The translations under genes and the position numbers were made by a program. The notes under the pieces were generated by a model. That model did no database searches, was not told the origin of the DNA, and saw only the letters and a program-made list of their open reading frames with translations. A stretch of DNA of 64,000 bases. Origin: Bordetella holmesii ATCC 51541 (GTDB lineage: Bacteria > Pseudomonadota > Gammaproteobacteria > Burkholderiales > Burkholderiaceae_B). The stretch lies in assembly GCA_000612485.1 (NCBI GenBank), contig CP007494.1, positions 62,001-126,000 of the forward strand, read 5' to 3'. Position 1 is the first letter of the stretch; every line of letters begins with the position of its first letter. Positions 1 through 64,000 of this stretch are shown here, piece by piece.

Positions 1-246
1 CCCCGTCTCAACGGCGCGGCGAATGATCTTGTCATCAATATCGGTAATATTGCGCACATAGTCGACGGCATAGCCACTGGCACGCAGCCAGCGCTGAATG
101 ACGTCAAACGACACCAGCATGCGGGCATGCCCCAGGTGGCAATAGTCATAGACAGTCATGCCACACACGTACATGCGCACCTGGCCGGCGTGCACCGGTG
201 TGAAGACTTCTTTGGTACGCGACAATGTGTTGTAGATGTGCAGCAT
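1..246 (-). CDS. cysS: Cysteinyl-tRNA synthetase, N-terminal part
   Basis: Class I aminoacyl-tRNA synthetase that charges tRNA-Cys in the cytoplasm. Only the first 82 codons lie in the window; the gene runs off the left edge. The protein begins [13 protein letters not shown], shows the zinc-ligand cysteine in [18 protein letters not shown] and the HIGH-type motif HLGH, followed by [10 protein letters not shown], all diagnostic of CysRS. It is divergent from the TPR gene, with about 200 bases between that must hold both promoters. The ATG at 246 is the only start matching the family N-terminus. Confidence 0.95.
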
Positions 247-446
247 GGCGCTCGTTTGGGCTATCTGGGCGTCGTCGGGAAGGTTGCCAGCCCGACCCCC
301 GACATGGTGGGTGGGCGATAGGCATGCCGCCCTTCGAAGGCATGCCTGAAGGCCATTGCCGCAACCGGGGCTAAAATGGCGATCGTAAAGTATAGCAAGC
401 GGCCTGCTGCCGCGCTTTCGGACAGGCCATAGACCAACGGACCCCC

Positions 447-1127
447 ATGACCTACAAGCCGCTTATCCGCTCTTTTCTGCTGGCGCTGGCCTTGTGCGGC
501 GCGGCCCCGGTCGTTCAGGCCCAGTCCATGTACGGCGGCGCATCCGAAGGACGCAACGCCAACATGACCAAGCTCGATGAACCGCGGCCCGAAGGTGGCT
601 GGGATGGCCTGGCCAAGGTACTCGAAGCCGTCAAACCCGGCGTGGACACCCGCCTGGATCCCACTGCCTCGCAGATCACCGACCATATCGAGCAGCTGCT
701 CAACGCCGGCCGCAACGAAGAAGCCCTGAAAATGATCGAAGCGCGGCAGCAGGCCTCGCGCAAGATCCCTGGCACCGACGTGCAGTTGATGTTCCAGCAC
801 GCCCGGGCGCTCGCGGCCCTCAAGCGCCCCCAGGAGGCCGAGGCCATTTATGCTGAAATGACCACGCGTTTTCCGGAGCTGCCCGAACCCTGGAACAACC
901 TGGCGGTGCTCTATGCCGCCCGGGGAGAACTCAATCAGGCCCAGGATGCGCTTAACATGGCGTTGCGGGCCGATCCGAATTACGCGGCCGCCCGCTCCAA
1001 TCTGGGCGACATCCAGCTCATGATCACCCTGCGTAGCTATCGGCAAGAAGCTGCGCGCGGCGTTCCGGGCATGAAGGAAAAAGCCCAGGAGCTGGACAAG
1101 CTACTGAAGGACAAATCGCACTCATGA
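447..1127 (+). CDS. Exported tetratricopeptide-repeat protein
   Basis: 226 residues with a clear Sec signal peptide ([19 protein letters not shown], cleavage near VQAQS). Residues about 75-200 contain TPR-like helices ([49 protein letters not shown]), so it is probably a periplasmic scaffold for protein-protein contacts. It is the first gene of a run with a cyclophilin and lpxH; its stop overlaps the next start by four bases (ATGA), implying translational coupling. The exact partner or role cannot be read from sequence. Confidence 0.85.
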
Positions 1128-1765
1128 CCGCTTTTGTTTCTCGCATCAAGCCGCTGGGCCAGTGGGCCGGCGCTTTCCTGCTGGCGACCCTGCTGCCCCT
1201 GAGCGCTGGCGCGCAACCGGCCTCCTCCTCCCCCTCTCTTTCAGAAGGCACTACCTCCATGAGCAATCCTCGCGTCAAACTGCAAACCAACCAGGGCGAT
1301 ATGGTCATCACGCTGGATGCCGAAAAGGCCCCCAAGACGGTTGCAAACTTCCTTACCTACGTCAAAGACGGCTTCTACAACGGCACGGTCTTTCACCGCG
1401 TGATCGACGGCTTCATGATCCAGGGCGGCGGTTTCGAGCCGGGCCTCAAGCAAAAACCCACCCAGGCGCCCATCGAAAACGAAGCCAATAACGGCCTGAA
1501 GAACGACAAGTACACCGTCGCCATGGCCCGCACCAGCGATCCGCACTCGGCCACCGCCCAGTTCTTCATCAACGTCGCCAACAATGACTTCCTGAACTTC
1601 ACCGCCCCCACGCCCCAGGGCTGGGGTTACGCGGTGTTCGGCAAGATCACCGAAGGCACCGACGTGATCGACAAGATCCGCGGCGTGAAGACCGGCAACA
1701 ACGGTTTTCACCAGAACGTCCCCAAAGAGGACGTGATCATCGAGAAGGCCGAAGTCCTTGAATAA
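1124..1765 (+). CDS. ppiB: Cyclophilin-type peptidyl-prolyl isomerase with possible signal-peptide fusion
   Basis: Catalyses cis-trans isomerisation of prolyl bonds. The cyclophilin domain spans about residues 48-213, with [32 protein letters not shown] and [11 protein letters not shown], the residues that line the active site. The domain from [14 protein letters not shown] onward (ATG at 1259, preceded by AGAAGG at ten bases) looks like a complete cytoplasmic PpiB of 168 residues. The frame is open upstream to an ATG at 1124 that overlaps the TPR stop and encodes a convincing signal peptide ending near SAGAQPA. Two products (periplasmic and cytoplasmic) or a deletion fusion of a ppiA signal peptide to ppiB are both possible. 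The stop overlaps lpxH by eight bases. Confidence 0.9.
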
Positions 1766-2528
1766 GCTGGCACTGCCAGGCTCGATCTGGCTGGCCTCTG
1801 ACGTGCACCTGGGGCCGGCCACCGTGGCCACCTCGGAAGCCTTCATGGGCTTTCTGCAGGCTGCCGCCGAAGAGGCCGACGCACTGCTGCTGCCCGGCGA
1901 CATCTTCGACGCTTGGATCGGCGACGATGTCATCCGGGCAGCACCGCCCTGGCTCGCCCAGGCACTGCAGGGCATCAAGGCGACGGCTGCGCGCATCCCG
2001 GTCTACCTGGGTCGCGGCAACCGTGATTTCCTGATCGGCCAGGAACTGGCCGATGCCGTAAACGCCACGCTGCTGCCCGAGCCGGCCCTGATCGACTCGG
2101 ACTTCGGTACGCTGCTGATTACGCACGGCGACGAGTACTGTACGGACGACGTCGCCTACCAGCAGTTCCGCACCATGGTGCGCGATCCCCGCTGGCAGGC
2201 GCAGTTTCTGGCCAAGACCATCCCCGAGCGACTGCAGATGGCCCAACAGGCCCGCGGCGAAAGCATGGCAGCCAACCAGACCAAAACCATGGCGATCATG
2301 GACGTCAACACGCAGGCAGTCGAGTCCGCCTTCCGTGACGCTGACGTCGCCATCATCGTCCATGGCCATACGCATCGCCCGGACCGTCATGTCATGGCGG
2401 TCGACGGCAAAAAGCGCGAGCGCTGGGTACTGCCCGATTGGGACTGTGACCACGGCGAGTCACGCGGTGGCTGGCTGGTCATCGACCGCGACGGCCTGCA
2501 GTTGTACGACTTGGACGTGGCGGCTTAA
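1758..2528 (+). CDS. lpxH: UDP-2,3-diacylglucosamine hydrolase
   Basis: Cleaves UDP-2,3-diacylglucosamine to lipid X and UMP in lipid A synthesis, at the inner face of the inner membrane. The calcineurin-like metallophosphoesterase motifs are all present: DVHLG near residue 15, GDIFD near 46, GRGNRDF near 80, [10 protein letters not shown] near 120 and HGHTHRP near 200. Length (256) is close to the family norm of about 240-255. The start is a TTG that overlaps the cyclophilin stop, with AGAAGG nine bases upstream. Last gene of its operon, closed by a strong hairpin. Confidence 0.95.
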
Positions 2529-2570
2529 AACACCGCAGCGGCCTGGGCTCTTGTCTGCGCAAGGTGCCCA

Positions 2571-2611
2571 AAAAAGCCTGAACCCGGCGCGTGGCCGGGT
2601 TCAGGCTTTTT
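2571..2611. terminator. Bidirectional rho-independent terminator
   Basis: An 18-bp stem whose arms begin with five A and end with five T (arms 2571-2588 and 2594-2611, five-base loop). It lies between the convergent lpxH and uppP stops and has T-runs on both strands, so it can serve both genes. Confidence 0.9.
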
Positions 2612-2638
2612 AGTTGGAGCTTCTTGCGCCAGCGTCAG

Positions 2639-3502
2639 TCATTTGGACAACAGCCAGATGGCCACCACGATACCCAGCGCGATGCGGTACCAGGCGAAGC
2701 CGCGATAGGTATGATTCGCCACAAAGCGCAGAACGGCGCGCACCACCACCAGCGCGCTCAGAAACGCGGCAACGAAGCCGACCGCAATCCCGCTCAGGTC
2801 ATGGCTGGTGAGCACATCCATATTGCGGTACATGTCATAGACAGCCGCACCCAGCATGGTCGGCATGGCAAGGAAAAAAGAGAATTCGGTCGCGGTCTTG
2901 CGCTGAATGCCGGCAATCATGCCGCCAATGATGGTCGCACCCGAGCGCGAGGTACCTGGAATCATGGCCAGGCACTGCGCCACGCCCACTCCGAGCGCCT
3001 GCTTCCAACTGATGTCTTCCAGGCGACGCGCCGTCGCACGCTCATCCGAGGCCGTGTCATCGGCCGCCCCCGGGGCGTCACCCGGAGTTTTAGGAGCCCG
3101 CCACTCCACCCACAGCATGATCAAGCCGCCGAGCACCAGCGTGACCGCGACCACCCCCGGGTGGTAAAACGTCTGCTTGATGCTCTTGATGAAAATGGCA
3201 CCGATGACCGCAGCCGGCAGAAAGGCCAGCAGCAGGTTGCGTGTGAACAGGAGCTCCTGGCGCTCGCCGCAGAGCGTGCCGCGGACCAACTGCCACAAGC
3301 GCGCGCGGAAAATCCACATCACCGCCAGAATGGACCCCAGCTGGATCACCACCTCGAACACCTTGCCCGAGCCGGACTCGAACTGTATCCAATCGCCAAA
3401 GAGAATGAGATGACCCGTGCTGGAGACGGGTATGAATTCAGTAAGGCCCTCGATGATGCCGAGGAAAAAAGCCTTCAGAAGGTAAAGCGTGCTGTCGCTC
3501 AC
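2639..3502 (-). CDS. uppP: Undecaprenyl-diphosphatase
   Basis: Inner-membrane enzyme that recycles the peptidoglycan lipid carrier by dephosphorylating undecaprenyl diphosphate; it also confers bacitracin tolerance. Family signatures GIIEGLTEFIPVSSTGHLIL (N-terminus) and PGTSRSGATIIGGM (about residue 175) carry the catalytic Glu, Ser and Arg. Several hydrophobic helices follow. I chose the GTG at 3502, which gives 287 residues and an N-terminus (VSDSTLYLLKAFFLG) matching other Bordetella UppP as I recall them; the frame is open far upstream but that part lies over the TerC-like gene. It starts 19 bases after that gene's stop on the same strand, suggesting co-transcription. Confidence 0.95.
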   Translation of the reverse strand: MSDSTLYLLKAFFLGIIEGLTEFIPVSSTGHLILFGDWIQFESGSGKVFEVVIQLGSILAVMWIFRARLWQLVRGTLCGERQELLFTRNLLLAFLPAAVIGAIFIKSIKQTFYHPGVVAVTLVLGGLIMLWVEWRAPKTPGDAPGAADDTASDERATARRLEDISWKQALGVGVAQCLAMIPGTSRSGATIIGGMIAGIQRKTATEFSFFLAMPTMLGAAVYDMYRNMDVLTSHDLSGIAVGFVAAFLSALVVVRAVLRFVANHTYRGFAWYRIALGIVVAIWLLSK

Positions 3503-3521
3503 AGAATGTACATCCGAAAAT

Positions 3522-5120
3522 TTAGTCGTGATCGTAATTGTCGGGATCTTCGAGCGCTTCGTTGATGGATCGTTCCACCCGCACGGAGGCGATGCGGCGG
3601 CCATCCATGCGCAGAACTTCGAAACGGAAGCGGAAATAAGGTGTCTCGTACTCGCAGCTGTCACCCGGCTGCGGCAACTGCCCAAAGCGCATCAGCAGGT
3701 AACCTGCCAGCGTGGAGTAATCCTCGGATTCGTCGATCAACCCTTCGGTATCGAGCACTTGCTCCACATGCCGCAGATCAGCCGCGCCGTCGATTTCCCA
3801 GACACTATCGTCCTTGGCGATAATATCGGGCACCTCATCCTCGTCGGGGAACTCGCCGGCAATGGCCTCGAATACATCGATGGGCGTGACCAGCCCGGCG
3901 ATGGCGCCGAACTCATCGGCCACCAGCACCAGTTGGCCGCGCGAACGTTTGAGGGTTTCCATTAGACGCAGGATACCGATGGATTCGTGCACGATGATCG
4001 GATCGCGCAGGCGGTTGCGGCGCACCTGACCCTCGGCAATCAGGTCAGCCACCATGTCCTTGGCGCGGCCTATGCCGATGACCTCGTCCAGCGAACCCCG
4101 GCAGACGGGAAAAAAGCTGTGCGGGGTATCCATGATCTGCTTCTGGATGGCCTGGGGATCATCCTCGATATTGACCCACGACACATCGATGCGCGGGGTC
4201 ATGATCGAGTGGATGGAGCGCTCGGCCAGGGTCAGCACGCCACTGACCATGTTGCGCTCCTCCACGCCGAAGGCGGCTGTAGCAGGTGCCTGTCGATCCG
4301 GTTCGAGGTCGGCGTCGACCTTCTGCGGCCGCTTACCCAGCATGCGCAGCACCGCCTCGGCGGTGCGGTCGCGCATGGGGCGGCGGGCATCGAGCTTGAG
4401 CAGATTGCGCCGCGCCACCTGGTTGAGCGCCTCGATGAGTACTGAGAATCCGATGGCGGCGTACAGATAGCCCTTGGGCACCTTGAAGCCAAACGCTTCG
4501 GCCAGCAGCGAAAACCCGATCATCAGAAGAAAGCCCAGACACAGCACAACCACGGTCGGATGGGCATTGACGAAACGGGTCAGCGGCTTGGAGGCCGCCA
4601 GCATGATCCCCATGGCGATGATCACAGCGATCATCATGATGGCCAGGTGGTCGACCATGCCCACGGCAGTGATCACCGAGTCCAGCGAGAACACCGCGTC
4701 CAGCACCACGATCTGCGTGACCGTGACCCAGAAGCTCGGGTAGGAGCGCAAGCCTCCCACCACCTCCTGCCCGCCGCCCTCGAGCCGCTCGTGCAGTTCC
4801 ATCGTGCCCTTGAAGAGCAGGAAGAAGCCGCCCAGCATCAGGATCAGATCCCGGCCCGCAAACGAAAAGGGCCCAAGGGAAAACAGCGGCCGGGTCAACG
4901 TGACCAACCACGACATCACCGACAACAGGCCCAACCGCATGACCAACGCCAGACTCAGGCCGACGATGCGCGCGCGGTCACGCTGCGAAGGAGGCAGCTT
5001 GTCCGCCAGGATGGCGATGAAGATGAGGTTGTCTATCCCGAGGACGATTTCAAGGATGACAAGGGTAAGCAGGCCGACCCACGCGGCGGGGTCCAGCAGC
5101 CACTCCATCAGGCACTCCAC
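3522..5120 (-). CDS. TerC-family membrane protein with CBS pair and CorC/HlyC domain
   Basis: 532 residues. The first 230 or so form a TerC-type bundle of membrane helices with the acidic motifs GIDNLIF and [13 protein letters not shown]. Residues about 300-420 are a tandem CBS module ([33 protein letters not shown]), and the C-terminal 80 residues are a CorC_HlyC domain ([17 protein letters not shown]). This YegH/YoaE-like architecture is linked to metal-ion efflux or homeostasis; the substrate is unknown. A second in-frame ATG at 5108 is an alternative start. No lesion is seen. Confidence 0.9.
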
Positions 5121-5311
5121 AAGTTACAGGACCGATTATCGTACATGGAAAAAATGTGTCACGCGGGTGACAAAACCTGGCGGCCCATGGCGAGCGCATG
5201 CCCGGCAACAAACCTGACAAACCGATGAAAAACCCCCGCAACCTGGATGTTTGTCCAAGCTCGGGGTCCGTCCGGCGTGCCAGCACGGGCACGCCTGCTA
5301 GCGCTGGCAGA

Positions 5312-6091
5312 TCAGGCCTTGGCCTGAAGCGCCGTCAGCATATGGGTGAAGATCTTGGGGCTGCCGGCCAACACATTGCCGGTGTCCATCCAGCCCTGTT
5401 CGCCGTCGAAATCGGCCACCAGACCGCCGGCTTCCAGTACGAGCAGACTGCCCGCGGCCACGTCCCAGGGCTTGAGGCCCACGCCGCAAAAACCATCGAG
5501 GCGGCCGCTGGCGACATAAGCCAGCTCCAGAACGGTCGACCCCAGACGACGCACGCCGGTGCTGCCTTCGGCCATGTTGCGGAACCGCGAAGATCCCTGA
5601 TCCGCATCGGCTGGCGTGGGCCAGTGTGCGCCCAGCAAGGCTTCGTGATAGCGGATGCGGCCAGAGACGCGCACACGGCGGTCATTGAGGAAGGTGCCGC
5701 CGCCACGGCTGGCCGTGAACAACTCATTGCGTGCCGGATCATAGACGACGGCCTGCGTCACCTGGCCGCGCTGCGTCAGCGCGATAGAAACCGCGTAGTT
5801 CGGCAGCCCGTGGATAAAATTGGTCGTGCCGTCCAGAGGATCGATGATCCACTGGAACTCTGCCTGATCTGGGCCCTGCAGGCCATATTCTTCGCCCAGC
5901 ACGGCATGATCGGGGTAAGCCGCGCGCAGGAACTCGACAATGGCCTCCTCCGCGGCGCGGTCCACTTCCGTGACATAATCGCGCGGACCCTTGCGCGCCA
6001 CGGTCAGGCGGTCGGGATCGAGGCTGGCGCGATTGATGATGGCGCCGGCACGGCGAGCCGCCTTGATGGCGGTATTGAGCATCGGGTGCAT
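5312..6091 (-). CDS. suhB: Inositol-1-monophosphatase family protein
   Basis: 259 residues starting MHPMLNTAIKAARRAG. Metal-binding motifs of the family are intact: GEEYG (near residue 70), DPLDGTTNFIHG (near 88) and the C-terminal KPWDVAAGSLLVLEAGG. In proteobacteria SuhB hydrolyses myo-inositol-1-phosphate and also takes part in the rRNA antitermination complex with NusA; which role matters here cannot be told. The frame stays open upstream to 6244, but that extension has no family similarity. Divergent from trmJ across about 145 bases. Confidence 0.92.
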   Translation of the reverse strand: MHPMLNTAIKAARRAGAIINRASLDPDRLTVARKGPRDYVTEVDRAAEEAIVEFLRAAYPDHAVLGEEYGLQGPDQAEFQWIIDPLDGTTNFIHGLPNYAVSIALTQRGQVTQAVVYDPARNELFTASRGGGTFLNDRRVRVSGRIRYHEALLGAHWPTPADADQGSSRFRNMAEGSTGVRRLGSTVLELAYVASGRLDGFCGVGLKPWDVAAGSLLVLEAGGLVADFDGEQGWMDTGNVLAGSPKIFTHMLTALQAKA

Positions 6092-6235
6092 AGAATTCCG
6101 TTCGGTAAAGGCCTGGCCTGCGCGGATGCATGGCAAGGGAGTATCGTACTTCGCCTGAAGGCATTTTGCCCTGCGGCTCCCAACCTGGCGCCCCGCAAAA
6201 CCCAGGAAAGCACAAAGCCAAACTTCCCATTTTAA

Positions 6236-7045
6236 ATGACTCAAGAATTTTCACGTGCTCGCTTCATCATGGTGCAGCCCAGCCACCCCGACAACGTCGG
6301 TTCGGCAGCCCGCGCCATCAAGACCATGGGCTTTGCCGATCTGGTTCTGGTCGACCCTAAAATGCCTGACATGACGGTCCAGCCCGAGGCGCTGGCCCTG
6401 GCAAGCGGCGCGGTCGACGTCCTCGAGCGCGCCCACATCTGCGCCACCCTCGAAGAAGCGCTGGCACCGGTAACCCTGGCGTTTGCCCTGACCGCGCGCG
6501 TGCGCGATCTCGGCCCTCCGCCGTGCGACATCCGCCAGGCGGCCACGCTCAGCCGCGAACACTTGGATAACAATCCGGGAGGCGCGGTGGCCATTGTTTT
6601 AGGGACAGAGCGATCAGGGCTCACGAACGAGCAGATCGGGCTCTGCCAGCGTATCTGCCACATCCCCGCCAATCCCGAATACAGTTCGCTGAACGTGGCC
6701 CAGGCGCTGCAACTGGCAGCCTGGGAGTTGCGCTATGCACTGCTCGACGGCGCCGGAGCCACGCTGCTGCCACCATCCAGAGCGCAACAACCGGATCCTG
6801 GCGCGCAACTGGCCAGCGGCGAAGCGGTACACGCCATGCTCGCGCACTGGGAGCAGGCCCTCGTGGCGGTGGATTTTCTCAACCCGGCCCACCCCAAGAA
6901 ACTCATGCCACGCATGCGGCACCTGTTTACTCGCGCGGCCCTGACCCGTGACGAAATCGATATGCTTCGCGGTGTCTGCACCGCCATGCTCGACGTCGCC
7001 AGCCGGGCCGCACCGCGCAAAAGCCGCCGCGACGAAGCGAACTGA
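6236..7045 (+). CDS. trmJ: tRNA (cytidine/uridine-32-2'-O-)-methyltransferase
   Basis: SPOUT-class enzyme that methylates the ribose of nucleotide 32 in tRNA using S-adenosylmethionine. The three SpoU motifs are present: HPDNVGSAARAIKTMG (N-terminal), IVLGTERSGLTNEQ (centre) and the knot region PEYSSLNVAQALQLAAWELR. The C-terminal 90 residues are the extension typical of TrmJ. The adjacent, divergent suhB is the usual proteobacterial neighbour of trmJ. Confidence 0.93.
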   Translation: MTQEFSRARFIMVQPSHPDNVGSAARAIKTMGFADLVLVDPKMPDMTVQPEALALASGAVDVLERAHICATLEEALAPVTLAFALTARVRDLGPPPCDIRQAATLSREHLDNNPGGAVAIVLGTERSGLTNEQIGLCQRICHIPANPEYSSLNVAQALQLAAWELRYALLDGAGATLLPPSRAQQPDPGAQLASGEAVHAMLAHWEQALVAVDFLNPAHPKKLMPRMRHLFTRAALTRDEIDMLRGVCTAMLDVASRAAPRKSRRDEAN

Positions 7046-7095
7046 TCTCGGGCGGCCAAAAGAGGATGCGGCCGGCTGCCGCACCGCAAGACAAT

Positions 7096-7126
7096 AAAAA
7101 AAGGGGCGACGCACCGCGTCAGCCCC
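7096..7126 (-). terminator. Rho-independent terminator of the Bug gene
   Basis: GC-rich stem (arms near 7103-7112 and 7116-7126, one bulge) followed on the minus strand by seven T. It lies about 20 bases beyond the stop of the minus-strand Bug gene. Confidence 0.8.
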
Positions 7127-7147
7127 CCTGCTTCGCCGTGCTAACAA

Positions 7148-8143
7148 TCAATCGACGCGCGCACCCGAAGTCTTGACCACGGGGGCCCAGCCTTCGACTT
7201 CCGACTTGATGAACGCACCAAACTCGGCCGGCGTGGTTTTCTGTCCGATCGCCCCCAGGCTTTCATAGGCTTTTTGCACGGAAGGTTTATCCAGACCCTT
7301 CATCATGGCCGCGTTCAGCGTGTCGATCACATCCTTCGGCGTGCCAGCAGGCGCGACCAGACCGAACCACGACGACACATCGAATTTATCAAAGCCGGCC
7401 TCCTGCATGGTGGGCAGATCCGGTGCGCTCTTGGAGCGTTCGGCCGTGGTCACTGCCAAAGCGCGCAGCTTGCCCGATTGCGCGTGGGGCCAGGACGAAG
7501 GCATGTTGTCGAACATGAATTGCACCTGGCCGCCGATCAGATCGGTCACCGCTGGGGCGCTGCCCTTGTAGGGCACATGCAGCACATCGATGCCGGCGCG
7601 TTGCTTGAACAGCTCGCCGGCCATATGAATGGAAGTGCCGCTGCCTGAGGAGGCAAAAGCCAATTTGCCTGGGTTGGCCTTGGCATAAGCCACCAGTTCC
7701 TGCACGGACTTGACCGGCACTTGCGGATTGATCACCAGGACATTGGGCACCTTCGCACCCAGCGCCACCGGCGCGAAATCCTTGACCAAATCGAAATTGA
7801 CGTTCGAATACAGCGTCTGATTAATCGCACTGGTCACGGCCACGAACAGCAGCGTGTAGCCATCGGGAGTCGCGCGGGCGACATAGTCCGTGGCGATATT
7901 GCTGCCGCCGCCCGGCTTGTTCTCGACCACGAAGGATTGCCCGAGTGCCTCGGTCAGTTCCTTGGCCATGATTCGGGCGATCACGTCGGTCGTGCCCCCG
8001 GCGGAAAACCCCACCACGATACGCACGGGCTTGTCCGGATAGGCAGCCAGCGCGGGGGTCGAACTCAGGGCAAAAGCGCTTACAGTACCGGCGATCAATC
8101 CGGTGAGGGCGCGCGCCAGACGAGGCTTTTTGGCCAATGTCAT
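7148..8143 (-). CDS. Bug/TctC-family periplasmic solute-binding protein
   Basis: 331 residues with a signal peptide ending in ALAAYPDKP, then the canonical Bug fold: PVRIVVGFSAGGTTDVIAR, ENKPGGGSNIATDYVA, HVPYKGSAPAVTDLIGGQV and a C-terminal GWAPVVK. Bug proteins bind small carboxylates or amino acids in the periplasm and are heavily expanded in Bordetella, often without a dedicated transporter. I chose ATG 8143 because GGAGA stands eight bases upstream; the frame is open to 8170. It is divergent from a broken IclR gene that may once have controlled it. Confidence 0.92.
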   Translation of the reverse strand: MTLAKKPRLARALTGLIAGTVSAFALSSTPALAAYPDKPVRIVVGFSAGGTTDVIARIMAKELTEALGQSFVVENKPGGGSNIATDYVARATPDGYTLLFVAVTSAINQTLYSNVNFDLVKDFAPVALGAKVPNVLVINPQVPVKSVQELVAYAKANPGKLAFASSGSGTSIHMAGELFKQRAGIDVLHVPYKGSAPAVTDLIGGQVQFMFDNMPSSWPHAQSGKLRALAVTTAERSKSAPDLPTMQEAGFDKFDVSSWFGLVAPAGTPKDVIDTLNAAMMKGLDKPSVQKAYESLGAIGQKTTPAEFGAFIKSEVEGWAPVVKTSGARVD

Positions 8144-8319
8144 GCGATTGTCTCCATGCAAAGTGTCCATGGTATGGACGTATAAAAATTATGATTGTTT
8201 GGATGATGCGCTATACATGGCGGTTAAGGCAAGGTAGAGTCCACCTTACGGACGCTGGCCAGCCACCGGGCGCCAGGGCCCGACGAGCCGCGATTTGGCC
8301 TAGATAATCAGAGACATAC

Positions 8320-9075
8320 ATGCAAGAGAGTGAGACCGCGGCTGCCGGGCCGCGTACCCTGCGCCGGGGGCTAACCGTACTGGCGGCTTTGCGCGATCAG
8401 GGCAATAACGGGCTAAGCGTCACCGACATTGCACGACAAACCGGCATCCAGCGCCCGACCATTTATCGGCTGCTGGCCGCCCTGCTGGAGGCAGGGCTGG
8501 TGTCAACCGTCCAGGGCAGCAAAAAATACCGCGCAGAACTCGGGGCCTAGCCAGACATCATCTCGCCCGACCCGCGAGTGCGCCCGTTGTTGCCCATCCT
8601 GAAGCGTCTGGCAGACCGCACTGGCGACGCCGTCTTTCTGGTCGTGCGCGACGGCGACGACTCGGTCAGCCTGCACCGCGAAATCGGCAGTTATCCGGTG
8701 CAGATTCTCGCGACCTACGCTGGCAAACGCCAACCCTTGGGTGTGGGATCGGGCGGCATGGCCATCCTGGCCGCGTTGGCCGACGACAGCGCCCACGACA
8801 TCGTGGCTCGCAACTCTGGCCGGCTGGATGAGTTTGGTGGCATGACAACGCACGAAATGCATCGCCTCATCGAAAACACGCGTTCGCGCGGCTATTCGGT
8901 CGTGGGCAATCACGCCGTGCGCGGCGCCCTGGGCGTCGGCTGTGCCCTGCTCGATGGGCAGGGTTTGCCTCTGCTGGCCGTCAGCGTGACGGCTATCATC
9001 GACCGCATGCCAGCGCAGCGTCAGCGCGAGATCGCTGGCTGGATCAAAACCGAGCTGGCCCGGCTCAAGACCTGA
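8320..9075 (+). pseudogene. IclR-family regulator interrupted by an in-frame stop
   Basis: The frame encodes an N-terminal winged helix (LRRGLTVLAALRDQ, SVTDIARQTGIQRPTIYRLL) and a C-terminal IclR effector domain (RTGDAVFLVVRDGDDSVSLH, PLGVGSGGMAILAALAD, RSRGYSVVGNHAVRGALGVG). A TAG at 8548-8550, right after the DNA-binding domain, splits it into 76 and about 175 codons in the same frame. This is a substitution-type lesion, not a homopolymer slip, so it looks like a true nonsense mutation. The 76-residue DNA-binding fragment might still be made but would lack effector binding and dimerisation. Confidence 0.88.
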
Positions 9076-9091
9076 GCGGGCCGGCCTGAGG

Positions 9092-9934
9092 TCAGGCCGC
9101 GGCGTCCTTATCCGCAGACGGCGGGGCCTGGATTTCGCGTACCGGGATGGGCGGGCGAAAGCCTGCCTCGGCCAGCTTGCTCCGAATCTGCTGGAACAAG
9201 TCCCAGCGCAGATCCCAGTAGGTTGCCGCCTTGGTCCAGACGCGCACATTGACCACTGTGCCGTTGTCGCGATACTCGATGGCGCGGACCACCGGTGCGG
9301 GCGTGGCATCGACGAGCGGATGGTCTTTGACCAATGCCTCAAGGCGACTGACGGCGGCCTCCAGATCGTCGGCATAATGGATGATCACCGGGATGTCGCA
9401 ACGGCGATTGACGTTGCGGCTGTAGTTGGTGATGGTCGATGTCCACACTGCGCTATTGGGCATGGTGATGTTGATGCCATCGGACTGCACCAATCGCGTC
9501 AGGAACAAGCCGACCTCTTCCACAGTGCCTTCGTTACCCGAGCTCAGCGCGACATACTCGCCGGCCCGGATGGGCCGCAGTATCAACAGCATGATCCCGG
9601 CGGCAATGTTCTGCAGTGTGCCTTGCAGCGCCAGGCCAACGGCCAGGCCGGCCGCGCCCAGTACGGCGATCAGGCTGGCGGTCTGCACGCCAAAGCGGGC
9701 CAGCACGGCAATCACGGTAAAGATGCGCACGGCCCAGACCACGGTAGTCTGGAACATCGGCACGATGGTGGGATCGATACGCGCAGAGCGTTGCGCCACC
9801 CGGCGGACCCATCGGCCCAAACCCGAAGAGACCCACCAGCCGATGATAAGGATCAACAGCGCCACGAGCAGGTTGATGCCCAGCTCCAGCAATTGGGGCA
9901 TGAGAGCGCCCATGCCTATAAACCATTCTTTCAT
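9092..9934 (-). CDS. mscS: Small-conductance mechanosensitive channel (MscS family)
   Basis: 280 residues: three N-terminal membrane helices, the pore-lining TM3 with its Gly/Ala packing pattern (AVLGAAGLAVGLALQGTLQN), the beta-domain (RAGEYVALSSGNEGTVEEVG, ITMPNSAVWTSTITNYSRN) and a C-terminal cytoplasmic vestibule. It opens under membrane tension to release solutes during osmotic downshock. Convergent with the IclR pseudogene and 58 bases downstream of the DUF1513 gene on the same strand. Length and motifs are normal. Confidence 0.93.
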   Translation of the reverse strand: MKEWFIGMGALMPQLLELGINLLVALLILIIGWWVSSGLGRWVRRVAQRSARIDPTIVPMFQTTVVWAVRIFTVIAVLARFGVQTASLIAVLGAAGLAVGLALQGTLQNIAAGIMLLILRPIRAGEYVALSSGNEGTVEEVGLFLTRLVQSDGINITMPNSAVWTSTITNYSRNVNRRCDIPVIIHYADDLEAAVSRLEALVKDHPLVDATPAPVVRAIEYRDNGTVVNVRVWTKAATYWDLRWDLFQQIRSKLAEAGFRPPIPVREIQAPPSADKDAAA

Positions 9935-9992
9935 GTGTACTCCTGGCCAGTCCCGGCGTCAGCAACTTCCGGACTCTAGCAGAAGCGCCGGA

Positions 9993-11093
9993 TCACCCCA
10001 AGCGCGGCACGCGGCGGAAATGGTTGTCCCAGGACTGATCGCGGCTGGCAGATATCAACGGGGCGCTCGGCGTGTGGGGACCGGCTGCGACCATCGCGCC
10101 CAACCCGCTGGAAACCAGAAACCCGGCTCCCGGTGCAGGCGCGACCCCGCAACCGTCGGCCAATGCTGTGGCGCCGAGTTGCCTGCCGCTGAGGGCATCC
10201 CAGTACAGCACCTGCCCGCCCACGGGGCTGGAAGTCGCCATGACGTGGCCGCTGGCGTCTGCGGCCACCGATCCGACATAGTTGCGCATGCCCCGCAATC
10301 GTTCCGGATCGCCGGCAAAACACTCCATTGGCTGGCCGCGCCGATGCCGGCCAACCAAGGCCGGACGCTCATTGGCCGGCCCCATGTGCTGGCAGCCGAA
10401 CCACACCGCGCCGTCGGCAGCCAAGGCCAGATGCCGGATGGACAGCCGATGCCAACGCGCGGGCAATTCGACGTTTTCCAACAATGTCCCGCTGGTGGCA
10501 TCCAGATAGGCCAGCGACGGCCGCATCGTATCCAGGTTCAGCTCGAGCTTGCCATAATCGGGATGGGTGAGAATGCCGCCGTTGGCCACGCATAGCGTTT
10601 TGCCATCAGGCAACAGGATGACCTCATGCGGCCCGATCCCGCCGCTGGAGAACTCACCCACCCGGCGCGGCGTACCACTGACATCGTAAATGCCAATAAC
10701 GCCCTGCCCGGCGTCATAGTCATTTTCGGTGGCCAGCATCAGCCTGCCGCCGGGCAGGTACACCCCGTGGCCGAAAAAATGCCGCCCAGCGGCAGCCTCG
10801 ATGACCTGCGGCGGCCGTTGGCCACGCAGATCGAAGCTCAAAGCGAAAAACCCTGGCTGGCGGCCAAATACGGTGGCGCGCTCGCCATCGATGGCGAAAC
10901 TATGGCCTCGATCGGGCATGGCAACCACATGCCGATCGCGCCCCCGTTCGTCGAGCACGACGACCTCATGCCGTCGGCCTCGCAGACGCGCCGTTACATA
11001 GAGCTCACCCTGCGGCAGCGCCGCGGACAGGCGCCCGGGCAATAAGAGTGCGCTGGCGCCCAGTGCTAAGAAATCCCGCCGGTCAATCGCCAT
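9993..11093 (-). CDS. DUF1513-type periplasmic beta-propeller protein
   Basis: The N-terminus has a twin-arginine-like signal (MAIDRRDFLALGASALLLPG), pointing to export of a folded protein. The rest is rich in short beta-strand repeats with WD/propeller character (VIGIYDVSGTPRRVGEFSSG, GIGPHEVILLPDGKTLCVAN), as in the DUF1513 family. It is the last gene of the imelysin operon and overlaps the preceding stop; an ATG at 11102 is an alternative start. In other proteobacteria DUF1513 genes sit with imelysins and di-haem oxidoreductases in iron-regulated clusters; the biochemical role is unknown. Confidence 0.85.
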   Translation of the reverse strand: MAIDRRDFLALGASALLLPGRLSAALPQGELYVTARLRGRRHEVVVLDERGRDRHVVAMPDRGHSFAIDGERATVFGRQPGFFALSFDLRGQRPPQVIEAAAGRHFFGHGVYLPGGRLMLATENDYDAGQGVIGIYDVSGTPRRVGEFSSGGIGPHEVILLPDGKTLCVANGGILTHPDYGKLELNLDTMRPSLAYLDATSGTLLENVELPARWHRLSIRHLALAADGAVWFGCQHMGPANERPALVGRHRRGQPMECFAGDPERLRGMRNYVGSVAADASGHVMATSSPVGGQVLYWDALSGRQLGATALADGCGVAPAPGAGFLVSSGLGAMVAAGPHTPSAPLISASRDQSWDNHFRRVPRLG

Positions 11094-12153
11094 CGAGTGC
11101 ATTAAATCCTATGGTCACGCCCAGGGCTGGCGCGATATCCTGGTCCACCACATCTTTGGCGTTCTTGATGACCATGGCCGCCAATACCAAGGCCTCTCGC
11201 GATTGCGCCTGCGTGAAGGCGGCTTCGGCCGACGCCGGCACGGACGCCACCAGCGCAGCGGCCTGCTTTAACTCGTGCGTCAACGTGTCGGCCAGCCCCT
11301 GTGAGCCCGTAGCAAACACATAGCCTCCGGCTTGATAGAACGCCAGCAATCCGTTCAGGCTCGCCGCCAGCGTCGCACCAGTCTGACCGCTTCGCCAGAA
11401 GGCGGCACGTTTGGGACGCGCCGCCTGCGCATCGGCGCCCAATACGGGCAGCAAGTTGACATCGCGCGCAAACTGCAGCCCGGTCGACAGCGCCTTCATG
11501 GCCTCGGCAGCGACCTCCTCGCTGCCCCGGTAAAGATCATTATCCTGCGCAGGCGCGGTGAACTGGCGGCCGAACTGCGCCTGCGCGCTCCAGGCCTGCC
11601 GCAACTGCGCGGCCACATCGTGAATATTGCCGGCCACCGCCGTGGCATAGGCGCAGGCATATTGGGATGCCGCCGCCTGGGGTTCGGAGGCGCGCAGCAA
11701 GGCCGGATCGCCATAGAGCAGATACTCCAACGCAGGCAGGCCTTGAATGGCCACGCTGCGGCCTGCCCACCCACCCTCGGCCAGCACCGCAGAATCGGCG
11801 GCCGCCAGCGCGCTGTGCAGTTGCCTGGGCATCACGCCACGCGTGTCGGGCCAGAAATACAGGCGCTCGAAACGGTTATTGTCGACCAGCGGTCCAAAGC
11901 GCAGAAATGCGACAGCGGACCACGCCCGAGCCAAGGTGGCGAAGGCTGCCGACACCTTCTCCGTACCCGCCTGGGAGGGCGTCTTGCACCATGCCTGCAG
12001 CTCGTGATGCATGCTGCGCGCGCTGTCGTCCAATGTCGCCATGGCCGGCCGCGCATAGCCCTCGGCCAGACGCTGGCCCAGGTCGGACGGCGGCGCCGCC
12101 CATGCGGGAACCGAGCACAGCACGCCAGCCAGCACAAAGAGCGGGGACTTCAT
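11083..12153 (-). CDS. Imelysin-family (M75) periplasmic protein
   Basis: 356 residues with a signal peptide (MKSPLFVLAGVLCSVPAWA). The imelysin GxHxxE-like metal site is replaced by the diverged helical pattern GLPALEYLLYGD seen in the second imelysin of such operons; FGPLVDNNRFERLYFWPD is another family landmark. Imelysins are iron-responsive helical proteins proposed to bind haem or iron; proteolytic activity is doubtful for this family. Start overlaps the di-haem gene's stop by four bases (ATGA), so it is translationally coupled. Confidence 0.85.
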   Translation of the reverse strand: MKSPLFVLAGVLCSVPAWAAPPSDLGQRLAEGYARPAMATLDDSARSMHHELQAWCKTPSQAGTEKVSAAFATLARAWSAVAFLRFGPLVDNNRFERLYFWPDTRGVMPRQLHSALAAADSAVLAEGGWAGRSVAIQGLPALEYLLYGDPALLRASEPQAAASQYACAYATAVAGNIHDVAAQLRQAWSAQAQFGRQFTAPAQDNDLYRGSEEVAAEAMKALSTGLQFARDVNLLPVLGADAQAARPKRAAFWRSGQTGATLAASLNGLLAFYQAGGYVFATGSQGLADTLTHELKQAAALVASVPASAEAAFTQAQSREALVLAAMVIKNAKDVVDQDIAPALGVTIGFNALDGD

Positions 12154-13646
12154 AAAGACTCCAGAAAGCGGATCAGATCGGCACGTTCGGCCGGCGTCAT
12201 CTCGACGACGCGGTCGCGGGCGGCCTGGGCCTCGCCACCGTGCCAGAGGATGGCCTCCAGCAGGCTTCGGGCACGGCCGTCATGTAAATAGGTCGCGCTG
12301 GGATTGACCTGTGCGGTCAGCCCTATGCCCCAAAGTGGCGGCGTGCGCCATTCGCGTCCGCTGGCCTGACCGTCGCTGACGCCATCGGCCAACCCGTCGC
12401 CCATGTCATGCAGCAACAGATCCGTGTAGGGCCAGATAAGTTGGAACTGGTGCTCCGGTTGGGAGGCATCGCGGCGCGTGACGTACTTGGGCACGTGGCA
12501 ACCTATGCAGTTGGCCTGATAGAACAGCTTCTTGCCGGCCAGCACGCGCGCGTCATCGGCATCGCGGCGCTGGGGCACGGCCAGGTTCTTGGAATAAAAG
12601 GTCACGAAGTCCATCAGCCGGCCAGGGACCTCGTGCTCGCCCAGGTGAGCTTGCGCGCCATGCGGCATCTGCGCACAGGCCTGCTGCGCGGCGGTGCAGT
12701 CGCCATAATGGCTCGGAAACAGCGGTGAAGACAGCCCCATATCATTGGAGAATGCCGAGGCGCTTTGTTGCTCGACAGTGGACTGACCAGCCTTCCAATT
12801 GAAGCGTCCTAATGCCTGCTTGCCTGTGCGTAGATCGAGCACCCAATTCGGTTTACCGCGGATTCCGTCGCCCTTGTCCGCACGGGCGTTGGCCAGGATG
12901 TCCTGCTCGTCGATGGCTTCGAGCAGCCCCAGGCCGATCATGGGCGGAGCCAGGCGCGGCGATAGCTGCACACCGGGCTGCATGGGGCCATAGCCCAAGT
13001 CCTCGATCCGATAGGCCGGTTTCATGAGGGTGGCCGTCTCGCCTCCGGCCAACGGCACCGTGACAGGGGTGTAATCCACCTCCAGGCGCCCCTCGCTGGG
13101 CAGGCCCGCGACCGAGAAATTCTGCAATTGGGTACCATACACCGGATCAGGCAGGGAGGCGAGCTCCGCGGTCGACAGCGCGGGTTGCCCGGCGGCCGGC
13201 ACCGCCGCCACGGCCAGGCGCAACAGCAGCGCTACCGCGTCGGTGCGCTCCATAGGATCGAATCCCGGCACAGAGCCTCGGCCGTCCTTAACGTGGCAAC
13301 CCTGGCAGGAGCGCGCATTGAACAGCGGCCCCAACCCGTCAGAAGCCTGGGTCGACGATGGCGCGGAGACCCAGTCCTTGCGAAACAACCCGTTGCCCAC
13401 CAAGAATTGCTGCCGCCCTTCGAAACTAAGATTGGCCGAGGCATGCGAGAAGATATCGGCATTGATGAGCTTCTTGATGGTAGCCGCCCCCGCCTGCATG
13501 GTCTCGAAAGGCTCGGCCGCCGAGAAATCGCTGGTCGCTGCCGTAATGCGCTGCACACGCTCCGTATCGGCAGCGCTCAGGTCGCTGCGCGCGCTGGCGC
13601 CGGCCGAGGCCAGCGCCACCATCAGCCAAACAAGCGAAGGTTTCAC
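12150..13646 (-). CDS. Di-haem oxidoreductase (DUF1111, putative thiol oxidoreductase)
   Basis: 498 residues, signal peptide (MKPSLVWLMVALASAGASA), then two c-type haem motifs: CQGCH near residue 115 and CIGCH near residue 385. Other landmarks are GNGLFRKDWV, LGPLFNARSCQGCHVKDGRG and the C-terminal YLHDGRARSLLEAILWHGGE. It resembles MauG/CcpA-like di-haem proteins of the DUF1111 family that act in the periplasm as peroxidase or oxidoreductase. Being sandwiched between two imelysins with ATGA overlaps on both sides, it probably works on the same substrate, likely iron. Confidence 0.9.
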   Translation of the reverse strand: MKPSLVWLMVALASAGASARSDLSAADTERVQRITAATSDFSAAEPFETMQAGAATIKKLINADIFSHASANLSFEGRQQFLVGNGLFRKDWVSAPSSTQASDGLGPLFNARSCQGCHVKDGRGSVPGFDPMERTDAVALLLRLAVAAVPAAGQPALSTAELASLPDPVYGTQLQNFSVAGLPSEGRLEVDYTPVTVPLAGGETATLMKPAYRIEDLGYGPMQPGVQLSPRLAPPMIGLGLLEAIDEQDILANARADKGDGIRGKPNWVLDLRTGKQALGRFNWKAGQSTVEQQSASAFSNDMGLSSPLFPSHYGDCTAAQQACAQMPHGAQAHLGEHEVPGRLMDFVTFYSKNLAVPQRRDADDARVLAGKKLFYQANCIGCHVPKYVTRRDASQPEHQFQLIWPYTDLLLHDMGDGLADGVSDGQASGREWRTPPLWGIGLTAQVNPSATYLHDGRARSLLEAILWHGGEAQAARDRVVEMTPAERADLIRFLESL

Positions 13647-14941
13647 TTGAAAACGGCGTCAGGCTTGTCGAGGCTGTCAGAACCTTCGATGGCTACGTCG
13701 CCCAACTCCAGCAAGGCGATGACACGTTCCAGACTACGCGTCTGATCGATGAGGCGATCGATGGCTGCCTGAACCACGGCGTTGCCTTTCTTGTTGCCTT
13801 CGGCAATCATCTGGTCGTAGGTCTCAACCTTTTCGGCGCGATCGCGCATGGCCTGCATGGCGGCCACCGTAGCGTCCAGTTTGGTACGGACCTCGGCATC
13901 CAGCTTGGCATCCTTCGCCTTGACCAGGTCAGACAGGCTTTCGCCCTGCACTTTGCTGCCATCGGGGCGTTGATAGCTGCCCAGGTAGACATTACGGATG
14001 CCCAACTGGTTGTAGTAGTGCGAATTGTGCGTGTTGTCCGAGAAGCAATCATGCTCTTCCTCGGGGTCGTGCAACATCAGCCCCAGCTTCATGCGCTCGC
14101 CGGCCAACTCACCATATGACAGGCTGCCCAGTCCCGTGAGCATGGCCACCAGGCCAGCCTTGGGATCTTCGGCCACGGCTTTGCGGGCTGCGCCATCGGC
14201 CTTCCATTGCTCGGACATGTCTTTCAGGTCGTCGACCAGCAGCTGAGTCACCGCCTTGAGAAACTCGATGCGGCGCTCGCAATTGCCCCCAGTGCAGTGC
14301 TTGGGATCGAAATCGGTATGCGGACGATTGCCAGCATGGCGCTGCTGCGGGGTGCCCGCCCTGTCCTTGGGCGCGGGGCCGCTGCCGTTGAGATCCTGCC
14401 CCCAAAGCAGAAACTCGATGGCGTGATACCCCGTGGCCACGTTGGCTTCATTGCCATCGGCTTCGTGCAACACCTCCGACAGAAGCTCGGGCGTGATCTT
14501 GCTGGCATCGATGGTTTTACCGCCGACGGAAATCTGGGCGTTGCCGATGACATTGACGGCGTAAAAGGCGTTTTCGTCGCTCTCGGTGCCGTAAGAGGCA
14601 TCCACGTAATCGATCAGCCCCTCATCCAACGGCCAGGCATTGACGCTACCTTCCCAGTCATCGACGATAGGGTTTCCGAAGCGGAAAGCTTCGGTCTGCT
14701 GATAAGGGACACGGGCTTCGATCCAGGCCTGGCGGGCAGCAGCCAGTGTGGCCTCGCTGGGGTTGGCGATGAGCGCATCGATCGCCTTCTGCAGGGCTTG
14801 TGCCGTGGTCAGCGAATCTTGGTAGCCGGCCGCCGCGATGTCCGCATAGGTTTTGACCACGGCCTTGGGCTCGATGGCTGCCTGAGCGCCCCCAGCAACG
14901 ACGGCGGCCACCAGCAACATGCCTTGCAGCAACTTGCGCAT
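13643..14941 (-). CDS. Imelysin-family protein (IrpA-like)
   Basis: 432 residues starting MRKLLQGMLLVAAVVAGG, with AGGAGA eight bases upstream of the ATG at 14941; the open frame extends upstream without similarity. The family motif GYHAIEFLLWGQD (the GxHxxE site) near residue 155 is intact, as are VDDWEGSVNAWPLDEGLIDYVD and GERMKLGLMLHDPEEEHDCFSDNTH. First gene of a four-gene periplasmic operon. An AT-rich stretch at about 15004-15030 upstream is where an iron-responsive operator would lie, but I see no convincing Fur box. Confidence 0.92.
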   Translation of the reverse strand: MRKLLQGMLLVAAVVAGGAQAAIEPKAVVKTYADIAAAGYQDSLTTAQALQKAIDALIANPSEATLAAARQAWIEARVPYQQTEAFRFGNPIVDDWEGSVNAWPLDEGLIDYVDASYGTESDENAFYAVNVIGNAQISVGGKTIDASKITPELLSEVLHEADGNEANVATGYHAIEFLLWGQDLNGSGPAPKDRAGTPQQRHAGNRPHTDFDPKHCTGGNCERRIEFLKAVTQLLVDDLKDMSEQWKADGAARKAVAEDPKAGLVAMLTGLGSLSYGELAGERMKLGLMLHDPEEEHDCFSDNTHNSHYYNQLGIRNVYLGSYQRPDGSKVQGESLSDLVKAKDAKLDAEVRTKLDATVAAMQAMRDRAEKVETYDQMIAEGNKKGNAVVQAAIDRLIDQTRSLERVIALLELGDVAIEGSDSLDKPDAVFK

Positions 14942-15244
14942 CCAACTTCTCCTGATTGAGGGCAGCCCCGCGGCCGGCCCGTTTGATGACTTTTTAGTGG
15001 CTGCAAGTGTAAACAATTTTCGTTTGCCGTTCAGAATTCCGTCAGCTTTCAGCTCCATCGGACCAGCTTTGGGGCAGTTTCCAAGCACCATGGCGGTGCA
15101 GGCATCAGGCCCGCCGAGAGGGCAGAGGTCGTCTGCCCCCTGCGGCAGCGGGTCAGACGGCAGGCTTTAGCAAAGCTGGCACGCTCCTTGCTTGGGTTGG
15201 TATACAAGCTTGTCGCCAAGACAAGCGCCAACCGGAGCGCATTC

Positions 15245-16246
15245 ATGAGCCAACGTACGTCCGCCATCAATCTTTCCCGCCGCCGTCTCGTGCAAAGCGC
15301 CGCTCTGGGCGCAGCCTGCCTTGGGCTGCCCGCCCTGGGCAGGGCCCAGAGCGGCCCGGTCATCCGCATCGGTTTCTGGCCCGTTGCCGCCGGCCTGCCG
15401 TTTTACGCCGCCGTCGAAAAAGGGTATTTCAAAGAGGCCGGCCTGAACGTTGAACCGCAGAAGTTCGCGGGTGCTCAGCAGGTCATGGAGGCCATGCTGG
15501 CCGGACGCTCCGACGGCAGTGCCAACGGCACGGGTTCGGCCAACCTGGCTATCGGCGAAATCGCCTCACCGGGGCTGTTCAAAATCTTCGCCTCCAACCC
15601 CAGCAACGCTCAATATGTGCTGGACGAATTCATCGTCGCCAAGGACAGCCCGGTCAGGTCCATTGCCGAGCTCAAGGGCAAGAAAGTCGGTTCCGGCCCT
15701 GGCATACAGAACGCCACGCTGGCCCGCACCGTGCTCGAGCGTGCCGGCGCAACCGGCGCGACCGTTGTGGAACTGGCCATCAGCCAGCACGTCGCGGCGG
15801 TGGCAGCTGGCCAGCTCGACGCCTGCTACACCTTGGAGCCTACCGGTACAGTGGGCCGCCTCAATGGCACCACCCGCGTGCTCGAAGCAGGCGTCATCGC
15901 CAAGTACGTGCTGGGTGACCCCATGGCACCGTGGTTCGGCGGCTCGGCCTCGCTGACCACGGCTTTTCTGAAGAAGCACCCCGAAGAATCCAAGCGTTTC
16001 ATCCAGGCGTACGCGCGCGGCATCGATCTGGTACGCAAGCATCCCGACGAGGCCCGCCAGTACATGAAGGGCTATACCGCGATCGAAGGCCCAATGACTC
16101 AAGAGGTGCCGCTGGCTGCCTACACGCTCTACAACGAGTTCACCGACAGCGACGTTCAATATTTCCAGAAGTTCTTCGATCTGTTCGCCGACAAAGGTGT
16201 GTTCGCGCAGAAAGTCGACGTGGCCAGCATGCTCTACAAGGGTTGA
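15245..16246 (+). CDS. ABC transporter substrate-binding protein (SsuA/NrtA type)
   Basis: 333 residues. The export signal carries SRRRLVQSAALGAACLGL, compatible with Tat or Sec. The mature part has the type II binding fold of nitrate/sulfonate/taurine binders (IRIGFWPVAAGLPFYAAVEKGYFKEAG, FIVAKDSPVRSIAELKGKKV split over two lobes). ATG 15245 is chosen for the GGAGC eight bases upstream. The linked atzG/atzE-like genes suggest the ligand is an amide or urea-type nitrogen compound rather than a sulfonate; that is inference. Confidence 0.9.
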   Translation: MSQRTSAINLSRRRLVQSAALGAACLGLPALGRAQSGPVIRIGFWPVAAGLPFYAAVEKGYFKEAGLNVEPQKFAGAQQVMEAMLAGRSDGSANGTGSANLAIGEIASPGLFKIFASNPSNAQYVLDEFIVAKDSPVRSIAELKGKKVGSGPGIQNATLARTVLERAGATGATVVELAISQHVAAVAAGQLDACYTLEPTGTVGRLNGTTRVLEAGVIAKYVLGDPMAPWFGGSASLTTAFLKKHPEESKRFIQAYARGIDLVRKHPDEARQYMKGYTAIEGPMTQEVPLAAYTLYNEFTDSDVQYFQKFFDLFADKGVFAQKVDVASMLYKG

Positions 16247-16249
16247 GTC

Positions 16250-17025
16250 ATGAGCACATCCACCAAGCGAGGCCGCGATTTCACGCGTTGGTTGCCTCTG
16301 ATCGGACCTGTGGTCCTCTTCCTCGTCTGGGACCTCACGCTACGCCTGTCCCTGGTCAGCCCGGTACTGCTGCCCACCCCGGGGCCACCCTGGTGGCCCT
16401 GGTCAAGGGCCTGGCTGGCGGCCCCCTGCTCAATGATTTCATTGCATCGGTCAACCGCAGCCTCCAGGCGTTCGTGATCTCGGCCATCATCGGCGTACCC
16501 CTGGGTGTCCTGCTGGGCAGCAACGAAAAACTCTACCGCAGCGTCGAGTTCCTGATCGACTTCTTCCGTTCCACTCCATCGTCGGCGCTAATTCCGCTGT
16601 TCCTGATGATCTTTGGCGTGACCGACATGAACAAGGTCGCCATCGCCGCATTCGCTTCGCTGCTGGTCATCGTCTTCAACAGCGCTTATGGCGTGCTCAA
16701 TGCTCGCAAACAACGCGTGATGGCTGCGCGGGTGATGGGCGCTTCCCGCTGGCGGGTGTTCAAGGATGTGTTGATCTGGGAGAGCCTGCAGCAGACCTTC
16801 GTCGGCCTGCGCAGCGGTGTATCGATGGCGTTGGTCATCGTCATCGTGGCCGAGATGTTCATTGGTGCCGAAAGCGGTCTGGGCAACCGCATCATCAATG
16901 CCCAACAGGTGTTGAACGTGCGCGAAATGTATGCCGCGATCCTGGCCGCGGGCGCGCTGGGCTACCTGCTGAACATTCTTTTTCTGTTGATCGAAAAGCG
17001 CATCGTCCACTGGAGTGGCAGGTAA
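16250..17025 (+). pseudogene. ABC transporter permease, frameshifted
   Basis: The first 43 or so codons (MSTSTKRGRDFTRWLPLIGP, first membrane helix) are in one frame; everything from ATLVALVKGLAGG to the C-terminal IEKRIVHWSGR is in the next. The break is at the CCCCGGGG run near 16377-16384: one extra G would restore a continuous BPD_transp_1 permease of about 258 residues with the EAA-type loop (ARVMGASRWRVFKDVLIWES). Without it the importer lacks its channel. Either a real one-base deletion or a homopolymer error. The gene sits three bases after the binding protein and three before the ATPase. Confidence 0.88.
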
Positions 17026-17028
17026 ACC

Positions 17029-17850
17029 ATGAGCACCGTCATCAATCCCACCATCTGGCCTGAACCCCGTCCTGCGCCTTTCCAGCCAGGCCCAACCGGC
17101 ACGCACATCACTATCCGCGGTCTGCACAAGACATTCGCTGGCGCGCCGCTGTACAAGGACTTCAATCTCGACATCCCGAAGGGCAAGATCGTCTCGGTCT
17201 TCGGCCCCAACGGTTGCGGCAAATCCACACTGATCAACATGATCGCCGGCCTGATCCCCATCGACTCGGGAGAAATCCTGTTTGACGGCAAGTCGCTGGC
17301 GCAGACCAAGATCGGGTATGTGTTTCAAAACTACCGGGAAGCCCTCTTCCCGTGGCTGCGCACCATCGACAACATCGCCTACCCGCTACGCCTCGAAGGC
17401 CGCAGCAAGGCGGACGTACAACGTCGTGTCGAGGAACTCATCGCCTCATTCGATGTGAAATTCGATCTGAACCGCTATCCATACGAGTTGTCAGGCGGCC
17501 AGCAACAGACCGCATCCATCATGCGCGCGCTGGCCCCGGGGCCGGAGGTGCTGTTTCTGGATGAGCCGTTTTCCGCACTGGATTTCGAAATGACGCTGTT
17601 CATCCGCGAAAAACTGCAAGAAGTCCATATGCAGACAGGCACCACGATGTTGCTCGTCTCGCATGATCTGGAAGAGGCCGTCTATCTCGCCGATGAAATC
17701 CTGCTGTTGACCAAGCGCCCCACCCGCGTGGCCGAGATCCTGCACTACGACGATCCGCGTTCGCGCACCGTCGAGACGTTGAGCGAGCCGTCGTTCATCC
17801 AAGCCAAGAAACTGAGCCTGGAAATCTTCCAGCGCGAAGTCCGCAAATAA
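17029..17850 (+). CDS. ABC transporter ATP-binding protein
   Basis: 273 residues. Walker A GPNGCGKST near residue 62, Q-loop in YVFQNYREALFPW, signature LSGGQQQ, Walker B VLFLDEPFSALD and the switch histidine in LLVSHDLEEAVYLADE. Belongs to the nitrate/sulfonate/taurine importer branch and would energise the neighbouring permease. Intact, although its permease partner is frameshifted. Confidence 0.92.
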   Translation: MSTVINPTIWPEPRPAPFQPGPTGTHITIRGLHKTFAGAPLYKDFNLDIPKGKIVSVFGPNGCGKSTLINMIAGLIPIDSGEILFDGKSLAQTKIGYVFQNYREALFPWLRTIDNIAYPLRLEGRSKADVQRRVEELIASFDVKFDLNRYPYELSGGQQQTASIMRALAPGPEVLFLDEPFSALDFEMTLFIREKLQEVHMQTGTTMLLVSHDLEEAVYLADEILLLTKRPTRVAEILHYDDPRSRTVETLSEPSFIQAKKLSLEIFQREVRK

Positions 17851-17871
17851 GCACCGCTCCGGGAGTTCAGC

Positions 17872-18054
17872 ATGACGCAAGACACCATCGATCACTATGT
17901 CCGCAGTGCGCTGCTTTTACAGGGCTACCGCTTGAGCGAAGCCGCCACGCAGGAGGTCAGCCTGCAGTTCGCGCGCATCCAGGCCATCGCCGCCAGCTTT
18001 GCCGCAGAGCTTTTACCGCTCGAGACCGAACCTGCCACGGTATACCGCGCATGA
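17872..18054 (+). CDS. AtzG-like small subunit (DUF4089)
   Basis: 60 residues (MTQDTIDHYVRSALLLQGYR...). DUF4089 proteins such as AtzG bind the amidase AtzE and are needed for a stable, active complex in cyanuric-acid/biuret breakdown. The four-base ATGA overlap with the amidase start is what one expects for a stoichiometric subunit. Identity rests on size, pattern and position, so the exact substrate is not implied. Confidence 0.8.
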   Translation: MTQDTIDHYVRSALLLQGYRLSEAATQEVSLQFARIQAIAASFAAELLPLETEPATVYRA

Positions 18055-19430
18055 GCAGCGCACTGAACATCGCCAAACAGATCGCTGCGGGCCAGCGCCG
18101 TGCCGTCGATGTGCTGGACGACACTCTGGCCCGCGTACGTGCCGACAGCAGCAATGCCTTTACCGAGGTGACGCTCGAACGTGCGTACCGCGAGGCGGCC
18201 GAGATCGATGCCCGCCGCGCCAGAGGCGAAGCGCTGCCCGCGTTGGCCGGCGTGCCCTACGCCGTGAAGAACCTGTATGACATCGCGGGGGTCGTGACCC
18301 TGGCCGGCGGCAAAGTGAATGCGGGCAACGCGCCGGCGCATCGGGACGCCGCCCTGATCACGCGTCTGCGGGACGCGGGCGCGGTTCTGGTCGGCGCGCT
18401 CAACATGGATGAGCATGCTTATGGCTTCACGACCGAGAACACGCACTTCGGCCCATGCCGCAACCCTCACGACCCCGGTCGGATTGCCGGCGGGTCCTCG
18501 GGCGGCAGCGCTGCAGCGGTGGCCGCCGGGCTGGTACCGCTGACGCTGGGTTCGGACACCAATGGATCCATCCGAGTACCTGCCTCGCTTTGCGGCGTCT
18601 TTGGACTGAAACCCACTTACGGCAGGCTCCCGCGCTCGGGCAGCTTTCCGTTCGTCTACAGCCTGGACCACCTGGGCCCGTTTGCCGGCACGGCATCGGA
18701 CCTCGCCCTGGCCTATGACAGCCTGCAAGGTGCCTGGGCCGAGGATCCGGCGTGCGCGCAGTGTCAACCCGAACTTAGCCTGCCAGCTCTGGAAGGGCGT
18801 CCGCTGCGCGTTGCCATACTCGGGGGCTATTTCGATGAATGGGCCGGCCCCCAGGCCCGGCGCTCCGTGGCACAGGCGGCCGCCGCGCTCGGCGCCCGCG
18901 ATGTGGTGGAATTCGAAGGCACCGATCAGGCGCGCGCGGCCGCCTTCATCATCACGGGCGCCGAAGGCGGCGCCCTGCATCGTCAACGGCTCACCACCCA
19001 TTACGACGACTATGAGCCGTACTCACGCGATCGCCTGGCGGCAGGCAGCCTGATCCCTGCCACCTGGACGACACAGGCTCAACGTATACGACGACGCTTC
19101 CGAGACGCCGTGCTGCCGTGGTTCGAGCACTACGACGTCCTGATCGCCGCAGCCACTCCGGTGCCGGCTACGCCGATAGGAACCGACACGCTGAGCATCG
19201 CGGGGCAGCAACTGCCCGCGCGCGCCAGCATGGGCCTGCTCACGCAGCCCATCTCCTGCATTGGCCTGCCCGTGGCGACCGCTCCGCTATGGCAAGGCCA
19301 GGGCGACACGGCGCATTTGCCATTGGGCGTGCAGTTGATAGCGGCTCCTTGGCGCGAGGACCTTTGCCTGGCCGCGGCTCGCCTGCTGGAGCGCGCGGGT
19401 GTGGCATACACCCGCAAGGTAGCGGCATGA
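18051..19430 (+). CDS. AtzE-like amidase-signature hydrolase
   Basis: 459 residues, the same length class as AtzE (1-carboxybiuret hydrolase). The amidase-signature triad is visible: Lys73 in PYAVKNLYD, cis-Ser149 in [10 protein letters not shown] and nucleophile Ser173 in [14 protein letters not shown]. Cytoplasmic; hydrolyses an amide with release of ammonia. Translationally coupled to the AtzG-like gene upstream and to a GntR regulator downstream (ATGA overlaps at both ends). Neither atzD (cyanuric acid ring opening) nor atzF (allophanate hydrolase) is in the window, so the substrate may differ from carboxybiuret. Confidence 0.88.
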
Positions 19431-20110
19431 GCGCCGGTGCCGCCGGAATCCGGTCGCGCGCCGATTCCGTCTACGACACGCTCAAACAGGACATTCTCGA
19501 CTATCGCCTCGCACCCGGTGACCGATTCACCGAGACCGAACTGGCCGAACGGCTGATGGTCAGTCGTACCCCGGTGCGCGAAGCCCTGTTCCGGCTGCAA
19601 CGCGAAGGCTATCTCGAGGTGCGCCACCGCAATGGCTGGTTGGTACGGCCGCTGGACTTCGAAACCCTGGACCATTTCTACGACTTGCGCCTGGTGCTTG
19701 AGCAAGCCGCGGTCGAAGGGTTATGCCGCCTGCCGGGAGTCAAGAACACGCTGCAGGCATTGGTGGATATCTGGCTGGTGGCCGGGCCGCACCGTGACGC
19801 CGCGCAGGTAGCCAGCCTGGACGAACAGTTCCACCTGGAACTGGTGCGCGCGGCCGGCAACCCGGAGATCGCCCGCATTCATCGTGAAGCCACCGAACGT
19901 ATCCGTATCGTGCGGCACCTGGACTTCACCCTTGCCGAGCGAGTGGAAAAAACCTGCGAGGAACACGCAGCTATCCTGCAAGCCGTCCTCGCAGCCGATG
20001 CCGCGCGCGCCATGTCCCTGCTGCGCACCCACATTGCCGCCAGTCAGGCAGAAGTGCGCAAGATCACGTTGCACCGGCTGTACTCGCGACGCGGTGCGCC
20101 GGCGGCCTAA
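19427..20110 (+). CDS. GntR-family regulator (FadR/FCD subfamily)
   Basis: 227 residues: N-terminal winged helix (DSVYDTLKQDILDYRLAPGD, AERLMVSRTPVREALFRLQ) and an all-helical FCD effector domain (LRLVLEQAAVEGLCRL, LDEQFHLELVRAAGNPEI, CEEHAAILQAVLAADAARA). Start overlaps the amidase stop, so it is part of the transporter-amidase operon and probably regulates it in response to a carboxylate ligand. No operator is obvious. Its stop overlaps that of the convergent gene by four bases. Confidence 0.9.
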   Translation: MSAGAAGIRSRADSVYDTLKQDILDYRLAPGDRFTETELAERLMVSRTPVREALFRLQREGYLEVRHRNGWLVRPLDFETLDHFYDLRLVLEQAAVEGLCRLPGVKNTLQALVDIWLVAGPHRDAAQVASLDEQFHLELVRAAGNPEIARIHREATERIRIVRHLDFTLAERVEKTCEEHAAILQAVLAADAARAMSLLRTHIAASQAEVRKITLHRLYSRRGAPAA

Positions 20111-20637
20111 GCGCGGCCGGCGTGCAACCACCGATGCAAAACGCGCGAAATCACCGGAATGCAGATGAAGGACAGTACCGGCGTCATGCTCAGGGTGGTC
20201 ACCAACACGCGCCAGAATACCGGCAGAGCGCTCAATTGTTCGTTGAGCAGAGTGCTAAAGAGCAAAAGCATGGGAAAGTAAGCCAACCAAATGCTGATGG
20301 CTTGCTTCCAGCGTGGCGGCGTGAACTTACGCGCACCAAACCAGCTTTCGATACCACTGACACGCTCGACCTGACTGTGTTGCACCAGGCTTGCGCCACG
20401 CTCGAGCCACATGCGCCGCGGCAGCGAACTCTCCCAGCGCTTGAGGCTGGCCTCGTCCTCAAAACGCAACACGATCTGGTAAGTATCGCCACCCTCGGGA
20501 GGCTGCAACACCCCGGAGCCCAGAAAGCCAGGAAAACCGGCCGCCAGGGTTTCTCCCTGGCGCATCCAGGCCAGGAAAGCCCCATAGCGCTGTGGCGAAA
20601 TGCGCCGGGTGACCAACATCGTGACAGGGTGGGACAT
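20107..20637 (-). CDS. Antibiotic-biosynthesis-monooxygenase-like membrane protein
   Basis: 176 residues. Residues 1-95 look like an ABM ferredoxin-like domain (MSHPVTMLVTRRISPQRYGAF, GDTYQIVLRFEDEASLKRWE); two hydrophobic helices follow (ISIWLAYFPMLLLFSTLL and WRVLVTTLSMTPVLSFICIP), placing the C-terminus in the membrane. This fusion occurs in many proteobacteria with no known function. It is antiparallel to and convergent with the GntR gene, so it is unlikely to belong to that operon. Confidence 0.8.
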   Translation of the reverse strand: MSHPVTMLVTRRISPQRYGAFLAWMRQGETLAAGFPGFLGSGVLQPPEGGDTYQIVLRFEDEASLKRWESSLPRRMWLERGASLVQHSQVERVSGIESWFGARKFTPPRWKQAISIWLAYFPMLLLFSTLLNEQLSALPVFWRVLVTTLSMTPVLSFICIPVISRVLHRWLHAGRA

Positions 20638-20827
20638 CGCAGACTCCTAGGCAAGCGGCGCCAACATCGCGCCTCGGTACTTACCCTAGCAATCGCCGTG
20701 CCAACCTTGCCGCACAGCATTTCGCCTCTGGCCGTCGCTGGCCAACCCTGTCAGAGCTTTTTCCCGCACCACACCCCACACCATATTGGTGATAACCCTA
20801 GCACCGATTCGGTGCATCGGAGTCCTC

Positions 20828-21199
20828 ATGACCGCCATCAACCTGCCCCATATCCTGGCCGAAGTTCGACAGGCATTCGACCGCTACGAACACGCCCTGG
20901 TCAACAATGACATCGCTGTGCTGGATGAACTGTTCTGGAACAGTCCACACACCGTGCGCCTTGGCGCCAGCGAACATCTCTATGGCTACGACGCGATCCA
21001 GGCGTTTCGCCGACAGCGCAATGCAGCGGGATTGCAGCGCGAGGTGCTGCGAACCCAAGTCACGACCTACGGCGAAGACTTCGCCACCACACATCTCGAG
21101 TTCACCCGGGGCGCAGCCATCGGCAGGCAGAGCCAGACCTGGATGCGCACCCCTGACGGCTGGCGAGTCATCGCCGCGCATGTCAGCCAGATGACCTGA
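20828..21199 (+). CDS. AtzH-like DUF3225 protein
   Basis: 123 residues of the cystatin/SnoaL-like fold ([63 protein letters not shown]). AtzH belongs to this family and acts next to AtzG/AtzE in cyanuric-acid catabolism. ATG 20828 is preceded by GGAG at seven bases. Separated from atzE by the GntR gene and one opposing gene, but its presence strengthens the reading of this locus as an AtzGEH-type module. Confidence 0.85.
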
Positions 21200-21269
21200 G
21201 CGCATACATTGAGCCGTCTTCGTTACAGGTCTACACTGGGCTTCCCGTCAACCCCGGAGCATGCCTTTC

Positions 21270-21818
21270 ATGAGCACCCTCAATATCGCGGTTTTTGTCG
21301 GTAGCCTGCGCGCCGAGTCGATCAATTTGCGCCTGGCGCGCGCCCTGGAAAAACTCGTTCCCGGACAGGTCAAATTCCACTACGTGGATTTGAACGTGCC
21401 GCTGTTCAATCAGGATCTCGAAAACGACATGCCTGCGGCAGCGGCCAAGCTCAAGCAGCACATCAAAGACGCCCAAGGCGTGCTGTTCGTCACGCCAGAA
21501 CACAACCGCTCCATCCCGGCGGCGCTGAAAAATGCCATCGATTGGGGTACCCGGCCCTGGGGACAGAATGTGTGGATAGGCAAGGCAGGCGGCATCGTCG
21601 GCACCTCGCCCAGCGCAGCCGGCACGGCCATGGCACAACAACATCTGCGCAATATCCTGGCTGCCGAAGGCGTCAATGTCCTCACCACACCGGAAGTCTT
21701 TCTGCAAATGAAGGACGGCCTGATCGACGCCCAATACCAGATCACCAACGAAGACACTCGCAAATTCCTGCAAGGTTGGGTGGACCGGTATATAGACTGG
21801 GTTTCCAAGTCCGTGTGA
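21270..21818 (+). CDS. NAD(P)H-dependent FMN reductase
   Basis: 182 residues of flavodoxin-like fold. FMN-binding loop FVGSLRAESINLRLARAL at the N-terminus, then FVTPEHNRSIPAALKNAIDW and GTSPSAAGTAMAQQHLRN, all typical of the FMN_red family (chromate/azo/quinone reductases). ATG 21270 fits the GGAG ten bases upstream better than the ATG at 21261. Cytoplasmic; physiological electron acceptor unknown. Last gene before the repeat array. Confidence 0.9.
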   Translation: MSTLNIAVFVGSLRAESINLRLARALEKLVPGQVKFHYVDLNVPLFNQDLENDMPAAAAKLKQHIKDAQGVLFVTPEHNRSIPAALKNAIDWGTRPWGQNVWIGKAGGIVGTSPSAAGTAMAQQHLRNILAAEGVNVLTTPEVFLQMKDGLIDAQYQITNEDTRKFLQGWVDRYIDWVSKSV

Positions 21819-21853
21819 TCTGCTCCACTGCCGCTCGCCTGCGGGCGGCAGTC

Positions 21854-22531
21854 TTATCCCCGGCCGATGTGGAAAAGCTTGAGGACAGATGGCGGGTACT
21901 CCCGGATTACTCCGTCATATCAATGACTTGATCTCAATGATCAATATCTGATCAACACTTCATGCAAGCTCTCAAGTTGTCCCCGCATTTTGTGGATAAG
22001 CATGAGGACAGATTGCTCACATCCTAAAAAATTCTTTTCAAATCAAAATCTTAAGGTCCTTCGTTCGAAAAAAAGAGCAGTTCAGGGTTAACCCGCGAGT
22101 CAGCAGGGCAGTTCTTCAGATGCCTCGCCGGCTCCTGCACACTTATCCCCTGCATGTGTGGACAAGGCGCTTGATAGCTCGCGCACAAGCCCAAAACAAT
22201 GATCCCCATCAATGACTTAGCGACCACGAGCAACAACTGCCCAGGACACTGACGGCCGCCACGGGCCGTCGCCGCTCGACGACCCGTGGCCTTTTATCCC
22301 CGTGCAGTGTGGACAAGGTATTGAACAGCTTTGGGGCAAACCCGAAAACCCTATACGGGCCGGGCACTTGCAAGACGTGATCAAAAATTGCTCGGGCGAC
22401 TGGTGACGACGGCGGCAAACGGCTCTGTGCGTTATCCCCGCAAAATGTGGACAAACCCTTGAATAGTTGCCGAACAAAGGCAAAATCCCCTTGTTCGACA
22501 GCCACTTGCAACGGCCGATCAAAAAAGATGC
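21854..22531. repeat. Array of five DnaA-box-like dyads in a gene-free region
   Basis: Between the FMN reductase and dodecin lie about 700 bases with no credible gene. Five units recur, each a TTATCCCC-type half-site followed at exactly 14 bases (start to start) by TGTGGANAA. Half-site pairs start at 21854/21868, 21977/21991, 22143/22157, 22294/22308 and 22432/22446; unit spacing is 123, 166, 151 and 138. Units at 22294 and 22432 align without gaps for about 100 bases, sharing TTGAA-AG, CACTTGCAA and GATCAAAAA. A strongly AT-rich tract (22022-22060) and three GATC sites (21930-21956) lie between units. The layout recalls a replication origin or a DnaA-titration locus. Short minus-strand frames through it only translate the repeats. 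Confidence 0.8.
21991..21999 (-). promoter_or_regulatory. Perfect DnaA box (TTATCCACA on the minus strand)
   Basis: Exact consensus nonamer inside the second dyad of the array. The other right-hand half-sites differ by one base (TTGTCCACA at three units, TTTTCCACA at the first). Confidence 0.7.
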
Positions 22532-22538
22532 AGAGCGC

Positions 22539-22760
22539 TCACTCGTCCTCGAGACGCAAGCCCAGTTTCAGGCCGACCTGCCAATGCTCGACCTTGCCAT
22601 CCTTGATATGGCCACGCACCTCGGTGACCTCAAACCAATCGAGATGCCGCAACGAGCGCGAGGCCCGTTCGATGGCCTGTTTGATCGCGTCATCGGTCGA
22701 GACCGACGAAGACCCCACGAGCTCTATCTGTTTATACACATGTGCTTTCTTGGACATCAC
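22539..22760 (-). CDS. Dodecin flavoprotein
   Basis: 73 residues (MMSKKAHVYKQIELVGSSSV...). The family pattern is complete: VYKQIELVGSS, DDAIKQAIERAS, LDWFEVTEVRGHI and VEHWQVGLKLG; the tryptophan in DWFEVTE is the one that stacks on flavin in bacterial dodecins. Twelve copies assemble into a hollow sphere that stores or buffers FMN/FAD in the cytoplasm. The second Met (22757) is an alternative start. Its upstream region is shared with the end of a broken LysR gene. Confidence 0.93.
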   Translation of the reverse strand: MMSKKAHVYKQIELVGSSSVSTDDAIKQAIERASRSLRHLDWFEVTEVRGHIKDGKVEHWQVGLKLGLRLEDE

Positions 22761-22822
22761 AATCTCCCTTCAGCCAGTGAACCCCATTGAACCATGCCGC
22801 AAGCAGGCAGGCCAACATGGGC

Positions 22823-23726
22823 TCAAGCCGCCTGCGCAAAGCGCGCAGACAGAAAATCGCGTAAGCGCCTTACTGCGGGAGACAGACGGGAACGCTCCAC
22901 GCACAAAAGATATACCGGACAACGCTCGCCCTGATAATCCGGCAACGCCACCACCAACCGACCTGCTCGCAAGTCCTCGCAAACGTCGAAATAGGACTTG
23001 TAAGCCAGCCCGTCGCCCGCCAACGCCCAGCGCCTGACCACATCGCCATCATCGGCAGCGCGATCACCCTTCCACGGCGACGTCAGTGTGTTTCCCGTCG
23101 CGCTCGAAACGCCAGCGATCGTGCGGAGCGTCGCTCAACATGAATGTCAGGCAATTGTGGTTATGCAAATCTTCGGGCACACGGGGCATACCGCGGCGCG
23201 CAAAATACTCTGGCGCTGCACAAAGCACCCGACGGTTATCCGGCGCCAGAGGAAGCGCGATCATGGTTGAATCACCAGGGTCGCCGTACCGAATGGCAAT
23301 ATCTACCCCTTGCCGATGCAGGTCCGTCAAACGATCGCTGATACGGATCTGCAAGCGTATGCCTGCATGCTCACGCTGAAAATCATCCAACCAGGGCAGC
23401 AGCATATGCCGCCCCAAATCAGACGGCATGGACAAGGACAACTTACCCGATATCGAGTGACGGTCGCGCTGGACCGACCCTCGCCCGGCCGCAAGCGCCG
23501 CGAGCGCGGCATGCGCGTGGTCGCGATACCGCTCACCCTCGACGGTGAGCCGCAAGCTGCGGGTCGAACGTACAAAAAGCCGGACACCCAATGCCCCTTC
23601 CAACCGTTTGACAGCGGCACTGGCCACGGCCGGCGTCAAGCCCAACTCACGTGCGGCGGCGGAAAAACTCCCTGCCGCCGCGGCGGATACAAAAATGCGC
23701 AGGTCTTCCACTCGCTCGGCGGCCAT
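22823..23726 (-). pseudogene. LysR-family regulator, frameshifted near the C-terminus
   Basis: The first 220 codons (MAAERVEDLRIFVSAAAAGS, with a winged helix SFSAAARELGLTPAVASAAVKRLE) read normally, then the frame hits TGA at 23064. The C-terminal 75 residues (DVVRRWALAGDGLAYKSYFD ... RLRDFLSARF) continue in the next frame. One G fewer in the GGG run at 23067-23069 would restore a 300-residue LTTR of the AaeR/YhjC type. Divergent from a quinone-oxidoreductase-like gene 100 bases away, its likely former target. Confidence 0.88.
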
Positions 23727-23826
23727 TTTCAAAAATCCTTTGAAACTGAAGCAGATCTTAGCGGGTTTTTCTACAAGGCTGACCGGGTCAGGATGATGCA
23801 GTCCCCCACGCACTCGAGGATCACAG

Positions 23827-24846
23827 ATGAAAGCCATCGCCTTTACCCGCAACCTGCCCGCCAGCGACGAACAAGCATTGCAGGATATCGACCTGCCCGT
23901 GCCCGACGCCGGACCGCGCGACTTGCGCGTGCGGGTGCACGCCATCTCGGTCAACCCGGTGGACGTGAAGATCCGCCACAACCGCAAGCCGCAGGACGGC
24001 CAACCCGAGGTCATCGGCTGGGATGCCGCCGGTGTCGTGGAGGCCGTTGGCCCACAAGTCAGTCTGTTCAAACCTGGTGATCGCGTCTGGTATGCCGGCG
24101 CGCTCAATCGGCCTGGAGCCAACAGCGAACTGCATGTGGTCGACGAGCGGCTGGTCGGGCACATGCCCGGCTCGCTGGACTTCGCCCAGGCCGCGGCCAT
24201 GCCGTTGACGGCGATCACCGCCTGGGAGTTGCTCTTTGACCGACTGCGTGTGCTGGACAATCAGCGCCCCAGCCAGGACGCCATCCTGGTGGTGGGAGCC
24301 GCAGGCGGCGTGGGTTCGATCCTCGTACAACTGGCTCGCCAACTGACCGGGCTGACCATCATCGCCACCGCATCACGCCCCGAAACCCGGGCCTGGGTCA
24401 CCGAACTGGGCGCGCATCATGTCATTGACCACAGCCGCCCGCTGGCCGCCCAACTGGCAGCCACCGGGCATGATCAAGTGCGCTACATCGCCGCCCTCAC
24501 CCAGACCGACCAGCATTTCCCCGAACTCGTCAAAGCCATCGCACCGCAGGGCGCCATGGCCGTGATCGACGACCCGTCGGCCATCGACGTGCGTCAACTC
24601 AAGAGCAAGTCCGCATCGCTGCACTGGGAATTCATGTTTGCTCGTTCGATGTTCCAAACACCCGACATGGCAGCCCAGCATGAGCTGCTCGAGCAAGTCG
24701 CCGCGCTGATCGATACCGCACGCCTGAGGACCACCCTGGGGGAGCACTACGGTCATATCAACGCCGCCAACCTGCGACGAGCTCATGCCTTCATCGAAAG
24801 CGGGCGCGCGCGCGGGAAAATCGTACTGGAGGGTTTTGCCGCTTAA
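23827..24846 (+). CDS. Zinc-type alcohol dehydrogenase-like / quinone oxidoreductase (MDR family)
   Basis: 339 residues. GroES-like N-terminus (RVHAISVNPVDVKIRHNRKP), then the Rossmann NADPH site VVGAAGGVGSILVQLAR (the MDR AxxGxxG pattern). The zinc-ligand cysteines of true ADHs are absent, so a zinc-independent quinone or enone reductase is more likely. Probably controlled by the divergent LysR gene, which is now broken. Its stop overlaps the convergent small membrane gene by four bases. Confidence 0.9.
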   Translation: MKAIAFTRNLPASDEQALQDIDLPVPDAGPRDLRVRVHAISVNPVDVKIRHNRKPQDGQPEVIGWDAAGVVEAVGPQVSLFKPGDRVWYAGALNRPGANSELHVVDERLVGHMPGSLDFAQAAAMPLTAITAWELLFDRLRVLDNQRPSQDAILVVGAAGGVGSILVQLARQLTGLTIIATASRPETRAWVTELGAHHVIDHSRPLAAQLAATGHDQVRYIAALTQTDQHFPELVKAIAPQGAMAVIDDPSAIDVRQLKSKSASLHWEFMFARSMFQTPDMAAQHELLEQVAALIDTARLRTTLGEHYGHINAANLRRAHAFIESGRARGKIVLEGFAA

Positions 24847-25109
24847 TCTGGCACCTTTGCGCTGCGCGCGGCCACCACGCCGAGCACGAACGCCACCAGC
24901 GCCGGCACGCCAAAGACCACGGCGTGACCGGCCACCTCTTCACTATCGCCCAGCGCCGCCACTCGGACTGCGTAGGTCAAATGCGCCACACATAGCGCCA
25001 ACCATGCGGCGATAAAACCGAAATAGGCCAGTTGCGGCCGCCGGCGCCCGAAATAGCCGAACAGCCCGAGAATGGCCAGACCCATGGCCGTGAAGACGAT
25101 GGTCAACAT
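24843..25109 (-). CDS. Small predicted membrane protein
   Basis: 88 residues starting MLTIVFTAMGLAILGLFGYF, with three hydrophobic segments (about 1-18, 28-50, 63-82) separated by short charged loops. GGAG stands about nine bases before the ATG at 25109. I do not recognise a named family. The open frame runs 200 codons further upstream but that extension is GC-driven and lacks protein-like pattern. Confidence 0.65.
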   Translation of the reverse strand: MLTIVFTAMGLAILGLFGYFGRRRPQLAYFGFIAAWLALCVAHLTYAVRVAALGDSEEVAGHAVVFGVPALVAFVLGVVAARSAKVPD

Positions 25110-25690
25110 GCATGATCTCCGCGCCCGGTCACTGCCAGGCAATACCCCAAAGCGTAGAACATGCCCGTGCTCTTTGCCCAGTGATTGCACCGTGGCGGCA
25201 AGCCGGGCTTGACCGGCAAGCCTTGAATTTCGCCCGATCGATACGCGGCCTCCATGCGATACACGCGCGCGGCTCCAGGGCCCCCGCTCGCTGGCCATCA
25301 CCTCGCGGAACCGGCCCGCATTGCGCGTACAATCCGGCTCAGGTGTTTCCCCGGCTCGCCGCTGCGAACCGGGTCCCTCGCCGACGCCCGGATGGCTGTC
25401 TTTGGCCGTCGCCGGTGCCCGCCAGGCCCGTCGCGAGGCCAGGCCCAGGTGAACCGAGGCCACGCGGGATCCTGCGCGGCACCTCAGCGCAGCGCCGATG
25501 CGAAACCCGTCACGCCTGCGCCGGCAGGTGACACCTATGCGTGCACGCTTGACGAGCCATCCGACGCAGCAACGCTGGGCGTCCTCCAGTAAGCTGCAGA
25601 CATGGCCGGCTGCCGGCATTGACCGGCCTGGCTCGCAAGACAGCACAATCACCCAAGGGCGATCAAGGATGCCGCCAGTTGTCGAATTCA
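25110..25690. other. Gene-free interval upstream of mutS, possible structured RNA
   Basis: About 580 bases with no convincing coding sequence. TACAAT at about 25329-25334 resembles a -10 box; seven bases on, the sequence AGGTGT begins, and its complement ACACCT occurs about 195 bases later (near 25533), so a transcript could close on itself. Internal GC-rich inverted pieces exist. I could not match it to 6S RNA, RNase P RNA, tmRNA, SRP RNA or a known riboswitch. It may equally be an ordinary leader or spacer. Confidence 0.35.
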
Positions 25691-28318
25691 ATGAATAAAT
25701 CAGATCACTCTGCACATACCCCGATGATGCAGCAATACCTGCGCCTGAAAGCCGAGGCCGGGTCGTTGCTGTTGTTCTATCGCATGGGGGATTTCTACGA
25801 GATGTTCTATGAGGATGCCGAGAAAGCCGCGCGTCTTCTGAACGTCACGCTCACCAAACGGGGCACCTCCAATGGAGCGCCCATACCCATGGCGGGTGTG
25901 CCGGTACATGCCATGGAGCAATACCTGGCCCGTTTGGTGGCACTAGGCGAGTCCGTGGCCATCTGCGAGCAGATCGGCGACCCCGCGGCCTCCAAAGGTC
26001 CGGTCGAGCGCAAGATCGTGCGTATCGTCACGCCCGGCACGCTGACCGACGACGCATTGCTGCCGGCTAAAGCCGATCGTGCGCTGGCCGCGGTCTGCAT
26101 CTCGGGCAAGCGCGACCCTCGCGCAGGGATTGCCTGGCTGAATCTGGCCAGCGGCGAGTTCCACGTCACCGAGTGCGCCCCTGCTCTACTGGATTCGGAG
26201 CTGCATCGCATAGGTCCGGCCGAGCTCATCTACGCCGATAGCGCAGAGCTGGATACAAGCTATGGGGGCGCACGTGCCCGCGTACCCGATTGGCATTTCG
26301 AGGCCGACGGTGCCCGCGCGCACTTGTTGGCGCATTTCCAGACCGACTCGCTGGCCGGCTTCGACATCGAGGACATGCCGGTGGCCGTCTGCGCGGCGGG
26401 TGCCTTGCTGCGCTATGCGGCCCGCACCCAATCCCAGGCCCTGGCGCACGTGCAAACCATCAGCGCCGAGCGGGCCGGGCTTTATGTCCTGATGGACCCG
26501 GTCACGCGGCGTAATCTGGAGCTGACGCAAACGCTCTCCGGCGAGGATGCCCCGACGCTGTTCTCCCTGTTGGACGATTGCTGCACGCCGATGGGTAGCC
26601 GGTTACTACGTCGCTGGCTCCATCATCCGCTGCGCGAGAATGCACCCGTGGCCGCTCGCCAGCAGGCCATCGCCACGCTGCTGACCGCGCGGCTGGACAT
26701 GGCGCAGACCTTCGGCGCGGCCGGCCTGCTCGATGCGCTGCGTTCGGCCCTGGGAGTGTTTCCGGATATCGAGCGCATTGCCGCACGCCTCGCCTTGCGC
26801 TCGGTGCGCCCCCGTGAGCTGGCCAGCCTGCGGGATGCCTTGGGCACCCTGCCGCAACTGCGCATGCTGGTCGCCCCGCTTGCCGAATCTGCTCGGTTGG
26901 CCGAATTGGCGGATCAACTCACGCTCGACCCTGCCATTGCCGACCTGCTGATGCGCGCCATTGCTCAGGAGCCTTCTCTGGCGCTACGCGATGGTGGCGT
27001 CATCGCCACGGGCTTTGACTCGGAACTCGACCAGTTGCGCGTACTGGCCGCCGACAGCGGCGAATTTCTGCTGCAACTCGAAGCAAGGGAGCGCGAACGT
27101 ACCGGCATATCCAATCTGCGGGTGGAGTTCAATCGTGTCCACGGCTTTTATATCGAAGTATCCAAAGGCCAGGCCGACAAGGTACCCACGGACTATCGAC
27201 GCCGGCAGACGCTGAAAAACGCCGAGCGCTATATCACCCCAGAACTCAAGAGCTGGGAAGACAAAGTCCTCTCGGCTCAGGATCGCGCCTTTGCGCGCGA
27301 GAAGTGGCTCTTCGAGCAGGTACTCGATGCGCTGGCGGGCTATGTTCGACCGCTGGCCGACGCGGCCGCGGCACTGGCCGAGCTGGATGCTTTGGGCAGC
27401 CTGGCCGAACACGCCCGCCGCCATGACTGGGTCGCCCCGGACCTGATCGAAACCGCCGAAATCGATATCGATGCCGGCCGGCATCCAGTCGTCGAGCGCA
27501 CCATCGAACGCTTCACCCCCAATCATTGCCGCCTCGACGCCACGCGCCGCATGTTGCTGATCACCGGCCCCAACATGGGCGGGAAATCAACCTATATGCG
27601 ACAGATCGCGCTCATCGCACTGCTGGCGCGCACGGGCAGTTTCGTGCCCGCCCGGCGTGCCCGCGTGGGCAGGATCGATCGCATCTTCACCCGCATCGGC
27701 GCCGCCGACGACCTGGCGGGCAGCCGCTCCACGTTCATGATGGAGATGACCGAAGCCGCTGCCATACTGGCCGCCAGTACCCCGCACAGCCTGGTGCTGA
27801 TGGACGAAATCGGCCGGGGCACGTCGACTTACGATGGCCTGGCGCTTGCCTGGGCCATAGCCTTGCGGCTTGTGACGCACAACAGGGCCCTTACGCTCTT
27901 TGCGACACATTACTTCGAACTCACTCGGCTGCCCTCGGAGCAACCCGCGGCAGCCAATGTGCATCTGGCCGCAGCCGAATCCGCGGGTGGCATTGTCTTT
28001 CTGCACGAAGTGCGCGAAGGCCCGGCCAGCCGCAGTTACGGTATACAGGTCGCTCAACGCGCCGGTATTCCTGCCGCCGTCATCCGGCATGCCACGCGTG
28101 AACTCGAACGCCTGGAGGCGCAAGGTGCCCCCACCCCGCAACTAGGATTGTTTTCCGCTGCGCTCGATGCCGATGCCCACCACCAAGCGCAAGCCGACCG
28201 TGACGAGGACGATGCCGTTCGCGCCGCGCTGCACGCCGCACTGACCGATATCGACCCCGACAGCCTCACCCCGCGCGAAGCGCTGGACGCCCTTTACCGC
28301 CTGAAGGCCCTGCAATGA
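25691..28318 (+). CDS. mutS: DNA mismatch repair protein MutS
   Basis: 875 residues. Mismatch-reading motif [11 protein letters not shown] near residue 35 supplies the Phe-x-Glu wedge. Walker [10 protein letters not shown] near residue 625, Walker [17 protein letters not shown], and the signature ATHYFEL complete the ABC-type ATPase. MutS binds mispairs and recruits MutL. I place the start at 25691 ([20 protein letters not shown]), which aligns with the family; the frame is open to 25619. Intact, so the many indels elsewhere are not explained by loss of MutS. The JmjC gene overlaps its stop. Confidence 0.96.
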
Positions 28319-29502
28319 CCCTCGATCAGCCTCTCGCCTTGCTGGGCGGGATCTCCCCCGACGACTTCATGCGCCGCTACTGGCAGCGCAAGCCCCTGTT
28401 GATCAGGCAGGCCATTCCTGGCTTCAAGCCGCCGGAGACGATTGCAGCACTGAAAAAGCTCGCCCGGCGCGACGACGTCGAATCGCGTTTGATCTGGCGC
28501 GAGCAAGGCCAGTGGCAGATGGAGAACGGCCCGTTTGCGCGTCTGCCCAAGGCCAGCGAGCCGGACTGGACGCTGCTGGTGCAGAGCGTCGACCTGCACA
28601 GCGATGCCGCGGCAGAGCTGATGCAGCGCTTTCGCTTCATCCCGGACGCAAGGCTCGATGATCTCATGGTCAGCGTGGCGTCGGACGGTGGTGGGGTGGG
28701 TCCGCATTTCGACAGCTACGATGTCTTTTTGCTCCAAGCCGCCGGTCAACGCCGCTGGCGCTATGGCCGCCAGAAAGACCTGTCGCTCGAACCGGATCTG
28801 CCCCTGAAGATACTCAGTCACTTCGAGCCCGAACACGATGTCGTCCTGGAGGCGGGCGACATGCTCTACCTGCCCCCTCAGGCCGCACATGATGGCGTGG
28901 CGGTGGGAGATGACTGCATGACCATCTCCATCGGCTTTCGGGCGCCGACACAGGCTGCACTGGCCCGTGGCTTGCTCGAGGCGGCTGCCGACCAGGCCAT
29001 GGCGCGCATCGGCCTGCTAGGAGGCCCTTATGGCGAGCCGGCGTTGCCCGGCCCTAAACTGGATGGGCTCTATCGCGACCCCGGCCAGGCCGCCACCCGA
29101 ACGCCTGCCGCGCTACCCGATGCGCTGGTAGAAGCCACCTTGGATACGTTGTCCAAGTTGCGTTTTGATGATGCACTCGCGTCCCGTTTTCTCGGCTGCT
29201 GGCTCACGGAGCCCAGTCAGTTGGCGGTTTTCGACGGCGCCGAAACCGACGTGGATCTCGAAGACAACTGGCCCGCCCTGGGCAGACTCGTTCTGGACCG
29301 GCGCAGCCGCATGCTTTATCGAGGCAAGCAACTCTTCATCAACGGCGAAACGGCCATGGTCTGCGCCGAGCCTGCCCTCAAGCAACTCGCCGACGCCCGC
29401 GTGCTCGACTGCGCAGATCCACGCTGCAAGCGGTTATCTGACGACGCACGCAGCTGTCTGGCAGACTGGCTGGACTCAGGCTGGCTGCACTATCGGGCAT
29501 GA
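28315..29502 (+). CDS. JmjC/cupin-domain ribosomal oxygenase-like protein (RoxA/YcfD type)
   Basis: 395 residues. Family N-terminus ([31 protein letters not shown]), iron-binding HxD in [15 protein letters not shown] and distal histidine in [12 protein letters not shown], then a winged-helix C-terminal region. E. coli YcfD hydroxylates an arginine of ribosomal protein L16 using 2-oxoglutarate and O2. Coupled to mutS by an ATGA overlap. Substrate specificity is inferred from the family only. Confidence 0.88.
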
Positions 29503-29747
29503 TCCTAGGCGCCCAAAAACTCAGACGTGCAGCCGACTCTAGGACGAATCTGCCCAAGCGGCTGCCGTTGCGCCCACGCTTTGCAACAATTCGACATGCA
29601 ATACACATAACCGCAAGCCCTGTTGCAATTGGGATGCCACCGCTTTAATTTCAACACCCAAGCGCCTGACAGTTTCCTGTAGCCTGGATTCTGGTTTCCC
29701 CTAATACCCAAGGGATACACCACAATCCCACAAACAGGAGTCTCGAT

Positions 29748-29993
29748 ATGATGAGCAAAACCCTGATCGTTGCTTCGGTGTTGGCCGTCGCTTTGTCTGC
29801 GTGCAACAAGAAGGAAGAGCCCGCCGCGCCGGCTGCCACGCCGACCCCGACCACGCCCACCTCTTCGCCATCGGCCCCGAGCACCACCCCGGAGCCGAGC
29901 ACGAATCCGGCTCCGGCAGATAGCGCTCCCGACACCACGCCGGGCACCGGTTCGACGACGCCCAGCGGTGGAGCCACCACGCCGGCCTCCTGA
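29748..29993 (+). CDS. Small Pro/Thr/Ser-rich lipoprotein
   Basis: 81 residues: signal peptide with lipobox LSAC (cysteine near residue 19), then a low-complexity tail of Ala, Pro, Thr and Ser (TPTPTTPTSSPSAPST...). AGGAG lies seven bases before the ATG at 29748. Membrane-anchored, probably a disordered tether; no catalytic motif. The 245 bases between it and the JmjC gene hold no gene I can see. Followed directly by a strong terminator. Confidence 0.8.
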   Translation: MMSKTLIVASVLAVALSACNKKEEPAAPAATPTPTTPTSSPSAPSTTPEPSTNPAPADSAPDTTPGTGSTTPSGGATTPAS

Positions 29994-30011
29994 TCAGGTT
30001 GCGCAGCGCCT

Positions 30012-30046
30012 AAAAAAACGGCCTTCCATCGCGGAAGGCCGTTTTT
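30012..30046. terminator. Bidirectional rho-independent terminator
   Basis: Perfect 14-bp stem (30014-30027 and 30033-30046, loop of five) with A-rich 5' arm and five T at the 3' end. It separates the lipoprotein gene from convergent bamC and serves both strands. Confidence 0.92.
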
Positions 30047-30063
30047 CATTGCAGCATCAGGAC

Positions 30064-31182
30064 TTACATCTTGTCCTTGAGCACGCTCAGCAGACGTTGC
30101 GCCGTCGCGCTGTTATCGCGCTGGCCATTGCTGTCGAGCACGGTGACCTGAGTCTGATCCCCTGAGCCGGCCACATGAATCCGGTATTGCGCGGCGGCAG
30201 CCTTCTTATCGCCACCGAACAGCCGGCTGAAGAAGCCAGGCTCATCGTTCTTCAGACCCGTGTCGCTGTCGACATAGCGCACGAAGTAATCGCCCGCACT
30301 ACGGTCGCGATCATCCACTGCGAAGCCGCCCGAATCCAGCGCCACGCCCACGCGGCGCCATGCCCGGTCAAAGGACTCTGCGACCACCAGCATCGCACCT
30401 TCAGCACGCACGCTTTGCTCGACGGCCGGACGTTGGGGCGCGGCCTCGGCCTGAGCCACCAGCTTGCGCGCAGCGTCCACATCGGTGCCCAGATAGACCA
30501 TCAAACGCGCCAGCATGGCGGCGTTCAGGCCGGGATCTTCCTTGCCGTTGGTCCACTGCACCTGGCCGCCATCGGGACCGGTGCGCTTCTCGAGCATCTG
30601 CGAATGGCTGATGAAGATCTCGGTGTGGCCGTTGACGCGTTCGACCCGAGTGCGGAATTTTTCGCGCTCGCCGCTATCCCAGGCCGTTTCCAGCACGGCA
30701 CCGAGCAACTGACGCAGCCAGCTTTCAGGAATCTTGGCGCGGTTTTCTGCCCATTCGGTCTCGATCAGACCCGAACGCGGATCATTGGTCGCCACGGTAA
30801 AGCCCGTGTCGGTCCAGAAATCGACCACCTTGGGGAAGATCTGCTCTGGTGAGCGTTGCACCACCAGCCAGCGCAGATTGCCATCGCGCTCGACTTTCAT
30901 GTCATCACGCTGCGGCAGGACATTGCTGCTTTGCGGGGCCGACACAACCTGCTGACCTTGCGCCTGATACTGAGAGAACGTGGTCGAGCCCGACGCTGGC
31001 GCCTTGTAGCGCGGATCGGCATTTGCCTGAGTCAGATCTGGCGGAATGGAGAGCGGTTCGCCACGGCGAGTGCTCTTGTAGTCAATGGATTCATCATTGC
31101 CCATGAGCTGGTTGATGTCATTGCAACCCGACAACAACATCAGGGCCATCAATGCCGAAATGCCGGCATGACGAGTATTCAT
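30064..31182 (-). CDS. bamC: Outer-membrane assembly lipoprotein BamC
   Basis: 372 residues. Signal peptide and lipobox LLSGC; N-terminal flexible region (NDESIDYKSTRRGEPLSIPPDLT, split pattern typical of BamC) and two helix-grip domains (residues about 95-210 and 240-365). Part of the BamABCDE machine that inserts beta-barrels into the outer membrane. ATG 31182 is used because the lipoprotein signal starts there; upstream frame is unrelated. Lies 17 bases downstream of dapA on the same strand, the common dapA-bamC arrangement. Confidence 0.92.
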   Translation of the reverse strand: MNTRHAGISALMALMLLSGCNDINQLMGNDESIDYKSTRRGEPLSIPPDLTQANADPRYKAPASGSTTFSQYQAQGQQVVSAPQSSNVLPQRDDMKVERDGNLRWLVVQRSPEQIFPKVVDFWTDTGFTVATNDPRSGLIETEWAENRAKIPESWLRQLLGAVLETAWDSGEREKFRTRVERVNGHTEIFISHSQMLEKRTGPDGGQVQWTNGKEDPGLNAAMLARLMVYLGTDVDAARKLVAQAEAAPQRPAVEQSVRAEGAMLVVAESFDRAWRRVGVALDSGGFAVDDRDRSAGDYFVRYVDSDTGLKNDEPGFFSRLFGGDKKAAAAQYRIHVAGSGDQTQVTVLDSNGQRDNSATAQRLLSVLKDKM

Positions 31183-31199
31183 ACGCGTCCTCACGATAT

Positions 31200-32105
31200 T
31201 TAAAGCAGACCGACTTCCTGGAGTGCGCGACGAACAGTGTCGTGATGCGCAGCCCCCAGTTCGACCAGCGGCAGGCGATAACCCAGCGCGCTGCGTCCCA
31301 TTTGAGCCAGCGCCCATTTGACGGGGATAGGATTGGCCTCGACGAACAAGGCCTTGTTCAGACGGGCCAGATGGGCGTTAAGCTCTCGGACGCGGGGCAC
31401 ATCACCGGCCTGGGCGGCGGCGCACAGCTGACTCATCAGCTTGGGCGCTACGTTCGCGGTCACGGAGATATTGCCTTGCGCGCCCAGCAGCATCAGAGCC
31501 GCGGCGGTGGGATCATCGCCACTGAAGATCTGAAACTGCGCCGGAACTTCACGCAGGAGCAAGGCGCCACGGGCGATGTCACCCGTCGCATCCTTGATGC
31601 CGATGACGCCCGGCACTTGGGCCAGGCGCAACACGGTTTCGTTGGACATGTCGGCCACCGTACGGCCGGGCACGTTATACAGAATGGTCGGCAGATCCAC
31701 CGCTTCCTGAATGGCACGGAAGTGCTGGTAGATGCCTTCCTGGGTAGGCTTGTTGTAGTAGGGCACCACCGACAGGCCGGCCTGCGCGCCCACAGCCTTG
31801 GCATGGCGCGCCAGATGAATGGCCTCATCGGTGGAGTTGGCGCCGACTCCGGCGACCACGGGGATACGGCCTGCCGCATGCTCCACGGCTACGCGGATCA
31901 ACTCGGCGTGCTCGTCCATGGAAACGGTGGGCGACTCGCCTGTCGTGCCGACCACGACCAGCGCGTTCGTACCTTCCTGGACATGCCAGTCGATCAACGC
32001 CCGATATGCGGTGTAGTCCAGGCTACCGTCGGGCTGCATCGGGGTGACCAAAGCCACCATGCTGCCCTTGAAAGTAATGTCTGCGGTCAAAGCAGAGGAT
32101 GCCAT
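31200..32105 (-). CDS. dapA: 4-hydroxy-tetrahydrodipicolinate synthase
   Basis: Condenses pyruvate and aspartate semialdehyde, the first committed step of lysine and meso-diaminopimelate synthesis. 301 residues. [10 protein letters not shown] (pyruvate binding), the tyrosine in [24 protein letters not shown] and the Schiff-base lysine in GIKDATGD are all present. The ATG at 32105 gives the normal N-terminus [24 protein letters not shown] lies upstream. Operonic with bamC. Confidence 0.95.
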
Positions 32106-32190
32106 GATTTCGAGGGGCTCCTGACCTGGAACCCATGCTCCAGGCGTCAATCTATTGAACCGGCGAGTTTACCGGATATTGAACAAAATC

Positions 32191-32838
32191 CTAGAGAAAC
32201 CAGTTCACGATACTGGCCCCGAGGGAAAAGATCGGCTCCATCAACACCCACAGGACATCCGTCACCAACAGCAACAGGACGATGATCAGACCATAGGGTT
32301 CGATCCGAGAATACTGCCAAGCCAGACGGTGCGGCAGCAGGCTAAACAGAATCCGCCCGCCATCAAGCGGCAAAATAGGCAGCAGGTTAAGCGCCATTAG
32401 CACCAAATTAACGCTGATGCCGGCCTGGGCCATTTCGTACCAGAAATTTTCAGTCAGCTCCATTTCGCGATAGAGCCGAAAACAGAGCACCCAGACAATG
32501 GCCATGAGCAGGTTCGACGCCGGCCCCGCCAGCGCAACCCAGAGCATATCGCGCTTGGGGCGGCGCAGACGTCCGAAATCAACTGGAACGGGTTTCGCCC
32601 AACCAAACAACAAACCGCCGGCGCCCAACAGCTTGGAGGTCAACAAAATGACGACCGGCACCAGCAAAGTCCCCACGGGGTCGATATGCTTGAGCGGGTT
32701 GAGCGTCACCCGCCCTGCCTGCTGGGCGGTCGGGTCGCCAAACAGGCGAGCAACGTAGCCGTGCGCAGCCTCATGCAAGGTGATGGCGAAAATAACAGGG
32801 ATCGCGTAGACGGCGATGGTCTGAATGATGTCGTTCAT
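32191..32838 (-). CDS. Site-2-protease-type (M50) membrane metalloprotease
   Basis: 215 residues, five or six membrane helices. Zinc-binding HEAAH near residue 22 and the third ligand in LLPILPLDGGRILFSLLP near residue 160 match the short M50B/rhomboid-like site-2 protease group. Other landmarks are AGRVTLNPLKHIDPVGTL and WVALAGPASNLLMA. It would cut substrates within the inner membrane; the substrate is unknown. Downstream of the yciO-like pseudogene on the same strand. Confidence 0.9.
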   Translation of the reverse strand: MNDIIQTIAVYAIPVIFAITLHEAAHGYVARLFGDPTAQQAGRVTLNPLKHIDPVGTLLVPVVILLTSKLLGAGGLLFGWAKPVPVDFGRLRRPKRDMLWVALAGPASNLLMAIVWVLCFRLYREMELTENFWYEMAQAGISVNLVLMALNLLPILPLDGGRILFSLLPHRLAWQYSRIEPYGLIIVLLLLVTDVLWVLMEPIFSLGASIVNWFL

Positions 32839-32922
32839 GGCCGCGCCATTGTAGAGGCAGCTTGGCGCCGTGGGGCATGCCGTCGCAAATCAACACTGAG
32901 AGAGCACTTGCTGCCTGCCCGA

Positions 32923-33548
32923 TCAGGACAAACCCAGCGCTTGCGGATCACCGCGTCCGCGCCGCAGCACCACCGGCTCGTCACCGGTAAGGTCAATGAC
33001 CGTCGTCGGATGCTGCGCGCACGCACCGGCGTCGATCACGGCGGCCAACTCGTGCGCATAGCGCAGCCCGATGTCTTCGGGATCGTTCAGGGCATCTTCT
33101 TCGTCGCGGGGGATAAGCGTCGTCGACAGCAAAGGGCACCCACCTGCTCGAGCAAAGCCAGCGCGACCGCATGCTCGGGCACGCGTATCCCTATGGTCTT
33201 GCGGGAAGGATGCGATACGCGCCGCGGCACTTCACGTGTTGCCTCGAGGATAAAGGTCCACGGCCCCGGCGTTGCCAGCTTCAGCAAACGGTACTGCCGG
33301 TTGTCGACCTTGGCGAAGTGGCCGATCTCGGCCAGATCGCGGCACAACAGCGTCAGGTGATGGCGCTCATCCAGACCCCGCAGCCGACGCAGACGGTCGG
33401 CGGCGTCCTTGTCGTCCAGCCGGGCGACCACCGCATAGCTGGAGTCGGTCGGGACGGCGACCAGACCGCCGTCACTGATGCACTGCGCGGCCTGCTTGAG
33501 CAGACGCGCCTGTGGGTTATCGGGATGAATAGTCAGATGCAGAGCCAT
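32923..33548 (-). pseudogene. YciO/Sua5-family protein, frameshifted
   Basis: The first 135 codons (MALHLTIHPDNPQARLLKQA, GGLVAVPTDSSYAVVARLDD, KTIGIRVPEHAVALALLEQVG) belong to the Sua5/YciO/YrdC family, which binds RNA and threonylcarbamoyl-AMP. The frame then breaks near 33130-33137 and the rest (LLSTTLIPRDEEDALNDPED ... VVLRRGRGDPQAL) lies in the next frame; one missing base explains it. YciO itself is non-essential in other bacteria. Followed by the site-2 protease gene. Confidence 0.87.
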
Positions 33549-33612
33549 GGATTTATCCTACCATTAGTCCTGCGAACCGGCCATGCAGCCGGCTACGCCC
33601 AAGGAGAGCGCC

Positions 33613-34458
33613 ATGCGCATGGATGATTCGCGCGAAAGTGACAATATTGAAGACCGCCGCAGCCAAGGCCCACGCCTTGGCAAGGGCAGCATCGGCCTGG
33701 GCACCATTGTGCTCGCATTGGTCGCCATGTACTTTGGGGTCGACCCCTCAGTCGTGCTGCAAATGGCCCAAGGCCCCGACTCCGGGCAACAGCAGGCGCC
33801 GGCGCCGCGTAGCGATGATCCAGCCAGCCGGTTCATCGCCCGTGTCCTGGGCGAAACCGAAGACACCTGGAGCACGATATTCCAGCGCGACCTCAACCGC
33901 CAGTATGTCGCGCCCAAGCTGGTGCTCTTCCGTGGCGCCACGCAAACGGCATGCGGCACCGGACAGGCAGCCATGGGGCCGTTCTATTGCCCTGCCGACC
34001 GCAAGGTCTATCTGGACCTGAGCTTTTTCGACGAAATGCAGCGCAAGCTCAACGCGCCGGGCGACTTTGCCCAGGCCTATGTCATCGCTCACGAGGTCGG
34101 CCATCACGTCCAAAACCTGCTGGGCATCGCCGACCAGGTCGATCAGGCCAGGCGACTCAACCCGGCTCAGGCCAATGCGTTGTCGGTTCGCACGGAACTG
34201 CAGGCGGACTGTTTTGCCGGCCTGTGGGCACGGCGAGCCAATCAGGCGCGCCACATTCTGGAAAACGGTGATATCGAAGAAGGCCTGAACGCCGCCAGCG
34301 CCATCGGCGACGATACCCTGCAACGCAAGAGTCAAGGCTATGTCGTGCCTGACGCCTTCACGCACGGCAGCTCGGCCCAGCGCGTGCGCTGGTTCAAGCG
34401 CGGCCTGGAATCCGGCGATCTGCGCCACTGTGACACCTTCGGCGCAGGCCAGCTCTAA
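33613..34458 (+). CDS. Neutral zinc metallopeptidase (YpfJ family)
   Basis: 281 residues. One N-terminal membrane helix (GSIGLGTIVLALVAMYFGV) anchors it; the extracytoplasmic domain carries HEVGHHVQNLLG, with a downstream glutamate in SVRTELQADCFAGLWA as probable third ligand. ATG 33613 follows AGGAG by seven to eight bases. Divergent from the yciO-like pseudogene. The family is widespread but its substrate is unknown. Confidence 0.9.
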   Translation: MRMDDSRESDNIEDRRSQGPRLGKGSIGLGTIVLALVAMYFGVDPSVVLQMAQGPDSGQQQAPAPRSDDPASRFIARVLGETEDTWSTIFQRDLNRQYVAPKLVLFRGATQTACGTGQAAMGPFYCPADRKVYLDLSFFDEMQRKLNAPGDFAQAYVIAHEVGHHVQNLLGIADQVDQARRLNPAQANALSVRTELQADCFAGLWARRANQARHILENGDIEEGLNAASAIGDDTLQRKSQGYVVPDAFTHGSSAQRVRWFKRGLESGDLRHCDTFGAGQL

Positions 34459-34787
34459 GACTTGTCGCTCGCACATAAAACCCGCATACTTTGTGGTTTT
34501 TCTAGCCAGTTACCATACCGGATGCGGTCATTCAGCCTGAAGGCTGGCTATCTTGTAAGATAGCGCCCCTTTTGCGTACATGACTGGATCGCACTTGTTC
34601 GAGCGTGCGGCTCTGTCGCCTGGATGTCTCTTTGGCGAGGCACTTTTTGCCGCAACCCATCCAGGGAGCCCAATCCCATCGGTCAGGCTCCAAGGTTGGC
34701 GGCAGGCTCTGCGCGCAAGACCTCACTGGCTGGAGGGGCGGCGCCCCGCTCCTGGACTGGCATACGCATTCATTCTTTTTTTCGCCC
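34459..34787. other. Gene-free interval with a short perfect hairpin
   Basis: About 330 bases without a credible gene. An 8-bp perfect stem with a two-base loop (34547-34564) is followed by CCCCTTTT, a weak terminator for the metallopeptidase gene. The last 20 bases before the next gene are pyrimidine-rich (seven T) and lack a Shine-Dalgarno sequence. Confidence 0.5.
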
Positions 34788-35339
34788 ATGGCCAACAAAG
34801 TCGAACCCCTCATCACCCCGGACGAGGTCCAGGAGATCCTGGCCGAACCAAAGGAAACCGTAAAACCGATTTCCTGGGTGCACCGGCCGCTGAATGCCTC
34901 GGGCACGGCTGCGCCTGGCTTGTGGATGGAGTTTGGTTCAGCCTGTAAGGTCAAAGGCGAGGTCCGCGAGGATGTGATTTTTCGCGTCTTTTATCGCAGC
35001 CCACGCACGAGCGTGCAAGGCCAGGCCGCAATCATGATGGGCGAGACCTTCAGCGCCAGCCTGTTTGTCGGCCCGCACCGAGTATTGAGTGTGGACAGCG
35101 ATGACAGCTTCCACAGCAGCCTGGTGGGCAACGGCCTGCCCAATTATCGCCGCGTGCTGACCGATCGCAGCCACCAGCACATTTGGGTAGCCGAAGGCGA
35201 AGGCTATGCCGAACCCATCATCCCGGCGCTGAGCAGCATCTCGGCACTGATCGACTACTTTCTGCCGCGTGCGAATCTGACGCTGGCCGGCGGCTTTGCC
35301 CATCCCTTGAAAGGCCGCCAAATCGAATTGATCCTATGA
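34788..35339 (+). CDS. Protein of unknown function, partner of DUF1828-like gene
   Basis: 183 residues, soluble, no signal peptide. I do not recognise the family. Visible features are an N-terminal acidic helix (LITPDEVQEILAEPKETVKP), a mixed alpha/beta body (IFRVFYRSPRTSVQGQAAIM, ASLFVGPHRVLSVDSDDSFH) and an HQHIWVAEGEGYAEPI segment. The start MANKVEP is chosen because it overlaps nothing and begins the patterned region; no Shine-Dalgarno is visible, only a T-rich leader. Its stop overlaps the next start (ATGA), so the two proteins probably act together. Confidence 0.65.
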   Translation: MANKVEPLITPDEVQEILAEPKETVKPISWVHRPLNASGTAAPGLWMEFGSACKVKGEVREDVIFRVFYRSPRTSVQGQAAIMMGETFSASLFVGPHRVLSVDSDDSFHSSLVGNGLPNYRRVLTDRSHQHIWVAEGEGYAEPIIPALSSISALIDYFLPRANLTLAGGFAHPLKGRQIELIL

Positions 35340-36099
35340 GCAATTTCCTCGAAGCTTCCGGCTGGACGGTCATCCCCGCCGGCGAACGCGCCATCCGCGC
35401 CATTGCCCCCATGACGCTAGGCCTGGACGGGCAACACGCCGCCTTTTTCATCGCGTACCCGGATGACGAAAGCTTTTATCTGACCGATGGCGGCGAAACC
35501 GCGATGCACGCGGCCAACTACGGGATCGAACTTGTCAGCAAGCGCCTGGAAGTCCTCAACCAGACGCCGGGCGTGACTCTCGCGAGTTTCGACGAAGGCG
35601 GAGCCATTGTGGCCAGCGGCCCCAAGAGCCAGTTGCAGGAAGCGCTCTGGGATGCCGTGAAGCTAGCCATGGCCCTGTCTTTCCAATGCGCCAAGTGGAT
35701 GCCCAAATTCAGTCGCTTGCGCTTCCGGGCCCAAGTGGGTCGAGCACTGCTCGATGCCCTGGGGCCGAACCGCCTGCTCAAGGGCGCACGCGCACAGGGC
35801 AGCAGCGGCCATGCCGCCGATTTTGTATTTGCCGTACGCGCCGAACAAAACAACTCGGTCACTTACATCGAGCCGATTGCCCTGAAAGCCGGAAAAAAGT
35901 CGACTGGACCCAGGTTTATCAAACCCACGGAAAAATGTCGGACGTCAAAATGGCCGATGCGCGCAATGCGCGCATGGTCATCCTGGAAGATGGCGCTTCT
36001 ACTGAGGAATTCAAAAAGGCTACGGCCATTCTCGAACAATCAGCGCTGGTGCGCACCCTCAATCGGACGCGCAACTGGACCGAGTTGTTCACCGGCTGA
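35336..36099 (+). pseudogene. DUF1828-type protein, frameshifted
   Basis: N-terminal half (residues 1-90) fits DUF1828 (FIAYPDDESFYLTDGGETAM, GIELVSKRLEVLNQTPGV); the C-terminal half is DUF1829-like. The frame breaks in the A-run at 35893-35898 (six A); with a seventh A it continues as KKVDWTQVYQTHGKMSDVKM ... RTRNWTELFTG, about 254 residues, stop at 36099. DUF1828 genes are often found on phages and mobile islands. Coupled to the upstream unknown gene. Could be a genuine deletion or a homopolymer error. Confidence 0.8.
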
Positions 36100-36102
36100 C
36101 AC

Positions 36103-36369
36103 TCAGACGGCGCGGGACATCGTGATCAGGCCGTCGACGATCTCGCGGCCATGCGTGACCGCCGCATGGACAGCCTCTCTAGGGCTGTAGACGCTGGCCC
36201 CCTCCGCGAAGCAGGGCACCGGATACTCATCACCTTCGTCGTGAATGGAATCCGCCTGAACAACGACTATGGTCGCCGTAAACAACGGGCCACTAGCGGC
36301 TGGACTCACCTCGCGCGCCACCTTTGCCGTCAGGCGGTATCCCTTGTAAACCGAGTTGTTTGCTAACAC
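36103..36369 (-). CDS. Conserved hypothetical protein
   Basis: About 88 residues from a GTG at 36369 preceded by GAGAGGG at seven to eight bases; an ATG at 36396 in frame is the alternative. No signal peptide or membrane helix. Pattern (YKGYRLTAKVAREVSPAASG, PVPCFAEGASVYSPREAVHA, HGREIVDGL) resembles small proteins common in Burkholderiales of unknown function. Convergent with the DUF1828-like gene, three bases apart. Confidence 0.6.
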   Translation of the reverse strand: MLANNSVYKGYRLTAKVAREVSPAASGPLFTATIVVVQADSIHDEGDEYPVPCFAEGASVYSPREAVHAAVTHGREIVDGLITMSRAV

Positions 36370-36610
36370 TGGGACACCCTCTCTGATTATGAGCATACCC
36401 CGTATCTTTTGTTCAGTAGCGATATATTTTGTAATTGCTTAGAACGCTTGGTGCACCCTACTGGCCAAGCGAAAGAAGCCTGCGCGTATCTTGGCTTACT
36501 ACCACCATCCCGCGCCGCTCAGGATAGACGCCGTATGTGACCGCCCGACGGTGCGGCGGCCGACGGCAGAAAAACGCCCCCGATGCTGCGCGGCATGTCT
36601 CCGCGGCTCC

Positions 36611-36940
36611 CTAATCGGACAGCGCATCGAGCACACGGGCCGAGTAAACCATGGCGGCACCCGCATTGAGCGCGACGGCCACGCCCAGCGCCTCGGCGAT
36701 CTCTTCCTTCGTGGCCCCTTCCCGGCCGGCCTGCGCAGCATGCACCGCGATGCAGCCATCGCAACGTGTGGTCACCGCTACCGCCAAGGCGATCAGTTCG
36801 CGGGTTTTTCCGTCCAGTTGCGCGGTCTTGCCGGCGGCCCCGGCCAGCATTTGATACCCACTGAGCGTGCCGGGCGACAGCACGCCCAGTTCGGCAATAC
36901 GGGTCTTCAAGTCTTTACGGTAGTCGTCCCAATCGAGCAT
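36611..36940 (-). CDS. Carboxymuconolactone decarboxylase / AhpD-like protein
   Basis: 109 residues. The AhpD-type redox motif CDGCIAVH sits in RCDGCIAVHAAQAGREGATK, preceded by TRELIALAVAVTT. Such small helical proteins act as thiol peroxidases or reductants; the CxxC plus His argues for redox rather than decarboxylase activity. Single gene; the 210 bases between it and the upstream hypothetical gene show nothing notable. Confidence 0.9.
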   Translation of the reverse strand: MLDWDDYRKDLKTRIAELGVLSPGTLSGYQMLAGAAGKTAQLDGKTRELIALAVAVTTRCDGCIAVHAAQAGREGATKEEIAEALGVAVALNAGAAMVYSARVLDALSD

Positions 36941-37260
36941 GGCGATTCCTTGGCATCAGGCTGTGAGCAAACGCGCCATTGCGTTTGCGACTGCCATTGT
37001 GCGAGGCCCCGGCCAACCTTGAAATAGACGCTTGGCGCATTTTGCAGTACGAGCCGCCGGCGCCACCCCGACACGCTCCGAACGGCTGGCGCAACGGCGA
37101 TCTCATTGCCGCATCGAGGCGGGCCACACGCAGGAGATGCGTGATGCAGTCGAATCAGACCACATAATGGGCCACGGCTGCGGTGGTTCGGCACACTCAG
37201 GCACCGCCGCAAACCTGCCCGCAGACAGCGAGCCCGCCAGGCGTTTGCGGCCCGCGCAAG
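36941..37260. other. Intergenic region between the AhpD-like gene and tRNA-His
   Basis: About 320 bases without a gene that I can support. Small frames here have no protein-like pattern. No clear repeat was found. Confidence 0.5.
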
Positions 37261-37298
37261 AAAATAAAAAAGGCGCTTGAGCAATCGCTCAAGCGCCT
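37261..37298 (-). terminator. Terminator downstream of tRNA-His
   Basis: Perfect 12-bp stem (37271-37282 and 37287-37298, loop of four) followed on the minus strand by a T-rich run. It lies just after the tRNA 3' end in the direction of transcription. Confidence 0.9.
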
Positions 37299-37315
37299 GA
37301 TTCATCTACATTCGG

Positions 37316-37392
37316 TGGGGTGGCTGATGGGGCTCGAACCCACGACAACCGGAATCACAATCCGGGACTCTACCAACTGAGCTACAGCCACC
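37316..37392 (-). tRNA. tRNA-His (GTG)
   Basis: Minus-strand cloverleaf: acceptor GTGGCTG pairs with CAGCCAC, anticodon loop TTGTGAT gives GTG, T-loop GTTCGAGCC, encoded CCA at 37316-37318. The base before position 1 (37392) is G opposite discriminator C, the -1 G:C73 pair that identifies tRNA-His. Confidence 0.97.
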
Positions 37393-37523
37393 GCTGCAAA
37401 GAAAAAGAATTCTAGCACAAAATTTACGGTGTGCGCCAATTTCCGTTTGACCAAGCGGCCAGGATTGCTATCCTTGCGCGGGAACAGAGTCGCGCGGTGC
37501 GACTTCAGCCGTATGGAATGCGC

Positions 37524-38984
37524 ATGGAGCATATTGACGAACTTCTGAGCCAGTACTGGCCGCACTTGGTATTTGCCATCAGCGTCATCGCAGGGACCGT
37601 AGCCGCCATACACGTGGCCATGACCAAACAGGACGTACGCGCCGCCATTGCCTGGGTAGGCGTAGCCATGTTTTCGCCGATCTTTGGCGCCCTGCTCTAC
37701 TTCGTGGCCGGCGTTAACCGCACGCATCGCAGCCTGGTGTCGCAGCAGCGCGACGAAGCGGCTGTCGCCAATGTGGATCTGCTGCGTTCGGCCACACTGG
37801 GCGACGTCGTGCCTTATAGCGCCGCACAGTTTTCCTCCCTGCGCACGCTGGGTGACCAGTTAAGTTATTTTCAGCTTCTGGGTGGCAATCGCGTACGCCC
37901 ACTCAATGGCGGCGACGAGACCTATCCCGCCATGCTGGCCGCCATTCGTCAGGCCCAACACTGCATCGCAATGCAGAGCTATATCTTCGACAACGATCCG
38001 ATCGGGCGTGAAATCGCCGACGCGTTGATCGAGGCGCAGGCTCGCGGTGTGCAAGTCAGGGTGCTCATCGATGCCGTGGGTAGCCGCTACTCCCACCCGC
38101 CCATCGTGGGCCGGCTGATCAAAGGCGGTGTGCCCACGGCCCGCTTCATGACCAACCCCCTGGGGGTCTTGCGCATGCCCTATGCCAATCTGCGCAGCCA
38201 CCGCAAGATTCTGGTGGTCGACGGCTGCCATGGCCTGACCGGGGGCATGAATATCCGAGCGGCCTTCGTGTCCGCCTTGTCTGGCGCGCAAACCAATCAC
38301 GACACCCACTTCGAACTTCATGGTCCGGTCGTGGGCCAGTTGATGTCGGTGTTCGCCCATGACTGGAATTTCACCACCCACGAAACCCTGGCCGGCGAAC
38401 CCTGGTTTTCCGCGAGGCTGACCGAATCCGCCGGTACCGTGCCGGTGCGCTGCGTGGCCTCGGGGCCGGATCGCGCGCTGGGCAACAACCACAATATGCT
38501 GCTCGGGGCCCTGGCCGTCGCGCAGCATCATGTGCGCATCCAGTCGCCCTATTTCCTGCCAGACCAGACACTGATCGGCGCGCTGGCTACAGCAGCCCGG
38601 CGGGGTGTGGTGGTCGATGTCGTCATCCCGGACAAGAACAATCTGCGCCTGGTGGATTACGCCATGCAGGCACAACTGGATCAGATCGTTCGCACCGGCT
38701 GCCGAGTGTGGCGCGCGGGCGGTGCGTTTGACCATTCCAAACTGATGACCGTCGACGGTGTCTGGTCGTACGTGGGGTCCTCAAATCTGGATCCGCGCAG
38801 CCTGCGCTTGAATTTTGAACTGGACACGGAAGTCTACGATGCCAGCTTGGCGCAATGGGTGTCTGCCCGCATCGATGCCCGCATCGCCGCGGGTCAGCGC
38901 GTCACATTGGAGTCGTTGCTGGCCAGACCTTTTGCCACCCGATTACGCAATAAAGTGATCTGGTTGGCAACGCCCTATCTTTAA
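37524..38984 (+). CDS. cls: Cardiolipin synthase (phospholipase D family)
   Basis: 486 residues. Two N-terminal membrane helices (LVFAISVIAGTVAAIHVAM, AIAWVGVAMFSPIFGALLYF) form the PLDc_N region. Two HKD motifs follow: SHRKILVVDG near residue 230 and DHSKLMTVDG near residue 405, each ending in the Asp, with GSSNLDPRS after the second. It joins two phosphatidylglycerols into cardiolipin at the inner membrane. ATG 37524 chosen over 37518 and 37431 on spacing to GGA. Strong terminator downstream. Confidence 0.92.
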   Translation: MEHIDELLSQYWPHLVFAISVIAGTVAAIHVAMTKQDVRAAIAWVGVAMFSPIFGALLYFVAGVNRTHRSLVSQQRDEAAVANVDLLRSATLGDVVPYSAAQFSSLRTLGDQLSYFQLLGGNRVRPLNGGDETYPAMLAAIRQAQHCIAMQSYIFDNDPIGREIADALIEAQARGVQVRVLIDAVGSRYSHPPIVGRLIKGGVPTARFMTNPLGVLRMPYANLRSHRKILVVDGCHGLTGGMNIRAAFVSALSGAQTNHDTHFELHGPVVGQLMSVFAHDWNFTTHETLAGEPWFSARLTESAGTVPVRCVASGPDRALGNNHNMLLGALAVAQHHVRIQSPYFLPDQTLIGALATAARRGVVVDVVIPDKNNLRLVDYAMQAQLDQIVRTGCRVWRAGGAFDHSKLMTVDGVWSYVGSSNLDPRSLRLNFELDTEVYDASLAQWVSARIDARIAAGQRVTLESLLARPFATRLRNKVIWLATPYL

Positions 38985-39008
38985 ACGTCGCCAAAGCACC
39001 CGGACGCT

Positions 39009-39033
39009 GCGGCCTGCAAGGCCGCTTTTTTTT
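39009..39033 (+). terminator. Terminator of cls
   Basis: GCGGCC / GGCCGC stem with five-base loop followed by eight T at 39026-39033. Confidence 0.88.
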
Positions 39034-39054
39034 GCGTCAGCCGACAATCGGGCC

Positions 39055-39322
39055 GGCAAATAGCGGCTGACCTCGATTCCGGAGCCAACAGGCAGCAGCA
39101 CGCTCTGTGTGCCGGGCTTGGCGCGCAGGGCTCGGGCATAGGCCTTTCCTTCCAGAGATCCACACACACAAAATCGACGTCACCAGTCTGCGCGCCGGTG
39201 GCACGCATGCGCTGATCATGACCACCATCGCGGCCGCCCGGCGGCTCCGTTCGCGGAAGCGCCCGCTCCTGATCCATGCGGGTCTGATAACCCTGCAATA
39301 CCTGATTAACCCATGGATCCAT
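39055..39322 (-). pseudogene. Remnant of a SAM-dependent O-methyltransferase gene
   Basis: The minus strand keeps three recognisable pieces of a class I O-methyltransferase: an N-terminus (MDPWVNQVLQGYQTRMDQER), an internal piece DVDFVCVDLWK (the usual Asp-containing strand) directly after AQTG, and a C-terminal piece in another frame (YARALRAKPGTQSVLLPVGS then GIEVSRYLPA). The SAM-binding core (GTSYGYSTLW-type) is missing. Two internal deletions, one changing frame, explain this; about 270 bases remain of a gene normally near 650. The adjacent bases 39323-39543 contain a GC-rich inverted repeat (39449-39484) but no gene. Confidence 0.72.
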
Positions 39323-39543
39323 GACGTCTCCTTATCGGCACGCTGGCGTGCGGGAGCTACCCCTGACACCAGGCAGCGCACATCCAATCCTGAGGGCACG
39401 AGCACGACCGGGGACGACGGCGAGCCGCCGCAGCCCCCACATGGATAGCCCCTCGCCGCGCTGGCGGAGCCAGGTGGCGAGGGGCCGGGTGCAAACTCGG
39501 AGAGCGGATTAGCCAGCCATGGCGGTCATGGCCGTACCGGAAA

Positions 39544-40863
39544 CTATCGATTGACGAGTTTTTTCGGCAAGGTCAGCGTCAGCGCCGCGCCGACCAGGGC
39601 AATGGTGGCGATGAAGATCACGCCATTGTCCGTGCTGCCTGTCATGTCCTTGACCAGACCCACCACATAAGGGCTGACAAAGCCACCGAGGCCGCCGAAG
39701 CAATTGATCATGGCCACACCTGCCGCCATGCCTACACCAGACAGGAACAACCCAGGTATGGTGAACAGCATCGATGTCGTGCTGTAGGCCCCCACGGCCG
39801 CCACGGTCAGCGACAGCAACGCCAGGCCCATCGAATCATGGAAGATCACACTGCCGATGAGACCGACGCATACGCAGCTGAACGGCCCAACCAAGTGCCA
39901 GCGGCGTTCACGCATGCGGTCAGAGCTGCGCCCGATCAAATACATGATGACGAAGGCTGCGGTGAAAGGAACGGCCGTATACAGGCCAACGTGCATGACG
40001 TCGCCCACGTTGAGCTGCTGCACCAAGGTTGGCAGCCAGAACGAGACCCCGTAGGAGCAGATCGCCGAGCAGAAGCAGATCATGGTCATCTTCCAGACGC
40101 GCCTGTCCCTGAGCGTGGCGGCGAGTGAACCGGTGGATTTGTCGTGCTGCGTCAGCGCCTTCTCTGCCTGGAGTTCATCCTGCACCAGTTGGCGCTCTGC
40201 GGCAGACAGCCAACCTGCCTTGGCCGGCGTGTCCGCGAGGAACTTCAGGCACAGCAGCCCGAGAATCAACGATGGCACGGCTTCGATGAGGAACATCCAT
40301 TGCCAGCCAGACAGGCCGTGGGCGCCATGGCCAAGCCCGATGATCGCTCCGGACAGCGGCGCTCCGATCATGCCCGACAAAGGTACGGCGCCCACAAAAA
40401 GAGCAACCATCTTCGCGCGCTTGTTGGTGGGGAACCAGTAGGTCAAATAGAGAATGACCCCAGGGTAGAAACCGGCCTCGGCCGCGCCCAGCAGAAAACG
40501 CAACACATAGAACTGCGTCGGCGTTTCCACGAAGGCAAAAGCCGCCGAGATAAAGCCCCACAGAATCATGATGCGAGAGATGGTTTTCTTCGCGCCGATA
40601 CGCATCATCAGCAGATTGCTCGGCACCTCAAAAATCAGATAGCCGATGAAGAACAAACCCGCGCCCAGCCCGTAGATTGCATCGCTAAAGCCCAGATCAT
40701 TGAGCATGTGCAGCTTGGCAAAGCCGATATTGATGCGATCCAGATACGCCGCCACGTAGCACAGCATCAAGAACGGCATGATATGCAATGCGATCTTGCG
40801 ATAGACGGCGTGGCGGTCCAGTGGTTGTGCCGCAGTTGTAGACGGAGTCAGAATTGCTTGCAC
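39544..40863 (-). CDS. MFS transporter of the anion:cation symporter (ACS) family
   Basis: 439 residues, 12 predicted membrane helices. AYLDRINIGFAKLHM in TM1-2 and GLFFIGYLIFEVPSNLLMMR are typical of phthalate/glucarate/hydroxy-acid permeases; the cytoplasmic A-motif-like loop after TM2 is RIGAKKTISR. Last gene of the dehydratase operon, so it most likely imports the hydroxy-amino acid or its product. Intact. Confidence 0.9.
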   Translation of the reverse strand: MQAILTPSTTAAQPLDRHAVYRKIALHIMPFLMLCYVAAYLDRINIGFAKLHMLNDLGFSDAIYGLGAGLFFIGYLIFEVPSNLLMMRIGAKKTISRIMILWGFISAAFAFVETPTQFYVLRFLLGAAEAGFYPGVILYLTYWFPTNKRAKMVALFVGAVPLSGMIGAPLSGAIIGLGHGAHGLSGWQWMFLIEAVPSLILGLLCLKFLADTPAKAGWLSAAERQLVQDELQAEKALTQHDKSTGSLAATLRDRRVWKMTMICFCSAICSYGVSFWLPTLVQQLNVGDVMHVGLYTAVPFTAAFVIMYLIGRSSDRMRERRWHLVGPFSCVCVGLIGSVIFHDSMGLALLSLTVAAVGAYSTTSMLFTIPGLFLSGVGMAAGVAMINCFGGLGGFVSPYVVGLVKDMTGSTDNGVIFIATIALVGAALTLTLPKKLVNR

Positions 40864-40905
40864 GTTTTTCCCCTTGCTATGTCTGGCGTAATTACCGCCA
40901 TGAAC

Positions 40906-41379
40906 TCATGGTTTGATTTGGAAGATGGCTTCGACTTCCACCGCCATCCCCGATGGCAGTGATGAGGCTCCGGTGGCAATGCGGGCGTGCCGCCCGCGCT
41001 CGCCCAGCACGGCGGCAATCAGTTCCGATGCCCCGTCCAGCACCTTGGAGTGCGCATCGAAGTCCTCGGCGCAATTGACGACACCGGCCAACCGCACGGC
41101 ACCGACGACCCGGCTGAGCTCGTCGTTGCAGGCAGCGGCCAGATGAGCCAGCACGTTCAGCGCGCACAATTCCGCAGCCTCGCGCCCTGCCTGCACGCTT
41201 AGATCCCGGCCGACCCGACCGGCGTACTTGAGCACGCCGTCGAGCCGAGGTGCCTGGCCGGCGATGAACAGCAACTCGCCGGCCAGCACAGCCGGAACAT
41301 AGCTACCACGAGGCGGATTGACGGCCGGCAAGCGTTTGCCCAGTTCGGCCAGCCGCCCGGAGAAGGTTGTGTGGCTCAT
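40906..41379 (-). CDS. RidA/YjgF-family enamine/imine deaminase
   Basis: 157 residues starting MSHTTFSGRLAELGKRLPAV; the ATG overlaps the DUF4392 stop. Family landmarks GELLFIAGQAPRLDG and VGAVRLAGVVNCAEDFDAHS are present, but the catalytic Arg environment of archetypal RidA (IRT motif) is diverged, placing it in a Rid side branch. RidA proteins destroy reactive enamines such as 2-aminoacrylate made by PLP dehydratases, which fits the dehydratase two genes upstream. Confidence 0.85.
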   Translation of the reverse strand: MSHTTFSGRLAELGKRLPAVNPPRGSYVPAVLAGELLFIAGQAPRLDGVLKYAGRVGRDLSVQAGREAAELCALNVLAHLAAACNDELSRVVGAVRLAGVVNCAEDFDAHSKVLDGASELIAAVLGERGRHARIATGASSLPSGMAVEVEAIFQIKP

Positions 41380-42386
41380 TTCAGTTGCCTCCAGTCGCCG
41401 CGATGCCCCTGCCAATTGACCGAATGTCCCAGCGCGCGCATCACACTGCCGTGCAAGGCCTGCACCATGCCGGCATACTCTTGCATGGCAATGCCGTCGT
41501 GTGCCGGTTCAGGCGCCATGAACATTCCGTCCACCCCACCGCTGGCCACGCACAACTGCGTACTGCGAGTCTCCAGCTCCGGCTCGTGAAACACCACCGG
41601 GTTCTCGAGCAACGCGGCCAGGGCCGCCACCACGCCCGTGGCGCCAAAATTGGAAATATTCGCCACCACCAGCCAGTCGGCGGCTGTCACCGCCGCCACC
41701 CCGCCGCGACCTGGCGTGCCCGTGTCGGCCGCCTTGGGGGAAAAGCGCGGCAGGTCTTCGGCAATCACGCCCATGCCAAGCTCGTTGCCGCCGTCGCCAA
41801 TGCCAATGAAAGGGATGCCGGCGCCCTTGACCTTGTCGAACAGGTAATCCAGATTGGCCACCAGCCCATCGAGCGGGCGCCCGCCAAGCCCGTGATACAA
41901 CCCTTTGGCATTACGGCCCGGACGTTCGATGGCGATGGCCGCGCATGGACGGGTCACGGCAATCAGATCGTCACAAATGGCATGCGCGCCCTTGTCATCC
42001 TTCGGTACGGTCTTGATGTAGACCGGCCGCAGGAAGTCAAGCGGCTTGATCACCCCGTCGGCCGGAAACGGCATCGGCGCCAATCCGGCACCGCGACACG
42101 TGGCGACCATCATCTCTTCCCAATCTTCATCGATGACGATGACGGTTTCGCGCCGCAGACCGAGAAAGAAAGCGCGCGCCATCAGAGCCGCGCCAATGGG
42201 ACCATCGGTCTCGGGCGCCCCGCCGCCCTCCGGGAAACCCGTGGCGATCAAAATCGGGCCCGTGCTGTCCTGGGACGCCTTGAACAGTCGTTCGGCCGCC
42301 CCCATGCAGGCGTAACCAGGCTGGCGGGATTGCAGGGCAGCGTACAGGTGGCCGATCAAGCCCACGCCGGTATAGTCGATGCGCAT
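41376..42386 (-). CDS. DUF4392 / D-glutamate cyclase-like protein
   Basis: 336 residues. Landmarks ILIATGFPEGGGAPETDGPI, IAIERPGRNAKGLYHGLGGR and FIGIGDGGNELGMGVI (Gly-rich) match the DUF4392 family, whose vertebrate homologue (DGLUCY) converts D-glutamate to 5-oxoproline. Cytoplasmic. It lies between the dehydratase and RidA genes, suggesting a role in amino-acid stereo-isomer catabolism. The frame is open a few codons upstream of ATG 42386 without another start codon. Confidence 0.83.
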   Translation of the reverse strand: MRIDYTGVGLIGHLYAALQSRQPGYACMGAAERLFKASQDSTGPILIATGFPEGGGAPETDGPIGAALMARAFFLGLRRETVIVIDEDWEEMMVATCRGAGLAPMPFPADGVIKPLDFLRPVYIKTVPKDDKGAHAICDDLIAVTRPCAAIAIERPGRNAKGLYHGLGGRPLDGLVANLDYLFDKVKGAGIPFIGIGDGGNELGMGVIAEDLPRFSPKAADTGTPGRGGVAAVTAADWLVVANISNFGATGVVAALAALLENPVVFHEPELETRSTQLCVASGGVDGMFMAPEPAHDGIAMQEYAGMVQALHGSVMRALGHSVNWQGHRGDWRQLK

Positions 42387-42450
42387 GAAATCATCGATCG
42401 TGCGCGCGACGCGATGATAGGTATTCGAATCAGAATTGAGCCTGATGAGT

Positions 42451-43449
42451 TCAGGCGTTGAGTGCTTCGATGAATACAGAGGTGTCTACATTGCCGCCGC
42501 TCAGCACGATGGCAACGGTTTTGCCCGCGACATCGAGCTTTCCGGCCAACAACGCTGCCAGCGGTACCGCGCCGCCTGGCTCGACGACCAAACGCAGATG
42601 TTGATAGGCGGCCTTCATGGCCCGCCGTACCTCATCGTCGGTCACCACGAGACTGCCAGCCAGGTAATGCAGATTCACGGGGAATGTGAGCTTGCCGGGC
42701 TTGATGACTTGCAGCGAGTCGCAGATCGACACTGCTCCGGGCGCATTACTCTCAGGCTGACCCGAGGCCAGGGAACGGGCCAGTTCGTCAAAGCCTGCCG
42801 GCTCGCCGGCGAAGATGGCGGTATCGGGCGACAGGGCCTTGACGGCGATTGCCACTCCCGCAACCAGGCCACCGCCGCTGGACGCGGCGATGACCGCATC
42901 CAGACGCGCGTCCATTGCCCTGGCCTGCTCGACGATCTCCAGGCCCACCGTGCCCTGCCCGGCCATGATGTCGAGGTCATCGTAAGGCGGGACGATCGCC
43001 GCCCCGGTACGGCCGGCGATCTCTGCACCGATGGCTTCGCGGTCATCTTTCTGGCGGTCGTAAAGCACTACCGTCGCGCCGTTTGCACGCGCGCCATCGA
43101 TCTTGGCCTTGGGTGCGTCCGACGGCATGATGATGGAGACGGGGATCCCCAGTTTGCGTGCCACCGCAGATGTGGCCAACGCGTGATTGCCTGACGAGAA
43201 TGCCACCACGCCCGCCTGGCGTTGTGCCGGGCTCAGTTGCAGGAGCCGGTTGACGGCACCGCGAAATTTGAACACACCGGCGTTTTGCAACGACTCGGCC
43301 TTGACCAGAACGCGGGCTCCCAGCAACTCATTGAGTGTGGCGCTCTCCAGCAATGGGGTGCGGACGATGTGCGAACGGATGCGTTCGTAGGCTTGCTGCA
43401 CGTCGCTGAACGACACTGCAAAAGCGGCTTGAGAAGAGGGGGTAGACAA
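42451..43449 (-). CDS. PLP-dependent threonine/serine-type dehydratase
   Basis: 332 residues of fold-type II. PLP lysine in GVFKFRGA near residue 63, SSGNHALATSAVA, and phosphate-binding SSGGGL near residue 190. Related to threonine, serine and 3-hydroxyaspartate dehydratases; releases ammonia and an oxo-acid through an enamine intermediate. The start is a TTG at 43449 with AAGGAG five bases upstream. The IS407-type element is inserted just 31 bases before this start, so the native promoter is displaced. Confidence 0.88.
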   Translation of the reverse strand: MSTPSSQAAFAVSFSDVQQAYERIRSHIVRTPLLESATLNELLGARVLVKAESLQNAGVFKFRGAVNRLLQLSPAQRQAGVVAFSSGNHALATSAVARKLGIPVSIIMPSDAPKAKIDGARANGATVVLYDRQKDDREAIGAEIAGRTGAAIVPPYDDLDIMAGQGTVGLEIVEQARAMDARLDAVIAASSGGGLVAGVAIAVKALSPDTAIFAGEPAGFDELARSLASGQPESNAPGAVSICDSLQVIKPGKLTFPVNLHYLAGSLVVTDDEVRRAMKAAYQHLRLVVEPGGAVPLAALLAGKLDVAGKTVAIVLSGGNVDTSVFIEALNA

Positions 43450-43534
43450 GACGGCTCCTTGCTGAATGCGAGATTGCGCTTGACCTGCTCCCCGTGATTA
43501 GTACGAAATCGATGTAGAGTCCGTTCCCAAAGGA

Positions 43535-43801
43535 ATGGCAATGAAGAAACGATTTACGGAAGAGCAAATCATCGGCGTGCTCAAGGAAGCCGATGCAGGT
43601 GCCAAGCCCGCAGAGTTGTGCCGCAAGCATGGAATCTCCGAGGCAACGTACTACAACTGGAAGGCGAAGTTCGGTGGCATGACGGTGTCGGACGCTCAGA
43701 GGCTCAAGGAGCTGGAGCAGGAGAACAACAAGCTCAAGAAGCTGTTGGCCGAGTCGATGCTGGACAAGGCGGCGCTTCAGGATCTGCTAAGCCGAAAGTA
43801 G
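43535..43801 (+). CDS. IS407-group transposase OrfA
   Basis: 88 residues with the helix-turn-helix KPAELCRKHGISEATYYNWK and a C-terminal leucine-zipper-like coiled coil (LKELEQENNKLKKLLAESML) typical of IS3-family OrfA. It would bind the terminal repeats and, by -1 frameshifting, form the N-terminus of the OrfAB transposase. Intact, though its OrfB partner is truncated by the inserted IS. Confidence 0.92.
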   Translation: MAMKKRFTEEQIIGVLKEADAGAKPAELCRKHGISEATYYNWKAKFGGMTVSDAQRLKELEQENNKLKKLLAESMLDKAALQDLLSRK

Positions 43802-44817
43802 TCAGCCCGCAGGCCAAACGCGAGGCGGTCAGGACATTAATGACCGAGCGCAGCATGGGTGTTACCCGGGCCTGTGGGCTGGTAGGAATTTCGCGGTCGC
43901 TGTTTGCCTACGAGAGCACACGCTCAGGCGATGCTGCGCTGACCGAGCGCATGAAAGAGATGGCAGTGGCGAAACGACGCTACGGCTATCGGAGGATCCA
44001 TGTGCTCTTACGTCGCGAAGGCTGGCAAGCAAATCACAAGCGAATCTGGCGGCTGTACAGTCTGGCAGGGTTAAGCGTGCGAAAACGAAAGCGTAAGCGA
44101 ATCGCGGCGACCGAGCGCGTGGTTCGCCTAGCGGCAATCGCGCCGAATCAGAGTTGGTCAATGGACTTTGTGGCCGACGGCCTAGCCTATGGCCGCCGAT
44201 TCCGCTGTTTGACTATCGTCGATGACTACACTCGCGAATGCCTGGCCATCGAGGTCGATACGTCGTTGCCGGGACTGCGTGTTGCCATGGTGCTGCAACG
44301 GCTGGCGGAGATGCGTGGCCTGCCGCGATCTATTACCGTGGACAACGGGCCAGAGTTCGCCGGAAGAGCCTTGGACGCCTGGGCCTACCAAGCAGGCGTA
44401 AAGCTGTCGTTTATTCGGCCGGGTAAGCCGGTGGAGAACGCTTATATCGAAAGTTTCAACGGCAAGTTCCGCGACGAATGCCTTAACGAGCACTGGTTCT
44501 TGTCCCTGCGACAGGCTAAAAGCTTGATCGAAAACTGGCGAGTCGAGTACAACACCGATCGGCCTCACAGCGCGCTCGGATATTTAACGCCGGCGCAATT
44601 CGTGCAGGCTCATCAGAAAGAAGGTCTGAATCGCCCCGGGTTTCTTAGACAGTCCCGTTCATCAAAAAGTAGCGCCGTTCGAACTCTACCGGAGAAACCT
44701 GGCCGATATAGCTGTGGCGCCGTCGTGGGTTGTAGAACAACTCGATATAGTCAAACACATCGGCGCGTGCCTGGTCGCGAGTGGAATAGATCTTGCGTCG
44801 GATTCTTTCACGCTTGA
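43789..44817 (+). pseudogene. IS407-group transposase OrfB, C-terminus replaced by inserted IS
   Basis: DDE integrase core complete: first Asp in WSMDFVADG, second in TVDNGPEF, Glu in AYIESFNGKFRDEC. The reading frame lacks its own good start, as expected for expression by frameshifting from OrfA. At codon for KEG the inner IS begins (44627); the last 11 native residues are lost and replaced by about 63 codons read from the inner IS, ending near 44817. The catalytic core is untouched, so partial activity cannot be ruled out. Confidence 0.85.
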
Positions 44818-45520
44818 GCAACTGAAAGAAGCTCTCAGCAACGGCGTTGTCATAGCAGTTTCCTCGTCTGCTCATGCTGGGGCGCAACCGATGGGCTTTC
44901 AGGAAGTCTTGCCAGTCATGACTGCTGAACTGACTCCCTTGGTCTGAATGCACGAGTACTTCGGCCTCTGGTTTACGACGCCAGACCGCAGCCAGCAATG
45001 CGTTGATGGCAAGTTCTCGGGTCATCCGATCGCTCATGGACCAGCCCACGATCTGCCGCGAGAACAGATCCAATACCGCGGCAAGATAGAGCCAACCTTC
45101 GTGTGTTCGGATGTAGGTAATGTCGGTCACCCAGACCTGGTTGGGGGCATCGACCCGGAACTGGCGTTGTAGATGGTTCGGAGCAACAACGCTGGGACGA
45201 GTACCTCGGCCTCCCGGACGACGGCCGTATCCTGTGTGTGATCGCAAGCCAGCTTGGCGCATCAAGCGGGCCACGCGGTGCTTGCCACACCGCTCTCCCA
45301 TATCGTTCAAGTCACTGCTGATCTTACGATAACCGTAGATCCGGCCACTGTCTTCCCAGCACTGCTCGATGAGCGCGCCGACGCGCTTATCCTGTGCCCC
45401 GCGCGCACTCACAGGCTGCACCTTCCAAGCGTAATAGCCGCTGGGATGTACCCCCAAAACTGCGCATAGGCGACGCACAGCGTATTGCTCCTCATGGGCC
45501 TTGATAAACGCGTACTTCAC
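44645..45520 (-). CDS. IS3-family transposase OrfB (inner IS)
   Basis: 291 residues. DDE triad: Asp in WVTDITYIRTHEGW, Asp in LVHSDQGSQFSS and Glu in NAVAESFFQLLKRE. HTH_21-type helix region near IYGYRKISSDLNDMG. Made as an OrfAB fusion through the A AAA AAG slippery site in orfA, whose codons read CTA AAA AAG. No lesion seen, so this copy may be active. Confidence 0.93.
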   Translation of the reverse strand: MKYAFIKAHEEQYAVRRLCAVLGVHPSGYYAWKVQPVSARGAQDKRVGALIEQCWEDSGRIYGYRKISSDLNDMGERCGKHRVARLMRQAGLRSHTGYGRRPGGRGTRPSVVAPNHLQRQFRVDAPNQVWVTDITYIRTHEGWLYLAAVLDLFSRQIVGWSMSDRMTRELAINALLAAVWRRKPEAEVLVHSDQGSQFSSHDWQDFLKAHRLRPSMSRRGNCYDNAVAESFFQLLKRERIRRKIYSTRDQARADVFDYIELFYNPRRRHSYIGQVSPVEFERRYFLMNGTV

Positions 45521-45819
45521 CCGGACTGCTTGGCAAAGTACGCGGCGGCCTTTTTTAGGATGTCGCGCTCCTCGCTCACCCGCTTGAGCTCAGCCTTAAG
45601 CCGACGGACCTCCGCGCTCTGGCTATCTTGATGCGTCCGCTGCTCAGGACTGCCCGAATACCGCTTGAGCCATGCATAAAGGCTGTGGGGACTCACGCCT
45701 AATCGTGTCGCAACATCGCCGACCTTGTGTCCCCCTTCGGTGACTTGCTTTACCGCCTGTACCTTGAACTCTTCTGAGAATCGCTGCCGCGATGTCTTGC
45801 CTTCCATACACACCTCCAT
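45517..45819 (-). CDS. IS3-family transposase OrfA (inner IS)
   Basis: 100 residues: HTH (GDVATRLGVSPHSLYAWLKR) and coiled coil (EVRRLKAELKRVSEERDILK). Contains the slippery A6G heptamer near its end, followed by a stop a few codons later, and overlaps orfB by four bases. The arrangement is that of programmed -1 frameshifting in IS3 elements. Confidence 0.92.
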   Translation of the reverse strand: MEVCMEGKTSRQRFSEEFKVQAVKQVTEGGHKVGDVATRLGVSPHSLYAWLKRYSGSPEQRTHQDSQSAEVRRLKAELKRVSEERDILKKAAAYFAKQSG

Positions 45820-45931
45820 ATCGCCTTAATTGTGAGGCAACTAGGTGTCTAGGAAACCCGGGGCGATTCAGTCTTTTACCCCTGGGCTCTATGTCGGTGC
45901 CGTACTAAATCTGGGGGCAGGTCACGCTGGC

Positions 45932-45960
45932 ATTACAGCGGAGCCCTTCTATAACAACAA
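45932..45960 (-). promoter_or_regulatory. Candidate native promoter of the dehydratase operon
   Basis: On the minus strand TTGTTG (45955-45960) and TGTAAT (45932-45937) are 17 bases apart. The IS insertion site is only three bases beyond the 4-bp duplication, at about the expected transcription start. Joined to 43449-43480 this would place the start codon about 40 bases downstream. Predicted from pattern only. Confidence 0.45.
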
Positions 45961-45982
45961 ATCTTGATTTTTTATCATGAAT

Positions 45983-45999
45983 AATAAGATTATCTTATT
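45983..45999. promoter_or_regulatory. Palindrome, candidate LysR operator
   Basis: AATAAGAT-T-ATCTTATT is a perfect 8+1+8 palindrome in an AT-rich stretch between the LysR gene and the candidate promoter, 23 bases upstream of the -35 box. LysR regulators bind such dyads upstream of their targets. It now lies 2.5 kb from the operon it would have controlled. Confidence 0.5.
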
Positions 46000-46076
46000 G
46001 ATTCAACATTCTCATGGGAGACCGCAGCCGGCCACCGTACGCGAAGCCCCTGGCAATCAGGGAAAGCACTTACCCC

Positions 46077-46994
46077 TTATTTTGCAGGGCGCCGACGCCG
46101 GCGATGCCCCACCGTCGAGGCTTTGGCTATCTCGCAGGCCAGCGCCGCCAGCGCGGCCTTGGTAGGCTCGTCGCTGCCACGGGCATATGCGACGGCGAAA
46201 GACAGGTCACGCAACGCCAACTGCGTGCTGCGCACCTTGAGCCGGCCCTGCTCAACCTCTTTGAGCACGGCCAGCCGCGGCACTACGCAAATGCCATAGC
46301 CATCTTCGGCCATGCGAACGATGGTCGATAACAACCAATTGGTGAATATGCGGGGCGCGCCATGCTCAGGCGTGGTCAATTCCTGCCGCAGGAAGGTGTA
46401 GGGATACGTGCGCCGCGGAAACGTGATCAGCGGATGGGCAGCGATGTCACTGTTGGACAGCGGCTCCTTGCCCAGCCGCAGTCCTGGTGCAGACAGAAAA
46501 TTCAGCTCATAACTGCAAAGCGCGGTCTCGACCAGATCATCGTCGTGCGTCGGCCCCAGCATGAACGCCATGTCCAGCGCGCCGCTTTTGAGCTCCTCGC
46601 GCAAAGCGGGTGTGATGTCCACCACGAAATCTATCGTGACGCTGGGGTAGCGTTTGCGGCATTGCTCGAGAAATTCCACCAGCCACGTGTGGACGATGGT
46701 TTCCGCCACGCCCAAACGGATCACCCCGCTTACTGCCTGCTCTTCGGCCACTTTCTGCATCATTTCGGAATGCAAGGCCATGAAGCGCTCGGCATAGTCG
46801 TAGAGTACGCGGCCCTTGGCCGTGAGCTTGATCGTGCGCGACGTACGGTCCAAGGCCTTGATGCCCAGTTGCGACTCCAGCGTTGCCACCCGCTGCGAGC
46901 CGGCCGGTTGGGTCGTATGCAACTTGGCCGCAGCCTTGTTGAAGCTATTGAGTGTGACCACCCAATAAAACACTTCCAGACTTTTGAAACTCAT
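46077..46994 (-). CDS. LysR-family transcriptional regulator
   Basis: 305 residues: N-terminal winged helix (FYWVVTLNSFNKAAAKLHTT, QPAGSQRVATLESQLGIKAL) and a complete substrate-binding domain ending in a basic tail (GHRRRRRPAK). It is encoded upstream of and in the same direction as the dehydratase-DUF4392-RidA-MFS operon, so it is the likely regulator, now separated from it by two IS elements. The helix has Ala-Gly in place of the usual Ser-Ala of LTTRs (QPAGSQRV). Confidence 0.9.
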   Translation of the reverse strand: MSFKSLEVFYWVVTLNSFNKAAAKLHTTQPAGSQRVATLESQLGIKALDRTSRTIKLTAKGRVLYDYAERFMALHSEMMQKVAEEQAVSGVIRLGVAETIVHTWLVEFLEQCRKRYPSVTIDFVVDITPALREELKSGALDMAFMLGPTHDDDLVETALCSYELNFLSAPGLRLGKEPLSNSDIAAHPLITFPRRTYPYTFLRQELTTPEHGAPRIFTNWLLSTIVRMAEDGYGICVVPRLAVLKEVEQGRLKVRSTQLALRDLSFAVAYARGSDEPTKAALAALACEIAKASTVGHRRRRRPAK

Positions 46995-47049
46995 GGGGTC
47001 ATCTTGCCTGAGGGGCGTCAGGGCAACCCCAGCCTGAAGGAGCCGGAAT

Positions 47050-47126
47050 TGGCCCGCCCTACACGATTCGAACGTGTGACCGCTCGCTTAGAAGGCGAGT
47101 GCTCTATCCGACTGAGCTAAGGGCGG
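47050..47126 (-). tRNA. tRNA-Arg (TCT)
   Basis: Minus-strand cloverleaf: acceptor CCGCCCT pairs with AGGGCGG, D-arm TAGCTCAGTCGGATAGAGC, anticodon loop CTTCTAA reads TCT, T-loop GTTCGAATC, discriminator G and encoded CCA (47050-47052). Confidence 0.97.
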
Positions 47127-47195
47127 CGCGGCCGGATTGTAACCTGTTGCGGCCACTCTGAGGCGTGCGGGCCTACGCGTCCGAGGCCGGCTAAC

Positions 47196-48239
47196 TGTGA
47201 AGATTCAATAGGTTGTATGCATGGTTCATCCGAACCGGATTTGAGAAACTGGAAATCGCCAACCCCCCAGTTCACTCAAGGAGCCCGGCCGGATGAACAC
47301 CCATAAGCATGCCCGATTGACCTTCCTACGTCGACTCGAAATGGTCCAGCAATTGATCGCCCATCAAGTTTGTGTGCCTGAAGCGGCCCGCGCCTATGGG
47401 GTCACCGCGCCGACTGTGCGCAAATGGCTGGGCCGCTTCCTGGCTCAGGGCCAGGCGGGCTTGGCCGATGCGTCCTCGCGCCCGACGGTCTCGCCCCGAG
47501 CGATTGCGCCGGCCAAGGCGCTGGCTATCGTGGAGCTGCGCCGCAAGCGGCTGACCCAAGCGCGCATCGCCCAGGCGCTGGGCGTGTCAGCCAGCACCGT
47601 CAGCCGCGTCCTGGCCCGCGCCGGTCTGTCGCACCTGGCCGACCTGGAGCCGGCCGAGCCGGTGGTGCGCTACGAGCATCAGGCCCCCGGCGATCTGCTG
47701 CACATCGACATCAAGAAGCTGGGACGTATCCAGCGCCCTGGCCACCGGGTCACGGGCAACCGACGCGATACCGTTGAGGGGGCCCGGCTGGGACTTCGTC
47801 TTCGTGGCCATCGATGACCACGCCCGCGTGGCCTTCACCGACATCCACCCCGACGAGCGCTTCCCCAGCGCCGTCCAGTTCCTCAAGGACGCAGTGGCCT
47901 ACTACCAGCGCCTGGGCGTGACCATCCAGCGCTTGCTCACCGACAATGGCTCGGCCTTTCGCAGCCGCGCCTTCGCCGCGCTGTGCCATGAGCTGGGCAT
48001 CAAGCACCGCTTTACCCGACCTTACCGCCCACAGACCAATGGCAAGGCCGAACGCTTCATCCAGTCGGCCTTGCGTGAGTGGGCTTACGCTCACACCTAC
48101 CAGAACTCCCAACACCGAGCCGATGCCATGAAATCCTGGCTACACCACTACAACTGGCATCGACCCCACCAAGGCATCGGGCGCGCTGTACCCATCTCCA
48201 GACTCAACCTGGACGAATACAACCTATTGACAGTTCACA
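47196..48239 (+). mobile_element. IS481
   Basis: Terminal inverted repeats TGTGAAGATTCAATAGGTTG and, inverted, TGTGAACTGTCAATAGGTTG bound 1044 bp. A 6-bp direct repeat GCTAAC flanks it (47190-47195 and 48240-48245), a variant of the NCTAGN target known for IS481. It sits between tRNA-Arg and the phospholipase A gene and disrupts no gene. Confidence 0.95.
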
Positions 48240-48244
48240 GCTAA
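47293..48244 (+). pseudogene. IS481 transposase, frameshifted
   Basis: The N-terminal half (MNTHKHARLTFLRRLEMVQQ, HTH pair, LLHIDIKKLGRIQRPGHRVT with the first Asp) is in one frame and the second half (AGWDFVFVAIDDHARVAFTD, LLTDNGSAFRS, QTNGKAERFIQ with Asp and Glu) is in another. One extra C in GGCCCGG at 47781-47787 accounts for it. The DDE core is split, so this copy cannot make its own transposase but could be moved in trans by an intact copy. If other copies lack the extra C, this is a local mutation or a sequencing error. Confidence 0.88.
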
Positions 48245-48349
48245 CCGCCGCTTGGCCTTACAAGCGGTTGCGCTTGCTGCTTCGGGCAGATGAAACAGGG
48301 CATAGGACAAAATGCTAAATTGCCCCGTCCTTATTATCCTGACCACACC

Positions 48350-49636
48350 ATGTCCTATGCGACTGCCTCGGGCGCTACGCGCGCCCTAGGGCTGGCCGTT
48401 CTGTTGGCCGCCTCCCTGCCCGCTGCCGCCGGCGTCACTTACCGGTTTGACCGCCCTTCTGCGGCGCCCGGCGAGACCGTGCGCATCGAAGCCATTTATT
48501 TCAATGACGGCAACACGCGAGCGCAGTGGCAGCCGCCCGCGCGCCTGGTGCTGCAATGGCGCGACCCCCAAGGCCGGGTGGTGCGCACATTTGCGCGCCT
48601 GAAGGGCAATCCTTCCGCGCTGAGCGTGCCGGTCAATAACTTCGCGCGTCTTTCCTGGGCGGCCGTGGTGCCGGTATCGGCCCAAGGTTTGCAGGCCATC
48701 AGTATCGAAGGCGAACCGGCGCTCATGGCACTGGATGCCACGGGACGCGAGGCGGGAAACCTGGTCAGCCAGACTGCCAATGTGCCTGTGACCGACGCGC
48801 ATAGCGGACAGGAAGTCCCCGCTGCCGCGGTCATGGCCGCGGGCGCTTCGCCCGAAGCCGGGCCGGCGCCAGAAAGCGTGGCACGCCAGCAGGCCACGAC
48901 GCAGAACTCCGGCTTTGACAGCTTCCGTATCGCGTTATCGGCCTACGAACCCATGTACTTCGACATCGGTTGGCGCGGCCGCACGACAGCCCGTTTCCAG
49001 TTGAGCGCCAAGTACCGTCTCTTCAGCCCGGCCGACGGACGCGATGCGCGCTGGTTCGAAAACTTTTACCTCGGCTACACCCAGACCTCGTTGTGGGACC
49101 TGCAAGGGGATTCGATGCCCTTCATCGACACCACCTTCAATCCCAGCGTGTTCTGGAAGAACGATCGCCTGTGGTCATCGGCCAATGCGAAGTGGCGTAC
49201 GGGCGTCAACACCGGTGTGGAACATCGCTCTAACGGCAAAGATGGCGATGACTCGCGCTCAGTCAATGACGCCTATATCGAACCGGCCCTCTACTATCGC
49301 TTTGATGGCGGCAGCACGCTGTCGTTCTCGCCGCGCGTGCGCGCCTACTTCGGCGTGGCCAGCGAAAACAGCGATTACGCGGCCTATGCCGGCCATGTGG
49401 ATTGGAAACTCCGCTGGCAACAGGACGGCGGCGCGGTCGTCTCGGCCATGTACCGACAAGGTGACAACCAGCGGCGTACCACCCAGCTGGATTTTGCCTG
49501 GCCGCTCAAGCGAACCTTCCTGGACATGAATGGCTATCTGCACCTGCAGTATTTCAACGGATATGGCGAAACGCTGCTGGGCTACAACCAGCGCAACGAA
49601 TCGCAGTTCCGGATCGGTCTGTCCTTGGTGCCCTAA
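48350..49636 (+). CDS. pldA: Outer-membrane phospholipase A1 (OMPLA)
   Basis: 428 residues: signal peptide (GLAVLLAASLPAAAG), a 150-residue N-terminal extension, then a 12-stranded barrel. The active-site segment GVEHRSNGKDGDDSRSVNDA supplies the His and Ser and an Asn that matches the catalytic triad. Calcium-dependent hydrolysis of outer-membrane phospholipids, active when bilayer asymmetry is lost. The start ATG 48350 is about 105 bases after the IS481 copy, so its promoter might be altered. Confidence 0.88.
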   Translation: MSYATASGATRALGLAVLLAASLPAAAGVTYRFDRPSAAPGETVRIEAIYFNDGNTRAQWQPPARLVLQWRDPQGRVVRTFARLKGNPSALSVPVNNFARLSWAAVVPVSAQGLQAISIEGEPALMALDATGREAGNLVSQTANVPVTDAHSGQEVPAAAVMAAGASPEAGPAPESVARQQATTQNSGFDSFRIALSAYEPMYFDIGWRGRTTARFQLSAKYRLFSPADGRDARWFENFYLGYTQTSLWDLQGDSMPFIDTTFNPSVFWKNDRLWSSANAKWRTGVNTGVEHRSNGKDGDDSRSVNDAYIEPALYYRFDGGSTLSFSPRVRAYFGVASENSDYAAYAGHVDWKLRWQQDGGAVVSAMYRQGDNQRRTTQLDFAWPLKRTFLDMNGYLHLQYFNGYGETLLGYNQRNESQFRIGLSLVP

Positions 49637-49729
49637 GATCCGATCCGCCCCCGAAAGACAGATCTTGTCACGTTGCTGACGGTTCGGGCCGTGTAGCATG
49701 GTGAGCCGCCCGCCGCTCTGGAGACCGCC

Positions 49730-50329
49730 ATGCGCCGCCGTCTGCTTATCAGCCTGACCCTGAGCCTTTGCCTTTATGCCATCGGCTCTCAGGCCCAACA
49801 GTCCCAGCCCGATCCCGCCAGCCTGCAGCAGGAGGTAAGCCTGCTGCAGGGCAAACTGAAGTTCGAACTGCCGGGCGGCTTTACCGCCAGCGAGCTGCCT
49901 GCCGGCAGCGCCGAAGAGGGTACTGCCGGCGCCAGCGGGCAGTTGTTTGTGAATAACGATGCACGCCAGGTCGTGGTGATCAGTGAAGCGCCCACGCCAG
50001 GCGGCGTGGCCGCCGCAGATGACGACCACGTTTTCCTCAATGGTGCAGCGCAAGGGTTTGTCAGCCAACAGAAGCAGGCGTCGGCGGACTACCAGCCCAT
50101 TGATGAAGACAGCTTGCGCAGCGGCGAGCTGGGCCTTCGGCGTATCAACGCCAAAGGCAGTTTCGCGGGCACGCCTACCCTGAACACAAGCCTGTTGGCC
50201 GGCTCCGGCCCGCGTCTGGTGGTCGTACAGATCGTTTCGCGTGAAGATGACCCACAGGGCCATGCGCAACTGGTGCAGCGGGTGCTTGAGTCCATGCCGG
50301 CCAAGGTCGCGGCGCTGCGGCCGCGCTAA
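49730..50329 (+). CDS. Exported protein, possibly DcrB/PsbP-like
   Basis: 199 residues with a signal peptide (MRRRLLISLTLSLCLYAIGS, cleavage near SQAQQ). The mature part (KLKFELPGGFTASELPAG, ARQVVVISEAPTP, SLLAGSGPRLVVVQIVSRED) resembles the DcrB/DUF1795 fold by pattern, but I am not sure. Probably periplasmic. Single gene about 90 bases after pldA, same strand. Confidence 0.6.
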   Translation: MRRRLLISLTLSLCLYAIGSQAQQSQPDPASLQQEVSLLQGKLKFELPGGFTASELPAGSAEEGTAGASGQLFVNNDARQVVVISEAPTPGGVAAADDDHVFLNGAAQGFVSQQKQASADYQPIDEDSLRSGELGLRRINAKGSFAGTPTLNTSLLAGSGPRLVVVQIVSREDDPQGHAQLVQRVLESMPAKVAALRPR

Positions 50330-50391
50330 CCCGCGTGCCCCCCCGTGACGGGACGGTCATCGCGAAAACGCCCTCCCCTTGCCGACCGGGC

Positions 50392-50424
50392 AAAAAAAGA
50401 GCCCTGGAGGCAAGCCTCCAGGGC
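50392..50424 (-). terminator. Terminator of the DUF4142 gene
   Basis: Perfect 10-bp GC-rich stem (50401-50410 and 50415-50424, loop CAAG) followed on the minus strand by TCTTTTTTTG. It lies 130 bases past the DUF4142 stop, so the transcript would have a long 3' end. Confidence 0.8.
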
Positions 50425-50553
50425 CAACTCGAGGTTCCTATTGCGAATTGTCGCGACCGGTTCGGGCAAGCCGCGACAAACCCATGGTAGTCAGGACCGC
50501 CCGCCCCAGCCTTGATAAAGGTCAAGCGTCCTCGATACCCGGCACGCGCTGAC

Positions 50554-51075
50554 TTATTGGGTTTTCTGGCCTTGCAGTGTCCGCGCCATATCCAGATGCT
50601 GCTGCAAAACCGGCAGCGCCTTGGCCAGAAACGCTTTGACGTCCTCGTCCTTGCCCTGCGACTCCGTTTGCTGGAAGAGCTTGATCGCGTCCTCGTGTGC
50701 CGCCACGGCCAGTTGATCAACATAGGCTTTGTCGAAATCGCTGCCGCCTTCTGCGGCAATGACAGCCAGCTTGCCCTTTTGCGCAAACGACAAGTCTTCC
50801 GGCGGCTGCACGCCCTTCTTGCGCGCCAAGGCAAGCAGATCGTCGGTCAGACGTGCGTGGTCGGTGATCATGAGTTCGCCGAACTGCTTCACTCTGCGGG
50901 TCGATGCATTCGCGGCGGCCAACTTTCCGCCCGCGATCTCCGCATACCCGCCCTGGATGGCACGCTCCAGGAAATGCTTGTCGGCCTCGCCGAGCGCGTC
51001 TTGCGCAAACGATGCCGCGGACAAAGACAAGGCCGCCAACACCAGCCCGTTGCGCACCAGGGATTGAATATTCAT
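50554..51075 (-). CDS. DUF4142 periplasmic ferritin-like protein
   Basis: 173 residues, signal peptide ending SAASFAQDA. The DUF4142 pattern is clear: DKHFLERAIQGGYAEIAGGK, VKQFGELMITDHARLTDDLL, FDKAYVDQLAVAAHEDAIKL and a C-terminal LPVLQQHLDMARTL. Four-helix bundle with conserved His/Glu; often stress-induced, function unproven. Start ATG 51075 follows the signal peptide pattern. Confidence 0.88.
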   Translation of the reverse strand: MNIQSLVRNGLVLAALSLSAASFAQDALGEADKHFLERAIQGGYAEIAGGKLAAANASTRRVKQFGELMITDHARLTDDLLALARKKGVQPPEDLSFAQKGKLAVIAAEGGSDFDKAYVDQLAVAAHEDAIKLFQQTESQGKDEDVKAFLAKALPVLQQHLDMARTLQGQKTQ

Positions 51076-51339
51076 CGTTGCTCCATGACATGGGCGCCTG
51101 GATAAGCGCCACCAGACCAGGTGGATCGTATACGTCCTCGTTTTATACCCTGCCTGGCGTGCGAAGTCGTCCTCCGCTGCCGCACACAGACGGCATCGGT
51201 CTGTTGCTTCTTGATGCTTGGCGACAACGCCTGACTGTTGCACTCTCTGCGAGCCAATCCAGCCGCTGGCCCAACCTTGCCGGTCGCACCTGCATCACTG
51301 CCCCTCACCTCAGCCCTGCTCCCTTTCATACCAACGGCC

Positions 51340-51894
51340 ATGCCCCACAATCTGCGTGCCCCCTACTATCTGATTTTGAGTAATCACTGCACCTGCTCGT
51401 CCTGCGGACAGACCACGGCGGTGCACGCGCTGGCTGTACCTCCCTCCCATGAAACATTGGATCCGGACGACAGCGACGACGAGCAGACAGAGTCACTGGG
51501 GCAGACGGACGGCGATTTTCAGGCCTGGCTTCTGCGCGAAGACGGTTGGCACCGCGACCCGAGCGGGGCCGTTCTGTCGGGCGTCAGTCTGCTGGACCGG
51601 CCCACCCTGGACTGCATCACCCCCTACACGCCAGGCTTCGCGCCGGACCCTAAACGCCGGGGGGTGTGGACCAACCACTGCAGCCACTGCAAACAACCCA
51701 TCCTGACCGGGCAACTCATGGCGTTTCCGGGCAGCGCCTTCACGCCCAGTGACGCCGACCAGGCGCGTGCCGTTGGCATACAGCGCATGACATCCCCGCT
51801 GCAAGCCAGCGTGGAGTTGCGCTGGACGGATGCCTATCCGGACTTATGGCCGCTATTGCAACATCTGGGTTTTGCCGATCACAACCCACCATGA
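51340..51894 (+). CDS. Unknown protein with paired CxxC motifs
   Basis: 184 residues, soluble. Two CxxC pairs, CSSCGQ near residue 20 and CSHCKQ near residue 115, could form one zinc ribbon. An acidic stretch DPDDSDDEQTESLGQTDGD lies between. I do not recognise the family. No good Shine-Dalgarno; the start MPHNLRAPYYLILSNH is the most likely because the region before it is not protein-like. Confidence 0.6.
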   Translation: MPHNLRAPYYLILSNHCTCSSCGQTTAVHALAVPPSHETLDPDDSDDEQTESLGQTDGDFQAWLLREDGWHRDPSGAVLSGVSLLDRPTLDCITPYTPGFAPDPKRRGVWTNHCSHCKQPILTGQLMAFPGSAFTPSDADQARAVGIQRMTSPLQASVELRWTDAYPDLWPLLQHLGFADHNPP

Positions 51895-51913
51895 GGTCAT
51901 GCGCGGACATGCA

Positions 51914-53296
51914 TCACGGCAGCAGGTGAAAGACCAGATCAAACAACGGATAGCCAATGACCTCCAGACGCATCAGGCCATCGAGCCAGCGGCTGCCTGC
52001 GCCTTCGGATGCTGACCATAATGCATAAGGAGGCTCGGCAGTCAGCGGGAGCGGCAGACAACTGGCCGCCAGACAGATGAGCCACACCCCTGCCGCGAGC
52101 GCGGCCAACTCGAATCCCACGCGGCGAAACCGCCACCCGCTGGCATACTGGATGAGTAACAGCCCTGCGCGGCACAACTGCGTGAGCATGCCCAATAGCG
52201 ACAGGGCCAGGCCGAGAATGGGCGCCACCATCCTCTCGTAAGCCCGTCGACCCTGAGCCTCGTGCTCGGCACCATTTACGTAACGCTGAGGGGCCAAGGT
52301 GCTGCGCCCCGCTGCCTGGACGGCATGGGCAGACAGAAAAGGCCGAAAGTAATAGAGCGCGAAGTTCTCGCGCCCGAGGGGCGTCAAGGAAAGAGGCGGG
52401 CTGCCTGGCGGATAGCCCAACAAGGTCCGCCAGCTTTCCTGAACCAGGGGGTGGGCGGCGAACTGCCCCAGACTCAGGCCAGACGGTAAGCCGTCGATGT
52501 GCGCCTGCTGCTGCAGTACTGTTTGCCCTCTCGCGGCAAATGCCGTTTGCTCCCCGCGTGAAGCGGTCATCGAAACATGCCCCTTCTCTTGCCAGCGGCC
52601 CATGGCCTGATGTCTGAAGGCATCCGGGTCACGGTAAGCCAGAAAGCGGTCACGGATGGTGAACTGGCTGTTCACATAGCGTTGATAGGCCTGCTCCAAT
52701 CCGGCCTCATCGGGCGGCATGGGATCGGATTTCACCAAAAAACCAATCATGGCGGCCACGGTTTTGCCCGAGACGGAAACGGGCATCCCGTTCGGCCATC
52801 GAGCCGCCAGCGAGATGGACTCCGGCTCGTCGTCAGGCAGACTGGAGCGCCGCGGCATGCTTGTCAGCGCCGCGACGCGCGATTGCGCACTCGAATCCTC
52901 GACCCATTGGGCGAGGACAGCCCGCTCGATGCCCGTGCCGGCCCACGCCAAACCTGCCACCAGCACACACGAGACCAGCAGCGCCCGATTGCGACGCGTG
53001 TGGACGCGCAACATAGGCCAGACCACCAACACGATCGCGCACGCGCTGAGGGTGCGCCCGACGATACACACGGTCGACGACGCCGCTTCGTAAGCGTCCA
53101 CCGCGCAGAGCTCGATGAGCCACGCACTCAGCGCACATTCGGCAAACAGATAAACCAGGCAGGCAGCAAGCGGTATGGCCAGGCGGGCGCCGGCCGGATC
53201 CTTGGTGAAAAGACTATCGCGCCAGAGTCTGAGCCAGCGCGTCTTTCTGCGTTGTTCGTAACGGCGCAGCAGCATCGCGCCCGATAGTCTGCTCAT
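51914..53296 (-). CDS. Large membrane protein of unknown function
   Basis: 460 residues. Membrane helices cluster at both ends (residues about 38-62, 75-100, 108-130 and 358-385, 395-420) with a 200-residue soluble region between, rich in SLSLGQFAAHPLVQESW-type helices. No catalytic motif found. It is convergent with the CxxC gene (20 bases apart) and divergent from the GGDEF gene. Intact frame. Confidence 0.65.
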   Translation of the reverse strand: MSRLSGAMLLRRYEQRRKTRWLRLWRDSLFTKDPAGARLAIPLAACLVYLFAECALSAWLIELCAVDAYEAASSTVCIVGRTLSACAIVLVVWPMLRVHTRRNRALLVSCVLVAGLAWAGTGIERAVLAQWVEDSSAQSRVAALTSMPRRSSLPDDEPESISLAARWPNGMPVSVSGKTVAAMIGFLVKSDPMPPDEAGLEQAYQRYVNSQFTIRDRFLAYRDPDAFRHQAMGRWQEKGHVSMTASRGEQTAFAARGQTVLQQQAHIDGLPSGLSLGQFAAHPLVQESWRTLLGYPPGSPPLSLTPLGRENFALYYFRPFLSAHAVQAAGRSTLAPQRYVNGAEHEAQGRRAYERMVAPILGLALSLLGMLTQLCRAGLLLIQYASGWRFRRVGFELAALAAGVWLICLAASCLPLPLTAEPPYALWSASEGAGSRWLDGLMRLEVIGYPLFDLVFHLLP

Positions 53297-53627
53297 CTGA
53301 CCACTGTCTTAACCACTATCGCCCCGGGCGAGCTTACTGTAGGTTAGACGCAGCGCCAAGCAACTTGCCTTTTGAAAGACGCCGGCAGCGTCAAAAAAGC
53401 TTGCATGGGGTTGAAAAGAATTCGTTTGACATTCCCGAAAGAAGATTTAAAGTCAGAGCGGGCAGCGCCGTCCGTCATTCTATAAAGCAAACACGCTTTG
53501 CCGTGTCGGCACTGGCGTCTCGAAGCACATCCGGACGCGCTCCCTGACAACTACCCGCAGCAACTGTTGGGGCACCAGCCCCTGACCCGCGGTATGTGAC
53601 GCCGCAAGCCATTGCGAGAAGGTGGGG

Positions 53628-56206
53628 ATGTTCAAGCAAAGCGAGCCTGTCGATCGGCCCATGGCGCAACTGGAGGCGCTGAACCGGCTGATGGCGTTAG
53701 CCGAATACAGCCTCGACGGTCGGCTGCAACGAGCCAATGATCTCTATCTCTCCATCCTGGGGCTGCCGCGCCAGGAGGTGCTCGGCAGGCACCGCAACAG
53801 CTTCTGCTCGAGAGTGACGGGCGAGTCCGATTTCTGGCCAGGGCTGCTCGCCGGCGAGGCGTGCTCGGTCAAAGAAGAACAGATAGGACGAGACGCCAGA
53901 ATTTGCTGGCTGCAAGCCACCTATACGCCCGTCTACGATGCATCGGGCAATATCCAACACATTCTCAAGGCCGCCACCGACATTACCGAGCAGGTAAGGC
54001 AGGAACAGGCGCAGTACGCGAACGTGCAACGCCTCACGCTTGCCGCGGATGCATCCGACACCGCGGTCATCATGGCCGACAACGACACGCGATTCATCTA
54101 TGCAAACGCCGGCTTCACGCGCATGTTTGGCTGGAGTGCCGAGGAAGTGATTGGCCGGCATACCGTTGAATTGCTCACTCCGCACCTGGGAAGCGCCTAC
54201 GCCCAGGCACGCCACAAGCAGTTGCTCAAAGGAGTGTCGTCGCAGCTCGAGGAAATCGTCGTCGGCAAACAGGGTCAGCGCTACTGGGCCAAGATCATCA
54301 CCAACCCCATCTTCGGCAGTCAGGGCGAGATCACCCATATCGTCACGATGTTCACGGACATCACGCACGCGAAACTGCATGAAGCCTTGCAACAACAGGT
54401 TCTCGAGGCCATGGTGCATGAACAGGCGCTCAGTGATGTCCTTGAACTCGTCTGCAAGGAGGTCGAACGTATTGCTCCCGAGATTGCCACTATCATCCTT
54501 GAGCTGGACCATGAGGCTGGCCTGCGGACACTGGCCGCGCCGAGCCTGCCTGCCCACTTCTGCCAAGAGTTGCAGAGTACATCGATAGGTTCTGGTTGCG
54601 CGTCGGGCCTGGAGCCACCGTTGCCTCAGCAAGGCAGCAGCGTCGCAGGCAATGCCATCGAACTGCTGTGTTCCAACTGCCTGGGCATGGTACTGCCGGA
54701 GGGATTTACCGGCTGCGCCGCCACACCCATCCGCAGCAGCGAAAACGCCGTCGTGGGCTATTTCGCGTTTTACTATCGCCATCCACGCAACGCTGCCGCG
54801 CAGGCCTTTCATCAAAGCCTGGTCGACGCCTGCACGCACTTGTGTGCGCTCGCGCTGGAGCGCGAGCATGCGCGCGAGCGTATCCGCCAGCTGGCGTTCT
54901 ACGATGACCTGACGGGTATACCCAACCGCAATCTCCTGCTGGCCAAAGCCGAACAAGCCATCGCCGCGGCCGCGCGCAACAGGACGCCGCTGGCTGTGCT
55001 GTTTATCGATCTGGACCGATTCAAGCAGATCAACGACACCCTGGGCCATGTCGCGGGCGACGAGTTGCTGCGTGCCGCGGCCGAGCGCATGCGTGCCAAA
55101 TTTCGGCCCAACGATCTGATGGGACGGTTGTCTGGCGATGATTTCGTCGTCGTCCTGTCGAATACCGGGACAGACCGTGCCGCCGACGTGGTCGAACATC
55201 TGCAAGGCGAACTGGCACGGCCCCTGCGGCTGGCCAACACCGATCTGTCGGTCTCGGCTTGCGTGGGGCTTGCATTGTTTCCCGCCGATGGCCGGGACAT
55301 GGAGACGCTGCTGCAACGTGCTGACCTGGCCATGCACGAGGCCAAGGCAGCCGGGCGTGGTGGTTTCAGTTTTTTCAGCACGGAGATGAACCGCCTGGCC
55401 CAAGAGCGCCTGGCGCTGGAGAACGATTTACGTCATGCCTTGAAAAAAGGCTTGTTGCGCCTGGACTATCAGCCCCAGATCGCGCTGGCCTCCGGCACCC
55501 TGTATGGCGTCGAAGCCCTGGCGCGCTGGACGCACCCGACGCTGGGCGACATTCCCCCCTCGCGATTCATCCCCTGGCAGAAGAGTGTGGCCTGATCGCC
55601 GATCTGGGGCTGTGGGCCGTGCGTTCCGCCTGCCGTCAATTAGCCGGGTGGCGCAGCAAGGGTCTGACGGTGCCCGCCGTGTCGGTCAACCTGTCGCCCA
55701 CGAGCTTTCACAACCCGGAACTGCCGCGCCTGATCTGCGAGACGTTGCGTCGGCATGGGCTGGCACCTGCAGACCTGACGCTGGAGCTGACCGAAAGCAT
55801 CCTGCTGGACACCCACCCCAGCACCATGCAAACCATCAGTCAGGTGCATGCCTTGGGCATACGGCTGTCGATGGACGACTTTGGTACCGGTTACTCCAGC
55901 CTGAGCTATCTGCGGCGCCTGCCGGTATCCGAACTCAAGTTGGACCGCAGTTTCGTGGCCGACCTCGATCACGATGCGGCGGCCAGCGCGCTGAGTGCGG
56001 CCATTCTCGGCATAGGCGAGAGCCTGCACCTGACCGTCGTGGCCGAAGGTGTGGAGACCAGCAGGCAGAACGCCCTGCTGCATCAGCAAGGGTATCCGGT
56101 GGCGCAGGGACACCTTTTTTCTCGCCCCCTGCCGGCCAGTGAGCTCGAGGCGTGGTTCGCTCGCGACCTCCCCTCGGTACTGCCATTGCCGCGGACTGGC
56201 CGCTAG
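53628..56206 (+). pseudogene. PAS-PAS-GAF-GGDEF-EAL protein, EAL domain frameshifted
   Basis: About 860 codons: two PAS domains (residues 20-130 and 135-255), a GAF-like region (270-420), GGDEF domain with SGDDF in place of GGDEF, then EAL. The break is in the CCCC run at 55571-55574; a fifth C would continue RFIPLAEECGLIADLGLWAV. EAL motifs beyond it are well kept ([29 protein letters not shown]). As given, the product ends after about 655 residues without a working EAL domain. Cyclic-di-GMP turnover would be lost or changed. ATG 53628 is used. Confidence 0.85.
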
Positions 56207-56252
56207 CCCGACGGCGTCCGTAGAATGTGGCCCCGCTTGTCCGGAAGTCGTC

Positions 56253-57359
56253 ATGCGCCAGGATTGCCAGACCTATCGAGAGTTGTTTCTCGCCGATGTC
56301 CCGTTGCTGGACGTGCGCGCGCCCATTGAGTTCGCCAAAGGCGCTTTTCCCGGCGCGGTCAATCTCCCGCTGATGGACGATAGGCAGCGCGAAATGGTCG
56401 GAACCTGCTACAAGCAACACGGCCAGCAGGCCGCCATCGCGCTTGGCCACCGGCTGGTCAGCGGGGCGCTCAAGCAAGCGCGTATTCAAGCGTGGTTGAC
56501 ATTCGCCCAGGCGCATCCCGACGGCTATCTTTATTGTTTTCGCGGCGGACTGCGCTCGCAGATCGTGCAGAGCTGGCTCAGCAGCGAGGCAGGTGTGGCG
56601 TATCCCCGGGTGGCCAGCGGCTACAAAGCCATGCGAGGTTTTCTGCTTGCCACCCTGCAAAGCGCCCTGCATGAATGCCGCGTTATGGTTCTCGGAGGCA
56701 TGACCGGCACTGGCAAAACTGATGTCCTGCGCACGCTTGCCTACGCACTCGACCTCGAGCACCATGCCTGCCATCGGGGCTCGAGCTTCGGCAAACGGGT
56801 TCAGCCCCAGCCGGTGCAGGTCGGCTTTGACAACGCCCTGGCCATAGACGTGCTGCGCAAGCGCCATCTGGGCCACGAAACCTTCCTGGTCGAAGACGAA
56901 GGGCAAGCCATCGGAAGCTGCAGTTTGCCCCCAGACCTGTACCGCCTGATGCAGGTCAGCCCCCTGGTCTGGCTCGAAGACAGTCTGACCCATCGCGTCG
57001 AGCGCATCCTGCGCGACTACGTCATCGATCTCTGCGCCGATTTCGTGCAGCGCGACGGTCAAGAGCAAGGCTATATCGCCTTTGCCCAGCGTCTGCAAGA
57101 CAGCCTGGCCGCCATTCGCAAGCGCTTGGGAGGCCTGCGCTATCAGCAAATCGCCGCTTTGATGAATGCTGCACTGACTCGGCAGGCCGCCAGCGGTGAC
57201 ATTCAAGCGCATCGGGCCTGGATTACCGCGTTGCTGACCCAGTACTACGATCCCATGTACAGCTATCAACGCAAGGCCAAGCAGGACCGCATCGTTTTTG
57301 CCGGTGACGAGCGCGCGGTCCTGGACTATCTGGCACACGACAGGTCGCGGCAGCGCTGA
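56253..57359 (+). CDS. mnmH: tRNA 2-selenouridine synthase (YbbB/SelU)
   Basis: 368 residues. N-terminal rhodanese domain with the active cysteine in [12 protein letters not shown] near residue 96, then a P-loop GGMTGTGKT near residue 150. It replaces sulfur by selenium, through a geranylated intermediate, at the wobble uridine of some tRNAs, using selenophosphate. No selD in this window. ATG 56253 aligns with the family. Intact. Confidence 0.92.
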
Positions 57360-57449
57360 GCCTGCTGGCGCGCGTACCCACGCCTGGCCGCAGCGCAGGC
57401 GAGTCCGGTTACTGGTAAACCCCAATACTTTCCAGATCCAATCCGCCTA

Positions 57450-57492
57450 CACTTATTTGTACGAACAAATGATCAATACATACAAATAAGTG
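57450..57492. promoter_or_regulatory. Perfect 12-bp inverted repeat, candidate GntR operator
   Basis: CACTTATTTGTA (57450-57461) and its exact complement TACAAATAAGTG (57481-57492) frame a shorter dyad ATTTGT-ACGA-ACAAAT (57455-57470). The right arm ends at the AGGAGG ribosome site of the MaoC gene. Placement suggests binding by the GntR regulator encoded at the end of this operon. Confidence 0.6.
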
Positions 57493-57505
57493 AGGAGGAT
57501 GTTTC

Positions 57506-58015
57506 ATGCAGTCAGCTATCGAAGTCGGCCCTCAACGTTACCGGGCTTCCTACGGCCGTTATCTCGAAGAGTTCCAGCCTGGCGACGTGTATGAACATCG
57601 CCCGGGCCGCACCATCACGGACAACGACAACATCCAGTTCTCGTTGATGACCATGAACGCCCATCCCATGCATTGCGATGCGAACTACGCGGCCAAAAGC
57701 GAGTTCGGCCGCCTGCTGGTCAACAGCGGATTATCGCTGGCGGTGGTGCTGGGCATGACCGTCAACGACGTCAGCGCCAAGGCCGTGGCCAATCTGGGCT
57801 GGAAGGAAATCAAGCTTACCGCGCCGGTGTTCGGCGGAGACACCTTGTATGCCGAGTCTGAAGTGCTGGAGGTGCGGCCATCCAAAAGCCGTCCCACTCA
57901 GGGCATCGTCACCACGCGCACACGCGCCTTCAATCAGAACGGGGTGATGGTCATGGAGTTTTTGCGTATGTCGCTCGTTCCCAAACGCGGGCATGGCGTC
58001 GACGACCAAATCTAA
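57506..58015 (+). CDS. MaoC-family (R)-hydratase, mesaconyl-CoA-hydratase-like
   Basis: 169 residues of hot-dog fold. Catalytic Asp/His pair in NAHPMHCDANYAAKSEFGRL; RTITDNDNIQFSLMT and AKAVANLGWKEIKLTAPVFG are shared with mesaconyl-CoA/itaconyl-CoA hydratases. AGGAGG lies seven bases before the ATG at 57506. First gene of a CoA-thioester operon with a CoA-transferase and a CitE-like lyase, the set expected for C5 dicarboxylate (itaconate/mesaconate) breakdown. Confidence 0.88.
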   Translation: MQSAIEVGPQRYRASYGRYLEEFQPGDVYEHRPGRTITDNDNIQFSLMTMNAHPMHCDANYAAKSEFGRLLVNSGLSLAVVLGMTVNDVSAKAVANLGWKEIKLTAPVFGGDTLYAESEVLEVRPSKSRPTQGIVTTRTRAFNQNGVMVMEFLRMSLVPKRGHGVDDQI

Positions 58016-58038
58016 AAAAGCACAAGAGGAGACAAGCA

Positions 58039-59018
58039 ATGAGATTACTTTCCCCCCCTGGCACGTCGCCCTGGCGCTTGTTGCCGCCTGCGCAGCCAGC
58101 CTGCCGGCGCAGGCTGAGTACCCTGAGCGCCCGATACGCATGATCGTGGGTTTTCCGCCCGGGCAAGCAACAGACATCGTCGCCCGTATTGCTGCCAAAC
58201 AGATTCAGGATGCGCTGGGTAAACCCGTCATCGTCGAGAACAAACCCGGCGCGGCGGGCAGCATCGGCTCTGATCTGGTCGCCAAGGCCGATCCGGACGG
58301 ATACACCCTGGTGGTGGGCTCCAGCGGCACCATGGCGATCAATCCCAGCCTGTACTCGCATCTGCCCTACCATCCGCTCAAGGACTTCGAGCCCATCTCG
58401 CTGCTTTCGGTCGTACCCTTGTTCCTGGTGGTCAATCCGTCCGTCAAGGCCGAGACGGCCGCCGACTTTGTCAAACTCGCCAAAGCTTCGCCAGGCAAAC
58501 TCAATTACGGTTCGGGCGGCAGCGGCGTGACCAGCCACCTCACCATGGAGTTGCTCAAGTACGAGCAAGGCATGGACTTGGTACATGTGCCCTATAAAGG
58601 CAGCCCCGCAGCGGCCACCGACCTCATCGGCGGCCAGGTCAGCGCCATGATCGACACCGGTGCCGTCCTTCTGCCCTATGCGCGCAACGGCAAACTGCGC
58701 GTGCTGGCCGTCGCCAGCGAAAAACGCAATCCCGCCGCGCCCGAGATCCCGACCATGGAAGAAGCGGGCCTGGGCCATTTCGTGGCGCCCGCCTGGGTCG
58801 GTCTGGCCACCCCCAAAGGCACTCCCCAGCCCGTCATCGACAAGATCTATCAGGCCTTGGCCAAGAACTGGACCACAGCGCCGGAAGTCGGGCGCGTGCT
58901 CAACGGTCTGGGCGCGGAGGCCGTGGTGATGCCGCCGGCGGAGTTTCGCAGCTATATCCAATCCGAAATCGACAAGTGGGCCATCGCGGTGAACCTCGCT
59001 GGCGCCAAGGTGGACTGA
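58039..59018 (+). pseudogene. Bug/TctC solute-binding protein, frame broken in a C7 tract at the start
   Basis: The ATG at 58039 has an ideal AGGAG at seven bases and begins MRLLSPP, but the C-run at 58052-58058 (seven C) puts the rest out of frame, so the product ends after about 34 codons. With eight C it reads MRLLSPPWHVALALVAACAA, a normal signal peptide, followed by a complete Bug protein (RMIVGFPPGQATDIVARIA, HVPYKGSPAAATDLIGGQV). The mature sequence is in frame with an ATG at 57993 inside the maoC end, which would give a long unusual N-terminus. Poly-C tracts vary in phase in Bordetella (bvgS, fim), so this may be switchable. Confidence 0.78.
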
Positions 59019-59023
59019 TCCTG

Positions 59024-60439
59024 ATGACGACATCCGACACGACGACGCGCCTGTCGGCGCAACTGGCGCACCATGCCGTGCACGCCGATATCGACCACAT
59101 TCCGGCCGAGGTCCGCCTGCGCGCCACCCATCTCATGCTCGACGCCCTGGGCATCGCGCTGGCTTCGACGCAATGGGACTTCGCACGCCAGACCCTGGCC
59201 GGTCTGCGCGAACTGGCCGGCCCCGGCGGCGACCAACCCGTCATTGGCCATGGCCAGAAACTGCCCATGCGCGACGCGGTCATCATGAACGCCCTGCTCG
59301 TTCACGGGCTGGACTATGACGACACGCACCCCAGCGGGGTCATTCATGCCACGACCTCCGTGCTTCCCGCCGTATTGGGGCTGTCCACGCGCCTGAATGC
59401 GTCGGGCCGGGACCTGCTCAATGCCTATGTCCTCGGCATGGAAACAGCCACTCGCCTGGGCGCGGCCGCCAAGGGCGGTTTCCACCAGGTCGGGTTTCAT
59501 CCGACCGGGTTGATAGGCGCGTTCGGCTGCACGCTGGCGGCAGCCCGGCTGCTGCGCCTGGACACCGCACGCACCATCGACGCGCAGGGTATCGCGCTGT
59601 CGGTCGCCTCCGGCAGCCTGGAATGCCTGGAGGATGGCGCCTGGACCAAACGGCTGCATCCCGGTTGGGCCGCCGCGGCCGGCATCACGGCGGCCACCCT
59701 GGCCAAACATGGCTTCGTGGGGCCAGGCGCGGCGTATGAGGGCCGTTTCGGTCTGTACCCCAGCCACCTCGGCGCACTGTACGAGAAGTGCGATCTGGGC
59801 ATGGTCACGGCAGGCCTGGGCGAAGTCTGGGAAACGCTGAATGTCGCCATCAAACCGGTGCCCGCCTGCCACTTCACGCATGCCTTCGCCGATGCGGCCG
59901 GGCTGTTGTCCAAAACCTGGGATGGCGCGCCGATCCGGCGCATCGTGGCCAAGGTGCCGCCCGGCGCCATGAAAGCCGTCTGCGAACCGCGCGACAAGAA
60001 ACTGCGGCCCTCCAATGCCTACGAGGCGCAGTTCAGCGTGCCCTACTCCGTGGCGACCGGCCTGCGCTTCGGGCGATTCACGCTCGATGCGCTCGATCCG
60101 GCAGCCTGGCAGGATCCGCAACCCCTGCAGTTGGCCGCGCTGGTGGAGTGCGTGCCCGATCCGCAGGCGGACTTTCCGCGCTACTTCGGTGGCGAGGTCC
60201 ATATCGAATTGACCGATGGCCGCGTGCTCTCGCATGCCGAACCCATCAACCGGGGCGCGCCGGGCCGCCCGATCACCAATGAAGACATCGTCGTGAAGTT
60301 CTATGAGAACGCCTCGCGCGCGGTCGACCGCAAGCATGCCGATCGTGTGCTCAACGCTGTCCTGAACATCGAACACGGCAGCGCCGCCGCGCTGTCCGAA
60401 CTGTTGGGCGTGCAAGCCCGTATGGAGAATCGTCAATGA
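59024..60439 (+). CDS. MmgE/PrpD-family protein
   Basis: 471 residues. Family pattern complete: HGLDYDDTHPSGVIHATTSV near residue 105, GFHPTGLIGAFGCTLAAARL, KRLHPGWAAAAGITAATLAK and VPACHFTHAFADAAG. The family includes 2-methylcitrate dehydratase and cis-aconitate decarboxylase (which makes itaconate), so the exact reaction is open. ATG 59024 is five bases after the Bug stop. Coupled to the acyl-CoA dehydrogenase by an ATGA overlap. Confidence 0.9.
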   Translation: MTTSDTTTRLSAQLAHHAVHADIDHIPAEVRLRATHLMLDALGIALASTQWDFARQTLAGLRELAGPGGDQPVIGHGQKLPMRDAVIMNALLVHGLDYDDTHPSGVIHATTSVLPAVLGLSTRLNASGRDLLNAYVLGMETATRLGAAAKGGFHQVGFHPTGLIGAFGCTLAAARLLRLDTARTIDAQGIALSVASGSLECLEDGAWTKRLHPGWAAAAGITAATLAKHGFVGPGAAYEGRFGLYPSHLGALYEKCDLGMVTAGLGEVWETLNVAIKPVPACHFTHAFADAAGLLSKTWDGAPIRRIVAKVPPGAMKAVCEPRDKKLRPSNAYEAQFSVPYSVATGLRFGRFTLDALDPAAWQDPQPLQLAALVECVPDPQADFPRYFGGEVHIELTDGRVLSHAEPINRGAPGRPITNEDIVVKFYENASRAVDRKHADRVLNAVLNIEHGSAAALSELLGVQARMENRQ

Positions 60440-61608
60440 CGTCGCAATCGCTGGCCCCCCAACAGGACGCGGAGCAGGAGGGCCTGATCCTGGACATGCT
60501 GGATCGCTTTCTGGCGGTTGAGGTCAAGCCGCATGTCCAACGTCTCGAACACGACGATATCTACCCCGAAGAGATCGTCGAGAAGATGAAGGAAATGGGC
60601 CTGTTCGGCTGCATCATCGATCCTGAGTATGGCGGGCTGGGCCTGTCGACGACGACCTATGCCAAGATCATCGAACGCATGTCAGCGGTATGGATGTCCA
60701 TCTCGGGCATCATCAATTCGCATCTCATCATGGCGATGGCCGTGCAGCGGTCCGGCACGCCGGCCCAGAAGCAGGAGTTCCTGCCCCGCTTTGCCACCGG
60801 TGAGCTGCGCGGCGGCGTCGGGCTGACCGAACCCGACGCCGGCACCGACCTGCAGGCCATCCGCACGGTGGCGCGCCGTGAAGGCGACACCTACGTGGTC
60901 AATGGCAGCAAAATGTGGATCACCAATAGCATGTATGGCAACTGCCTGGCGCTGCTGGTCAAGACCGATCCGCAGGCCGAGCCGCGCCACAAAGGCATGA
61001 GCCTGCTCATCGCCGAGAAAGGCCCCGGCTTCATTGTCAGCAAGAAGTTGGAGAAGCTCGGCTACAAAGGCATCGACACCTGCGCATTGACGTTCGAAGA
61101 CTATCGCGTGCCCGCCGATCGCCTGGTCGGCGGCATCGAAGGCAAGGGCCTGCAACAGGTCCTCGGCGGCCTGGAGCTCGGCCGCATCAATGTGGCCGCA
61201 CGGGGCCTGGGCGTGGCGCAGGTGGCGCTGGACGAAGCCGTGGCCTATGCGCAGGTCAGAAAGACCTTCGGCAAGCCCATCGCCGAGCATCAGGCCATCC
61301 AGCTGAAACTGGGCGAGATGGCCACCCGAACCCAGGCCGCGCGACTGCTCGTGTATGCGGCGGCCGCCGCGTTTGACCGCGGCGAGCGCTGCGACATGGA
61401 GGCCGGCATGGCCAAATACTTCGCTACCGAGGCCGGACAGGAAAACGCGCTTGAAGCCATGCGCATCTTCGGCGGCTATGGCTACTCCAAGGAATACAAC
61501 GTCGAGCGTCTGTACCGTGACGCGCCGCTGCTGCTCATCGGTGAAGGCACCAACGAACTGCAACGCATCATCATCGCCAAGCAATTGATCGAAAGGAACC
61601 CGGCATGA
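60436..61608 (+). CDS. Acyl-CoA dehydrogenase
   Basis: 390 residues. FAD and substrate motifs LTEPDAGTDLQAIRT and YVVNGSKMWITNS; C-terminal AMRIFGGYGYSKEYNVER and LIGEGTNELQRIII, in which the EGTNE Glu is at the usual catalytic-base position. Substrate chain not deducible; the operon favours a short branched or dicarboxylic acyl-CoA. Overlaps both neighbours by four bases. Intact. Confidence 0.92.
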   Translation: MTSQSLAPQQDAEQEGLILDMLDRFLAVEVKPHVQRLEHDDIYPEEIVEKMKEMGLFGCIIDPEYGGLGLSTTTYAKIIERMSAVWMSISGIINSHLIMAMAVQRSGTPAQKQEFLPRFATGELRGGVGLTEPDAGTDLQAIRTVARREGDTYVVNGSKMWITNSMYGNCLALLVKTDPQAEPRHKGMSLLIAEKGPGFIVSKKLEKLGYKGIDTCALTFEDYRVPADRLVGGIEGKGLQQVLGGLELGRINVAARGLGVAQVALDEAVAYAQVRKTFGKPIAEHQAIQLKLGEMATRTQAARLLVYAAAAAFDRGERCDMEAGMAKYFATEAGQENALEAMRIFGGYGYSKEYNVERLYRDAPLLLIGEGTNELQRIIIAKQLIERNPA

Positions 61609-62823
61609 GCGCCGCCAGCGAACCCTCGTCTTTCCTGCCGCAGGCAGGCCTGCCCCTGGCCGGTCTGCGCATCATCGCCGTCGAGCAGTACGGCGCCGGC
61701 CCTTTCGGCACCCAGCATCTGGCTGATCTGGGCGCCGAAGTCATCAAGATCGAGAACCCGCGCGATGGCGGCGATGTGGGCCGCTCGGTCGGCCCGTACT
61801 ATTTCGGGCCAGGGGACAGCCATTTTTACCAGTCCTTCAATCGCAACAAGAAAAGCATCACCCTGGACCTCAAGCTGCCCGAAGGCAAGAAGGTGCTGCG
61901 CGAGCTGGCCGCCGGTGCTGACGTGGTGTTCAACAACCTGCGCGGCGATCTACCGGGCAAGCTGGGGCTGACCTATGAACAGCTCAAAGACGTGAATCCG
62001 CAACTGGTCTGCGGCCATCTGTCGGCCTATGGCCGCAGCGGTTCGCGCGCGGCCTGGCCCAGCTACGACTATCTCATGCAGGCCGAGGCGGGCTATCTCT
62101 CCCTGACCGGTGAACCGGACGGCCCCGGCGCGCATGGGCCTGTCCATCATCGATCTGATGACGGGCACCACGGCCGCCATGGGGCTGCTGGCCGGTGTCC
62201 TGGGCGCGCGTGCCAGCGGCCAGGGACGCGACATCGACGTCAGTCTGTTCGACGTCGCACTGCACAACCTGGCCTATGTGGCGACCTGGTACCTGAATGC
62301 CGGCAAAGCCATCGGCCGCGAACCGCGCTCCGGCCATCCCTCGCTGACCCCGAGCCAGTTGTACAAAACCCGCGATGGGTGGATTTTTCTCATGTGCAAC
62401 AAGGAAAAATTCTTCGGCGTACTGGCCGAGTGCATCGGCAAACCGGAATGGATCTCGGCGCCGCACTACAAGACATTCAAGGACCGTCTGGCCAATCGCG
62501 AGCGCCTGACCGAGGAGCTTGACGCCGTCCTGCAACAGGAGGACACCGCGGAGTGGATGCGCCGCTTCGCAGGCAAGGTTCCTGCGGCTCCGGTCTATGA
62601 CGTGCAGCAGGCGCTCGACAGCGACTTTGTCAGAGAGCAAGAGCGGGTGTTGGACTTCGCGCATCCCGAAGGCGATGTTCGCATGGTCGCCTCGCCCGTG
62701 CGCGCCGGCCCTCACCCTGTGAATCCGGCGCCGTCCATGGGGGCTCATACTGACGAACTTCTGCGGGAACTCGGCTACGATGCGGAGAATATCGATCAGC
62801 TTCGCCAACGCTCTGTAATATGA
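61605..62823 (+). pseudogene. Class III CoA-transferase (CaiB/BaiF), frameshifted
   Basis: The N-terminal 170 codons (LAGLRIIAVEQYGAGPFGTQ, LADLGAEVIKIENPRDGGDV, YDYLMQAEAGYLSLTGEPDG) and the rest (RMGLSIIDLMTGTTAAMGLL ... PSMGAHTDELLRELGY) are in different frames. One C lost in the CCCC run at 62123-62126 explains it. The complete protein would be about 406 residues and would activate an acid with CoA from a donor such as succinyl-CoA. The C-terminal part overlaps the GntR start. Confidence 0.88.
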
Positions 62824-63617
62824 CCTCCGACGCCGCTCCCGCCTCTCTTTTCGCACCTAACCCGGCGCTGAAGACCAGCCAACCGCGCTATATGCAGCTG
62901 GCGCAAACGCTGCTGAGCGAGATCGAGAGCGGCCAGTACCCCGTCGGTTCGCAATTGCCCACCGAGTACGTGCTGTGCGAGCAGTTCGGCGTGAGCCGCT
63001 CGACGGCCCGCGAGGCGGTCAAGCGGCTGGTGGAGCTAGGTCTGGTGGTGCGTCAGCCGCGCATCGGCACGACGGTCTGCGCACGGACCGTATCGTCCGG
63101 CTACCGGCAAAGCGTGGCCGATGTCAGCGATCTCTACCAATATGCATCGGAGACCACCCTGGTCATCGAGGCGCGCGAGACGGTGGAGATCGACGCGGAG
63201 CGCGCGCGCGCGCTGCACGCCACCGCTGGCGAGACCTGGCTGCATCTGCGTGGCCGGCGACATGCCGGCAATCCGCAAGAGCCTATCTGCACGACCGAAA
63301 TCTGGATACATCCGGCGTTTCGCTCCATCCAAGGCATGCATGGCCCACTCAAGGGCGCCGTGCATGCGCAGATCGAGCAGCATTTCGGCGAAGTGATCGC
63401 CGCCGTGGAACAGGAGATCCGCGCCATCGTGCTCACCAATGCCGACGCGCTCGCCCTCAATGCCCAGCCGCACACCGCCGCCCTGCTGGTCACCCGCAAA
63501 TATCGCAACCGGCGCAACCAGCTCGTCGAGTTGGCCACCAGCATCCACCCGGCCGACCGCTTCAGTTACAGCACCATCCTGCGCCGCGAATGGGGCGTGG
63601 GCATGAAGGATCGCTGA
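62820..63617 (+). CDS. GntR-family regulator (HutC/UTRA subfamily)
   Basis: 265 residues: winged helix (YMQLAQTLLSEIESGQYPVG, LCEQFGVSRSTAREAVKRLV) and a C-terminal UTRA domain (GETWLHLRGRRHAG ... VTRKYRNRRNQLVELATSIH). Embedded in the CoA operon, its likely target. The 12-bp dyad before maoC is a candidate operator. Intact, while several genes it would control are broken. Confidence 0.9.
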   Translation: MTSDAAPASLFAPNPALKTSQPRYMQLAQTLLSEIESGQYPVGSQLPTEYVLCEQFGVSRSTAREAVKRLVELGLVVRQPRIGTTVCARTVSSGYRQSVADVSDLYQYASETTLVIEARETVEIDAERARALHATAGETWLHLRGRRHAGNPQEPICTTEIWIHPAFRSIQGMHGPLKGAVHAQIEQHFGEVIAAVEQEIRAIVLTNADALALNAQPHTAALLVTRKYRNRRNQLVELATSIHPADRFSYSTILRREWGVGMKDR

Positions 63618-63620
63618 CTC

Positions 63621-64000
63621 ATGACAGATCGCAGTTTTCTTTTCGTGCCGGGAGATCGTCCCGAGCGCTTCGACAAAACCGTGCATAGCGGCGCGCACCA
63701 GGTCATCATCGACCTCGAAGACGCGGTCACTCCGCAACGCAAGGATGCCGCGCGCGAGGCGGTGGGCATGTGGCTGCGCGACACGGCTGCCCGGGTTTGC
63801 CTGCGCATCAATCCGGCGGACACCCCCTGGCATGAGGCCGACCGCGCCTTGCTGGCCTGGCCGGCAGTCAGCCGCGTAATGCTACCCAAAGCCCAGGCGC
63901 GCTCGGACCTGGAAAGCCTCGCTCGCCTGCTCAGCGGCCAAACAGCGCATCCTCCCGCTGGTCGAATCCGTAGCTGGATGGTTCAACCTGGCCGAGCTGG
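63621..64000 (+). pseudogene. HpcH/HpaI aldolase/citrate-lyase-beta-like protein, partial and probably frameshifted
   Basis: N-terminus MTDRSFLFVPGDRPERFDKT and VIIDLEDAVTPQRKDAAREA (metal-binding Glu-Asp) identify a CitE-like lyase. Up to SLARLLSGQ the frame is right; from about 63943 the family-like continuation RILPLVESVAGWFNLAEL is in the next frame, so one base appears inserted near AACAGCGC. The gene leaves the window at 64000. In the operon it could cleave (S)-citramalyl-CoA to acetyl-CoA and pyruvate. Confidence 0.72.

Follow-up and report, generated by a model that had tools for sequence, protein, structure and literature searches.

Five DnaA-box-like dyads in a gene-free region between convergent genes

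The array lies in an intergenic region of 720 bases (21819..22538 of the window, by which we mean the whole stretch of 64,000 nucleotides that was analysed). No credible gene was found in it, in agreement with an earlier, sequence-only reading that had described a gene-free region of ~700 bases. The genes on the two sides converge. The upstream neighbour is an FMN-reductase-like gene (21261..21818, + strand), which also adjoins the array in 4 of the 6 other loci compared; the downstream neighbour is a dodecin-like gene (about 22539..22757, - strand), and the convergent arrangement with this gene next to the array is repeated in 5 of the 6. Further downstream lies mutS (25691..28318, + strand, family F1), as it does in six other loci. 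These three gene names are putative. The position of the array between two convergent genes makes a promoter function unlikely; the loci of some other genera are not flanked by convergent genes. Beside the array, the reading frame of a LysR-type regulator (window 22829-23730, - strand) is apparently broken.

The five dyads, all on the + strand, start at 21854, 21977, 22143, 22294 and 22432 and span 21854-22454. Their start-to-start steps are 123, 166, 151 and 138 bases and the offset between the half-sites is 14 bases in all five, without variation, which confirms the array at the coordinates claimed for it (five dyads, an invariant 14-base offset, steps of 123-166), with all dyads co-oriented. 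With ≤3 mismatches allowed, the dyad pattern matched the 64-kb window 7 times (the five array units, a mirror match of the second unit and one site elsewhere), compared with 0.19 matches expected from shuffled sequences, in which the largest count was 1. Six exact matches were present in the entire genome of 3,699,674 bases, 5 of them inside the ~600-base stretch of the array, and a reversed control pattern gave 0 exact matches in the same genome.

Over 80 bp, the window units share 49-65% identity with one another, and the proposal that the array grew by a duplication extending over ~100 bases thus finds no support as far as a recent duplication is concerned. We looked for plasmid relatives of the array and for Rfam matches within it and found none. 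RNAalifold predicted 4 base pairs, and none of the 4 was changed on both sides. Among the papers listed by full-text searches of open-access literature, none was seen to describe such an array.

Anatomy of the repeated unit

We aligned 87 units from 17 genomes without gaps; they come from the loci that correspond to the array, the window included. The search pattern consisted of boxes I and II only, and the conservation of these two boxes in the alignment is therefore by construction, while box III, box IV and the IHF site lie outside the pattern. Where a locus had dyads on its minority strand (mirror matches of near-palindromes), these were dropped, and the set leaves out the units of G005, G047, G028 and other genera. 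The unit is ~80 bp long and carries box I (+) at offset 0, box II (-) at 14 and a weak box III (-) at 26, followed by a box-like element IV (-) at 37 and then, at 64, by an IHF consensus. Outside the search pattern, strong conservation was observed at offsets 29-34, 42-44, 51-54, 67-69 and 74-76.

The DnaA-box consensus TTWTNCACA was scored at all 184 combinations of offset and strand in the 87 units, with an overall mean of 5.86 mismatches (sd 0.95). The best placements were offset 14 on the minus strand (mean 0.67), offset 0 on the plus strand (1.83), offset 13 on the plus strand (3.24, the mirror of box II) and offset 26 on the minus strand (3.44). Offset 37 on the minus strand ranked eighth of the 184 (4.03 mismatches), or fifth when G was allowed at position 3. 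As the placements at 26 and 37 rank this high, box II appears to be followed by a weak third box and a still weaker fourth box-like element in the same direction. The gaps are 3 bp between II and III and 2 bp between III and IV, in agreement with the DnaA spacing preference given in PMC11317965.

The same order of elements can be followed through the window, where we scored the units with a sequence-only profile, R1, made from 64 units (49 of the 87 and 15 from other loci). Unit 1 (21854..21930, +; 56.5 bits) has box I at 21854-21862 (+), box II at 21868-21876 (-), box III at 21880-21888 (-), the IV-like element at 21891-21899 (-) and an IHF consensus with 0 mismatches at 21918-21930. Unit 2 (21977..22053, +; 56.2 bits) has boxes I, II and III at 21977-21985, 21991-21999 and 22003-22011, the IV-like element at 22014-22022 and again an IHF consensus with 0 mismatches (22041-22053); its box II, TTATCCACA, is a perfect DnaA box. 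In unit 3 (22143..22219, +; 53.7 bits) the corresponding positions are 22143-22151, 22157-22165, 22169-22177 and 22180-22188, followed by an IHF consensus with 1 mismatch at 22207-22219. The last two units carry degenerate IHF-type sites: unit 4 (22294..22370, +; 52.9 bits; boxes at 22294-22302, 22308-22316, 22320-22328 and IV-like at 22331-22339) has one with 4 mismatches at 22358-22370, and unit 5 (22432..22508, +; 53.6 bits; boxes at 22432-22440, 22446-22454, 22458-22466 and IV-like at 22469-22477) has one with 3 mismatches at 22496-22508. The predicted IHF site is thus good in 3 of the 5 window units and poor in 2.

Against TTWTNCACA, the window units have 2-3 mismatches in box I, 0-1 in box II and 3-4 in box III. 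The right half-site, box II, is perfect in the units at 21854 and 21977 and has one mismatch in the other three, so that the near-consensus character stated in the sequence-only reading holds and its counts (one perfect, three with one mismatch) do not. Across the 87 units, WATCARNNNNTTR was present at offset 64 exactly in 12, with ≤1 mismatch in 36 and with ≤2 mismatches in 69; at offsets other than 64, the frequency of matches with ≤2 mismatches was 0.22%. An A-tract precedes this IHF-type site by about ten bases. The AT-rich tract at 22022-22060, which had been proposed as a DNA-unwinding element, is no separate element: it consists of unit 2's A-tract together with its IHF-type site, and it has its counterpart at the same place in the other units.

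A loose Fis consensus was matched at offset 29 (29-43) in 17 of the 87 units, and in 61 of the 87 with ≤1 mismatch, far above other offsets. This segment overlaps boxes III-IV, and the match could result from the bases of the boxes themselves. Judged by eye, the units do not fit the stricter published Fis consensus, position 39 being mostly C.

Conservation of the array and related sites in the genome

The best matches of the window units occur in the same order in G063, G065 and G068 (identity 0.71-0.94; for unit 4, 0.90-0.94 in these three relatives) and in G036 (0.65-0.78). Among four more distantly related species or strains of the genus, best matches reach 0.56-0.74 and their order is not clean. 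In four relatives, identity is 0.73-0.83 inside the units compared to 0.48-0.60 outside them. From these ordered matches in relatives, set against an identity of 0.49-0.65 among the window units themselves, we conclude that the array is old. The dyad is conserved across the genus, as a check suggested by the sequence-only reading now shows: it is present in 12 of 15 genomes, of which 9 contain at least 3 exact dyads in an array and three more have 4-5 units under a looser pattern; two of the three genomes devoid of the dyad are 73-77% complete. Close-spaced arrays occur in records named Bordetella trematum, hinzii, pseudohinzii and genomosp. 1, 5 and 12, and in a Candidimonas. These comparisons put the host genome within Bordetella or beside it.

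Across the family, 93 of 121 genomes, belonging to 34 of 42 genera, have units by R1, with 1-9 units per genome, although matches in the family genomes that supplied units to R1 are not independent. Among the 20 listed family genomes that gave no R1 match, 8 are ≤2.0 Mb in size and the others are 2.3-4.9 Mb. Across the order, 51 of 150 genomes matched; the 48 outside the family did so weakly, at 20-34 bits, with a single unit in 39 and two units in 9, and part of these matches may be due to chance. As a control, samples of G036 totalling 240 kb were searched with R1 and gave 0 matches at E≤5. The number of units per cluster was 2-7 among the genomes studied.

In the host genome, R1 matched 7 places at E≤0.001. 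Together with the six exact dyads this shows that the motif is not one that recurs at hundreds of unrelated sites, an outcome that had been named as damaging to the claim. One further locus contains two units ~2.6 kb apart, at 2,933,979 and at 2,936,531 (to 2,936,606; L088:7980 and 10533; L207), which scored 44 and 30 bits and are not part of R1. They flank a gene that we take to be GntR/MocR-like, and loci like this one are also present in genera g1 and g4. Weak R1 matches were seen near the dnaA and mnmG regions, both in the host genome and in G036 (scores of 10.0 and 10.5 bits, with E values of 0.15 and 0.1).

A single conserved dyad, TTATCCCCAACATCTGTGGAAAA, is located at 686,840 of the host genome (L006:1501, L082:6841) beside a thioredoxin-like gene (trxA) and has no IHF site. 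Sites of this type recur in other genomes of the family. We rejected the trxA site as another unit, since the IHF window has 5-7 mismatches in nine trxA-type sites among those listed (L082, L083, L112-L118); it is possibly a DnaA-controlled promoter.

Position on the replicon and orientation to the fork

To the left and to the right of the array GC skew is below zero, with one of 31 overlapping 4-kb windows, 20 kb away, at +0.009; the skew minimum that had been suggested as a check is thus not seen, and there is no switch at the array. In the host genome dnaA (1.29 Mb) and mnmG (1.32 Mb) lie together, elsewhere than the array (0.084 Mb), with dnaA 1.2 Mb from it, as expected from the earlier statement that neither gene is nearby. 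The match to mnmG (1,320,856-1,322,723) falls into two overlapping pieces that seem to lie in different frames, owing to a frameshift or a sequencing error. We also analysed G036, a single contig with dnaA at position 13, in 20 samples of 12 kb: skew is above zero in all samples between 50 and 1910 kb and below zero in all from 2096 kb onwards, and the array is at 951 kb, about mid-replichore. The only sampled skew switch away from dnaA is therefore that at 1910-2096 kb. Since there is no switch at the array, and since dnaA and mnmG lie elsewhere, the array is not an origin.

Measured from dnaA along the ori-ter arm, the array is at 0.65 in the host genome and at 0.51 in G036. In 19 single-contig genomes with 39 loci, 34 of the 39 were at ≥0.5 of the arm and 4 were below 0.4 (KS p 1.3e-5 for all loci and 0.013 for the best locus per genome; these p values ignore kinship). 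All 14 multi-unit clusters in these 19 genomes, from 8 genera, were internally co-oriented and opposed to the fork, on either arm. Single units were opposed to the fork in 12 of 23 cases at ≥30 bits and in 8 of 9 weaker ones. When 22 loci were compared, mutS was found in 7 and an MscS-like gene in 7, with both in G028 and G042, which suggests that many multi-unit clusters descend from one locus upstream of mutS. As many clusters look like one ancestral locus, the fork polarity is probably inherited, at least partly. We therefore set fork polarity aside as proof of function, given this shared ancestry and the 12 of 23 single units.

DnaA and partner proteins

The DnaA protein of the host genome has kept the presumed box-contact residues that we tested, as well as D269, R285 and L290; R227, which is important at DARS2, is replaced by H. 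An IHF-alpha match above the cut-off was found in the genome, a Fis-like protein matched below the cut-off, and Hda is present as an open reading frame of 249 codons. Four frames of 263 aa with equal scores (2928495, 3056059, 3659142 and 3690696) gave weak DnaA-family matches; we assume that these are probably insertion-sequence ATPases.

Interpretation of the array

What, then, is the array for? We consider it probable that it is a tandem, multi-copy DARS-like locus of DnaA regulation with IHF-type sites of its own, which would reload ADP-DnaA. DnaA binding to the array is likely, to judge from the boxes, and DnaA recharging is what we infer from their arrangement. Of the three options that the sequence-only reading had left side by side (an origin, a titration locus, a DnaA-reactivating site), the last is the best supported, because the cores of DARS1 and DARS2 have the same three-box geometry of 0/14/26. 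The array has this core in 5 of 5 units, boxes I and II are recognisable, and the locus is intergenic and lies between ori and ter. We counted several points against this reading: boxes I and III are weak, the IHF sites are poor in 2 of the 5 units and lie at another distance than in DARS2, and R227 is H; Fis is essential at DARS2 but is only a weak lead here; and R1 misses the DARS2 core, while giving weak matches upstream of nrdD and near dnaA and mnmG.

At a DARS-like array of this kind, ADP-DnaA would bind boxes I and II head-to-head and DnaA would extend along II-III-IV, and an IHF bend at 64-76 would close the complex. Contact between DnaA molecules would then expel ADP, and the freed apo-DnaA would take up ATP again, giving more ATP-DnaA for the next initiation. 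In place of a single strong core there would be several weak ones in tandem, and these could set the dose. Going further, and tentatively enough that we would rather doubt it than rely on it, the composite tandem DnaA-IHF unit, in low, variable copy number and fixed fork orientation, could be the family's main control of DnaA recharging, with the number of units setting the dose and with fork passage from the IHF side, from boxes IV to I, resetting the array.

Good descriptions of DnaA recharging come mainly from E. coli and related bacteria. If the DARS-like reading is true, control of the DARS type extends to a large betaproteobacterial family and can consist of weak cores in tandem that have IHF sites of their own, and the 2-7 units per cluster would form a natural copy-number series for testing replication timing.

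The main rival, which we regard as unlikely though it deserves to be taken seriously, is a datA-like locus, in which the boxes together with IHF would hold or hydrolyse ATP-DnaA and delay re-initiation. Many DnaA boxes and IHF sites in one non-coding locus are what is described for datA (PMC5742627), and five units would hold up to about 20 DnaA if every box were filled. To this extent the earlier comparison with a titration locus stands; in geometry and position the fit is less good. A fixed order over 80 bp exceeds what titration needs, datA itself has no head-to-head pair with an offset of 14 (≤2 mismatches) and no R1 match, and it is located at 0.20 of the ori-ter arm, as against the 34 of 39 loci found at ≥0.5 in the 19 single-contig genomes.

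It is improbable that the array is bound by another protein, a nucleoid organiser or an unknown regulator, whose sites merely resemble DnaA boxes. The left half, with its CCCC, and the weak box III are indeed poor DnaA boxes, but box II is near the DnaA consensus (mean of 0.67 mismatches in the 87 units, albeit inside the search pattern), the geometry matches the DARS core, and the listed box-recognition residues of DnaA are unchanged. A DnaA-controlled promoter or a structured RNA is very improbable: the lone dyad next to trxA could be a promoter site of this kind, and the loci of some other genera are not between convergent genes, but the array itself is, and neither Rfam nor the predicted pairs (0 of 4 changed on both sides) speak for an RNA. 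Least of all can the array be a replication origin away from dnaA, a reading that its cluster of DnaA boxes with an AT-rich stretch had invited and that we reject, as the skew is negative on both sides, G036 switches only at 1910-2096 kb away from dnaA, and the AT tract is an IHF-type site.

Comparison with oriC, datA, DARS1 and DARS2 of E. coli

We compared the DARS-like array with 109 kb of E. coli sequence covering 16 DnaA-bound rows of a ChIP-seq table in PMC11317965. In this search space, head-to-head pairs with an offset of 14 and ≤2 mismatches in all were found at the DARS1 core and the DARS2 core only. The best R1 match was the DARS1 core (14.1 bits, E 0.0038, 33 of 80 positions), the second was a head-to-head site in the right part of DARS2 (L092:5451-5479; 11.8 bits, E 0.021, 29 of 80 positions) and the third was located upstream of nrdD (9.3 bits, E 0.12). 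R1 did not match the DARS2 core at E≤10, and it did not match datA or oriC in the 109 kb. A site at L092:5555-5583 was dropped as an E. coli counterpart of the IHF site, its R1 score (4.2 bits, E 5) not being significant.

With oriC, the array shares DnaA boxes 2-4 bp apart and IHF, as we gather from papers, and it differs by its lack of a skew switch and its distance from dnaA and mnmG. With datA, it shares DnaA boxes and IHF in a non-coding locus (PMC5742627); datA differs in the pair geometry and R1 result given above and in being nearer the origin.

The closest likeness is to the two DARS loci. Boxes I-III are described as equally spaced in both cores, with box I opposite to II and III, DARS is described as binding ADP-DnaA preferentially, and the head-to-head contact at boxes I/II is given prominence (PMC5742627; also PMC8682772). 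DARS1 (bioD-uvrB) is intergenic and has boxes I (+), II (-) and III (-) at 0/14/26, and its box II is the identical 9-mer to box II of unit 2. Like the array it lies away from the origin, at 0.66 of the ori-ter arm. DARS1 has a single core with stronger boxes, whereas the array combines its five cores with a fourth box-like element and IHF-type sites; in vitro, the DARS1 core is active without further factors according to the review PMC5742627.

For DARS2 (rppH-mutH region), we placed the core at L092:5136 by means of the published primers that replace boxes I-III (PMC4585315). Its boxes at 5136 (+), 5150 (-) and 5162 (-) again give 0/14/26, with one mismatch each. DARS2, which depends on IHF, resembles the array further in its probable IHF sites, its additional DnaA boxes and its position at 0.41 of the arm; it differs in having one published core and in that Fis is essential. 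Box III has 3-4 mismatches in the window units compared to 1 in both E. coli cores, and full activity of DARS2 is said to require box III, while boxes 1 and 2 are called crucial (PMC4585315). Flanking the DARS2 core on the side of box III, two sites with the IHF consensus lie 3 bp apart (L092:5229-5257), 93-121 bp from the start of box I. They are probably IBS1-2, whose spacing is given as 3 bp in PMC4245941. The IHF-type site of the array is thus on the box III side as in DARS2, but at an offset of 64 instead of 93-121, and DARS2 is reported in PMC4245941 to be weakened by shifts of 5-10 bp. DARS2 also contains a second head-to-head pair with an offset of 14 at L092:5452-5486 (a perfect box II between a box I-like element with 3 mismatches and a box III-like element with 2), and may therefore hold two core-like arrangements. 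Finally, the spacing within DARS2 is stated to be conserved in E. coli-proximal beta- or gamma-proteobacteria in PMC5742627, while the 2014 paper cited there (PMC4245941) says gamma.
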